Origin: Lineus longissimus
Lineage: Eukaryota; Nemertea; Pilidiophora; Heteronemertea; Lineidae
Assembly (NCBI RefSeq): GCF_910592395.1
Contig: NC_088312.1
Span: 9,920,001 to 9,984,000 of the forward strand
Length of the DNA stretch: 64,000 nucleotides
Direction: 5' to 3'
In this document: positions 1 to 64,000 of the stretch, piece by piece
Layout of the letters: the number at the start of each line of letters is the position of its first letter
How positions within the stretch are numbered: the first letter of the stretch is position 1
Notes under the pieces: model-generated
What the model was told of the DNA's origin: nothing
What the model saw: the letters and a program-made list of their open reading frames with translations, nothing else
Database searches by the model: none
Position numbers and translations under genes: made by a program

Positions 1-387
1 CATTACAGATGAGCATTCCTTGTCCGCAATTGCAACGAAAGATTCTCGCTGGTATGGTTTGCAAGGTCAAGGGTTACATGTAGGTATGTTTGATATAGAA
101 TTACATTCCAACTTTCCGATTGGTTGAGAGGTGCCACTGGCAAATGACAAAAGATATGAGAATTGCGAGAGTACAATCTGGTCACTAAATCGGGAGGCCA
201 TATTTGAAGCGGTGATGCCAGTCTTATTGGTTGCTAGTTTTGGATTGATTATGAGTTTTGAGAAATGAACTAGAGCTCGCATTGTTTACATAAGTACAAG
301 GCCGAAGCTGTTGTTCTGATGGTCCCATTGGATTTTACATACAAACTACTGGCTATTCTTACGACAGTCATATTCACTTTTCTGTCT

Positions 388-455
388 TAATCCTAAACCT
401 AACCCAGACCCTAACCCTTCCTCCCAGCACTAACCCAAACCCTAACTCTTCCCCA
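388..455. repeat. Degenerate CCCTAA-rich stretch
   Basis: CCTAACCC and CCCAAACCCTAAC words repeat irregularly. It resembles interstitial telomere-like sequence but is too degenerate and short to be a chromosome end. Confidence 0.5.
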
Positions 456-2896
456 ACACCAATCTCAACTCCCTAATTCCCAAAATTGCATAAATCCTTG
501 TTATAACATAAGTCGTAAGAATGGCAACTTTGTGTAAAAAAAGGGTAAAGTCCATCAATTCCATGAAGGAAACGTAATGACTAAAGATGATGTATTTCAA
601 CATCATATTTAGGCAGTAATTTCATGACTAAAAACACTAGAATTGCTGTAATAATGCATTCCAATTTATCATTACAGATACCACAAACCTTGTCCGCAAT
701 TGCAATCGAAGATTTTTGGATGAACCGCAAGATGATCGGATGAAGGGTATGCATCAAGCAACAACCTGCCAAAATTGTTGATTGAGTTGCCACTGTCAAT
801 TTTTTTTTACCGTTATTAGAATAAAATATTCAAACAGTGAAATAGTAAAACAAAGCTATTGAAGGCCACAAGTGAAAAGTCAGTCCCCAAATGTGTCACT
901 CGTAGTTACAGCAATCTGGTAGCAAGCTAAAGAATTAACTGACAATGCTAATGGCAGATTTGCCTGCATTCAGTGCTTCAGTTTCAAAGCAATATTATGT
1001 GGTGAAAACTGAAAGAAGCCATACACTGAGAGTTGAATATTGTAAGTATGACTAGCAAAAGATATAACAAACTAATAAGCAAGTCAAACACTTGTCATAG
1101 ACCAAGCCTTATCAATGAGGTATATGAACTAATATTGAAATTTTAAAAATATCACAAATCACATACAACTTTTATCCCAAGGCCCTTTTCATATGCCACT
1201 TTCCTGAGAGAACAAGGATTCAAAACTATCTTGTCTATACTTTGCCATTTTTTATCCCAAGAATATTTTTTTATAAAATGCAAAAACCACGTACTGCTAC
1301 AATGAACACCAAGTTTTGAACATGTTATATAGATTGACAGTGACACCTCCATCAGCAATTCATGCGAGTCGATGTTCAAAATTCGTAACCACGGTATATG
1401 ATGTGTGTGCGTGTGTGAGCGTTTGAGACCAGATAGGGAAAGTGTGCGGGAGGTCATGGGGGGGGGGAATATGGAGTATGGTGACCGTTGTGAGTGTTGG
1501 AAGTGTGTCTGATCACTGTCTTGCTCATTTTGTAGCTATTGTTGTTATTCTAGTCGTTAGAGTAGTTATTGTAGATCTAGCTATCGTAGTTATCTAGCTA
1601 TAATAGTTGTAATTCTTTTGGTTCCTGCTTATCATCTATTTTAACCTATTCAGCTTTCAGTTGTCCAGGCCAGGCCAGGTGACCAATGACGATGATAGAT
1701 CGGGTTCGATTCAAGCTATACGCTTGGTGTATTTGGTTATCGTGACTGGCGACTTGAGTCTAACTCATCTCATTTCCAAAGCACGGTGGCTGGGTCCCAG
1801 GCATGCTTGCCACTTTGTTCTGCGGTCCTCATCTAAGTTTCGACGGTGATGACATGGACTTAGGTTCAAAGTACGTGTTCCCCTTGAGTCATTGTGGTTG
1901 ATTTATGGGGGCAATTAACGGTTGCGTGTCGCTAGTCATTCAATTGGTCCCCTTGTTTTAGAGTGTTGGCGGGATAAGTCTTACGACTGTTAACAATAGT
2001 AAGCAATAGCTGGCCAGCGATCCCCTACCTGATCTCGAGGGGGATGGAATGACTGGGGAATAGGCCTGTTGTTAACCTGCGGAATTTCGTCGGACGAAAT
2101 GTCAGGCGTGTCCGTGTGGGACTTGTGCTAAACCAGTTTAGTACATATGACGAAGACATTGGGCTCTTTGAATAACAACAGTGTCCTTGACCTCCTTGTG
2201 CCTCACAAAGCTAATAATATACACCCCCTGAAACCGACAAGACGGCGATGAAGAAGGAGAGCCGGCCTCCAACTCGTCAGCCGAGAAGACACTGGATGGA
2301 CCCCAAGAAGATGTTGCTGCCAATGTTGGAGCCATACAGGGTAAGCATCACTTAGTTCTCAGTTACGTTTAGAATAAAAGAAACATTACAAAGATGTTAC
2401 AATAACTTCGAAAGAAGTATAAATCTGACATACAATTTTAACTTTTATACGTATTGGGGTGCCACACTCAATTCTGTTCATACAGTTTTGAAACCGCTTC
2501 AACCAATTTGGTTCCAGATTATCAATTGAATGTGCTTTATTGAATTCGCAGTAACTATTGGCAGAGGGCATGCACACTAGCTTGTTCCTGTCTTGATTAT
2601 CTTCTGATTACAACAAAGGGCAGGGACATTCAACCGCGAAAGGCACGTTACTACAATACGCGGCAAGAGTTGCACTTTTCAAATCCAATTGCATGCGCAT
2701 TAGGCCAAGTGTGGTGCAGCTGTTTCGAAACTGGTGTCGCCAATTCGTATTCCGGAGAGTGCTCTCTGGAAAACAGTTTTAAATTGGATTCAGTGTGAAC
2801 GCAGCATGCAGTAGAAACACTCGGAACTTAGATAAACCCCTCAACAAAAAATATGATTCCTTTTTAGGCAGCCCGAGCCAACATTGTACAAGGGCC
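456..2896. other. No gene seen
   Basis: AT-rich sequence with only short frames. Holds a repeat pair with the window's left end (670-720 against 1-52), a TG-rich run near 1400 and the perfect palindrome ATTTCGTC-G-GACGAAAT near 2085. Confidence 0.5.
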
Positions 2897-2956
2897 ACAA
2901 GGACGAGGGACACAAGGAATAGGGACACAAGGACAACGGACACAAAAGACGATGCT
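2897..2956 (+). repeat. 15-base minisatellite, four units
   Basis: Units beginning ACAAGG or ACAAAA at 2897, 2912, 2927 and 2942, each 15 bases and in one frame, encoding Thr-Arg-x-x-Asp steps. Too short to call a gene. Confidence 0.65.
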
Positions 2957-3149
2957 ACTGTCTGCAGGGTGAGCATCACTTAGTCCTGGTCGATATTATA
3001 TCTACTCATGAAACAAACTTCATAACTGTCCAACCATGCAGCAGCTAAGGAGCGAAAAAAAAAAAAAAAATTTCATGTCTCCGAACCCGCACCCTGGTTG
3101 CCAAGTCATGAACTTTTATCCCTGAGTGAGACCACCTGACCGAGAGTGT

Positions 3150-3660
3150 TCAAGTAACAGCCAAATGGACAACATCGTGGCCAATCCATGAATCAAATCA
3201 CGTCGAAATTTAGTCTGAGGTCATATGACCTAGGGGTACATATGTACAAAATTTCAAGTCAGTAACACCAGCGGTTATGAAATGTGCCGCTATTGCCTAA
3301 CGGCGATGCCAATAGCGAACTTTGACCTCTGTGACCTTAAAAGTAGGTCAAATCAAAAACCCGGGTTATATTTCAAGTACCCTTATAAGATGCATCTACG
3401 GTAAACATTTCATGATTCTAGCTAGCAGCATTCATAAGATATAGCCAAAAATAGCTTTTCAAAGAGCGCCACCTATATGGCAGACAAGCAGTCAAATTGC
3501 GCTTATTTTCATGCTGAAAGAAGGTCTTGCCTAGGGGTACCCACACACCAAGTATGAACTTTCTAGGTCAAGTGGTTAAGAAACGTGCCACTCTTTTGTC
3601 AAAAGTTAACGACGGATGAAGGCGGACGCCACACTATCGTATAAGCTCCCCTGAAAGATG
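3150..3660. repeat. Interspersed repeat of unknown family
   Basis: Contains wording typical of dispersed repeats in marine invertebrates: GTGACCTTAAAAGTAGGTCAAAT, AGGGGTACCCACACACCAAG, and a terminal GACGGATGAAGGCGGACGCC with ATAAGCTCCCCT. No coding potential. A related core (TTTGACCATTAAAATAGGTC then AAATAAAAATCC) recurs at about 9765-9800. Confidence 0.45.
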
Positions 3661-4123
3661 AGCTAAAAGTGAAGCCAGAAAGTTTATGAAAACGAAACCT
3701 GACACTTGTAGTGACAACCATCTCACCCAAATGAAAAGAAGAACATCTTTTGGTTTCATCTATTCATTTTGAGAATACAATGTAGGTCCTTGAATGTATT
3801 TTTCCTGTTATCTTATAGCCCTCTGCAGACTGAGATGATGGCTGTCAAGAAGACCCAACCGCTCAACCAAGATCTACAATTCGTGCTATAGTGGATGTGA
3901 CTCTCAAAGATTTTGGATGACGAAGGAATCCAACGTATACATGGTAAATATAAACATATGACAAGATAGTAACGGGTGAACGCGCCAAGGGCTGAGTTCG
4001 TTTCATTTAAAGTCGCAAAATGGTGCATTTATCTTCAAACTGCACAAGCAACCTCAGTTTGGAATTGAATTGCAAATCAAGTGTCAAGTAGTATAGCGTT
4101 GTGGTCGTCGGTATTAAAGGGTT

Positions 4124-4339
4124 TTAGAAAATCAAGACAAGAATACATTTCTTAAATACCATCCAACCCCTTCCAGAAACATTGGCGATGATTTTTGAAA
4201 ACCCCACTTCAGCCGCCTTGTTTTGATCAACTCGACTATTCGGGCAGAGATGCGCTATAACAATACCCCCATATTGCTTGAAGAGTTCAGCAACTTCAGG
4301 GAGATTTCGCACGTCGATTGGGAAACCTTGGAGCTGCAT
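4124..4339 (-). CDS. Short RRM-like reading frame, doubtful
   Basis: Seventy-one codons from ATG at 4339. The first 58 residues read like an RNA-recognition motif: a DVRNLPE start, helix VAELFKQYG, strand GIVIAHLCPN, then AAEVGFSKIIA in the RNP1 position. TATATGCAG just before CTCCAAGG could be a splice acceptor, so this may be one exon or a gene relic. No flanking exons were found. The upstream edge overlaps a 22-base segment repeated in inverted orientation at 5281. Confidence 0.25.
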   Translation of the reverse strand: MQLQGFPIDVRNLPEVAELFKQYGGIVIAHLCPNSRVDQNKAAEVGFSKIIANVSGRGWMVFKKCILVLIF

Positions 4340-4372
4340 ATACTGTACTTGTGAGGCTTACTGGACTTTGCG

Positions 4373-7175
4373 CAATATTTCGCCAAAAAAGTATTCTACG
4401 CAACGGTCCCTAGGTGACTTTTCCTATTCATAATACACAGCCTGTCCATCCCAGATCGTGGTTACGTGGGGAGTAATCGTTGTAAAATTAGGCCAAAAGC
4501 AGAGACAGTTAAACCGTGTACCACTATGTTTACGATGCGAACAAGCCGTGTAAGTCATTATCAGCATTTTTTGCATTGAACATTTGCGGGTACAGCGTCA
4601 CAGGGAGCAGCATTGAACGGTAAACAGGTTCACACCATATTCAGACAACAGCTTGTAACGGCCATACAGGAAACGATTCGTATCAACAAAACTACGGGCC
4701 GTATCGTCTGTTTCATGTTTTTTTTGCATTACGCCCCCTGGTGCCAAACAAAGAATAATTTTGAAACGAAATTTGGTGTGAATTTGTAAACAAAGTTTTA
4801 AGTCCAGACCTCAAGCGGTTACGGGTACACACTACATTTATTATCAAATTACTAATGCATTAAAAAGTTGAATTGGTCAAGTTTAGCGCCCCATAGATTT
4901 TTCCCAGATGAAAATCAATTTCCGGCAGATAATACAGCCCGGGGTTAGATCTTTAAACCATAGAAATTTTGTTGTGGGCTGACCGTGATAATTACCAGGT
5001 TGGGGGTCTGAAGTTTTGGGGGTCATTTTCGACCATTTGTGACCGGTAAATCGACTTTTCAGCCATTGGCCATTGGCCATTGGGACCACAAAACTTAGGC
5101 TCCTAAACTGAAACGTCGTCATTGTTTTCTTCTAATGGAAAGGAAATTCATGATTTTGATTTTTAAAAACACGTATTCATAATGGAAAACACATCCATAC
5201 TGGTGACTGACACGTATCGAACTTGACGTACCGGGGTAAAACATAATGGTCGCTCCCCCATTTCGCTCATTTCGTTTCGTTGCGCAAAGTCCAGTAAGCC
5301 TACTTGTAAAACCGAACAAACTCAGCCCTAAAGCGTATTTAAAGGGTGTGCCAATAAATATGCCATATGTTCTGTGGCTGCACTGAAAATAGACAGACTA
5401 TTAGATTTTCCATCCATGGTTTTGTCACTGCGTTGCTCCTCACCCCAATACTTAACACAAACTGTGTCAAAAATAAAAGGAAAAGAGCCGCAGTTGTGCA
5501 GTGGTTTGGGTCTCTGACAAGCAGTCATGAGCTCCTGGGCTTACCGGTTGAAAATGCTCAGTTTGTAGTGCTGATTGGGCAGCTAATCTGAGTTCCAGTT
5601 CCACTGCAAGAGTAAAACATAGGGTGACAATCTCAACTGTTGTTGATTTTCAAGACTAGAAACCAGAAACTTGCAAATTATACTTTTGGGACAGACAAGA
5701 TGACAAGACGTGATGAGATAAGGGGCCGAGTGAAGGCTGTAACTTAAGGGGTACACCGTTCATAATTACTGGTGGTCTAGGAAAATAGAATTGCAGTTAC
5801 ACAATGCTGTAGAACAGTTATTAAGCAGAGTTTGCTGAATTGAAACTGGGTACTTCTGGTACAATGTATTTGTATTTTCATACAATAACAGTGCCAGTGC
5901 TGAAATCTATATTCAGTACATATTTGTGGAATTGGAAATTTCAAATTCAATTACAAACTTCTCGTTTTTAACGAACGGTGTAGGATTTAAGGGTTGAGAT
6001 TCTATTATTATCTATTTTGGTGAATTTGATGAAACTGAATGAAAGGCCCAATGGCACAAGTGCATTAATTATAGTAGAACAATGAAGTGACCTTAAATTT
6101 TGTTTTCCAGTCGCTCACAGATACGGGCAGACGTCTGAGAGTCGAGGGGATTCAGTGGATCGAATGGTTGCGCTGATGGATATCCATGTGCAGGAGTGAC
6201 GAACCACAGTTCAGCAAACGATGCCTTGACAGACCAATTCAAGGAGAACCTTCGCTAAGATCAGGAAGGGAACGTGTTTGCTGTGTGGATGGATTGGACA
6301 CTTAAATGTCCGTCATTCTAATAGACTATAATGACAATCTTCTAATGGACTATAAGAACATTCCTACTCCAAAGGGACTCTCTGGACTTAGGGAAAGCTA
6401 CGGACATAGAGCCCTGACATGATATCCTGCAGCCACCATGACGACAGCCTATCTCATACCTTCGGAAGGATGCCATCACACGGTAATATAAACAAATCAA
6501 TTTCAGTTTTTCAAATGTCCTTGATTAGGTGTAGGCATTGGCCTGATTTCGAGATCGTGAGCTCTCTGTTGAGGAACAATTATCCAACGTTGTTTTTGCG
6601 ACACCAATTACAGTGCGATTTTCATCAAACTCACGTTGATGATAGTTCAGACCAATCTTAAATAGTAAACAATAAAATATTGCAAAGTCAGTTATGAACT
6701 TACAAAGTCAAAGGAATGACATCGAGAGCTTGAATCACATTAAAGGGGGACTATAGGCAGGAGGAGGGGGGGTTAAATTGGCCATCTTCAGGTGACTAAT
6801 ATTCAAAGTAAGAGCACTGGGTCAGGTTAGAATCGGCACTAAATATAGGCTATCCCTCATTAACAGCATGAATAGTTTCGACATTCTGTGAGATGTGAGA
6901 GACCCCTATTGGTGACTTTGTGTAACTTTACCTTGCCTACCTGGCGGCTGCCTTTTGATTCCCCTTTTTTGCACTAAATATAAAGAATGGTTAAAACTAT
7001 CATCTATGCAATAATGATGAAAATCGCGTTTTAACTAGTATTCTAAAACACCTGGATTTAGAATGAACCGCACTTTCCAGTGTAAATGCACCATGTGCCA
7101 AGAAAGCCTCGTTCTGAGTTCAGCGGTTATGATTAGGCCGCTTGGGTTGGTGCAACGTCGGTATTGATTGACTAA
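4373..7175. other. No gene seen
   Basis: Short frames only. Includes three CATTGGC units near 5055-5080, the inverted 22-base repeat at 5281 and one copy of a repeat core at 5755-5830 that is duplicated at 23.4 kb. Confidence 0.5.
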
Positions 7176-7254
7176 CCAAAACCGCAAGGATGGAGCTAAA
7201 CCTTGGCTCCGCCTTGATTTTGGTCTACATTTTAGCTCCACCCTTGTGGTTTGG
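7176..7254. repeat. Inverted repeat, possible MITE core
   Basis: Arms 7176-7200 and 7231-7254 are complementary with few mismatches (CCAAAACCGCAAGGATGGAG against CCAAACCACAAGGGTGGAG), separated by 30 bases. It explains the long minus-strand open frame there. Confidence 0.6.
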
Positions 7255-8771
7255 GCAAGACAACCTGAAACCTCCAGTTCGGTATCACTTCCGAAAACCC
7301 ACAAAATGACTTGGAAAATGTTCCTTAACCGATAGTCCTTTTGACAAAACTTCTCAAATTCTACAGTCATTTACCTCCCTCTGCAACTGCTGATTTTCTA
7401 ACGATAGAATTAGTCATTGTAATGACATCAGGCATGTCAAGGAGGAACAAGTTTGTGTCTCTTGCTAAGCAGCGCTCAGAGTAAGTCCTGAATGAAGGTT
7501 TTTAGAGAAGATGTTTTTGAAAAGTTCTTTGTATGAAACCTATAGCACATTATCTTGACCAGCATGAATTTGTCTACTCATACAAGATATCTATACAATT
7601 AGCACAATGGCCCCTTGACATTGAATTATCAACTCCATGAACAAACTTAATTTCATGTTGTGTTTTTTTTTCAGCATGATGAGCCGTCCTAAAGGAGGGA
7701 GAAGGATGATGTTGACCAAGCACATCCCAACCAAGCTCCCATCGCCGTCAAGTAACAGTACGACGGTTAGATTGTATTTTGTCACCGTAGGCTTTATCGT
7801 TTTATCAAAATATCTGATTGAAAGGTGATTTAATGAAAATTCCAATTTTTCTGATGGTGAGAGGGCAAATATTTACCTCGCTTATGACAAGCATAGATTA
7901 TTTTAATCTATGTTTGGTTATGACCATGACTTGTGCCATGGTTCAAAATCTTACACTTTTCAAAGAAGGCATTGAAGTTATGGGGGGGTTGGGTTGTTTC
8001 TGGCTAACGAGGGAGCCAATGATAAGGCACACAAGAACCCAAACAAAATAATTTTCTAGCTAAATTTTGTGCTTAAGATAAGAAGGAATAACAATTTGGG
8101 GGGGAAGGGTTGTTTGTAGCTACCACAGCAGCTGCCTTGGGCACTGTGAGGACCCTGAAATACTTTTCAGGCAAAAGTTATTTTTCTGCTTAAAAATCAC
8201 CGAATTCATCAGATATTTATTTGATTACTGGTAGATCCATCACTTTAGACATGGGGTCCATGTGTTGTTGTTTCGCTGACCCCACGAAACAACCACACAT
8301 GTGTCTGATGGAACCGTAGGCCTTTCATACTGTTTCTCAATCTCATCAGTACCACAGAATCAACTGACATGGCCTGGGCTCCGATGCCCTGGAGCTTACA
8401 CCACACTGGCTGGCTCAATTGCTCAATACATGTACCTTCATGCTCGAGACAAATGACCAACAGTGATATACTTTGAATTTCCTCCTCCTTGAAATACCAA
8501 AACATCTTTCCAATTGAACTAAAACAGTTAGATAAACTCTCACTGTTTTACTGAAAATTTAAAGAATGATCCTTCCCCAGTGGTCACACAGTGAGCCGGT
8601 GTCAAAGCCTGTCATTCGACAATGGTGGCATGCATGCATGTTTTGTTACGGCTTACCAGGGACCCCAAACTGTTGATGATGATGTTGTCCATGGGTACAT
8701 CTCCTTGGACAATAGGTGAACACATTGTGCCTATGCCATCACGACAATTATTTAAAAGATTATAAGTTGGC
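7255..8771. other. No gene seen
   Basis: Low-complexity T and G runs; an exon-like stretch after TTTTTTTTTCAG at 7672 lacks a matching frame. Confidence 0.45.
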
Positions 8772-8905
8772 TTGATTGAGAAAAGTGTAATTTAAAAACG
8801 TCAACTTTTAGACGTTTTGAAATTTTTGGATTTGATACTGAATTGATTGAGAAAAGTGCTATTTAAAAACGTCAACTTTTAGACGTTTTAAAATGTTTGT
8901 CCCCT
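8772..8905. repeat. 71-base tandem duplication with hairpin
   Basis: TTGATTGAGAAAAGTG followed by AAAAACGTCAACTTTTAGACG occurs twice, 71 bases apart, almost identical. Each copy contains AAAACGTC and GACGTTTT as an eight-base stem with an eight-base loop. Confidence 0.8.
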
Positions 8906-9561
8906 ATGAATGTATTTGTAAATCCCGTATGTAAATAGTTTGTAAAATGCCTAAATGAGATCTAGACTCCATGACTTGGCAAAAACTATGGCAAAGCCAA
9001 CTTTTAATCTTTGCCCTGTCAAGGTCACCTCTTTTGTCATGCAAATGACATATCAGAACTGCTCCTTTTGTCATGCTAAGTGGCAGCCAGCTCTGTCCAG
9101 TGGCCATGACAAATGTGGTCCCTTTGTTATTCAAATTGGGTCCTGCAAATCAACAGCAGTGACCAAAACCTATTGTAAGCTCACATGGCTCAGCTGAAGG
9201 CATGAACAATAGGTTTGAATACAATAGCTATTTGTGTATTATAAACAAGATGACTGCAAGAGGTTTGGTGCCAACTCAAACCATTGTGGTGGAGTAGTTG
9301 AGTCTATTGTGTTTGATCTCAATTTAGCATTGTGTTGCAAGGACACTTACCAGTATTTCTTTGTGACATCTTGTAAAGAAGTTGACCACGTCTTAAAGCG
9401 ATAGTGCTACTGTCCTATCTCCTGGTCCTCTTCTTGTATTGGGCTTTCGGAGTGGTGCAGTGAAAAATAAAATAATGGACTATGATCATTGTGTAAACTA
9501 TAATGTACAATGTATTAAGTCATTTCAAATATAAGCACCTGTCACCTGTGTGATGGAGATG

Positions 9562-9680
9562 GCGACTCCCTCCGATTGCGTAGGTTTTCTCCCGGTATGC
9601 GGGTTTCCTCCTACACTACATTTCAAATCGTCATGCGTTTTCTTTGTAATGTACAACAATAAAGTTTTTTTGAAAGAGAA
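9562..9680 (+). repeat. Retroposon-like 3' end
   Basis: CCGATTGCGTAGGTTTTCTC followed by CCGG and GGGTTTCCTCCTACAC resembles a widely dispersed animal repeat core, and ends 50 bases later with AATAAAGTTTTTTT (signal at 9658). Probably a SINE or LINE tail. Confidence 0.4.
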
Positions 9681-10164
9681 ACAATTTTTTTCTTATTGAC
9701 TTGCCTGTTGGGACACTATCACTAATCGAAAGTTTTCACCGGAGCCACTGTTGTGCTTACCAGATTTTGACCATTAAAATAGGTCAAATAAAAATCCTGC
9801 TTGTTCCTATGTCTTGCATCCCAATGGAAGTTGGAAATGACACACTTTTTAGTGTCATCTTACCTAGCGGATTGAGCATAAAGTTGCTACGACCATCACC
9901 ACTGTGTTGGACAACAAGCATACTGACCTTTGCACCCCAAGGAGAAGAGTCCATTGATCATAATATTTGTTAGCAGGGTGGGTCACTACCACTCGACACT
10001 CTAGCTGTTTTCATGCTGAGTAAAACCAGTGGCATCAAAATGTGCCCTTGTGCACCCTAAATAACAAACGATGTTATCATTTGATCGTTCTTGCTGTGTG
10101 TAAAGCAGGGTATGCTTGTGATGCGCTTGTCCGCTGAAATAACCAAAAACAAACGTCAGACAAT

Positions 10165-10282
10165 GGGTGATATGAATAAAGACGAGCAAATGCTTTTACT
10201 ACAATTTTGTACAGAAAGGCATAGTGTAAATGTACATGGAGTTTTAGATAAAAGCATTTGCTAGTCTTTATTCATATCACCC
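10165..10282. mobile_element. Short hairpin MITE, copy 1
   Basis: 118 bases starting GGGTGATATGAATAAAG and ending with its complement CTTTATTCATATCACCC; inverted arms of about 35 bases around a loop containing TTTTGTACAGAAAGG. A second copy is at 59153-59271. No consistent target duplication could be assigned. Confidence 0.85.
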
Positions 10283-10685
10283 ATTGTGTCGACAGGCTCA
10301 AGCCAGTTGAGAGTTGTACTTTAAACTAGGCACTACCACAGAAAGCCCAGCTGACCAGATGGAGAAGACACAAAAGTAGCTCTCTCATCATTGGACCATT
10401 GCCACAGTCACAGCCTCCCTCTACCTCCACCATAGACACCAGTTTCCCTGCATTTATTTGGTGCAACAGTGATAGCCCAGATAGGAAGACAAACAGGATG
10501 ACAAAATCGGGCTGCTGGGAGAGTCTACTCTATGGTACTCTGCTATCTGACCAAGGTGCTCAATCCATGACCATGCCAAAGTGGGAATAGATTTCCAGTA
10601 ACAACAGGTCCCCCGCCCGGATCATTTCTCAAACTAAAAGAATCTAAAAGCTGAACATGCTGAATCAACAACCAATCAGGAGATC

Positions 10686-10800
10686 AGTGGCACAGTGGTT
10701 TAAGTGCTAGGCTCATAGATAGTCATGAATGTGATTCTGTTTCGTTTCATATTATTAAGCAAGACACTCTACCCAAAACTGCCTTTTTCTATCTCTTTTG
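10686..10800 (+). mobile_element. tRNA-derived SINE-like element
   Basis: Begins with AGTGGCACAGTGGTTTAAGTGC, like a Pol III A box, followed about 30 bases later by a weak B-box-like stretch (ATGTGATTCTG), then AGCAAGACACTCTACCC, a segment common in animal SINE bodies. Right boundary not fixed; homology may run to about 10930. No poly(A) tail or target duplication identified. Confidence 0.5.
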
Positions 10801-11066
10801 AGCAAAATGTAAAATTGTGGTCCCTTGTTGGCCTTCCTGGTGTCTTGGCCCCAAGGCAAGGGCTGGCAAAGTACGCAACCAAGTGATGGTACTCTGACTG
10901 GCCGAAAAGAGGGTATCTGGGCCTAACAACCTGCAAAAACAATAAGGCTGACCAAAAATGACTGTCTCGGATATTTCTTTAAATCTTCCTAATTACCATC
11001 ATTACTAACAACATGAATAACTGGCAATAATCTCCTACATTCCTTTCTTACTATCATTCACCCAAA

Positions 11067-11517
11067 CAGGGCCGTATTTAACTTTTTTGTCCAGGGGGGG
11101 CAGTGGGATAGATCGCCGAAAGGCGATCTGCATGCGCCGCAGGCGCATCCCCCGGAAAAATTTGAAAATAAAAGGTCTGAAATGGCATTTTCCTGGCATT
11201 TGGAAGTGTGAATCAATAGTATTTTTACTCTAAAAAAGGACCACTTTTATGAGAAAGAAGACTAGGGATTTTACTATATGACTTGTATGAAACTCCTCTG
11301 TCAGAATAGAAGACTAGGGTCAGGGCACTGGACTGGTCAGATTATAAGGGTTGCACCCGAGTTGATAACATCTGCTATCCATATGCTGCTATCATGCTGG
11401 TAAAGCTATGGCTAAGATTAGTTTGTCTTTTTATTACTGTCTGAAATTTTTTTTTTCAACATTTATTGCACAGGTGGGGCAGCTGCCCCCCCTGCCCCCC
11501 CTCTAAATACGGCCCTG
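11067..11517. mobile_element. hAT-like MITE
   Basis: Ends are inverted repeats, CAGGGCCGTATTTA at left and TAAATACGGCCCTG at right, enclosing 451 bases with G- and C-runs next to each end and nested hairpins (for example ATCGCCGAAAGGCGAT). No transposase frame. Flanks both read CCAAA (11062-11066 and 11518-11522); hAT elements normally make 8-base duplications, so the flank match may be partial or a coincidence. Confidence 0.8.
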
Positions 11518-11522
11518 CCAAA

Positions 11523-12099
11523 GGCAAAGCCCAGGCCAAAGACATGGAATGTTCATGGGATGATGTCATGTAATACGCCACAACCACATGGCAGCCCCCA
11601 GAACTGTTCAGGTTCTGTATGTATCCTAAATACGAACTGATTACCAGCCGAGGTGATCTTGTAATAAAAATCATATTCAATTCGGAAAAAATTTGTTCAC
11701 ATCTGAGGTTAAAGCAAAATGAACAGCACCTGGCTGGCTTCACAGTGGGTAGAAACCATGGTTTCAAAATGCACGAGGTGATACTTTGATCCATGCTTCA
11801 CATGCTTCCAAGATACCAAAGGGTCTAAAAGAGTAAGAATACTAACTTCCACAGGCCCTACAATACACAATGCAGTAGGTAATAGAAACGCTGAGGGAGT
11901 ATGACGGTGATTACCAGGACTTCAGAGTCTGGTGGCTTTTGCTTGTGCGCCATCTGGGGGGGATGTGCATGAACTGTGATGTCCTGTAGGGAGTGTGATG
12001 CCGTTTATAGACATCATAAGGGGTTAATATATGACCTTGAGCCCCGTTTGGTCATGTGGAAGCTTAGATTGAGAACAGCGCCTTCTGTTCTGTCACCAA
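11523..12099. other. No gene seen
   Basis: Sequence between the hAT-like MITE and the LINE fragment; upstream part of the LINE may extend into it but is not recognisable. Confidence 0.4.
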
Positions 12100-12421
12100 C
12101 CCGGTGCAACATAGACTATACATCCCACACCACCAACATCCAAGTAAGAGATCGGTTCAACCAGTACATCGGGCATCACGACAGCCTCCTAACCGTTGCC
12201 AAGAAGAATAAGCTGGGGGTGGTTCGGGGTGTCACGAGAGCCAAGGGAACACTAGCAAATACCACCTTGTAGGGCACAGTGGAGGGGAGCTACCGACATA
12301 GCCGTCCAAAGAGAATTTGGATTGATGACGCACGTGACGCACTGGACTGGAAGAAAGACCAGGGACCTGATCCATCTCGCCGAGGACAGAACCGTGTGGT
12401 GTCGCATCGTTAACAGCTTAG
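12100..12421 (+). mobile_element. LINE reverse-transcriptase ORF end, decayed
   Basis: Translated pieces match the C-terminal part typical of non-LTR retrotransposon ORF2 proteins: VRDRFNQYIGHHDSLLT and KKNKL, then after a stop GTVEG, RPKRIWIDD, and finally AEDRTVWCRIV. The order is right but at least one stop and a frameshift separate the pieces. GATGATG-type tail repeats follow at 12450-12476, as often seen at LINE 3' ends. Which clade is not resolved. Confidence 0.75.
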
Positions 12422-12469
12422 GGTCGCCCCAATGACCGCATGACTGCGGGACATGATGATGTCATTGAT

Positions 12470-12610
12470 GATGATGAATCCACATCTCTCGGATGACCAC
12501 AGTCACTTGAGTTTACATCGTTTATCACCAGTATGAATCCATATTCGATTCCTCAGATGATCACATTAACCTGAGTTCCCATTGAATGGTTTATCACCAG
12601 TATGAATCCT
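12470..12610 (-). pseudogene. Zinc-finger linker relics
   Basis: Read on the minus strand, the linker and histidine pattern IHTGDKPF and a copy WIHTGDKR occur about 70 bases apart (12590-12609 and 12521-12540). No intact C2H2 finger remains. They may derive from a zinc-finger gene related to the one at 13.7 kb, or be part of a mobile element tail. Confidence 0.35.
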
Positions 12611-12635
12611 GGCTAACAGAAGCCCAAGGCAGGGA

Positions 12636-12652
12636 CCCCCCCCCCCCCCCCC
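12636..12652. repeat. Poly-C run
   Basis: Seventeen C in a row; a likely site of length error in assembly. Confidence 0.85.
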
Positions 12653-12718
12653 AGACCCCCTTCACAAATCCTACAGGGGGTCGTCCCTTTTTAAAAAATC
12701 TAAAACTGTTAACTACTA

Positions 12719-12874
12719 TAGGGTGGCCCAGAATTATTTTCCCTTACACAATGGATACGCAATAGAATTCTACAAACTCGCCCCAGTGCCAAAATTTAAG
12801 GAACGAAATCAGCGCCTCAGTGTCAAGATTGTAGAATTCTATTGTGCAAGAGAAAATAATTCTGGGGCACCCTG
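12719..12874. mobile_element. Tc1/mariner-like MITE
   Basis: A 156-base element flanked by TA on both sides (12717-12718 and 12875-12876). Ends are near-perfect inverted repeats: AGGGTGGCCCAGAATTATTTTC at left, and CAGGGTGCCCCAGAATTATTTTC in the reverse complement of the right, extending on through a shared CAATAGAATTCTACA block. It is too short to code; mobilised in trans if at all. Confidence 0.88.
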
Positions 12875-13714
12875 TAGTAACCAAATCCACGCGCGCATTT
12901 AGGAACTCTTGAACGGTGGCGTCACCTGTTATTACTAGAAGAACTCCGACATCCCTCAATGTGTGTATCGAGGATGTGACAAATCGCGACGTGGCGCGTG
13001 TTATGTTTTTGAATGCGCCTAACGTTAATTGTCCAATTTTGTCTCCCCGGCCCTGTTGGAATGATACTGATAGATGCTCAGTCGTTGGTAAATCGATAAA
13101 ACCAAGATTTTAAGAGCTATCATACTAAGGTGAGTAAAATGAGATGATAAATGAAGAAAATACTACTTTTCATGTCATTACAATACATAGGGGCCTACAT
13201 GTATACTACATACATAGGCCTAGTGCATGGGTGGTGGTGAAAACGGAAATATAGTCTCTCGCATCAAATTCCATTACAAATACAAATGCCTGCGGGTGAA
13301 ATAGGCCTATACTTCCTGTGAACAGGCCACTTATCCAGACCCGCAAACTCTTTAAGCCAATAATTCCCCCCGAAACCTAGGGGCAAAGCCTAGGCCGGCT
13401 ATGGATGGATGCTGATTAACCAGCAGAGGATGAGGGGGAGAGCCAAAGCCCCCATGGCCACATTTATTGACCTTAAGTTGCGCCGAATAATGTTGTTTTG
13501 CCCCCCCCAAGCCAAGACAAAAAAGCGAGCTACCTGATAGCCCCCTGGCCCTGCATGTGGTCTCCTGACAGATAACGATTAAGTGATACAGCCAAAGCAA
13601 AATATTGGCCACACTAAAAACTGTTTGTTTTCCTGTCTTCTCTATCATCACATCCACACTTACAGTTCCATTTACCACTAATGATCCTTTTTCAGTTGGT
13701 TTAATGCATACAAC

Positions 13715-16700
13715 ATGGCCACCACTGGGCGTCTGCGGTCCATGGTAGAAGACGTCAAAGTCAAAGGGGAGCATTTCCAGTCAATCCTTCAGCACTACTC
13801 GGCTGAACTCATTGCCATATCTATTGCGACAGAGTCAATAGAAAATGTTTTGGAGGCTAAGAACTCGGAAATATGTCACCTCCAGGACACCCTGCGTGGA
13901 AAAAACAAGGCTTTGGCAGCATTGAAGCAACAGCAGAAAATGACAGAACTTATGTTCATCGACGAAAAAATTGATTTGAGAGCAAAGTTTGTTGAAGAGC
14001 AAAGGGGTTTACAGGCACAATTGTCTGCTGCACAGATGGAGAATCAGAACCTTAAGAGTGAATTGTCTGCTGCACTCGCGGTCGTAAATGCCCAGGACAG
14101 AACCCTTGGGACAGTCTTGCACGTTGTGAAAAGGGAAGATGTGCCGGAGGATGGTAAGCAAATTTCGCAGGTGAGTGTGTCAGTCATGTGTTTCGAAGTG
14201 CATATTTATAGGGAGACTGGAGGCAGCCATATGACTGTCTCCGAGTACATGTAGGTCAGTACTTATCTCACTTGTATGATGGCAGTTTTTTATCACTGAG
14301 ACCATATTTCTTTCACACTCACAGTCAAGAAAGTACATGTTTTTCCTCTTTTTATTACAGTGTTCCATTGTCCAATCATCACCACCTCCAGCCACCCAAA
14401 GCTGTAACACTTTGCCTGAATTCGTTGTGTTGAATGAAGAAGCCGGACAGAGACTTTCGGCCATGAAAAAAGAGCTGGGAAGTTCTGTTAGTCATCTGCA
14501 GATGACATCTGAAGATCTAAGTTCAGACCATCCTGGATGTAGCTCTGCTGCATTGACATCTGAGGAGAAAGTTGTCCTTACTGACCCAAGCAATAACATC
14601 TCGCGTAATGATGTTACCAACACCTCAGCTGTTGCACTGCCAAATACAATGACTGGCTCTTCTGATGCAAGTGACCCAGCCCTTCGAAACCAGCCTGTGA
14701 TGAAAACTGTGCCTGGCATGCCTGTTGTGATCCTACCTGTACCCTTACCAGTAAATGATGAGACAACCCAGCCACCTACTCAGTCACATGCGATATCGAA
14801 CATGTCCGAAATGGCCGTGCCTCATAAAAGTAATCTCAGAAATGTTTTCAGAACTCTGATTTCGGAATTAAATTCTTCAACCTCGGAAGATTTTGGCTTT
14901 GACCCTGAATCCAGTACTGATGGAGGCAGTGAAATCTCGAGCACACAACCTCAGACAAACAAATCAACGACAAGGCTGAGTTATGATCTAAAGACTTGTT
15001 CAGTTGTCCTGGAACGATGTGAAATCGATCCCTCTTGCGATGTGCAATCATTGAACGCCGACAGTCATTCCAATCAACCAGTTCCAGTTGTGTCAAGTGA
15101 AGAACAAGTTGGTTCGCATGATGAGGTCATTGATCCTAGTGAGTTTTCGAGTAGTGATCATCGTGAGGGAGGGACAGAGGATTTGGTAAATTCGGACACG
15201 GCTTACGGACCAGAATTTGATGATTCAGATCAATCTGACCCTTCTTGGCTGTCCCCTCCAACTCGCAACCCTGTACTATCGCATGGATGTGAACCTGCTA
15301 GAAAGACACAGCGACAAGGCCTATCAAAGCGAGCTCTTTCTGAGAGTCCATCGAAGAGACCATCAGTGAGCAAGAGAGCTCCCTCTGCTGCAGCTGGCTC
15401 GGCCGCCCAAGCCGAGAGGCAAAAGGTAAACCTGCGATAGGTAGCTTCAAAACTATCCAAATTATTCCAATCATTTTGAATTTCCTGGTGATATTTGATA
15501 ATGATTGAACATGGTATAAACTGTGCAGACAGTCGCAACACAGCTCTTGGTGAGTCTTGCATGGCTATTTGTATAGGAGCCAAGCAGCTGAATATCATGT
15601 ATTGTTAGAAGCAGCACTTTAAATTGCTATCGGTAGTTCACAAGCTTATCAATCAAGATCATATGTATTGTTAGTCGTCGGGCAGGAAGACTAGTATAGG
15701 ACTTGTGTTTGATTGATTAGCCCAAGTTGTAAATTAGCCTAAATTCATTATGATGACACCTCGTGATGTTAGTGCAGGTTGGGTTAGAAAACTATTGCAC
15801 ATGAATAAATCATTCATTCATTCATTCTGGTCTCATTTTGTTGGTAATATATATGTGATTGAGCCAAAAACTTCAGCCAAACACTTGATGTTGTACACAG
15901 TACAAAATGAGGTCCTGGATGTGTTTTAAGTATTTAACAGGATAGTTGTAGGATCAAAAAGTGATGCCTGCCTGCTGTTTGTTTATAGAAGGGATATGGA
16001 TCAAATGTAGAGGAAACTGCATTATTATGATAGCATCCTGCAACACCCAGAATGCGAAATATTGAATGATGTGTCTTTCTGGAGACTCGATGAATTAGCC
16101 AATAATCGAATTCAACTGAAAGATCGTCCCACTGAGGTAATGGATGATGATGGTCCCATGACATCCCTGTCTGCAGAAATAGAATCCAATCTCAGGTCCT
16201 ATGGTTGTCGGGTGAGGGGCCCATTGCACCAATGAACATTGCAAATGGAAACGTACGTGAGTGATCCTGAAGCTAACTACTTTCTTGATTTCACAAGTTA
16301 TCTGTGTTGTGTCTTTCCAGGAACTTGATGGATCTTTCAGTTATCAAATTGAGCAGGAAGATCGTCCCAGTGGGGTAATAAGAGATGATGGTACCATAAA
16401 CTTAGGAAGAGAGTCCAATCGCAGCACCTATGATTGTCAAAGATGTGGAAAGAACTTTTTACGGAGAGATCATTTCACTGTACACATGTTAACCCGCTGT
16501 GGCTGGTTTGAGAAAAAATTTGCAGGACAGAATGTCAAAACCAATACGTGTGAAAAACCTTTCGAATGTACAGTCTGTATGAAGCCTTTCCCATGCATGT
16601 TGAAGTTAATTGAACACATTAAAATTCACACTGATGAAGCTTTCAGATGTCAACACTGTAACAAGGCTTTTCCGCGCAAGTACCAATTGATAAATCATGT

Positions 16701-17040
16701 TAAAACTCATATGCCTACCAGGGAAAAACAACATACATGCCAAAGGTGTGTGAAGTCTTTCTGTACAAAGGCCAGCTTGATGGCGCATCTTCGAATCCAC
16801 ACTGGTGAAAAACCTCATCAATGTCCACACTGTGAGAAGGCCTTCTTTCAGGTAGGTAACTTGAGAGGGCATGTTAGAAGAATTCACACAGGTATAAAGT
16901 CTTTCACGTGTACTTTGTGCAAGAAGGGATTTTCCCATGAGCGTGATCTGAAGAGACATGTATTTGGAGTACACCGGGTGGAAAACCTTATAAATGTTCA
17001 CACTGTAAGAGAGAATTATCTGACAAAGGCAGCGTATTGA
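13715..17040 (+). CDS. Coiled-coil and C2H2 zinc-finger protein, four exons
   Basis: Exons 13715-14170, 14361-15425, 16011-16211 and 16321-17040, all phase 0, give 813 residues. The start ATG has A at -3 and G at +4 and lies just after a splice acceptor (TTTTTCAG at 13694), so a 5'UTR exon lies upstream. Exon 1 (152 aa) is largely coiled coil; exon 2 (355 aa) is acidic, Ser/Thr-rich and probably disordered, with a basic stretch near its end. Exon 4 carries six fingers: the first is C2HC-like, the next five are C-x2-C-x12-H-x3/4-H with a TGEKP-type linker between the fourth and fifth. Probably a nuclear DNA-binding protein. Exon 3 is inferred from splice sites, an open 67-codon frame and similarity to the start of exon 4. 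The stop at 17038-17040 follows a one-base frameshift near 16975 that cuts off further fingers. A candidate AATAAA is at 17863. Orthology is not recognised. Confidence 0.82.
15806..15828 (+). repeat. ATTC microsatellite
   Basis: AATAAATCATTC followed by three more ATTC units in intron 2 of the zinc-finger gene; could be the tail of a retroposon. Confidence 0.6.
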
Positions 17041-17390
17041 AACATATCAAAGACCACACTCTTAAAATATATTACGCATGTCAACACTGTAAGATGGTTA
17101 TCTCCGACAAAAGGAGTGTTGTTAAACATGGAAGAATCCACTCTTGTGAAAACCTTATTAATGTTGACACTGTATGAAGGCTTTCTCACAGTGATGTAAC
17201 CTGTTAGGACTCCATCAGCAGAGAGAAATCAAATTCAAGTAATATTGGTGCGAGAGAGCATTTACAAACGAGGGAGAGTTGATAAGGGGTGTTCCAATCC
17301 ACATTGTTATAGATCCTTACAATAGGCCGCATTGTAGGAAAGCCTTCTTTTTCAAAGGCCACGGGACAGATGGTGAGATCTATCCAGGTA
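17041..17390 (+). pseudogene. Decayed zinc-finger array downstream of the stop
   Basis: Just past the stop of the preceding gene, other frames still encode C2H2 finger pieces. One frame gives a TGGKP-like linker, then YKCSHCK and H-x3-H (16978-17056), then YACQHCK and a second H-x3-H (about 17076-17140). After another shift there is HCMKAF (about 17165-17185), and near 17325-17350 PHCRKAFF. Frame breaks and in-frame stops show the array is no longer translated as one piece. The first break is consistent with loss of a single base in the linker after the sixth finger. Confidence 0.7.
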
Positions 17391-19268
17391 GTTTAATCCC
17401 ATAGGAATGTCCTCCCAGCTGGCCAGTGGCTAATCTGTTAATTATCTGATGAGCAAGCTATTGATGGTTTGTCTTTATATGTTCAACTGACTTTTATTTC
17501 AGGACATACATTCCCCCAGGTAGAGAAAGGGTGGGGAATTTGCTTGACTCTGTATGAATTTACGCTTTTGTTGCTGAATTAGGTATAATATTCTTTTTAA
17601 TATTATTAGTATATTAATATTATTTCAATCTAGATTTTTTTAAACTTGTAGATGTCAAGATTGAATTTTGGTCAATGATGCCTATGGGCTTTAAAAAAAC
17701 CCTTTCACGATTGTATTAACTGAGACACTGAGAAGGATCTTTGACGAGCACGGCTCGACCAATTTGTCAGTTGCCCAATATCTTAATCAAATAACATTAA
17801 TGTCCTGGACCAAATTAACTGTGTTTTTATGACAAAGTTCGACTCAAACATGTCAAAGCGACAATAAATGTAGTTGGCTCTATTTTAGCAAGTTTTCGTT
17901 GGTGTTATTGAATCAAGTCCATAGTCTTGGAGTGTGTCTGCCTGGGTTGGAAAGAATGCCTTTTTTTCGACAATTTATGCCAGACTGGGCATTATCATCG
18001 AATATGGAGTACAGTGCATCATTATCAGAAGTGACAATACTGGGCGTGGGTCTACTAGTCTTTGATGTATGCACTGATAAGAATTAAGAAAAGAACGCAA
18101 TCGATTCTTCAAATGTCAATATATTTTCTTAAAAATATATAATATATATTATGCTTGATTGCTTTATTGATTGATCATACAAATATCAAAACAAAGTCTT
18201 ACATTACAAATTTGTCAGCATATTCGAACAGAGGGGATAAAACCCTGCAAACAGCTCGTGAAACCAATTGCCCCTCATCACAATCTGAAACGAATGAGGA
18301 CAAGTCGGAGATGCCACACCCAATGCAATTGTCGGATTTCTCAAAATGACTTAAAACGAAAGTAGGCCTCCCCTATTCTCGGACAGGAGGCCGGGCATGA
18401 GCTGTGGCCTAATAAAAGTAATATACACCACAAAAACACCAAAATAAGTAGGAATTATTGACTTAAATCTGTCAATATTTATCTATAGCATCACTAGGAA
18501 ACCATTTTAACTCGGGTTTCGAAGGAATTATAACAGTAGAGGTCTTTAAGTTGAACGACGGGTGAGACAGTGGACGACAGGGGTGCACCCTTCATCACTG
18601 CTTCAGATTTAGTCGACTGCTTCAAACACATATTTCTCCGACAATGGACAGAACCTCTAGGCTTATGATACATAATTTTGATCCTGACATCTTGTGCTTC
18701 CTCTTATACCCGCTTGTCAATTCACAAGCACATTAAATCCGCCCTATACGGATAAAAGGTATCATCGAAATTGGAGGTGCCCTTCCTCGGGTAGCAGACG
18801 ATGGCTTGCGCCTCTGACGTTGTGGTCGTCGTTGAGACATTCTGTCTTTTATTGCGTTCACTCAATTTCATTGAACTTTCTTGATTTAATTACCTTCCTA
18901 TGTCTCAATTTCTTATTTTTGAAGAGAAGATATAGAACGAAAAACTGTAGTTAGTTTAATCTGTCTTTTATTGCACTAACGTAAATGTATGTTCACTTAT
19001 ATTTCATTTCACATTTGCATGTACAGTAGTAGGCCTACACTACAGTACTATCTGAACGTCAAAGGGAGAGATGTTTACATCTAATTTTTCTATTGCCGGT
19101 GAAAGTGGAGATGATATTATAGTAGGCCCATATGTACATGTTTATGCAGGTCTGCTAGCTCTAATCTCGGATCAGTGTTAGATTCGTTCATCCTGAAAGC
19201 ACCTATGATTCGGGCAGCAATCCTATGTGTGTAAGGACAATGACATGATACACCATATATAAAACGCC
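17391..19268. other. Spacer between convergent genes
   Basis: AT-rich; candidate poly(A) signal at 17863, an AT palindrome near 18120-18150, and dispersed repeat copy A. No gene. Confidence 0.5.
18697..18850 (+). repeat. Dispersed repeat, copy A
   Basis: About 154 bases sharing CCGCCCTATACGGATAAAA and GGCTTGCGCCTCTGACGTTG with the inverted copy at 28237-28390. No coding sense assigned. Confidence 0.75.
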
Positions 19269-19274
19269 TTTATT
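19269..19274 (-). promoter_or_regulatory. Poly(A) signal of the aminopeptidase gene
   Basis: AATAAA on the minus strand begins 14 bases past the TAG stop at 19288, implying a very short 3'UTR unless a more distal signal is used. Confidence 0.55.
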
Positions 19275-19287
19275 TAAAATATGTGTA

Positions 19288-22200
19288 CTACAAGACAGCT
19301 AATAAACTCCAGGTTAATATGAAACACAATTCAAATATTCTTGTGAAGACACTTGCAGCCGACGATTGACAGTTCCGTTCCTCTAGTATTGGTTCCGTCT
19401 TCGTCATTAACCAATCATATGCCAGTTTTTTCCCCTGGTTCCAGAGCACTGTGCCAATTCTAAACCTACACTGGCGGTTGTACTCATTTAGCCATGTGAT
19501 CTGAAGAAGAAAGGAAAGAAGTCCAAACAAACTGCAACGGGTTAAAAAAATTGACAAAAATCATGAAGCAGTTTCATACAGATTTAACGAGGCAACAGTA
19601 AACCATCCCTTCTATACTATTAATACCTCACCTGTTGTGGACTTAACATTTTAAAGTTGATCATTTTTGGCTCAAAAGGAATGAATGATATTGTCTCGAA
19701 TCTGTAGAACTGTTGGGTGTGGGTGGTGTAGTCGCGATCTGCAAGCGTCTGAAATAAGGCAGAGCAGTGATCGTAGAACAAAGGTTAAACAGTATAATAA
19801 AATCCTCCAATCTACCACCCACTATGTCAGCATGCACTAAGATCTGAGCTATTGGGTGGATTCCACAATGATGGTAATAACCTGTCCTCAAACACTATTT
19901 TGCAACTGGCAACAAAAATCTTAGTTGTCTAATGAGCAATTAGAAGGGGACGTGTATGGACAAAGAGGGACTTCAAGGAAAAGTTCGGTTGGGAAAATGA
20001 GTCACATCACAATCACATTAGCAACAAAAGGGAACGTATAGAAGTAAACGGAGTTTTTTTTAATCACCACCACTTTGATCCCTTACGATTTGATTTTTCT
20101 CTCCCATCCACGACTGGCTTTAGTGTATACTAATCCTCAGGCACTCACCTGATTGACTGCTTGAGTGACCATAACCACTGACTCAAGTCGGATACCAAAC
20201 TTCCCCAGCCTGTAGTATCCCGGTTCTGTAAGGATGAGCGACACCAAGATATCAACATTAGTGAGTTACTTCTCCCCTTGGAGTAACCAGCCTAAAAAGT
20301 TATCTGAATGCAAAATGATATTTTTGATGACAATTTAGATATACATGTACATGTAATAGCATTGGAAATACCTGTAATAAACATGTTGGTTTAGGCTCTT
20401 TTATAGAATAAACGGTCGTTCCTGCCTCCAGCACAGCATATATCATGATATAAGGAAAACATACACATTCATGCACTTACCGATAGTTTGGAAAATTCCT
20501 TCTTCAAAAAATCTTGTGTTGATAAAATCAGTTAGGCTTATATCTAAATTGACCGGCCCTGCAAGAGGAAAAGCGCATTATAACGGCACCTTCCTTCGGC
20601 AGGGATGGAATTTCATTCAACAACCAGGACAGAAGAGGGACAGAAAGTGCTAAATGTATTTTGAGGTTTTTCGACGTCTTAGAGATTTAGAGTTGTAAGT
20701 TAAAACAGTAACAATAATCGTGAAGGTATACACGTACATGTCTGTAGATGGATTTAGGGGGAATGCCCCCCAAGCGTATTCGAGTAAAAGGAATTCTAAC
20801 CTTCGTGAATATGGAGAAAGTGACCTATACCGTGACCAACCCCGTGCCAGAAATCATAACCTCCCTCCCACAGGTATCGTCGAGCAACGAAAGCGAGTTC
20901 TCGTCCTGAAAGGTGACCATATATATTATTGTAATTTTTTCTGATTACGTGGTCGGTAATTGTAGGAAGGGTATCTCTGGATATTCTGCAGCATCTTTTT
21001 GCCAGCGATCTACGGGGCATTGAATTAGTAAATTAAAAGGACTTCAAACTAATGTACCGGTTGCGGGTCAGAATAGACTTGCCAGAATTGTGCCTTCTCC
21101 CCCTTTAGACATGCCGGTCTACCGTCGTTGTGCGTACAGCCTTGACTATAGTATTGACATTCACTGCCGGAAGTCGGCATGCCTTTAAAAGTACTTTTGG
21201 TCAAAAGTTTCCGCCGAATCCATTGCGGCCTGTAATCGGCATATTGATCTGACTCCACTACATGTCCAAAAACTTACGAATGAGTTCAAGTTTAAAAACA
21301 TTACAGGAAACAGAGTGTAATACTTCATTTCATACATAAAAACAATATATACAGGAAGCACAGTTTTTAATATTCAGTTGGTCCTTCTCAGACGGAATTT
21401 GTCATTTTTGTTTAAAGTCGTCTTACCGTAGGTCCCTGGAATGAATATCGTTGATGCTACGTCAATGGAACCCATGAGAATCCTTGTATATGTGTCCTGA
21501 AGTATGGAGACGATGGTACATGTATCTGTACATGTACTATGATCATCGATAGGATAGTGCAATGTACATGTACTCGATACTTAAAAGAGCCTGGGTCCAA
21601 ATGTTACTTTCCAATCAGCAGCATCATCTTGTCTTAGTTTAAAGTAGATGACACTGAGCACTGGAAATGGATTTCAGTTCGATTCTTAATCAATTATGTA
21701 TGAAGCGAAAGAGGAGAATGTAAACCCTTCTCCGGCGAAAGGTATGGAATCTATATGAGCAACAAGAAAGTAACGTGTATGGAAAAATACGAGTCGACGC
21801 ATTTGATAACAGCCAAGTACGCTTTGTGTCGGCTATCATTGATGCCCTTTCTAAATAAAACATCTGTGCTATGTTTCTTGTTCGTTGCTTGCTAAATGCT
21901 TACAATCTCAATATCGCTTGGTGTCCCGAAGTGGAGGGTCCGAGTGACATCAATAGTGCCATCCCTGAAATATTAAAAAAAACCTGTAGGAGGGTTTTGA
22001 AAAGTACTAGTATTCTAAAACGCACTAGTTACACTGTATGTTTGACGTTTGAAGTTTGAAGTTTGAAGTGATTTAGAATTGAAATTGATATAATATATCG
22101 CTGTCCGCGCGTAATAGTTGTCTGACCAAACGCCGCTCGGGCGGGGCTGTTATTTCATTTTAGCTCCCCTCTCGTCGTTTGGTGAGACAACCAATACCTA

Positions 22201-25200
22201 CAGTTTGGTGTCAATTTCTTAAACCAAATACAGAGAATGGAGACTTACAGATACTGGCCGCCCGAGTCCACCAAGTACACTTCTTCAGTGGTGATAGGTT
22301 TGTCAGAGTCATTATTAACCTGGTAATGAATGATGGCTGCATGCTCTCCCACGGCCGACACTGTCTCGAAGGACGCACCCATATTCAGTGGAAGACGTCT
22401 GGAAAAAGTAGCTGACAAAATAGAAGGATTTTAAATGGGAACGATGAGACTACTTCTCATCATGAACTCTTGATCAGAAGGTGTGTAATGCAAAAATGCA
22501 TAACAACCGCCAAGCATTTTCCTAATGCTCTTTCATATCGGAGTACATCTTCATTTTACAGTATATAATCTATTGGCTCCAAGTAGATTGTGACTAACTT
22601 GTAACATGCTATTATCACAATTACCGCCAGCGGAAGCGGAACCATTATAGTGTCTGTGAGTGTTTATGTGTGCCAGTGTTCTCTCCAAAAGAGCAGGCCC
22701 CAACTGGTTTTCGTTTGGTTAGTCGTCACGTTATTGGTGAAAAGGAATACCATAATGAAAACACTGAAATAGATTAAGTCTGAAGCTGTCATTTTGCTGG
22801 GATTTCGACAATACATGGTTTCGGAAAGTTGTTTCCACAAACAGGGTCTAACCTTCTGTATTTCAGTAATTCTTTGGCTGCCGTCATCTCCGTCCACGTA
22901 ATGCCAGATTTGACTTCCCTCTCCAACCGAGACATGAAGTCAACGAACGCCACTGCGTCCCTCAACTGCAACGCAAGGAGCGCGCTGTCAGTTGCGATGC
23001 ACAGGTGCAAGATTAATAGGGAATCGACGCCCGCAGGCCAGGCGGTGAAGCTGAACATGGCCCATGTAGTACATAAATACCGTATCGTGGTTGCTTGCGG
23101 AGGAAAACAATTCTTTCCAATGACTTACTTTTAAATGTAATGTCGTTACACGTATCTGTAATCACGACTTCTCTTAGAAGTGTCGTACATATATCTCACT
23201 CTCGAAGAGCAGGAGGGGTGATACTTTTGGCGAGAACGGTACTCACGTAGGCTTTTTTCATACCGGCCTGCTCCACTTCGTTCTTCACACATTTCATAAA
23301 TGACACAGGATTCAACTCCTCATGGACCTTTTGCTGTAATGTATAGCACCTTATGTATACATCTAATCACTGCTAAGTCATTCGTATTTGTCTTTTGTTT
23401 TGAAGAATCTAAAGGCTGCGTAGGCTATACATTCCGTAGTTGGATATTGAATTTCACCGAATGGATCACCAGTAATGACCACAGGTAATTACGAACGGCG
23501 TACTGGTGGTCCAGAAAAAGTAGTAATGCTGTTTCTTTTGTTTTGACGAATCTGTAGGCTTTTGTAGGCTACCTTCCGAAGTTGGATATTGAATTTCACC
23601 AAATGAATCTTCCGGTATATATACGCTGTTCGTAATTACAGATGGTCCAGAAAAATAGAAATTCAGTTGTACACAATGCCGTTATAAAGTGCCGTTATAA
23701 TGTATATGAACCTGCTGCAGAAACGATTTCAATTTTTTGACGAACGGATGTACTCATTATTGGACAGAGAGAGTTTTGCTATTAGTGTTGAAGCGGTTTC
23801 TAGTATCCGTTGTATTGGTAAGTGGAACAGTCTTGCTCTCACCTCGCCAATGGCCAGCATGATGCCCGCATTATTGACGGCGTCTATCCACACGAACTGC
23901 ACCTCGGGGTCAGTGGAGAGCCTCTTGACATCTTCCAGGAATGTTCCGTACTCCTCAACCTTAAAGGGAAAAGCATGGCGTGAGGTATATGTGGGTTTAA
24001 ATTCCAATAAATCAATGTCTTTGAGTCTTCAGAAAAGCGGCACAAGAGCGGGTTGAATTAGACCGGGTCTGACCGCTTACACTGATCTCGGTGAACCCCT
24101 TTTATCGCGAGCCCTAAGTTCCATGTTGTAGGGCGTATATCATAAGTGGACTTCTTCAGTGGCAGTTGCATACTTTAGATATATAGCACGTTGCACGAAA
24201 CTTAATGTAAAAATGACGCCATTTTCTCCAAAGATGAGGTAACACTGAATGCTGTGTTTCTAAACCTCGTTTTGCGCCATTTAATTATTCTGACTCCGCC
24301 GTAACGCACTTACGACATCCTCTTCGAGATTGCTCTGTGAGTGTGAATGATTGCGTTTACTAATTTGAACATTTTCAACTACCAGAATATAAACAATAGC
24401 TCTCCTAAAAGTCCTCTTTTTTGTCGCGGCCGACTCAAACCTGCCATCAGTGTGAAACACTTGGCCAATGGAATTAAATGTAAAATCCCTCAGATCGAAA
24501 TTTGACCTCTTACCAAGTAGCTTGATCACGAAATGAAAACACTCAATACCAACAAATTTACTCTGCAATTCAAACGCAAGCGAAAATGAAAGTGGTCGAA
24601 AAGCTGCAATGAACATCATTCCGTTGTGACTTAGCCTGCATATCCCAAGAAATCGCTTTTTTGGGGAAGGACACGCTAACTTTATTCGAGATTTTTCTCC
24701 CTCCGCTACGCTGAAACGGTAAACCAGTAGATTCATCTGCCTGGGTCTGCGCATTTGTTTAACCATTGCAAAGAAATTCTGCGACAGTAATACAAAAGCA
24801 TTTTTCGTCTGTGGCGTATGAGATACAAAATACACAGAACCATTAGTCAAATAAAAACAACGTTTCGTCTTATTTTTCAAGTCTACATGTAAATGTACAT
24901 CATATATGATCAGATTTAGACCAATTCCGGGCGTAGAACACGTAAAATATACCTTCATCTGTTTTTTAAAGACTTGTGCCATAACGCTTCGGGCTTTCTT
25001 CCGCCTATCTGAAGACCTACATATTCGCCATTGAGATTTTCCATTACCTTCCAACCTCCAATTGATGATGCGACCCGTTTTCGTATTAAAAGCGACTAAC
25101 TTGCTAAATTTGCCTATTATCGCTAAAATAAAAGGCGACGCTAAGGCCTGAATTGTGTAAATGTTTCGCAATGGAACGGTCGAGTTGTGGGACAATTTAA

Positions 25201-28200
25201 ATGAGCTCGTGAATTTGTCATAAGTATGTACTACTACTATAGCAACTGGACCATGATGACGAGTGTCTGATTCAGCAGCAGAAAGTGGACTAGTTTTTAT
25301 AGTTCTTTCTGAAGATACAATATGAGGCGGGCAATTATCATCGTAGAACACTAGACTCGGCCATTTCAATCGTATGGGAGGTACTATCTTCACTACACCC
25401 CCCACCCTGTATCGCAGGAATCTACTCTTCAAGAAGAAAAGGTAATTTATTATGGTTGCATAAATGATAAACTATTGAATAAGTTCCGTTTCAATTTTCT
25501 TGACGTCTCTACGATCTCCTTATGTGGAAGCCGGGGAAGAATGAAATGATCGATCAGGGCCGTAGCTAGCTTTTTGGTCGGGGGGGGGGGGGGGCGCACT
25601 GACACTTTTTGAAACTTTTCGGCCCAAATCACTTTTTCACATTTTTTATGTTCTTTAGGGGTACATTTGGCCCCTGTACCCCAGCTAGCTACACTCATGA
25701 TTTGGGAGTCAGGACGTTATAGTGCGAATTTAAGTGTTTCTGGGAAGTACAAACCTAAAACCTCTCGAACTACGATACATTGACAGTTATGTCACTTTAT
25801 CAACAGAACTCACATGTAAATTCACTGGTTGTTAAAGCTTATTTGTTGATGAATAATCAAAAAAAGCACCCCCCCCCGAACGTCAGAAGAATATTTGCAT
25901 TAATATCAAGGCTGATGTCGTCGGATAGTTATTAATTTGGACTAACTCTGGTTGCACCGACTTGGTTTCACTTTAAATGGTAATGCTGAATTCCTAGTTG
26001 GTGACCAGGGCCATGTGAATTCTCAAGGCTTGTGGTCGCATTCACAACTTGGTCTCACTCCACCATAACGAAAGAACGGACTCAAACGGTGTTGTGACTG
26101 CGATCGCCCTTGATTCGTCAAGACCACCAATTAACATGATATACATTACATACCTTTTTAATAAATTTTCGACATTTTCTGCTATATTTCATATGCAAAA
26201 TTCCTACACTGCTTGCCAATTCCCAGCTCAGTTCGCAATTTAAATTGGTATCTGAACTGCCCACAACAAACATTGTACACGAATTGTCCAAGACGCAGAA
26301 CAGAGCGCATTTTAAATCTGAAACCGCGAACAATGCCGTGTTTGCGTACAGAAAAGCATATCCAGTCATATGCAGTTTAAAGTTTGTGGTGGATCGAGAG
26401 TCATCTACATTATTAAGTAAAGTTTTCTGACAAGGCTTCCATTCTCTTCCTTGACCTTGCGTCATGGCGGCGTGAGGGTCAAGGTCAGCTATGAAAGCCG
26501 CTTCTTTCAAAGCTTTAGACTCCCGGGGTTGACTCCCAACTTCATGAACAGATATGATACGTTGCAAAGCTTGCCAATTTTCATTAAATTCGGACGACCG
26601 CGGCATTTCAATTCTAACTAAAACCAGGGCACATGTACACATTACTGCTTTGGGGTAATGTACAAATGCCCAAAGTTCAGTCGACGTATCAATACTCGCG
26701 TGGTCGTGCAATCTGGTCGTCCTGACAAAGGGCTTACTGTATGTAGCGCAATATTACGCTACAATATTCGAATTTCACCCCTTTCCCCCCAAAATGTGGC
26801 CTTTCCCGGATATAATGAATATGGCATTGATTGTGACAAACTCAGCTCCTGTCGACACTGAAAGAATGTTCGTGTGGTACTGAACTCCGTTAGTTTCAAA
26901 GATAAAAAAAGTGCAAAACATTCTTTTTCTTTTTCGAAATTACATGTATCATGAAATCGACGTCGAAGAGTGCTATTAACGCCACACTCAAGCATTCCCC
27001 AACACTCGATGGACTATTTGAAAACGATCACTAAACACAATTATAACAAACCATCCGATTAACGGCGAATGGACGAATTCGATATTGATCTACGTATTAA
27101 GGAGCGGGTCACTTGATTTTTCGAATAAATCCTCCCTAAATAAAAACAAATGAATCCTGAATAAAGTGCAGTAGTCAGCAATCGAAACTTGGAGCATTGT
27201 GTCAGTGTAGTTCTCAAAATCAGTCATCGAAACTCTATCGTACAGAAAAAATGAGACTGTTTCATAACCCGAGGCGATTTTAACACACGGTGAATTGGCT
27301 TTGTCATGTTTGGAAAACTCGCGGACTTCAATACAATTATTCTCACAACATTTAATCGTGTTTTATTTTACTTGCATTGTCTAAAAAGACATCTACGCTA
27401 TATGTGTATTGGTCGATATTGATAGACTGACTTTGCCATCACAGTCAAATGATGAACCTCTGGGATGAATTTTAACAACCAAGTGCGAGAGAACATCTAC
27501 TTTGATTTCAAAGTGAAACTTTCGCTCTCTGACACAATTTGAAAACGTCAGTGAAAGAAGGCGGACATGGGCCATTTTTGTGAAAACAATGAATTAACAT
27601 AGATTAAAACAAAGTTTGTAACATTCTCCTGATATGATGGTAGTACCATAAAGGGTGACATGGCCAATAGGCCAATAAACCAGTGAACTTTGCTGTCCTG
27701 ACGCATTTTCCTTTAGCCACAGTATGGTTTCTCGCATATTCTCTCGAAATGAAAAAGGCCACTTTTAATGACCACCTTGCACAAGCATACTCTGTTACTC
27801 ACCGAGACGCAGTATGTTGACTTTGGGTCTTTACATTTTCCGTCATCGCTCAGGTTCAGATGTTTGACAACATCGTCTGTCAGCTTGTATACCCGGTTTT
27901 TGATGTAAAGTCTGAAAAAGGATTGGAAACAGAGTGATTTGCGGCGACACATGAAAATGAACTGTAAAAATTGCGGTTGTTGGACGATAAACTTAGCTTA
28001 CCTTATTCTTTCCAGTTCAATGATGGCAAACGATAGGAATGTTGGGCTGTATTCATAGTCGTAGCCTCGAAGGTTGAACAACCCTTCAAATAAAAAAGGT
28101 TGATTGGGGTGGGCTTAATGGTTCCGAATCCTACTCAACCTGCAACTTCAGCCAACTCTTCAATCGCGTACGTACTGACCATGGCGATGTGGTGGGTGTC

Positions 28201-31200
28201 GTGTCCAAAGACAGTTTTAAACCAAAACGTACGGCGAAGACAGAGTGTGTCAACGACGACCACAACGTCAGAGGCGCAAGCCATCGTCTGCTACCGGAGG
28301 AAGAGGTCCTCAAATTTCGATGATACATTTTATCCGTATAGGGCGGATTTAATGTGCTTATGAATTGACAAGCGGGTATAAGAGGAAGTACAAAATTTGT
28401 ACCAATCAACTATCAGTCATCAATCAAGCAATAAAGTATAACTGATGGAAATATAAAGACATTAGAGAGAATAAGATTGCGTTATTATCAGTGCAAGACC
28501 AGTAGACCCGCGCCCGGTATCGCCATTGGGGCGATAACAGTGGGGGCAGTGCACATCCACGGACGAACATGTATACAACTTATGATTAGTAAATAGGCAA
28601 CATGCTGCTCTACACTTCAGCTTCCCGAGTCGACTGATAGAATGAATTTACTTACATGCAATATCATCAAGTGTGTTCAGAACAACTGCACTCACATCAC
28701 TTCTTAACTTCATCTCCTTTCGCACTTGCTTTACCTTTGACTGCCAAGTCCGACCTGAAACAAAGAACGTTCAGATCTGACCAATATTATCAAATGATAA
28801 CATCAAACTTTGGTGGTCTATCCAAAGCATTATTACATGTACATGTACACTTTACCTTTACTAGCACAGTATCTTCCTCATTCCCTACCACTCAATAATA
28901 TTTCATCATCACACATACATTCATCTCTACCTCATCTCCGTTCACTTGTTGACACGAGGTTGTCATCCATTTTTGCTGACATGTTATGAGATTAAAAAAA
29001 GGTTTAATGGCTTTGTTGCTTCTTAAACAAAAAGGGAAAAGAAACCTGCTTAGCCTGCGTCAGGCACTGGTAACCGTAGTTATGATTCCAGATGTAGATC
29101 AAACCTGGTGCAAGAATGGATCCTTGAGGGACGCGAATACTCAGTTCACCTTATATTAACGCACGACGGTACATGTGTGTATATATACCTGCATACTTAA
29201 TGTCATGAACCAACAGTGGTGTCCTTGGTTCGGGGTCTGTTTCATTCCTGATAACATCCACCAGGTTCTCATGCACTGGGACGGGAATGAGTCCCCCATC
29301 CAGTAGCACGCTGCTGTATTCCTGAATATCGTTATAACTGAGGGCCAGAGGGTCGAACCCAACCTTGCCACCTTCCCCAATGCGACTCAAGAAACTTCCA
29401 ACACTCAGCGACCCTACATCAGAAACAGAATGTTAATCAAATTGAAATTGCGAAAACGTTAAAGAACATGTACATGGTCCCAAAAAGGTGATAGGTTGAC
29501 ATAAGTGCGCGACACGTTATATAGAGAGACAGTGACCCAGTTTCTCGACACTATACCTCTAACAGTTATATGCGGGGGCGTTTGCGACGTGTAAATGTAC
29601 ATAAGTACTTTTTTAAACGATGATAAAGAACATAAAATTGAAAATTAATATAAAATTCCATTTTCCAAGATGGCGAAATTTTTCCTCAACTTACCGGGTC
29701 GCCTGATCTGCCAGTTACATGGAATCTGTTGGTCAGCATTCGGGATTCCGTATGCAAAGAAGACGCTGTACATTTTAGTCACAATAACAAGGACACTTTC
29801 TGAAAAGACAAAGCAACCATTGATGTAGAAGTCACCAGTTTATTCCTGTCTGAGGATCGATCGGGCAGATTCCCAAGGGGAACAACACAGATTCCTAAAA
29901 TCGACTACGATCGACAATAGGATAGCACTACCCCAACGTCTTATTTAGTAGGCCTAAGGTTAGGTATGTTGAGCGTTGCATGGTCAACAAATCCCAATGA
30001 TATTGGATTCAGTCTGCCAAAAAGCACTTTCTGACAGAAAAATGAATGTATAATCTTGTTTTGCACTAACAGTGCAGGGGAATAATGTTTTCGTTACCCT
30101 CACTACTGTAACCAGAGAGATAGTTGGCTCGTCTGTCGTATGGTCGTAGTTGTTCGTCCTGGAGTTAGAGAGGTAATCACAAATGAGGTATGGAACACAG
30201 AGTAGTCGGACAAAATATCAGCTCAAGATTTCTGAAACGGTAATATTGGGTCTGACCATAGTGGTGACGAGTCGGTACTAGTAGAATGTGTTTAGATGTG
30301 GGTATCAGCATTACGGCTAATTTCACCATACAATGTAATATCTTCAGGATGACTAGACATGATCTTGTAGATCTTTCCGGCATTTTCAAGACTGTGCTGA
30401 AAACCTTTCCTGAGGTGCCGGCTCCCGATGTGAGTGTCATCTTGTTTTTTGAAAGCGAACATACATGCATGCCCGAAAGCTGATACATGTATGTTATCGT
30501 ACACGAAATGCTCTGTCAGCAATTGAAATCAAGTGATGGCAAATCTCAGTACTTACGCTGTGTGCGTCCTTGTTGGTGACCATGTAAGCCCCCAGGCCCT
30601 GTAACTCCATCTGTTCACGGAGCATGTCCACCCGCGCCATTGAGATGTTCTGGGCCTTGGTGATCTGTACATTCTAAAAGAAGAGTAGGGCATTCTTTCT
30701 GGCCGTTTACTCCCAATACTTCTTTAAAAAAAACTGTATCAGAAAAGGAAATGGTAGACTACTATGCTGTCCATCTCGTCATCCTGATCGTCCTTCCTCT
30801 ACACGACGAGGCCGGTCCACTCTGCATTCGGAGTGTATGGTAAATGCTGGCCAACTCCAATCTTGTCATATTTAAGTAGGGCTCAGTATCCTCGGTATTG
30901 CATCCTGAGAAATCCTGCCAGAAGGACTCATCCACAGCAGACACTGGATTGTTTCTAAAATGGCCGGGTCTATTTGGCAAGCCGCTCGCCAAACAGGCAT
31001 CTTTTTTTGTTCTGTTTGGAGAGCCGCTTGCCAAACAGCACTAAAAAGCCACCCTGTTCGGCAAGCCGGGCTTGCCAAACAGGGCAAAAATACTACCCTC
31101 TTTGGCGAGCCGGAGAGGTTACAACATGTTGGCCAATCAGAGAGCAGTGACGTCATATTCGAATTTATATGCGCATATTTAACAATGGCCGACTTCCCGC

Positions 31201-33375
31201 TCTCGATTCAATTTCTGTTACCAAACTCGGGTTTTGGTCAATAATCCATGAAGAAGCATGTACATGTACATGACTGTATGGATTTACAAAAAAGTCATAA
31301 ACGTGATTTAACTGATAAACATGTTAAATGCATTAGTGTGCATTTCTAAAGGCGTTTCACTGTAACTCCGGTGTTGCTGACCGTGTTGCCACAAATGATA
31401 ATAAGCTCCTGGATGGTTGAATATGCATGAGTTCGGCTCTCCATCTTGGGCAGAAAAAGGCGCTGTTTGGTGAGCCGGGCTTGCCAAATAGTCACTTCCT
31501 TCTAAAAATACACTTACTTTGTGCGAGTATACATGTATTTCAAAACGATCCAACGGCCTAAGTGGAAGGACTAGGATTTGATGAGCCAGGACATAAGACC
31601 CAACAGGTGGTCCAGGGTCAATCTGTGGCATTAAAATCCTTTATTCAACCTACCTTGCCTTCACACTGTGGCCTTGGGATGGGCAGGAAGCGCTTCTGCC
31701 GTCCATTCTCGGTCGGGTCGTCTGCTCTTTCATCACGGGATCTTTGTCTCTTGCCGAATTCTACGGGTCGTCTCAAGACAGGCGGAGAAGCTTTGCACAA
31801 ACCTGGTGTGGAGTGTGGATTCATAAAAAAAACTTTGATAACATACTCTGAACTTAAATAAGTACCCGTGTTGGTTTATTGTTACATGGATCTCACAAAT
31901 ATATTGAGGTAACAATTGGATGAAGAAACAAACAGTCGGTAGATGCTCTCATCAAAACATCGCACCTGAGTCTGAACCAGAAATGGGAGAGAACGGGAAG
32001 CTATCACATGCAGAAATTAACCAATTCATGCTTAACTTCATTATTACGACAAGTTTCATCGACTTGGCAGCACCGTTGGTACATATGATTGCGTATCATT
32101 GTACGTTAGAAGCAGGCAAAGTTTGGCTGCACCAGACTCTAGAACTGTGAAAACCATTATACCCGAATGTGGTTTAGAGTTGCCGATCTGTCAAGGTGCC
32201 TGGAAAAAGTTTTTAAACTCGCGGTTTTGTGAAGTTTTTACAATTTCAACAAGTCATTAACCTTCTGGGATTCTTTTGCTTCTCTCTCAATGCTGAAACA
32301 GGTAGCCTATAGAACAGGAACAGGTTCGCGTGTGATCAGGTAGTTTAATCAGAATTTCACGCCAAATATCGCTCGACGAACTGATATTTATCTGTGGTTT
32401 CCAATGTAAACGGCCTGGATTGAGCACTTTGCAAACGCATAGGCACATGAAGAAAGGGTTTATTTACAATATGGCAGTCGTGATGCTTTTCTTAGGCTCT
32501 ACTGTGATTCGACGATATGGCGATATTTACCATGATCACAGAATCAGGGCTATGAAATAAGCCGATTTCTGCACCGGAAGTGATGGTACGGCACAATTTA
32601 GTTTTCTCCATTGCTCCACGAGGGTGAAGTTTCCACATATTCGTTGCCTTAACAAACCTTCTACAGAAACATCTGTTGGCTATATTATCTGTAGTCGTCT
32701 CCATTACAAGTCATAGAGACATGTCTTATCTTGGTTCATCCCGAAATTTAGAACGGAATGTTGAAACTTTTCAAAGACATTGTGGGAAAATACACCTGCC
32801 AGTCACTCTTGGTATGTACAGCAGTCTGCGCCAAAGATACCATTGCAATCGATGCAGTACTATCAAGGCAAAGCAAACTTCATGAGGCGCCAATCCATGA
32901 TATTTTATCAAGACGTTATATGGAGGAGCCCAGTTTCAAGTCTTCGGGTGTGAGCCCAATATAAATGTGATTCTGGTATTGAATTTCAAAAATCAGTCGC
33001 CTACGTCCGCACATGCAGTTACCCCGGGCTACAATCACATCCGCACAGATTCCAGAATCAACATGAGAAAAGGCTTGCGTTTCTACGCCGCCACTGCTTT
33101 AAGAGTGCACCCTGGAACATTCAAGGCGTGATCTTGACTGCAATACTCAAGGAATCAAGGAAATGTCTAAGAGGAGAAACCGGGTTGCGCGAAGACATCA
33201 TTTCGGCGTCCAGTCTCTAATTTGACATGATAACCTTTACAATTAGGCCCGCAGCCAGTTTCATTAGCAATAAATCACATTAATTGAGCAAGTTAGCATG
33301 CCAATTGTCCTCAAAATACTCACATGTTATGAAGATGGCACAGTGCAGTAATCCCACTGCAGTGAAATCAACCAT
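19288..33375 (-). CDS. XPNPEP2: Membrane-type Xaa-Pro aminopeptidase (aminopeptidase P), 20 exons
   Basis: Exons from 5': 33375-33324, 31802-31654, 30673-30557, 30158-30098, 29799-29695, 29413-29189, 28754-28656, 28083-28002, 27911-27803, 23959-23843, 23333-23247, 22965-22853, 22398-22249, 21964-21904, 21496-21427, 20905-20801, 20558-20481, 20225-20149, 19748-19632, 19500-19288. All junctions are GT-AG and in frame; 728 residues. The family removes N-terminal residues before proline, for example from bradykinin. The N-terminus is a hydrophobic signal peptide; creatinase-like N-domains follow; the C-terminal pita-bread domain keeps the metal-ligand motifs VDSGGQY and DGTID, HGVGHGIG, EPGYY and GIRLE. 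A hydrophobic C-terminal tail ending WSLLAVL suggests a GPI signal or membrane anchor, as in XPNPEP2 rather than cytosolic XPNPEP1. Usual length is about 670 residues. DGTTD reads DGTID here, but both Asp remain. Intron 9 hosts another gene candidate. Confidence 0.93.
22042..22070 (+). repeat. TTTGAAG microsatellite
   Basis: About four heptamer units (GTTTGAA register) in aminopeptidase intron 13. Confidence 0.6.
23391..23670. repeat. Tandem duplication of about 140 bases
   Basis: Two copies, 23391-23533 and 23534-23670, share TCTTTTGTTTTGA, TTGGATATTGAATTTCACC and GGTCCAGAAAAA at offsets of 136-143 bases. It lies in aminopeptidase intron 10. Part of the unit also occurs at 5755-5830. Confidence 0.7.
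24281..26642 (-). CDS. Nested two-exon gene candidate, PAN/apple-like N-terminus plus unknown C-terminal domain
   Basis: Lies in intron 9 of the aminopeptidase gene, same strand. Exon 1 26642-26154 (163 codons from the first ATG, though the frame stays open upstream) ends at a strong AAG/GTATGT donor, phase 0. Exon 2 25426-24281 begins after a pyrimidine tract and TTCTTGAAG acceptor, also phase 0, and runs 381 codons to a stop. The joined protein would have 544 residues. Exon 1 has a Cys pattern like PAN/apple modules: KPCQK, then LKCALFC, NSC and NCELS. Exon 2 is rich in short hydrophobic strands separated by polar turns, which could be a beta-propeller, but I do not recognise it. The second exon has no ATG in its first 140 or so codons, which supports it being an exon rather than a single-exon gene. 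The 727-base intron contains a hAT-like remnant. Signal peptide weak; the true 5' end is unsure. Confidence 0.45.
25555..25692. mobile_element. hAT-like MITE remnant
   Basis: Left end CAGGGCCGTAGCTAGC, right end AGCTAGCTAC (the last bases degenerate), with a long G run and a T-rich core. It lies inside the intron of the nested gene candidate and inside intron 9 of the aminopeptidase gene. Confidence 0.55.
28237..28390 (-). repeat. Dispersed repeat, copy B
   Basis: Inverted copy of 18697-18850, within intron 7 of the aminopeptidase gene, differing by scattered substitutions. Confidence 0.75.
30970..31112. repeat. Palindromic 42-base tandem units
   Basis: CTGTTTGG-x-GAGCCG-CTTGCCAAACAG-type imperfect palindromes of 28-31 bases start at 30970, 31012 and 31054, exactly 42 apart, with a half unit at 31098. 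A further single copy is at 31463-31491. All lie in aminopeptidase intron 2. Confidence 0.8.
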
Positions 33376-33459
33376 GTTTGCGGTTCGGAAGTAACAATCG
33401 GAGGCAAAGATGTGACCACGAGGTCTACGCCAGAAGATAATGATGCTACAGTAGGCTTC

Positions 33460-33466
33460 CTTTATA
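33460..33466 (-). promoter_or_regulatory. TATA box of the aminopeptidase gene
   Basis: TATAAAG read on the minus strand lies about 85-90 bases upstream of the ATG at 33375, leaving room for a 5'UTR of about 60 bases. The match is to the core motif only; no initiator was assigned. Confidence 0.5.
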
Positions 33467-35312
33467 GGTGATGGCGATAGGTGCTTAACAGGGCTGATAA
33501 CGCATAGCGCACCTTAGCTCATCGCCATCTTCTTTTAATTTCACCTGACTTTGATTCGAAGCACCTGCTCTGTTGCTCCATACATTTACATCAAAACACT
33601 GATAGACAGAGTAAAGATGAGTTGAAATTAACTTCAAATGTACATTTCACCTGTACCTGAGAAGATTTACCTAGGGATCCGATCTTAATATATTGCTTCT
33701 TGGTACTGATGTGTCTTGCAATCTCAAGGTGGAATTGGCATCACCTTCAGCAGCAGGAACAAGCTTGACACGTGGTTCTGATGAATGAGGATTGTGTCGG
33801 GTTGGAGATTGAGTAGAGATGCTGCGCGAAGATCCAGGTGAACGTCGAAACTGATCCGCATTCGTCTATTTGGTTTGCAATTGTCAGCATCCTAACGTCG
33901 TTTTTCCAAAATACAGAGACCATTATAGACCACCAAATTTTGACATCCTAAAAATGCAGAATCGCGATTTCTCCTACACGAGGATTACCACATCCTGTTG
34001 CTATACAAAAATCATGAAACAAAGTAAAACGAAATTTGTCCACGGTTTTTATTTGCCAGTTACCATTTAGAATCTGTACATTTCTTATAATTTGAAACCT
34101 CGTAGGAAATTCACTTGATGTTGGCTTTCATGATGGTAGAACCACCTGTGGTAAGCCAGCATCCCGCACGAAATTGAGCCCTGTCACCACAGCCAGTACT
34201 CTACTGCAGTGATCATTTCGCGTTATGCAAATCAATACAATTTGAAGAACTACTAGTGACTTGAACCAAAAGGTTTTTGACTCTATAATCTGATTACAAA
34301 AAATTACCAAATATAACCATAGAAAGGAATACATTTTTATTAATGTATTTTTTTGTGATATACATCAATGCCAGATTCCTAAAATGCCACCATTATACAG
34401 GAACAAACATAATACAATGTATAACCATGCTGGGAGAGCTAGATGCTATGACTTCCGTAACTTACAGAAATTACATGATTGTATACATCACTACACATAT
34501 CAAACAATATAGATATCTTTTTATCAATTGCTTCTTACGATTTAACAAGAAAGAGTGAACTTAACAGAAATTTAAGTCAACTTGAAATGCAACCACTTAT
34601 ATTGAACAGGATTGAAAACCAACGAAAGAAATCTTACCCAAGGCGTAATATGCAATATATATGAATTGAATTTACATTTTTTTTTACATCAAAATACCTA
34701 TTTACAATGAGAGGTTTAGTATTATCACAGATAGTGTCCCAACTGATATATACTGTATATAAAGGTTGTCGAATACCGAATGATGGCTCAAGCCTCAACA
34801 GCTAAGGCCAAGGTCAATGTCATAACGAGAACATGCCATCGCTCGCCATTGGGAGCTTTTTTCATTTCGGACTCGCATATTATATCATGACACTGTTGGC
34901 GTAGTCCGGTCATATAAAGGAACATTGTCTCTAAGCTGTAAAACTAATTTCACTATCATTTCCAAAATGAACATCACTTCGAACCTGAGTTTGTGCATTA
35001 GTAAACGATGGACTGAATGCACCAGAATATTGTTTCGCTATCTAATGTTCGCACACTCTTATCTATCCGATAAGTATCTCGGGATGTTTTTGTTAACGAA
35101 AGGAGTGAAAGGAAGATCAGAGAATAGATATTTTTTCGTCTGCTTGATTTGTCAAATCCATCGTGCAAACTCGATTACCCTCACCACTCGGCTGCAGAAG
35201 AGACGATGCTTTCCACAAACCTTTAGTATTTGGAATGTTCCTTAGAATACCTTAAGCACAGAATATTCAGTAGAATATTTTGTGTCACATAATCATAGAC
35301 AGAACATCCGCA
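33467..35312. other. Spacer upstream of the aminopeptidase gene and downstream of the synaptotagmin gene
   Basis: Expected to hold the synaptotagmin 3'UTR; AATAAA on the minus strand occurs near 34050 and 34340. No coding region seen. Confidence 0.45.
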
Positions 35313-37663
35313 TCATCTCAGTTCATGCCATTGCGCGATGGCTTTCCTTGGTGAGTGTAACATTTCGATCCAGTGATTATAGCCCGATCCTTGAGCAACC
35401 TGCCCCAGACAACACGTCCCCACAACCTTCTCCCCGATCTCCTTAAACTGTCCCTGCGTGGATTTGTGCAGCACACTCACAATGAAACCAACTTTGTCAA
35501 GATATTCCAAGGGTACGTCGAATATTACAGTCTCGTTAAATGACGGATCTCGCGTGGTTTCCTTTGATTTGGTTCTCTTCTTCATTAGTGTGTCTTTACC
35601 TTGCAGCATTACTGCCTTTACGAATACTAAAGCGTCTGGAATGGAATAAAAGATGATGCCGTCAACAAAGGTATGAAAGGTACATCATCTACAATGAGCA
35701 CTGGGGTTGGTGCAATGGACGCGTGGGTACTTCGAAAACCATTGTCTTAGCGCATTCCTGCATAAATGGAGAGATAACCTCACGTGAGAAAAGGGTATCA
35801 GTCTCAGACTGAATGTCGAATAGCTGATACCACAAGAAGAACAATAACAGATAACTTACCCGGGTCCTCCCTCAGATTCAGGTCTCTACATTTGATTATG
35901 CCCATGTGCACCTTGCCTGAGGTTGGCAAATAACTCATTGACAGCATCACTTCCCCGTTTGCTTCCTGGAAAGGAACACAAAGAAAAGGTCAAGGTCGAT
36001 GGTGAAACGATGAGAAAGAGAAGTCTTCCGTTTGTTTCATATTGATTGGGGTGATTTTAAACATATACCGATAATGCAAAATAACCAATTCCCACCACAT
36101 CTAGGATGGTCTATTGCACTTTGGATTAGACAGGCGCCAAAATTACTCCTGCTTCAGACCTGTTTCTGTCTCCATTGAATTGTTAATGGTGATTCTTACC
36201 TGTTTAGGTTGTTTCATCGCCTCCTCAAATGCCATCACTTCCGCCAAATGATGCTCCTGAAGCAAGACCTGCAACTCCCCCTTCCATTCATGCCGTGAGT
36301 ATTTATCAAATTCAAAAGACATTAATTTCACAATAACATCGTTCGATTTCTCACTCGGGAAATGAAACACGAAGTCCTCATCGAACAGCGTGTCTATTTG
36401 TCGCTGATGTACGTTTGACTGCTGTACATCCAAAACATCCCCTGGCAGCTTTGGCTTCCGTGTATTTCGGGCGAGAATTTGCACCTTGGCGTAAATATAG
36501 GAAACGCCCCCGTATAACCTGGGTTGTAAGTCCCGTATAGACTTTAAAGATACGAATAATACATTTTCTTTCGCCTGTTTGTCCTCTGCGAGGTTCAAAG
36601 TGAAAAGGGCGGTGCCGCAGGTCCGTGGTGTTTGGCTGTCGTTGTCGGCCGATTCATTCTGTTCCATTCGAAGCATGCTGTCGTATGCTCGGTACAGCGA
36701 GGGGTTCAGCGCTTCTTGTTCCGAGTAGACGTCCTGAAAGGAAATAAAAGGGAATTGTTACAAAGTGTTACTATGTATGTAAACTGTACCCGCGTATCCC
36801 TGTATTGCGATATCAGTGAATCAGCGCCGACCTGCGTTTTCTGGCCTGTTTCATACTCCTAGGGGTCTCTCTTAGCTTATACATATATCGCTGAATCAAA
36901 TAAGTCACCTGCGAAGACCAGCAATTCGATCTCCTTGTTCCTGCCTAGTCATAAACTTCTAAACATCATCTTACCCCGCTACGGTTTATTCTTCTTCAGT
37001 TACGACAGCATTAAAAAAAAGAATGTACGGAACTCACCAACTGATCCTGAAGTGTGGGCACCTTTTCACCCCCATGCTGTACATGTTTGAGTTGTGATGT
37101 CCAGAAGAAACTCGGGGTGATGTGGGACAGGCTCATCTTGGGCTGTTTTGATTTGACTGTGGCAATAAAGCATACAGTCATGTTGTGTACGATTTTAAAC
37201 CGGCAAAGCAATTATTTAAAGGCTAAAGGTAGATGGAAATTTGATGTATAGGTTACGGATGATGGAACTGTAGAGCAAACGCTTCTTCATCTGTGTTCAA
37301 AAGTGATACATCTTAAAAAAATTCTCGCACCATGCACCTACATAGTCCCATCGCATCAGTCTGTAACTGGAAGCCAAAATCACGGAAACGAAATTCAAGA
37401 TGGCTGCCGTAGTGGCCATTACTGGAAATTTCCATAATCGTACTAGACGTGCTACAACGCATACAGTGGAAAAGCACTCGTTCACAGAATATGTATGTTC
37501 ACTTACGCCTTTTCTCTTCACTCTTTCCACATGGGCACCACGGGTAGCAGAGGCAATGGCGGCTGAGGGTGCACACCATGATCAAGATGACCAAGGCGAA
37601 AAACAGCATCAGCACGAAGCCCCCCAGCAGGATGTCTGCTTTCGTTACTATGGTATCAAGCAT
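35313..37663 (-). CDS. Synaptotagmin-family protein, Ca2+-independent type
   Basis: Coding exons 37666-37507 (ATG at 37663), 37156-37038, 36733-36200, 35965-35860 and 35635-35313 join in frame to 412 residues, the usual synaptotagmin size. The N-terminus is short and lumenal, followed by one transmembrane helix (about residues 11-30) and a Cys-rich stretch (CLCYPWCPC) likely to be palmitoylated. A C2A-like region lies in the third exon and C2B in the last two; C2B begins with the family pattern LSMSYLPTSGKV and ends with HW-x2-M-x3-PR-x2-IA-x-WH-x-L. The Asp residues that bind calcium in the C2B loops of classical synaptotagmins are mostly absent (the second loop reads LHKSTQGQFKEIGEKV), so calcium binding is unlikely. 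Subfamily is not settled; vertebrate Syt13-like members share the C-terminal motif. A 5'UTR exon with upstream ATGs lies at 38006-37909. Confidence 0.85.
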
Positions 37664-37908
37664 GGTCTGGAAGAGAAAGAGGAAACTATTGAAGCAAGCA
37701 TAACGACGGCATGTCCATATCCATCTTTCTATCAATCTGTCTATCTGGGTGCTCATCAACTTGCTTGTTTCAGTGGCAGCCGTGCAGTGAAAATGACCCA
37801 ATAACCGGATATGGAGCAACCATGGCCGCAAATTAAGGCAGTGATGGTCATTCCGCAGGGTCAAAACATCCATGAAATATATTTTATTTGTTTGCAAATT
37901 GTTCTTAC

Positions 37909-38006
37909 CACATATGGTCCATCCAATGTTCTTTATCAAGTACGTTCATGTTGCTGCCCTTGACGGTGGATCTATGGTCGGATGCCATCTTTGGCCATCA
38001 CCACAC
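37909..38006 (-). other. 5'UTR exon of the synaptotagmin gene with upstream ATGs
   Basis: A 98-base exon between a TTTTCAG acceptor and a TGTG/GTAAGA donor. The ATG at 37988 opens 26 codons, but splicing to the next exon makes TGA at the junction, out of frame with the transmembrane start at 37663. A second ATG just upstream opens an eight-codon frame. It is best read as leader sequence with small upstream ORFs that could dampen translation. Confidence 0.5.
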
Positions 38007-41000
38007 CTGAAAAATATATCATTACTTTGAGTGGTTATGTTGACTGTGTATAATGCAACCCGAAAACTATAGCCATTCTATTTTTCATTGGGTGGTTATG
38101 GTGAAGCTGTTGACCAACATTTGATAACAAAGTCTCGCCTGAATTACTGGTATCGGAGTGGTGATTTATCCATGACGTCTCGTCTTTACACCAATTGCAC
38201 CAAGTTGCTCAACAGTCAATTTGCCAATATTGTGCAGGCTACTGTGATGGGTCCCGATAGGCATGTAATGTTCTTCCGTCACTGGCAAACTGATTTTCGA
38301 CATACGAGTAACTTTAGTGGCCGCCGCAAACTACAGAAGATACTGTTTAAAATACTGACATTGTAATATTGAAAACTGATTTTCGGCATACCTGTAAGCT
38401 TATTGGAAAATACTTTTACGGCTCTCCAATGTTAAGGACAGAGTGTGGTCGTGGTTTTTTACTTGTCATTAATAGTGAAGTTACTGTTCATAACAACATA
38501 CATAACGTCAAGCGGTCAACCGGGTTCAACACTTAACTGCTGATAATTATGCTTGGTGTAAAATATTGGTAGTTTAACCCAAGGTATAGGTCTACTTGAT
38601 AGATAACCTAGCACGAGTGTCTCATTGATGTCACTTATTATCTAGGCCGAATTCATGGATCATTAAAGTAGAATCCCTATGTCATCCTAGGCTTCCGATT
38701 GAATTTGCTGATGATAAATGTGTGTGAGTGTGTGCATTTTGTATACATGAACTACATGGAGTTCTAAAGTGTAACCAACAGCTGTAGAAATTCCATATCA
38801 AGTGAAATAATTATCGATCCAGGCCTACAATACTTGTGCCTAACGTGTAATCACATATACATGGACGCATGTGAAACATCGGCCTTAACTCAGGCGACAG
38901 GTGCATCTGAGAATTGACAGTTCAAGTAGGAGTGACTATCAACCATGCAATCATGCAGGTTCACCAAATCAACAACACCATTATTGCAGCTATATTTAAT
39001 TGCAGTCTTCGGAAGTAGAGGAGCCATGCCTTCCCTGACACTTAAACCGTCCAATCCATTGCACCATTACTAATGCTAAATCATAAAATATCGGCAGAAA
39101 TACCATGAAGTTTCTGGCACCATCAAGAAAAGAGGAGCACATTGCTATCTCAAACATGTCAAAATACTTGACACAGGTACCATCCAAATCCATGGCTCCA
39201 TCACTGATGGCAAGACTATTGGAGCCAATTGCCTTCTCTGACACCGATACCTTCCAATCGATGGCTCCATCACTGATGGCAAGACTATTGGAGCAAATCG
39301 CCTTCTCTGACACATGTACACCATCCAATGCATGGCTCCATCGCTAGTGGCGAGAATATTAGAGCCCATTGCCTTCTCTGACTCAAAATACCCGACCCAG
39401 ATACCGTCCAATCCATGGAGTCATTACTGATGGTAAGAATAGAGGTGCCAGTTGCCTTTTCTTACACCATCCATGGCTCCATCACAAGTGACGCTAATTG
39501 CTCTTCCTGACAAAAAATACCAAGTGCTTTCTTTGACAAAAAATCCAAGTTTTACCATCCCAGTCGCTGCATTTTTCCAGTGATGTCCACCTTTGTACAC
39601 CAGTCTGATGGAGTAAATAACGGTTTTAGTACAATTGATTGATTCCTGTCTGCAAGTCACTCGACGATGCTTTGAGTTTGACAAGAAAAGGAAATTAGTT
39701 TGAGAGTACGCACACAGAAAGAAGAATAAGAGGACCTCTTCTAACTTTCGAGGAGGTACGCTTGGCATACACACGTTTGGCATGGATTTTTTGTCGAAAG
39801 GAAACACGGTCCTACCTTTCGTTTGAGTACAGTATTGTATAAGCTATATAGTAAAAATTACATAGTCCCTTTGCTGAATGAGCTCATACACATCATGTAT
39901 ACTTCGAGAAGTATGGCACAGAAACGATTCCCTTAAATTGGCATATTACAAACGAAAATTGCTCAGGGATGGATGCCGACGATTACAGAATATTAATGGT
40001 CATAGGTCATACATGCATAGGGATGAATGTTCTGGCAGAGACAATTAAAGAGGATGGGGCATTTTTTGTGCCCGCATCTGGTAACTGATATTCTCGTCAA
40101 TAGGCTGGGTCAGTTTGGGAAAGACGCTTAAGACGCATTCATGGGACGACGAATCGGCGTTTGACCTTTAGGTGACCATCATGCACGGGCAATCTCGGGC
40201 CGGGCCCTGACGTTGGGATAGTTAATGCAACATGTGGGGACTTGCACCTCTAGCTCAGTCCCGCCACTGACCGTTTGCGCGAGCCATGCAGCCTAAGATG
40301 AACGGCTGTCAACAATACCTCTTTGTTACGGAGCTGATGAAGACCATCCTCATTATATCGACCTCATGAATTAACACATACACGTATTGCCTGGATATTA
40401 ATGTCACCAATCATCCGACAACTGGCTGTTGCATTACAAAATAAAAACAAGCCATTGCTGAGAAATGTATCTATTGCTACATGTGCCAGTGAAAAACCAG
40501 AGTCAGTCGTATCCTCCTCCCGTCGCCCACGTTACTCATACTGCCATTAATGCCGAGAGTTGGCCTGAAGTTCAGGATGGTCACAGTGAGGACTGGGTAG
40601 AGATGTTTCAATTTTGGCCAAAAGAAAGCGTAATTGAGAGAAAAAATAGTTTAGTAAAATCAAGTATACTTGGTAAAATATAGGCTTAGGTGGTACTGGA
40701 CACATTTATGTGAAATAATGATGAATACTCACCATGTCACCTTTAAATGCTACCCAAACTTAAATAAATCCAAATGATATGTTGTACTAGAATGATATCC
40801 TGCGAATTTTGGCAAAGGGACCAATAATGCAATCGGGCATTGGCCCCTATATAGTACAGAATGTATAGGCCCTCTCAAAAATACTAGTATATAAGCTCGC
40901 TTAATATATTTTGGCTCAATATCAAACCCTTAAAGTAATGGTGCCCGTATTTGTGTTCGATCATGTAATATATATATACATGTATAAGCTTATTCCCCTC

Positions 41001-42725
41001 ACTGAAAACGACCTGATCAGGTTGTGTGGACTAGGCTTTTTACAGAGTGTCTTCCATGCAATGTAACATCACATGATCCATGAACCAGAGCTGATGAATT
41101 CATCCTGGATGCCCCATATTTCTATCTTCCAGATGGTACAAACTATCACCAATTCCAAAGCAAGGCAAAGAAAAGAACTTACCATTGATGGCTATATTAT
41201 CCAGGTATACTTATAGGACGAACAGAGGAATTTCTTAAGGCTTTTGGGTCATAGTTTATTCCATCGCCCTAAATTGTACGAGGACCAAGCCTATGGATCA
41301 ATAAACATTATTGATTTTTCCAGAGAGGTGGACTATTTAAATAATGTTTTATCAACAACCATGGTGCAGATGGTATCTGAATGAATGTGACAGCAGGCGG
41401 AGGTGGTGATGACGTGTTGTCGGTGTGCAACTGGCAACTGGGGTCCGCCAAAGAAGGAAATCAAAATCAAACTAGCCAAAGCATTGGAATTCCGCCATGC
41501 CCATCGCACATACCAGCCCTGGAGACAGGCCTACCTCGTGCTATCCAGGAAATACCAAAGTTTATTTCCCAATGGGAGCCTGTCAATCAAAATGCAATGG
41601 ACCGACGGAGAAAAAAGCATGGGGACAGGTGTAGTTTCCATAGCCATACCTCTAAATCCGTCAGCGAACTATAACGTAAGGCAAAAAGTCCAGGGGACAC
41701 TAAATCATGTTACACCTGCTGCGGGAGCGATGGCTTCTTTATCATGATATTCATCCCTTGTGCCTCTAACATCGATTTTAGAGAACTAAACAAGTTTCCC
41801 GAGGTGATAACGTCACAACCTCATTCAAGTCAACAACCCATGCTCCGTTGTGGACGAATAGGATGGGCCCAGCAGATAGAGGAGCATGACAACCAAATGT
41901 CAGATCCACACTCACTGAAGGGTAGCACAACGCTTAATACAAGACATACACTTACATGTTCAAAACCAAGAACTTGGTGACATAAGCGGAAAATATCATC
42001 AGCATGATAATTTGATGCAAAGGAGGAGGAGGTCAACATCACAACACAGATGAGGACACTTACTTTGCACAAGTAATAATCGCTATCATACTGGCGAGGT
42101 CAATGTCACAGCCTGCAAATTATAGACCAATGTCACCATCAATGCAACGAATCCAATGTCGGATGACTCCTATGTCAGTCCAGTTCCACAAACACAGCAT
42201 TCCAATATGAAGAGGAGAACTCGACAACCAAGTGAGTGAGGACAAAGTTACAACCATCTCATGATCACTTACATCAGCTTTACTTTAAGTTTATTAGCCA
42301 GGATTTATTTTACCAATAAATACATTCCAGGCACGGCTGGTCTTGTACAATGTGAAAATAAACATTTCTATAGCCTTCTTACATTAACACAATTTAATGT
42401 AATCCTTAATTTGGCAGTACTCGATATATCATGTAAACAACAAATATAAAATAAAAATCCACCCAAGAGATATTTTTTTGACCACAACAGTATTTTCTAC
42501 TGTGTGTAGTCATTGATAAATCAGGACTAGGGGTTGGATACTCTACAACATAGCACAATCATACATATATCCGCACAGAGTGGATACTCTTCAGATTCAT
42601 TTTCCTAAGAGAGTTCAGTGACTGAAAGTCCTGTCATTTAGGGGCAGGCTGTAACACGGCTGATGTCACGTGCTCCTCTTGCCATTTTGACAGCTAGACA
42701 TGTACTATCACCAAATACACTACTG
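38007..42725. other. Spacer between synaptotagmin and DGCR6 genes
   Basis: Contains the 70-base minisatellite at 39.2 kb and overlapping frames at 41381-41747 without family resemblance. Upstream exons and promoter of the synaptotagmin gene may lie at the left end. Confidence 0.45.
39192..39500. repeat. Degenerate minisatellite, unit about 70 bases
   Basis: ATGGCTCCATCACTGATGGC occurs with variation at 39192, 39261, 39332, 39415 and 39473, with linked TTGCCTTCTCTGACAC blocks. Spacing 69, 71, 83 and 58. Weaker copies extend left to about 39025. Confidence 0.8.
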
Positions 42726-44182
42726 TCAAGAAGGTAGGTCCATATGACTCAGCCTTGTGATGAAGTCCAAAAGGTACATTTGGAGTCTGACCTCCTTTGG
42801 GTCATTGGTTACGAAGAACCCCAGTACTCCAGCCTTCTCCAGCATAACTTGTTGGTCCATCGTCTTCTGATCCAACTCCATGATGATCTTCATATCTTTT
42901 CGCTTCAGGTCGTCCTCTTGTTTCTTTATGAGAGCCTGCAAAGAAAACATCTGAGGTTTGTCACAATTATTGCATGTCTTTGGTTGCGACTTTGTGCATC
43001 CGAGAACAGTCTTAATCTGAATTCAAGCTCAATTATCAGGTGAGAATGGAATATAATTCTGGTACTGTCTTCTTCCACGTGCATAAACAAACAATAGTTT
43101 ACATGCTTCCCTGTGGGGAGACAGTTGGGGAGTAAGTCAACCCAACGCCAGTAAAAATAAAATAATTTGTCACCCTTTGATCCTATCATGTAGACCTTCA
43201 ATGTCAGATTAGCATGTGTTTTGTCTGACACGTTCTCCTTAGATATGCTATATACATGTAAATAAAAAGATACATTCCTCCAACTCCTTCTGCTGTTGAA
43301 TCTCTATTGAGGCTATCAAATGTGGTTTGCTCATATTTGTCTGTAGCTTCTCCTTGTGCTTCACTTTCATTTCTTGTTTAGCGGCTGTAAAAATAGACAA
43401 TGAGAGTTGGTGAGAAGTATTCTCGGGAAGATTTTTTTTGGGGGGGGGATGTTGCATGTGTCGCATTACTGTCTATGGTGAAATTATGGATGTTGGATTA
43501 TGTCGAAGTGATGTCGGCTCTCAGTCTCAACATGAAGGACAACGAATATACTGGATCATCCAGGTCTTGCGATTTTTATCACAACACGCATGTATGCATG
43601 AATGGATATACAGTCAGCAGTAGTTCACACACACACAGATGAGAGAACTTCGGAATGATTCTGTGACCGGCTGCATTGAACATGCAGGATTGTATTTCAG
43701 TTCACCTTTGGCTTCATTGACACTCCTGACTCGCTGATTGAAGAGACACCTTTCTTCCATTTCCTGAACCTCACGAAGCCCTGTTACTATCTCAAACACT
43801 GTGTTGTCCAGAAGAGAACTGGCCAGGCTTGAGAGCAGATCGTAAGACAAGCGTTGCTGATAGTTTCTGAAGATAAGCATTATTAATTAAAGATATTTCA
43901 GCATAATTTATTTGGCAATTTTTTTCAGATACCATATCGTGTAGCATTAGGCCTACATCTTATCATCAGTATCTCATTTTTCGAAGAGGCAAAATATGCC
44001 CATGAACCAAATTACACGAACTAATAATCGTCTTACAAAGCTTGCAGTGGGACTTGGTAGATTTTTCAGTCTTACCCAGGTAACTCTTTGGCCATGTTTT
44101 GTAGCTCATGCAACAGAAAGTAATGCCTCTTCTGAATCAGTTCCCTTCTTGTCTTCTCGTCGCTATCACTTGATGCAGCCAT
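42726..44182 (-). CDS. DGCR6: DGCR6 / gonadal family protein
   Basis: Exons 44182-44076, 43866-43706, 43384-43275 and 42935-42726 give about 195 residues; human DGCR6 is about 220. The match to the family runs the whole length: ELP-x3-QQRLSY, LLD-x-TVFEIV-x-GL, LFNQR, then QQ-x-ELE, and a C-terminal block with DQQ-x3-EKAGV-x-GF-x-VT and LQM-x-LL. The protein is mostly helical with coiled-coil character; the molecular function is poorly understood (the human gene lies in the 22q11 region, and the fly homologue is gonadal). The first three junctions are clean apart from the third donor: in-frame joining needs the exon to end at GAA (43275), while the nearest GT starts after one extra T (GAAT/GTATCT). 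An AG acceptor sits right before the ATG, so a leader exon may exist. AATAAA candidates lie near 42296 and 42309. Confidence 0.88.
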
Positions 44183-47100
44183 CTGAAATAAGAACGTCGA
44201 CATATACAAAAATCACAACAACTCATGCTGGGTATGTTCAACCAGACACCCTACTAACAGCGTCACCAGTACCCTACTACGCTACAAGTACCCTGGCCAC
44301 ACCCAATCTGTCCTAAAAAGAGCAGATTCTAAACTGAGCAGGGCACCATCTGACTTTGTCGTTCAACTGTTCTGCGACAGATGGCGCTTTTTATATAAGT
44401 TGAGATTTTTGCGATGATCAAACCCAAATATTTTAAAATCAACAATCAATAAAGCGACTCGTAACCCACCACTATAATTTACAAACATTTATCGATAATT
44501 TGAAGCCAAAAACTTAGGCTAAAATTGATCAGTTTTGGTAGAAATGTAAGATAACCGTGCGGAAAAGATCACTTATTTATCGTGGCACTTGTCAATATCA
44601 GATATTGCGCTGCACGAAATTTCAGTACCAATCAATGAGACTGGAGCGGCACCAACATATTCTAGTAATACCAATCTTCTGGTATTTACTTTCTGATCTC
44701 GTTTTAGACGCTGCAAACAAGAGATGTTTAAACAGAATTTGTTTTTCAAACATTTCTCCACGTTTGATATGTGACATCAAGCTCTGGTCTATACATGTCA
44801 TAGTCTTATCAGGGATTTGTATGAATAGCTGCATAAACACTCCGGATATGCACCTGGCCTCCCTGGCCTTCACGACCGCGCGCTTCGTTTAGTAACAGTT
44901 GAGAAAAGGTTATCTTTTATCTATTGTATGCTGTTACTTATCGGGAATATGGTTTTATTGTGCCTCGGAGCTTCATCAGTCACTCCAATATTATATAATT
45001 GCGGTTTGTACGGGCATTATCCCTCCATCCGTTTGAGCCTCGACGCAAATTAATGAGCCAAAGAGAGATATCCACAACATAAATTTATTTGTCGATACCA
45101 CATGTAATACGATAAACATCGGTTATGATATGCTAATAGGCCTGTGGTATTATCATCGATTGATAATAGCAAAGACAAATTGCTCTATGACGCTTGGACA
45201 CAAACTCACAAATTAAAGCCGTGAAGGTCGTCTGCGAAAGACTCCTCCAGCAGGGCAGACACCGAAGAGGAATTACGACTCACTCTAGCATTTTTCTGGG
45301 ACAACGGTGCTGGAAGTGCTGCAGCAAAAGAAGTTGTGCATTCAACGGGTAAGGCATTGTTTGATTATTTTCGTTACCAACCCGATAGAACTATGGACAA
45401 TACGATGGAGCTAAAAGACACCCCGCAGAATACCCTGTCAATATCTTGTGCGCATTATGGTATTTTAGTACCAGTTTCTTTGGCTGATCAAAGGTTGCTT
45501 TTAACAGATGGTTTGAATCCCAAAGTAATCGCCCCACAACTCTTTCGTAAACTGATAGTTCGTTAGCTTTACCAGTTCAATGAGTATATAACAGTCAAAT
45601 TCAAATTCAACACAAATTCAGAGCAAACAGTGTAAATTTATTTGCTGAAAATATTTGATCGACCATTTTCTGTCGTAATTACTGCTTTCCTCTGCTCAAC
45701 GTCTCTCATGAACTGCTCTTCGATGCTGCGAGCCTACAATAAAGTTTAGGTGGTGGATTGAAGGCAAAGTTTGATTATTTTTGTGGTTTATGGTTATAAC
45801 AATACCATATTGGGCCATACTAATCAATTACAGTGTTTTGATTTTCCCCTTGATATCGCGATTGCGATTGTGCGCATTTATCTTTTAAAGAACGATATTG
45901 TTGATAACGTTTTTAATTCCAATCTGTATTAAATGTCAAATCTTAATCTTTAAAGGTCACATTATTACCCTGAAAGAAAACATTTTGAAATGGTTCGTGA
46001 AAGGTCGCATATACATATCCATATCCGTATGCGTATAATTCATGAAGTGGCCTCGGACTGTCATGACTGATGGTCTGCCGTCGTCTTTCTATAATAGGCT
46101 ATATATCAGGCTCGCTTATATACTTTTTATTAATATATATTATGAAGCAACATTATTGCCCAGTATTACACCATGCTACTACCAGAATTCATGAAGCGCG
46201 TTCCCTGGCAACTTCGTTCGCTTAGGAAGAATCTCACCTATTGTTTTTGATGCAAAGTAACTGTATTACGATATGTGCTAAATGCAATATACGGTACCCT
46301 CGAGGTTCTTTTCCATACCTGTTAAAAACGTTGGAGACTATTCCTTCCTGGTACAGGCCGATCCTATTCCTATTCCTTGTCAATGGAGAGAAAGGACGAT
46401 CATGGTTGGCGAGCACACAAATACAAGGCGATGAGAGCATTTCATCCCCTTGGTCCCTTGGGTTCGAGGCCAAATAACAATTTGGTTCGGTACTTGTGTG
46501 GTCGATATTCGTGCCACATAACATGCACATGGTCCGAAGTTTGATCGGTTATCGAGATTACTCAAGGGATATTTCGTACAATCTGTTCAATTGTAAAATA
46601 TTTTGAACAGCTGTGCACGGTGACGATTGCAGTCATAGAATCGCCCTTTCCCCAGAGATGTTAGAATCAATGAAATACAAACAAAGAGCCCGGGTGATAT
46701 TATATGAAGTGTAAACCTAAGAGTTGTGAAATTTGAAATTCGGGTTCCAGTCATATTTCAAAATTGTGTTATCACTCACTGCTGTGTAATTGGCCAAAGT
46801 TAGTTAACGCCGGAAATGACAAATAACCGATGATAAATTGATGATACTTTAGAAGAGAAAAACTACACTTTGACTTCTGCAACCTGATGGACATCAATAG
46901 AATTATCCCGAATATTTCGTCATTCCTATAAGATATAGGTTTTTAACAATATTGATCAATATTTGATCAATTTCACGCTCCCCGGCATCAACTCATTCTT
47001 AGCTGGAATATACCGATTCATGTTGTCAATTTTACATTTGTGAGAAATTGCCTGTAATCATCGGCTGATATTACAACAGGATAGATAGCTGGTGTAGTCA

Positions 47101-48589
47101 TGACTTGTGTTATCATGTTTGTTCAGGTCAATAAAAATGCGAAGGTAAACAGTTATTTGATATCAAAAACGTTTACAATTTATCGTCTGAATCATTAGTT
47201 TATGTTACCTAATGCAAAGCGTATTAAAAGTCTCGTGCAACGCGCAGTTCAATGTTTCATTTATTTCAAACGTTTGACAGATTTTTATAAAAGACGCAGT
47301 GGGAGGAAGATCAAACGTAAGTTGCGAATTGAAATGTGACATGCAATAGCTGGTAGTAACGATGAATCGTTAGGCTATACTTCTGATCGATTTTAAGATT
47401 TTAACGAGTATAAACCGCCATTCGTTTGGAGATTTCCATTGCGGTTCTGCTTTACCAAATTCCCCATATTCAATATTTCGCTGATCTCTACAGACCATCT
47501 GCATGTTTCGCATACAGTGGAAATAGAGCTACTGGAGAATCAACGCGTTCTGATGTTAAAGTCAAATCATGCGTTGGCTACATTTGACATGGGTGCCCTT
47601 GGCTATTTGGCGTTGATCTGTATTTTTAACACCTAAGTGCATTTAAGTTTTGTTTGGTTTGTTAGATCACCGACTACACTTAAAATGTTAACTCCGGTGG
47701 GCGATATGGGCGAAATAAAATATTGATTAAGTTGATAGTCAATCGGCCAATGGACCCGTCCATCGATGATGCTTGCCCGGACTGCATTCTCCAAAGCAGA
47801 CATAATAAGTATTCAGAGCAGCACGCGCCTCATGAACACATTGCGTCGGAGTATGACAAGAATTGCCCGGACCGGCGAGTGCCTTCCGCGAATAAAAAGG
47901 CAGCGACTTGGCGACATGTCTAACTGGTCCTGGTTACTCTAAGATAAAACATTTTATGTTTTCCCCCATCAACGCAAATTATTGGTTTCCAGTTAGAGAA
48001 GGGACGCCCTTATCGGCTGTCAATATTAGACTGAGAATTCCGTGATGGGCATCTTATCACGCACCCAACACATTATGAGATGTTATGATATTGATTCAGG
48101 TAGCATGATTCTTAACGGAATAAGCTGTTGGTATCGTCATACTTAATAGTCACGTCCATGGTAAAGGCCTCTAGTAGTCAGTGAAAATCAGTTTATGACC
48201 CCGATCACCATAATGGAATAACGTTCATTGAACGCTATCAAGACGCTTGACGATGGACGTGAGATCATACAGCAGCTGAAACACCAAAAATTGGTCATAA
48301 CAAGATTCAAGAGCGAACGATAATTCGTGACAGATGCATGATGAATGGCAAAATGATCGCATGACGCCAGAATGATGTTGATGATGATGATGATAATGAT
48401 AATGCTAACGGCGGTACTTTCTATTTTCCAGGTATTTGTGATTGGTGAAGATACACGACCAACAGCGCTGAAAAAATTGGCCCGGGGCGGAGAAAAGTTA
48501 AAGCTAACGCGCAGAATGTAGGCCACCATAGAAAATTTGATTGACGACCAAGCCGCAAGCTTGACAGGAATCGAATGATGCCGTGACCA
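44183..48589. other. Spacer between divergent DGCR6 and GPCR genes
   Basis: AT-rich, apart from one candidate exon at 45225-45348 and a TGATGA run near 48375-48400. Nothing else convincing. Confidence 0.45.
45225..45348 (+). CDS. Possible isolated exon, product unknown
   Basis: Open frame of 41 codons between TGA at 45222 and a good donor (ACGG/GTAAGG). It encodes an acidic start followed by LAFFWDNGAGSAAAKEV. No matching neighbouring exon or known family was recognised. It might be a chance frame. Confidence 0.15.
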
Positions 48590-48720
48590 ATGAGCGAACG
48601 ACAGGAACAGCAAAGATCAATCGGCGAGAAAAAGCACGGACCGATCAGCGGACGACAGAAACAGCATTGAGCACAGATCATTTAGCGAACGACCGCACAG
48701 ACAAGCGGCGAACGACCCGA
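48590..48720 (+). repeat. Degenerate GCGAACGAC repeat
   Basis: GAGCGAACGACAGGAACAGCA, then GCGGACGACAGAAACAGCA, GCGAACGACCGCACAGAC and GCGAACGACCC at irregular spacing, about 300-400 bases upstream of the GPCR start. Confidence 0.55.
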
Positions 48721-49014
48721 GATTAGTCACTGTAGAAGTGAAAAAGTCCCGAAAAAACTCTGCTTCTGCAAATGTTCTGTCACTTGGAATTTGATCAGAA
48801 TAATAGTTGGCGAATTCGAGGAAATGAGTCTCATGATCATTTCCGAAGATTTGGTCTTCTGTAAAAGTACATGATTTGCAAAAATCTTCTTTTGGATTTA
48901 CGAGAATGAAGAATTCTGGTTCCTCTACTGCTCTAAGAAACGCGGAGATGACGTCCAAATGAACGTTTCTCATCAGGAATTATCGTCTGTTCTACACTTG
49001 AATTCGAACTCGAA

Positions 49015-52000
49015 ATGGATGTCGTTCAGCGCGTTATAGTAATCATTGCAGCTTTGACGTTTCCTAGTGTCACGCCGTATCTTTTGGATCCACAGATGCT
49101 CGATTATATAAAGGATTTCCCCAATAGGTTCACATTCAAAGATGGCGACCTTCTTATTGCTGGATTGTTTTCCGTTCATACATACAGCGGAACGGAAATG
49201 TGTGGGGCAGATGTGTTCGAACCTGCGGTCTACCATGCTGCGAGCATGATGTACGCCATCGACGCTATAAACACTGATCCAACAATATTACCCAATATTA
49301 CACTCGGGTATGTTATCTTTGACGAATGCAGACAAGACACCAACGCCATGCTACGCATGCTCCATATATTCCCGGACAAACCACCCTCATACCAATACAC
49401 GGGCGTAGCAGCAAATGTCTCCTTTCCAACCTTTGATGTTGTTGGTGTCGTCGGTCCGGCGACCAGCTCTTCCGCTTATCTCGTGAACCGTTTGTTGGGA
49501 GCCATTCGGATGCCCGTCATCAGCTACTACGCGACCGCAGACAGCCTGAGCGACAAGTCCGTCTACCCGTATTTCTTGCGGACCATTCCGCCCGATGTCC
49601 AGCAGGTCCAAACAATGGTGGAGCTACTTAGATACTTTAGCTGGACGTACGTCTCCGCCATCTACCAAGGAACATTCGGGAAAGAAACGGTCCAGCATGT
49701 TGAAACTCGTGCCAGTATGTTTGGCATTTGTCTTGCTATTAAGGAAGAAATTTCGAAGACAACGACATCCTCAGAATATGACGCATTAATCACAAAATTA
49801 CGCCAAAGTCGTGCGCGTGTTGTTTTAATGTACGCCAGTGTTGTTGAGAGCAGGAAATTCCTTCATTCGTTCATGCGTTTGAAGGCGTATAAGGACCTGA
49901 TAGTGATTGCTTCCGATGGTATGGGAGGCCCAACTATCAGGACTCGGGAGGTTGTGGACGACCTACCCGTGGGGCTGATGGTGACAGACCCGTTCATGCA
50001 TGGCATCGAAGACTTTGACAACTATTTTAGTAATATAACGATGACTGAAGCAGAAGACAATGTCATATTTCGCGACTTCTGGGAGTTGAAATTTGGGTGT
50101 TCGTTTGCCAACGGCACGTGTTCGTCCAAGTACCCGAGTAGTCAGACTTTCACGCCAGCGTATGGCTTCCGCTCTGATGTGTCTGTTTCTTTGGTAACGG
50201 ACGCCGTTTATGCTTATGCGCATGCAATAGCAAACGTGACTTCAACGAAATGCCCTGCTACAACAGGGAAGGCTCTTCGAACGTGCTTCTTTGGTAGCGA
50301 CCTGTTAGAGCACTTGAAAAACTTGCGTTTTGTTACTGCGAACCACACAGTAGGTTTTGATGAAAACGGCGACATAATGGGGAAATACCAAGTTATGGTT
50401 TTGAGGAACGATTCTGGAATAAACATGGCGGTACCAATGGCAATGTTGAATATATCAAATGAAACTTTCGAAGTGATCACTAAATTCATCCAGTGGCACC
50501 CGGAATTTAGTCACTTCGACAACGAAACCGGCGTTCCTAAGTCGGTTTGCTCTGATCCATGCGATCCGGGACATTACCGCTACTTCACTGATGACGCATG
50601 TTGTTGGGAGTGTCACAGGTGCCGCACCAATGAGATAACCGCACCAGACTTATCCCGTTGTGTTGAGTGCCCAGACCAACAGTGGCCAAACGATACGTTT
50701 TCTAACTGTCGCCCCATCCCCCATACGTTCGTTGAATGGCAGAGTGCATCCAGCATAGCATTCGCCATCCTTGCCGGCATAGGTTTTCTCCTATGCATTT
50801 TCTCAACTGTAGTCTTTGTCAAATGTAGTGACAACAGACTTATCAAAGCGTCAAGCGTGGAGCTCATGTATGTGATTATCTCCGGAATGTGTCTGAGCCT
50901 TGTGACGGTCTTTTTCTGCCTTGCCATTCCAACATACGAAACGTGTTTGATAAGTTACTTCGGGTTCATTCACTCATTCACATTAACATTTGCGCCATTG
51001 CTGACGAAAACGAGGCGGATCTACGTCATCTTTGATGCGGGAACCAAGACAACCAAAGAACCTCCTTTCATTAGTAAGATCTCTCAACTTGTGATCAGCT
51101 TTTGTATAGTGTTTGTTCAGGTAAGTGAATTTGATTGCTCATTTTTATATTTAAGTACCCGATAGCAACTTGTCATTATCATACATCTTGTATTGGTGGA
51201 AGCTACTTTCCAAACTGTAAACGATACTTCGTCTGGGGGAGGCCTCATTTATTCTGTTGGTATGGCTCGATGGAAATGACATACTGAGAAATTAGCTTCT
51301 CTGGTCCTGCACGTATCATAAGGGAAATTCATTATTTGCATGTTTGCAAGTCATAGGAGATTACCGTCATTCGACTTTCCACACTATAATGTTTTATTAC
51401 AAGTATTAGTTGATCAAAGTGGTAAATGTCACTGAAAAAGGGATCTGCAACCACACAAAATAAGATGGGAATTAGGTATTGCCGTGCTATCAACTAAGAA
51501 GTCAGACGTTTGCTGTACAGTTAGCTTAATGTGGACATCTTAGTGATGACAAATGGTCCTGTCGGGACAGATGATCTAATAAGATGGGAATTAGGTATTG
51601 CCGTGCTATCAACTAAGAAGTCAGACGTTTTCTGTACAATTAGGTTAATGTGGACATCTTGGTGATGACAAATGGTCCTGTCGGGACAGATGATCTATTT
51701 TTCGCCTAATTGAAAAGACGATATTTGTGAAGGACAAACATCGGTTCACTTGTCCAGTATTTCACTCTCGGTGACTACACACCCGAAGCATTTTCTTGAA
51801 AGCATTTCCTTGTCGATGGTGGCTCTGGCTTCCAATGATGAATATTGACCCAAGTCTCTGGTACCGGACCGGGTAAAGCTTTTTAGCCTCATTCGTAACA
51901 GCAAACATCTTTCTTTCAGGTGGTCATTGGTGTCGTGACGTCATTCGTCTTTCCCATCGGCCCTGTATCCGAGATGCCTGACAAAATGGAGATGTACGTA

Positions 52001-52411
52001 GAACTAGGTTGCCAGCTTCCAACCACAGGACTTCTGATTGCGCTTGCCTACAACGTCCTACTGGTACTGGTGTGTACATACTTTGCCTTCAAAGTGAGGA
52101 AGGTCCCGGACAATTTCAATGAAAGCAAATTCATCGGTTTCAATGTTTACACAACTCTCATACTCTTCATGGCATTTATCCCAACCTATTTGACCTCAGC
52201 GAGTTTGATTCAGAAATCACTTTTTCTCATCTTGTGCCTCTTGGTGAATACTTATGTCATGTTAACGTGTTTGTTTTTGCCGAAATTGTATGCAGTCGGA
52301 TTCATTGATGTCAAGAATTTGAAACTCTCCAATCAGATCAAAGATACTTTGGACCGTAAGAAGAAGGTAGACATCAGCGGATTGGCTGGCGTCAGTGGGA
52401 CCAAAGCTTGA
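49015..52411 (+). CDS. Metabotropic glutamate-like class C GPCR
   Basis: Two exons, 49015-51120 and 51920-52411, phase 0 at a GT-AG intron, 865 residues. The ATG is in good context (G at -3 and +4). Order: signal peptide (1-20), Venus-flytrap ligand domain (about 35-500), nine-Cys region starting CSDPCDPG (about 505-565), seven transmembrane helices from about 580, and a short tail of about 45 residues. It resembles mGluR family members in the ligand domain: Ser-Ser-Ser 151-153, Ala-Thr 173-174, Asp194 and the SDG motif near 304 match glutamate-contact positions. The Tyr that stacks on ligand in mGluR1 appears to be Phe221, and the distal Lys is not evident, so the agonist may not be glutamate. 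Vertebrate GRM genes are cut into many exons; here the entire extracellular part and four helices are one exon. AATAAA at 52478. Confidence 0.92.
51459..51696 (+). repeat. 119-base tandem duplication in GPCR intron
   Basis: Two head-to-tail copies, 51459-51577 and 51578-51696, differing at about five positions. Both contain ATGGTCCTGTCGGGACAGAT. Confidence 0.92.
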
Positions 52412-52477
52412 CATGGCGAGAGAAAAAAGACCTGCCCAACAAAACATCATAGCTGACATGACGACTCAGTCAATTTG

Positions 52478-52483
52478 AATAAA
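52478..52483 (+). promoter_or_regulatory. Poly(A) signal of the class C GPCR gene
   Basis: AATAAA 67 bases after the TGA stop at 52409-52411, the first such signal downstream. Confidence 0.6.
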
Positions 52484-53083
52484 GTGAATGTGTTACAGAC
52501 TGAAATTAAAAAGCCTATAGCTGCTGCTGATATGTTTACTTCAGTTCTTGATTTTAGAATCCGATTTCTACAGTGTTGATTACATCATTGCCAATTTCGT
52601 GCGTTATCGCGCAACCACGTGAGCCAATAGAAAGTACCTGCAATTCCCCCTCACCCTGCAGGCACGTGACGATTACTGACAGGTGGTGACTCCATGTGAT
52701 AGCATTGCGAAACTATTTCCGGACGTAAGCGTGACTTACCCTGTTTGATCCTTTAAAAGTCATAATGTTGAACATTTTGGAACAGCTGCCTGACTATAAA
52801 TAATATGAGTTGTATTGTATCTAGAGTTTTTAACAGAGTGAATAATTCGGTCCAACATTAGTCATTCAAACTTTGCAATAATGGCATGGGTGTGCGTGAA
52901 GCAATCATTGATTTTACAACCCACATCGTAGCTAGATACACCAGATGTAAGTGAAGCCCATGAATATCTGGTGAAAAGAATAGACCTTATAATGGCAGGC
53001 ACTAGAACGGGCACTAGAATAAAAACCGATGCTGAAGTTATATTTCAGTTAATTAATGGTCATACAATTCAGTTTACCGTTAT

Positions 53084-53099
53084 CATCGCCGTGCGGCGA
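53084..53099. repeat. Short perfect hairpin
   Basis: ATCGCCG-TG-CGGCGAT, seven-base stem and two-base loop, in the spacer between the GPCR and tubulin genes. Confidence 0.6.
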
Positions 53100-53509
53100 T
53101 CAGTGGAAACGCCCGAGGACAAATTGCTTTTTTACTAATCCCGTTACAACTATTATCATGAATGATTTGTTGAACATAAACCATGCTACGGTCATGTGTT
53201 TCACCTGTCGTCACGAGAGTAATAATAAAACAAGCGTCTTCAGATGTTACAATGCAACATGTGTGCAATGCCGTACAAGACCTAACAAGTGCATTTTGAA
53301 AGCAGACTACAGCTGCACTGAAGTGGAATTCGATCAGATTATCATTGACTAGTTGTACCTGATCGATGAAGCCTGTTCAGCATAATTGGCCAGCCCGGTG
53401 TGAAGTCATTTCTCACAGGACTCATCAGCGTATAACAGTGAGATCAAAAACTCTCGCCGAAAATATCTTTTCGAGTGTCTTAGAAGTTTTCAAGTAATCC
53501 ATAATTAAA

Positions 53510-55579
<2,070 letters not shown>

Positions 55580-55770
55580 GAACTCTTCGTTAAGTTTGTC
55601 ACTTTTTCCACAATGTGCTATTATGAACATTCTAATGACCACGGATGTGTAGAGCACTACATCTGTGTAATGACTAATGGGATTCTGTCGTTGCTGCGCT
55701 GACCTTTTCATGGGAAGCGCTACATTATTTTTTCTTTTAGAGCATGTGTTAATACGTTTCCTTTTATTGA

Positions 55771-55776
55771 AATAAA
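55771..55776 (+). promoter_or_regulatory. First poly(A) signal of alpha-tubulin
   Basis: AATAAA about 190 bases past the stop, at the end of the first copy of a duplicated 3' segment. Confidence 0.6.
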
Positions 55777-55914
55777 CTTAAGTACAACAAAATCCGCGAG
55801 AATAATTTGGCTGTACAGGAATGGGATTCTACATGTATTGTTGATGCGGTGACCTTTTTTACTGGAAGCCCACATTATGTTTTCTTCTTTTAGTTAAATA
55901 TTTCTTTTTATTTG

Positions 55915-55920
55915 AATAAA
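55915..55920 (+). promoter_or_regulatory. Second poly(A) signal of alpha-tubulin
   Basis: AATAAA at the end of the second, diverged copy of the same 3' segment, 144 bases after the first signal. Confidence 0.5.
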
Positions 55921-57134
55921 CAAAGGTACACCATAATACCAGTAACCGTCTCATTGCTTTTGTTAACATACTGTAAACTCGGTCGTAGGCGTTCTTTGAC
56001 TGTCAGAAGTGGTTGTCCTCAACATTTGAACCTGACACGTCGTGGAACGGGTTGGGGAGGAGATGTCCCTTCATTGTGATGGCTATCATCTACTGACTAC
56101 TCCTACTGTGAAATTGTGTACAGAAAGTCTGAAGAATGAGTTAAACCTGTCCTCTCAACCTCCAAAGAGGGAGATTCCCGACGGCCGGCCGGCCACCCGA
56201 GCCCGACTGGGATCGTGTCACAGCATGGGGGGATGATCGAACTATAGACTCCAGAGGCAGCTCATAGTGATCTTAAACATAGCCGCTTTCCGACGTGGAA
56301 AGCTTCCTTGATCAGTCCAACCAGCTCAAGAGCCGGCGTCGCAGCGTTTCTGCCGCCCGGTGGTAGTCGTAACAGCTCCTGCTCGAGTGTACAGTAATTC
56401 TCAATGCATAGTGGCGACACCTTCGGTTAGATTTTATAACTGAGAGAAAATGGCCGGCCCGCTTGGCGATATGACGCTTTCCTGCATTTTCTATGAATTT
56501 TTTGTGAATTCCCAGTAAAAAGCTAGCGATTTATATAGTGACGAATGAATGATTTATTGATTCGAAACTAAATTGTTCACCTAGATGCTTGATCCTCGTT
56601 GTCATGGACTGACAGTGTAAGTTAAAGCGATTACTGTGTTGTGTCAACTCAAGTCTACGTCACTCTAAGTGTGTGTGCTGTACATGTGTACACAAGTGTA
56701 ATAGTGTGTGCGTGTCTGTGTAAAATATATGGGTATACATTGTTGCAATTTGGGTCATCAGCTCGATTAGTTCATGGGGCAATTAGGAGTCTAAGGCTAA
56801 AATGATGAGTAATCTAAGGTTTTGGTGAATTTCCTCTTTTTATCATATTCCTCTCACTTGACTCCAGGTTCCCCAAAAAAACTTTTTGAGTACCATTCGA
56901 TCCACTTTCCAGATTGTTTGTCCCCTATATCAAAGACCAGAAACTGCCTACACCATTGACCAATAATGAGTAACAACTTACCTGGTATTCCAAGATAATA
57001 CTCCCGTGCTAGTATCATTGGTTGCACACTTCAAAATCAGACATGTTTCTCTTAATACAGGGTCAGGGAAGAATTGAAGAGCTGCTGACAAACACTTGTG
57101 AGTTTTCCTGGAATTGCATACCAGCCAGCCCAAG
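55921..57134 (+). other. Spacer and leader of the TIR gene
   Basis: A TG-rich run lies at 56670-56725. TTAATACAG at 57060 is a likely acceptor for the exon that holds the TIR-gene ATG, so a 5'UTR exon should lie upstream. Confidence 0.45.
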
Positions 57135-60100
57135 ATGTCGCCTGGTCCTGGACTTCTAGTCAAGTCCACCATTGAGGTCCCTACACCAAATGGGCACTAC
57201 AAGATTCAGCTCCTTGTTGGAGATATCACAGCTTTACCACTTCAAGACAAAGTGGACATTATCATGGTGTCTGCTTTCCCAGGTAGATTGTCTTGTGTTT
57301 TAGATTTGATGAAAATGATGACAGCAAAGAATCACAACATGGCCGAACACATCAAGTACATGTACTACTGGTATGTCCCAAATTCTGAATGTAACATAGG
57401 CAGTCAGAGAATGTCCGAATTAAAGACATTTTGAAAACAAGGGAGAATGTATAGACTAATTAGAGCTTTTTTAGGCTATTTTGCCTCGTATTTCTATGCA
57501 CATTGTCTTCTCCAGGTGACAATCAAGCACTGTAATTTTCTTTCTGTATTTTAAGGTGACTATTCCCCAACACCAACCTCGCTGATTGGAGCACTTATGA
57601 GGAACCTGAACATTAGGGTTCGTGACCTTGCTAAGAACAAGATGGAGGATTTGAGACGCAACTTCCATTGCTGGTTGTCCCACGACCTCCCTCCGTCACT
57701 ACCCTACAGGTAATATTTTCCTCCAAATTTGGTATCTGTGAACAACAGAAGGGAGTTACGTTTTCATGGTGAGGTGAAAGATCTGGCAGAGAAGCTTAAA
57801 TGCAGTCTGTCCTCCCATAAATGGAATTCCGTTTCGCAGCACCTCCCACTCAAAAGTTTGATTGACATAAACCAGAGCAAGCTAGCCAAACACAATTTCA
57901 GATTTTACCATCTCTTGAAAAGATAGGAAGCCTTGAAATCTTATCATTGGAACTGAAACTAAGTTGGCAGTGGCCCTGAATGGGATTGAATGGAATTCAA
58001 GTAATAATGTTCTCTCTTTTTCAAATTGCAGAAGATTGCTGTGTTTCGAGAAGGCATTCACAGAGATTTCTCATCCAGCGGCACTTGTTGGCGATGTGTT
58101 CAGGGCGTTAGTGCCCACCTTTAAGAATGACGAGAGTACTGTCATCACCCCAATCTTAGCCTCTGGAGATCAGGTGAGAATTCTAACACACCTCGATTGA
58201 AGCATATCATTGATTTGTATGTATTTTAGTACACAGTGCCTCGTTTTTTGGCAGCAGTCAGATTTTTTCTAAGCTATATATCAACAATGTGATCGAATTG
58301 CACTTTCTATGTTTGATTCGATGCATTAAAGCCATGGTCATAGACAGTTTTCAGTATGTTTGAGCCATTTGTTAAATTCATTAAATTTACGGTGTGATAG
58401 AACCAAAATTAACACCGCACTATTTGGTCTCTTAATGTGTTCTATTACAGAATTTTGACATGAAGACCATGTTGAAAGCCATGGTGAATGCTGCAGGCCA
58501 CTGGATGCAGGCTGGTCTCCCTCTCGAATGCCTCAAAATAGTCATCTACTCTCCCAACCCTCAGAATGCTAAAACCGATCCAACTCTGCTGCAGCAGTTT
58601 GAGAAACTCAAGAAAAAATGGGAAGCAAGCAAGTCGGCTTTGAAAGTGAGTAAAAATGTAGACCTTGGCCGAAGAGGGATCATTGGACCCTGACTAGGAT
58701 CAGCAGTGTGACACACAAGTGTCACCAGTGATATATGGCTGGGATTGAGAAGAAGGAAAGGATTTTTCATGTTGTTTCAATTGTTTAATTACATTGTTGT
58801 TAATGCCTGTAGTTGGCGATGAAATCCTGGCAGTGAAACTTAGTTTTTTCTCAAGGTTTGCTTCTCACCAGATCGTTTTACGTGTCATTTGGAAAACGTA
58901 TAACTGATAGGTGGTTTGCTCAGTTTCAATCATTCTTCGTAATGCAGGACATCTCAGAGATCAAGTACGACGTCTACCTGTCGTACAGCATCCAAGATAT
59001 GGGCTATGTCAAGAAGATTGAGGAGCAACTGAAGAAACAGAAGGATGATATTCGTATCTTCTCTGAGAAACAGCAGTTGAACTTGGAGTCTGCCTGGCAG
59101 GAAAACATTTACCAGGTCATGGTCACTTGTGTTAGGTGAGTGTTGAGGCAATGGGTGATATGAATAAAGTCTAGTAAATGCTTTTACTTCAATTTTGTAC
59201 AGAAAGGCTATAGTGTAATTGGACATGGAGTTTTAGATAAAAGCATTTGCTAGTCTTTATTCATATCACCCAATGATATTTCATATAAAGACATTAAACT
59301 AAACCTCAGTTGATGCCCAACCATGGTGGCACATGACAAAAATCCATAAGGACTAAAGAAGAAGTGTATTTTTGAGACACTACAGTTTTTTAAGGTAATG
59401 TGCTGTCAAAGTACATGTACTTGCATTTCATGTTTCCTTTTCAGAGTCGTGACGATCCTGAGTCCTCATTATCTTGAGTCCAGTGAATGTTTAGAGCAGT
59501 ACAATATTGCCCTGTGCTGTAATAGACTGACAAAACGGGATATCCTAGCACCTTTCTATGTGGTACAAGTCCCTCAGCTTCCCACCTACATGCAGCTCAT
59601 GCAGTACATTTGCTTCAGGTAGGTCCAATAATCGAGTTTTTGGGGTCCGAAAGGTGTCTTTGACCAAGTGTTATTTTTATTCTTATTCCTTCCACCTACA
59701 CTTGATTTTTGGCACATCTGCCAACGGCTTCAATGTAATAACTGGTGTAGCATAAAGAATTTTAAAACTATTGACATTTTTATCATCACAGATGGTGTGT
59801 GTCTTGGTAGCCCTTTGGAGTGAAATGATCCTACCAACATTTTTAGATTAGTAGAAGCCTTTTGAATTACTTGTCTGTATTCAGATAAAAGTCAACTATA
59901 GGCCTTTGTTTTTTACAACCATCAAACACTGTCATTTCAATAAATGATTCTATTTTGATTTTTCCAGAACAAGGACAATTGTCGTTGACGGGTAAGTAAA
60001 TAATAATTTACTATTTTTCCAAAGTATTTCCAGCCGCAATCTTGTGCAAGACAAAAAAAACTTGGCCTACATCTTTCTGCCTCAAGTTGCAAAACCTCAT

Positions 60101-63100
60101 GTCATTTACTAAACCATCTGGCAGACAAAATACCAGTAGTTTGGAAAGTTGGAACAATGTTGTTGTTGTTGTTGTTGTTGCAATTTCCTCTTTTCTGTCA
60201 GTCCCCTTACCTGGTTGTGACTTTGTCTTATGCTTCACAGAAGGACCCCTATTGATTGTGTCAACCTTTTGGGAGTGACTTGACAATTCACTGCCATTTC
60301 CCATTAAGTGCCCTCAGCTTCGTTTGGATGGACGAAAAAGAGGATGGACGAAAAAGAGGTGTGGATTCTACAGCCTGAGGCCATTTTTTGTCTTTCAGAC
60401 ATGACAGTAAGAACACGAAGATTGTGCTTTATAACATGATCAAACTCTGTCTCCACTGACTGCAGTGGTATAGCAACATAACTTCTTAAATTCCAGTGAC
60501 TCTTCTATCCTCAGTGTGACCAGAGAAGAGAAATTTGAAGAAAAGCTAAAAGGATCATGCAAGAAGTTCATCAAGCTTCTCACTCACGACCAGGCCCTCG
60601 AACATCGTGTATCAGACACTTTCGTAGCATATGACGTGTTCATATCTTATGCTCACAAGAATGTCAAGAAGGCAGAGAACTTCCTTAATTTGCTGACTCG
60701 ACTCAATCCACATTTAAAGATTTTCTTTGACACGAAGGAGCTCCGAACAGGTAAGGTTCCTTGAAATTCTCATACCCAGCGGAGAACAAGTTTGTCCTGA
60801 TCTCATCTGTTAAGTAAAAACTATAGGGCCTTAATCTCAGTTACGTCTGTAAATAGTCAATGTTTGAGTTACTGACAGATGTGGTCAGATTTTGACACTT
60901 GAAGTAGAGCTACTAGAGGGTGCTATAAAGTTATAAAGTTAGAGGAAAAGAATAGACAGAAAATGAATATCGTTCTCTATGCTGAATTGAGATTGTACTA
61001 TTAACTTGGATTGCCGCTCTTCCAGGCAGCTCTTGGCAGCAGTCTTTGTACTCGGCAATGGATGGCAGCAAAGTAGTGATAGCACTCCTCTCGTCTCACT
61101 ACCTCTCATCACAAGTCTGTGGCGAGGAATACAACCTGGCACTAATTCAGCACATGACACAGGTAAGGTTTTCAGTTTTGAGAAAGCCGTTTTACCTGAA
61201 CCTTTTTGCTTGCAATCGTCACTGTATCAACGATCGATATCCAACATCAATTTCCAGTAGTCGTGTTGCCGTGAGAAAATCCTCATGTCTCCCTACATTT
61301 ACTTAGAAAGGATGATTCCCCATGTTATATCCTTGAATAAATAGAGATCAATGAATTAGGATATGTTTTCAATGTTAGGGGTGAAAATGACTCCGCAAAT
61401 CCCAGATTTACCATTGGGGCAAACGTATGGATAACGGATGCCCCCAGAATTCTACTCAGGATGAACTTGCAGCAGATAACTGATGGCAATCACTTGAGTT
61501 TACTTACAGAGCTACGTGGAGTGGTTTTCCTTTGTTTGGCAATCTGTGAAAATTTGTAATTTGTCTTAGCTTTTTCACCATTGCCCAATGGACGAGATGC
61601 ATCAATTTTCCCTTTCTTGCTTCAGAGAACTGAAATCATACCAGTGTTGATTGAAGAAGTTGACAAGATGCCACGATCGTTTACATTTGTTCCTATCATC
61701 AGTGGCGTGGAGAAGTTTGACAACGTGGCTAATAAAGTCTGCCAATCCATTGATGCGTACTTCCAGTTCAAGAAGAAACTAGAGGTGTTCTCACCTGCAG
61801 AGGTAGGGTATCCTTTTTCTTTGTTTCATGTTGTGTCTGTGACACAGTCATATGAATCCCCTGATGTTCCGATTATGATTCCAAGGTAAGACTCTTTGGA
61901 GGTAGGTTAAAAATGGCTTAGAAAAGATTCTCAAAACGTTACCCTGTTTTCGCGACTCAATTAAGCTTTTCGATTTTCCAGGAAATAGTCGACGTTGATG
62001 AAATCTTGGAGCAGCACCGACAGGAGTTTTTTGGGAAGCATTTTAAGATAACCCACAACAAAATCGAGAAAACCAAACCGACTTGTCCACAACGCATAAA
62101 ACTGCCAAGTAAAAGTATGGAGGAGTGTATCAACGACCCATTGGACTTAAATGTTGGACATGATGTTGTATTCTCATTTGTGCAAAGTGACAAAAAATTT
62201 GCACAGTTCATGAGCCGATATCTGCTTAGGAGGAACCCGGATTTGAACATTAGCATTGAATCAGAATCTGAACAGAAAAAAATGATAGAGCTTGATGCCG
62301 CTCGTCTTGTTGTTGCATTGATATCGCCGCAATATCTCCGCAGTCCTCAAGGTCGTGACGAGTTTCATGTGTCGTTGTGCAAACACCGCGTAACCAAAGG
62401 CAAGTCAGTGTTGTATTCAGTGCAGGTGTCGGGACTTTTACCCAAACCATCATTCCCGCTCCTGATTCCATGCAATGTCTCCTGTAATGATTACTTTTGG
62501 AAGACGATTCAGTTCTGTGGTGAAATGGGCACGAACAGTCATCCATCGTTACCGAAGAGTCAAGCACTATGGGAAGTCATCAAAGATTCCACGTTCAGCG
62601 GGGCAACGATGTGGACGCAGGACATGATGGCAGCGGGTGACGAGATCAACCTTCAGCTGAAGCATGCACTGGCACTGACGGTCGCCTGTGAAGACATTTT
62701 GGATGTGCTCAATGCTGAGAGGTAAGCCGACATCTTCCCCCTCTGTAAAGGAGGTTGTGTCTCACTGGATACTAATGTGTCCCTCTTATCAAGTATTTCT
62801 GAGGAATTTTAGAAGAATCGGTGATCACCGCGACATGCAATCAATATCAAATCCGGTGATTACCGCATTTACGGACGACGAGAGATCTTTCTGCTGCCCA
62901 TAGCAGCGATTTAAGTTGCAGCGCTTTTGAATCACTCATTTGTGTGGCGCTTTAGCAGAGCCTAAGGCATCTTTAAATATAACACAATATACAGCTTCAC
63001 AAATCAAAGTCTGTCCTCTTGGCGTCCTTCAGCACGGGTTACTCACGAAATGAAATCATCACCAACATCATGAATCTGAAGAACGGATACCTGACCGATG

Positions 63101-64000
63101 ATGTTGTTCCATTTGAACCATCAGTAAGTACTCAATGGATATTCAGAGAATATGTCCGTGTCTTTTCATGATGTGTCTGAAACTTACAAAGCTTCTCGTA
63201 TCTCATCGGGTTATAACGACACTACCTTGGCAGTTGTTGCCTGAGTCAGAATAAAGGGTTGGGCAGACGACTTTTGTCGGATATGAAATTCTAGGAAGTG
63301 TTATTCCAGAAGGCTCTTCACATTGTTTGGTTGACGTGAAAAACTGCAATATCGTGTGTTCGAGTGTCTAAGTTTATGTTTCCTGCAGGGGTTGAGGCTG
63401 GTATAAACCCCAAACTTTGAAATTTTGGCTATATATGGAAGGTGTGTTTTGTTATTGGGGCTAACTGGAAATTTTTGAAAAGACCACACTGTTGGCGTCA
63501 AAGTGTGTATTGTTTGAGCATGAGACTAATCATTCCTCTTTTCTTGCAGTTTTTGAAGGAGATCACTGTGCCAGATCTTCTACCACCAGAGGAGGAAGAG
63601 GATAATGCAGAACCATTAATTGAGACTTTAGACACCCCACCGGAACACACACCACATCAGGAGCAGCCTATGATCAAAACTCGCGTTGGCTCTTCCATTC
63701 CAGATCTAAAGGAGTCCCTTGTTGAGCCAAGGAATGAGAGTGAAAGAATGTCCAAGGCTGGTGATTTAATGAGCGAAGCATCGACACTAACGACAGAGAA
63801 ACCATCCGAGACGTCAGTGTTGAGTTCCACAGACAGTGATGAGGTCTCCTTTGCAACGAGCAATACTCAAGGCAGCTCCAAGTTTAAAATTGAGGGAGAT
63901 TTGATAACAGTCACTCATTTGCATTATGAGCCGTCAGGAAAAACTGAGGAGGCACCTAAGGAGACCCTGAAGACGGATGCCGAGGACAGAAAAAACTATG
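57135..64000 (+). CDS. Macro-like domain plus three TIR domains, 5' part of a multi-exon gene
   Basis: Exons 57135-57282, 57556-57709, 58032-58173, 58451-58645, 58948-59135, 59445-59618, 59968-59991, 60497-60750, 61026-61162, 61626-61802, 61982-62721, 63033-63123 and 63550 onward; all phases fit, giving 958 residues before the window ends. The ATG is the first in frame after TGA at 57099. Residues 1-213 look like a macro domain (LLVGDIT, VDIIMVSA, then VITPILASGDQNF and a LKIVIYSPN strand), with the usual NAAN motif lost. TIR1 spans about 219-340 (YDVYLSYS, LSPHYLES), TIR2 about 384-520 (YDVFISYAHK, FFDTKEL, LLSSHYL), and a divergent TIR3 about 590-725 (HDVVFSFVQSDKKF, ALISPQYLRS). The rest is acidic, Ser/Thr-rich and probably disordered. 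TIR2 has Trp430-Gln-Gln where catalytic TIRs have Glu; TIR1 has Trp263-Gln-Glu. No transmembrane segment seen, so likely cytosolic, in immune or NAD-related signalling by inference. Confidence 0.9.
59153..59271. mobile_element. Short hairpin MITE, copy 2
   Basis: 119 bases, same arms and loop as the copy at 10165-10282 with only a few differences, placed in intron 5 of the TIR gene, 17 bases after the donor. Flanks read AAT on both sides. Confidence 0.85.
60158..60180 (+). repeat. GTT microsatellite
   Basis: About seven TGT/GTT units in intron 7 of the TIR gene. Confidence 0.8.

What the first reader, a model, noticed from the sequence alone, without database searches (positions are those of the whole stretch)
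57135..64000. Animal gene joining a macro-like domain to three TIR domains
Seen: 13 in-frame exons encode a macro-like N-terminus (GDIT motif, terminal LKIVIYSPN strand), two clear TIR domains and a third divergent one, then an acidic tail. Known: macro domains bind ADP-ribose and its derivatives, and many TIR domains cleave NAD or make cyclic ADP-ribose signals; in bacteria the two functions meet in defence systems. Inference: this protein may both sense and respond to NAD-derived nucleotides. Being spliced across many introns, it is a settled host gene and not recent bacterial DNA.
Basis: partly seen in the sequence, partly recalled or inferred. Interest (0 to 1): 0.88.

Follow-up and report, generated by a model that had tools for sequence, protein, structure and literature searches.

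The report
Animal macro-TIR protein with bacterial kin
This invertebrate gene joins a hidden ADP-ribose-type "macro" domain to three TIR immune domains and probably a lipid anchor; its closest non-animal relatives are prokaryotic proteins of the same macro-TIR design, so it looks like an ancient bacterial sensor-enzyme that animals took over and rebuilt.

Summary

New here: (1) the same macro+TIR pair, with one TIR, is a stand-alone protein in prokaryotes, 34-51% identical to the window's macro part; 25 animal-size macrodomains (Cnidaria, Echinodermata, Lophotrochozoa) form one clade, 100/99. (2) In 29 animal-size chains TIR1 has lost the catalytic Glu in 28, while TIR2 keeps it in all 29. (3) 17 of 29, the window's included (CSVL, about 158 bases beyond the window), end in a plausible CaaX box, predicting prenylation.

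Best reading: a membrane-anchored, single-chain NAD-nucleotide sensor/NADase, working like a fused Thoeris macro-TIR pair. Biochemistry is untested.

The parts
57135..58645 (+). Exons 1-4 (57135-57282, 57556-57709, 58032-58173, 58451-58645): N-terminal macrodomain, aa 1-213
   Evidence: Splice borders and phases; identical to P0175; no Pfam match; macro fold of two homologue models; weak PDB profile hits only to macrodomain chains
57216..57230 (+). VGDIT motif (Gly29-Asp30 of the chain); the Asp is the likely adenine contact
   Evidence: Sequence; G29 in 25 of 25 animal-size and 61 of 61 prokaryote-size rows, Asp30 in 17 of 25 and 59 of 61
58948..60524 (+). Exons 5-7 and the first bases of exon 8: TIR1, aa 214 to about 345 (58948-59135, 59445-59618, 59968-59991, 60515-60524)
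   Evidence: TIR_2 4.5e-15
59497..59499 (+). Gln294 of TIR1 at the place of the catalytic Glu
   Evidence: Position counted; Q 20, K 3, M 3, L 2, E 1 in 29 animal-size chains
60624..61769 (+). Parts of exons 8-10: TIR2, aa about 379-514
   Evidence: TIR_2 1.8e-20; the homologous region of P0001 fits SPARTA and plant TIR structures
61127..61129 (+). Glu455 of TIR2, predicted catalytic residue
   Evidence: Position counted; Glu in 29 of 29 animal-size chains; aligned with the C-x-x-E Glu of plant TIRs
62156..62509 (+). Part of exon 11: TIR3, aa about 584-701, divergent
   Evidence: TIR_2 2.7e-5, below curated cut-off; TIR3 of 14 chains is one clade 100/99
63033..64000 (+). Exons 12-13: acidic, Ser/Thr-rich tail; exon 13 runs on about 158 bases past the window and ends ...GRSQSCSVL-stop (CaaX-type box)
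   Evidence: P0175; genome match C5:9983529-9984158 covers aa 796-1005; stop after CSVL read in L032

Best explanation
The gene encodes a membrane-anchored sensor/effector of NAD-derived nucleotides. The N-terminal macrodomain (fold shown on homologues) would bind an ADP-ribose-type nucleotide or ADP-ribosylated target (inferred). TIR2 is the enzyme that cleaves NAD+ (inferred from the conserved Glu). TIR1, whose Glu is lost, and the decayed TIR3 act in cis as scaffold partners that help the TIRs stack (inferred). A C-terminal CaaX box lets the chain be prenylated and clustered on membranes (inferred from recurrence). Ligand binding to the macrodomain would switch TIR stacking and so NAD+ cleavage, with the product able to feed back on the macrodomain. 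The animal gene descends from a prokaryotic one-piece macro-TIR protein acquired before the cnidarian-bilaterian split; TIR duplication, inactivation of TIR1 and the CaaX tail came later (direction inferred).
For: Macro fold. Same macro+TIR order in prokaryotes: 20 of 22 loci have one uninterrupted chain, its TIR part read by eye; macro part 34-51% identical to the window's in the hits without an animal name and under 450 aa. 29 of 180 macro positions examined have the same dominant residue at >=85% in both 25 animal-size and 61 prokaryote-size rows, which suggests one retained ligand site. Animal clade 100/99 among 81 rows. Catalytic Glu: TIR1 1 of 29, TIR2 29 of 29, TIR3 24 of 29, and 129 of 137 chains of 300-599 aa by a motif search. 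Family TIRs are separated from 8 other TIRs of the same genome with 100/100. Plausible CaaX end in 17 of 29 animal-size chains, against 3 of 137 with Cys at -4 among chains of 300-599 aa. Thoeris precedent that a macrodomain reads a TIR product and oligomerises, clustering transmembrane domains: PMC11204291 (abstract, section 7 and passages).
Against: No biochemical or expression data. The presumed adenine-contact Asp is Ser in 8 of 25 animal-size rows, and Phe/Tyr stands where ThsA macrodomains have Asn (N114; my alignment, by eye), so the ligand may not be ADP-ribose. Tubulanus TIR1 keeps Glu. Adjacent genes in prokaryotes are mostly metabolic, transport or mobile genes; none is shared by more than two of 22 loci, so a defence role there has no context support. 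12 of 29 animal-size models lack a convincing CaaX end, among them named ones (Owenia, Rhopilema, Montipora, Strongylocentrotus); P0003 is labelled partial and P0162 runs into another gene, the rest were not checked. The root of the macro tree is unknown.
Confidence: 0.55

Rival explanations
1. A non-enzymatic TIR adaptor: all three TIRs only scaffold TLR/IL-1-type or other signalling complexes, and the macrodomain recruits the chain to ADP-ribosylated proteins, as in PARP9/PARP14.
For: Two of three TIRs have lost or doubtful catalytic residues; best macro matches are PARP9/14 and macroH2A macrodomains, the macroH2A-like group (PARP14, macroH2A1.1) being described as binders without catalytic activity in PMC11204291; MyD88/MAL TIR filaments are among the TIR matches.
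Against: TIR2 keeps the catalytic Glu in 29 of 29 animal-size chains, and the family's TIRs do not group with 8 other TIRs of the same genome.
Confidence: 0.25
2. The macrodomain is an enzyme (a hydrolase of an ADP-ribose derivative or of a TIR product) that ends the signal made by the TIR, not a sensor.
For: Strict conservation of polar and aromatic residues (S46, Y52, D81, R83, W89, E107, Q148) between animal-size and prokaryote-size rows, as for an active site.
Against: The Asn/Gly-rich first loop of MacroD-type hydrolases (recalled; N30, G37 and D40 are the mutated residues of the O. iheyensis macrodomain named in PDB titles) is replaced by SAFPGDY-PT-TSLIGAL; no other catalytic set was recognised.
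Confidence: 0.15
3. Vertical inheritance or animal-to-bacteria transfer rather than bacteria-to-animal transfer.
For: Root not inferred; animal macrodomains are a single long-stemmed clade (0.79 changes per column), which also fits a very old split.
Confidence: 0.12
4. Gene-model artefact: the macro-like exons belong to another gene.
For: None found.
Against: Same order in orthologues named from six phyla, in P0175 and as one uninterrupted ORF in 20 of 22 prokaryotic loci.
Confidence: 0.01

Closest known systems
Thoeris systems with TM-macro ThsA and TIR ThsB (PMC11204291)
   Same: TIR enzyme plus nucleotide-reading macrodomain coupled to a membrane; the paper's closest fold relatives of ThsA macro (OiMacroD, PARP14 macro 2, macroH2A1.1, AF1521) are also among the matches here
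   Different: Separate ThsA and ThsB proteins and a transmembrane part there; here one chain, one or three TIRs, no neighbour gene shared by more than two loci, and a CaaX-type tail in animals. Asn N114 of ThsA is Phe/Tyr here (aligned by eye)
SARM1 (animal TIR NADase; bacterial descent of its TIR per PMC13142454 section 5)
   Same: Animal TIR protein thought to come from bacteria, NAD+ cleavage predicted here
   Different: SARM1 has ARM and SAM domains (recalled), not a macrodomain
PARP9/PARP14/PARP15 and macroH2A macrodomains
   Different: 9-18% identity in those rows; first loop differs; their chains are not TIR proteins (recalled)
ecTIR-DC families of invertebrates (Gerdol et al. 2017, not held; mentioned in passages of PMC6321704, PMC5549309, PMC6836662)
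   Same: Invertebrate TIR proteins said to be absent from vertebrates; this protein may already be catalogued there by its TIRs
   Different: No passage seen mentions a macrodomain

Membership tests
Macrodomain | Macro alpha/beta/alpha fold over the whole domain | tested here: met
Pfam macro models (recognition by curated profile) | Curated profile match; the fold does not depend on it | tested here: not met
   No family at E<=1 for aa 1-213; 0 of 11 family members match a macro model at E<=10; PDB profile hits E 0.6-1.4
Macrodomain | ADP-ribose binding | not testable with these tools
   Indirect only: GD Asp in 17 of 25 animal-size and 59 of 61 prokaryote-size rows; loop-2 Gly in 86 of 86
MacroD-type hydrolase | Asn and Gly-rich first loop (recalled) | tested here: not met
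   SAF/SAY...SLIGAL in its place; Phe/Tyr at the Asn place in 86 of 86 by alignment by eye
TIR NADase | TIR domain with catalytic Glu | tested here: met
   TIR2: TIR_2 1.8e-20, Glu 29 of 29, plant alignment. TIR1 of the window lacks the Glu
TIR NADase | NAD+ cleavage | not testable with these tools
Thoeris | Separate ThsA effector and ThsB TIR proteins | tested here: not met
   One gene in the animal; one ORF in 20 of 22 prokaryotic loci, no neighbour shared by more than two loci
Thoeris | Match to a described defence-system profile over the whole chain (PADLOC) | tested here: not met
   For P0175, P0031 and P0019 only the TIR part matches (for P0175 best PDC-S66 7.5e-17, aa 350-473; ThsB 1.2e-5); P0041 has no match
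TLR/MyD88-type TIR proteins | TIR groups with TLR-type TIRs | tested here: inconclusive
   8 other TIRs of the genome stand apart from 57 family TIRs, 100/100, but their type was not determined
Prenylated (CaaX) proteins | C-terminal Cys-a-a-X | tested here: met
   CSVL then stop; 17 of 29 animal-size chains plausible
Prenylated (CaaX) proteins | Isoprenoid attached in cells | not testable with these tools

The most novel reading that the evidence does not exclude
An animal 'Thoeris on one chain': a prenyl-anchored protein in which TIR2 makes an ADP-ribose-type nucleotide that its own or a neighbour's macrodomain reads on the same membrane, giving a self-amplifying NAD-based alarm. It was taken as a ready-made macro-TIR fusion from prokaryotes before Cnidaria and Bilateria split, kept in cnidarians, molluscs, annelids, nemerteans, brachiopods and echinoderms, and lost in the groups where no hit was seen, such as vertebrates and arthropods.
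Probability: 0.3. Interest if true: 0.9.

Novelty: new variant of a known kind. Interest (0 to 1): 0.74.

Why it matters
It would be a direct animal counterpart of bacterial NAD-nucleotide immunity in which sensor and enzyme stay fused, present in tractable animals (Nematostella, sea urchin, oyster). It gives a macrodomain class that Pfam misses, a clear division of labour between a dead and a live TIR, and a testable membrane anchor, and it may add a case of prokaryotic immune-type gene transfer beside SARM1.

Tried and rejected
Pfam, NCBIfam and PADLOC gave no name to the N-terminal part. Viral-contig, plasmid and phage searches with the macro part found nothing. A sample of one phylum found it in 1 of 398 genomes, the centre genome itself, so it is rare there. 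Neighbours: of 247 ORFs called in 22 loci, family members included, 17 clusters were shared, each by two loci, 10 of the 17 between same-genus genomes; 20 adjacent ORFs from 13 of the 22 loci were scanned, 16 have a Pfam family, including two transposases and one patatin-like phospholipase, a type also used by defence systems (recalled), and no TIR-system partner was recognised. 7 of the 120 proteins listed (of 167 found) have no Pfam TIR; 3 of them end inside the start of the TIR, 4 in or just after the macro part, so truncated copies and true macro-only proteins are both possible. A first script for the TIR tree failed, and the next read five own-genome TIRs on the wrong strand; it is replaced. 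VIA rows for the animal model do not cover TIR3, so TIR3 was tested by profile only. A planned comparison with canonical macrodomains (PF01661) never ran (tool busy).

Literature: searches listed no paper that I recognised as describing a macro-TIR fusion in animals or bacteria; only their listings were seen except for the papers named next. Gerdol et al. 2017 and the Yirmiya et al. 2025 preprint on bacterial TIR systems were not read (no search listed either; they were seen only as references), so prior cataloguing is possible. Seen: PMC8195603 (passages), PMC13142454 (outline, section 5, passages), PMC6321704, PMC5549309, PMC6836662, PMC12700824 (passages), PMC11204291 (outline, section 7, passages).
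Full report
What is there. The finding describes a real gene. Thirteen exons with GT-AG borders and fitting phases run from 57135 to the end of the window and translate without a stop into 952 residues. A protein search returned P0175, 1005 aa, listed without source or name as the tool does for proteins the window encodes, and its first 952 residues are the same. The genome holding the window has 391 Mb in 30 contigs; the window is C5:9920001-9984000, and the 12 exon-level matches of P0175 are all at this place (17 candidates scored). The last exon ends about 158 bases beyond the window with ...GRSQSCSVL and a stop.

Its pocket. Of 180 positions examined (aa 4-183), 29 have the same dominant residue at 85% or more in both 25 animal-size and 61 prokaryote-size rows. 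They include G29, S46, A47, Y52, W89, F106, E107 and the loop-2 Gly146 (each 86 of 86) and Q148 (79 of 86). By one search's alignments the A-S/A-G-D-Q loop corresponds to GTGN of PARP14, and VGD to the GD of PARP14. Against a standard ADP-ribose site: Asp30 is Ser in 8 of 25 animal-size rows, and Phe/Tyr stands (by eye) where ThsA macrodomains have Asn (N114; the general motif is recalled). So a conserved ligand is likely; that it is ADP-ribose itself is not shown.

The TIRs. Alone, TIR1, TIR2 and TIR3 score 4.5e-15, 1.8e-20 and 2.7e-5 with TIR_2, the last below the cut-off. The C-x-x-E position is shared with plant TIRs; that this Glu is catalytic is recalled, and PDB 7s2z is titled an E100A mutant of RUN1 bound to NAD. 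There, TIR1 has Q 20, K 3, M 3, L 2 and E 1 (Tubulanus) in 29 animal-size chains, TIR2 has E in 29 of 29, and TIR3 has E in 24 of 29 by alignment, with some rows uncertain. A motif search finds E in 129 of 137 chains of 300-599 aa; these are prokaryotic or unnamed metagenomic proteins except P0011, a sea urchin fragment. The animal protein therefore pairs a catalytically dead TIR, an apparently live one and a decayed one. Each of the three is one clade over the 14 chains used (99/94, 100/100, 100/99), which include cnidarians, echinoderms and molluscs, so the triplet is old; TIR1 and TIR3 group at 95/80. The eight best-scoring other TIRs of the genome (of 14 matches; type not determined) stand apart at 100/100.

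Relatives. One search gave 44 proteins: named animals are Owenia, Tubulanus, Lingula, Rhopilema, Montipora, several molluscs and Lytechinus; named prokaryotes are a Gemmatimonadetes and a Myxococcales MAG. (19 proteins) added Nematostella, Diadema, Patiria and Strongylocentrotus. In genome contigs, 22 loci were found, in records named as Pseudomonadota of several kinds, Bacteroidota, Cyanobacteria, Gemmatimonadetes, Pirellulaceae and the archaeon Methanocrinis (many are MAGs). 20 of 22 are intact macro + one TIR proteins, L006 is frame-broken and L022 a fragment. The genome behind L011 (Aquimarina aggregata) has two copies. A sample of one phylum gave 1 of 398, the centre genome itself.

Descent. 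In the macro tree, 25 animal-size rows are one side of a branch, 100/99, against 56 prokaryote-size rows (SH-aLRT 99 in the quick tree of 86 rows). The nearest rows are P0133 (90/92) and a Roseobacter/Accumulibacter set (71/42), in a tree drawn from an arbitrary root, so no donor can be named. The prokaryotic spread, the simpler architecture and the lack of other named eukaryotes favour prokaryote-to-animal transfer before the cnidarian-bilaterian split; vertical descent is not excluded.

The tail. 18 of 29 chains of 600 aa or more end in Cys-x-x-x; one (P0006, CTTG) is not CaaX-like, leaving 17, of which 10 belong to the 17 chains with an animal name or the window's own. They occur in Cnidaria (CSLF in Nematostella; CCIQ and CCIH in unnamed chains that group with Rhopilema), Echinodermata (CSVV, CHLI, CVCL), Mollusca (CNIL, CQIL, CILL, CTVL), Nemertea (CSLL) and the window (CSVL). 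In the 137 chains of 300-599 aa, 3 have Cys there. Some of the 17 are close relatives. Named chains without it are Owenia, Lingula (labelled partial), Rhopilema, Montipora, Potamilus, one Lytechinus and Strongylocentrotus. A prenylation signal carried by the animal branch, with losses or faulty gene ends, is the simplest reading.

How it most likely works. Thoeris TM-macro systems show that a macrodomain can read a TIR-made nucleotide and oligomerise, clustering transmembrane domains (PMC11204291: abstract, section 7 and passages). The animal chain carries all three elements: macrodomain, one live TIR with scaffold partners, and a lipid tail in place of a transmembrane part. I propose ligand-gated TIR assembly on a membrane and NAD+ cleavage. 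Shown: fold (on homologues), order, residue patterns, distribution. Inferred: ligand, enzyme activity, membrane site, immune role. In prokaryotes no neighbour is shared by more than two of 22 loci, and the 20 adjacent proteins scanned are mostly metabolic, transport or mobile genes, so the unit looks self-contained and a defence role there is unproved.

Novelty. Macrodomains, TIR NADases and their pairing in Thoeris are known; the fused three-TIR animal form with prokaryotic one-TIR kin and a macrodomain invisible to Pfam did not appear in the searches listed under Tried and rejected. The TIR atlas PMC13142454 notes uncharacterised TIR clades in molluscs and cnidarians, but the passages and section seen do not mention a macrodomain. 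Two works not read (Gerdol 2017, Yirmiya 2025) may list the animal or bacterial proteins.

Noticed in passing
window 48952-52411 (+): Class C GPCR exons: ANF_receptor, NCD3G and two 7tm_3 pieces in two open frames.
   Followed up: partly
window 54428-55579 (+): Tubulin exon (Tubulin and Tubulin_C), alpha-type by my reading, just upstream of the macro-TIR gene on the same strand.
   Followed up: partly
window 16261-17040 (+): C2H2 zinc-finger array exon.
   Followed up: no
window 36143-36757 (-): C2-domain exon.
   Followed up: no
window 24281-25471 (-): 396-aa stop-to-stop open frame without Pfam match; may be chance or an unrecognised exon.
   Followed up: no
P0162 (eukprot protein): A gene model that joins the macro-TIR protein to PF02812/PF00208, the glutamate dehydrogenase domains (domain names recalled); probably two neighbouring genes merged by prediction.
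   Followed up: no
L014 7965-9578: The Primorskyibacter flagellatus version (537 aa) has a long hydrophobic stretch between macro and TIR, by eye like transmembrane helices: perhaps a bacterial form with its own membrane anchor.
   Followed up: no
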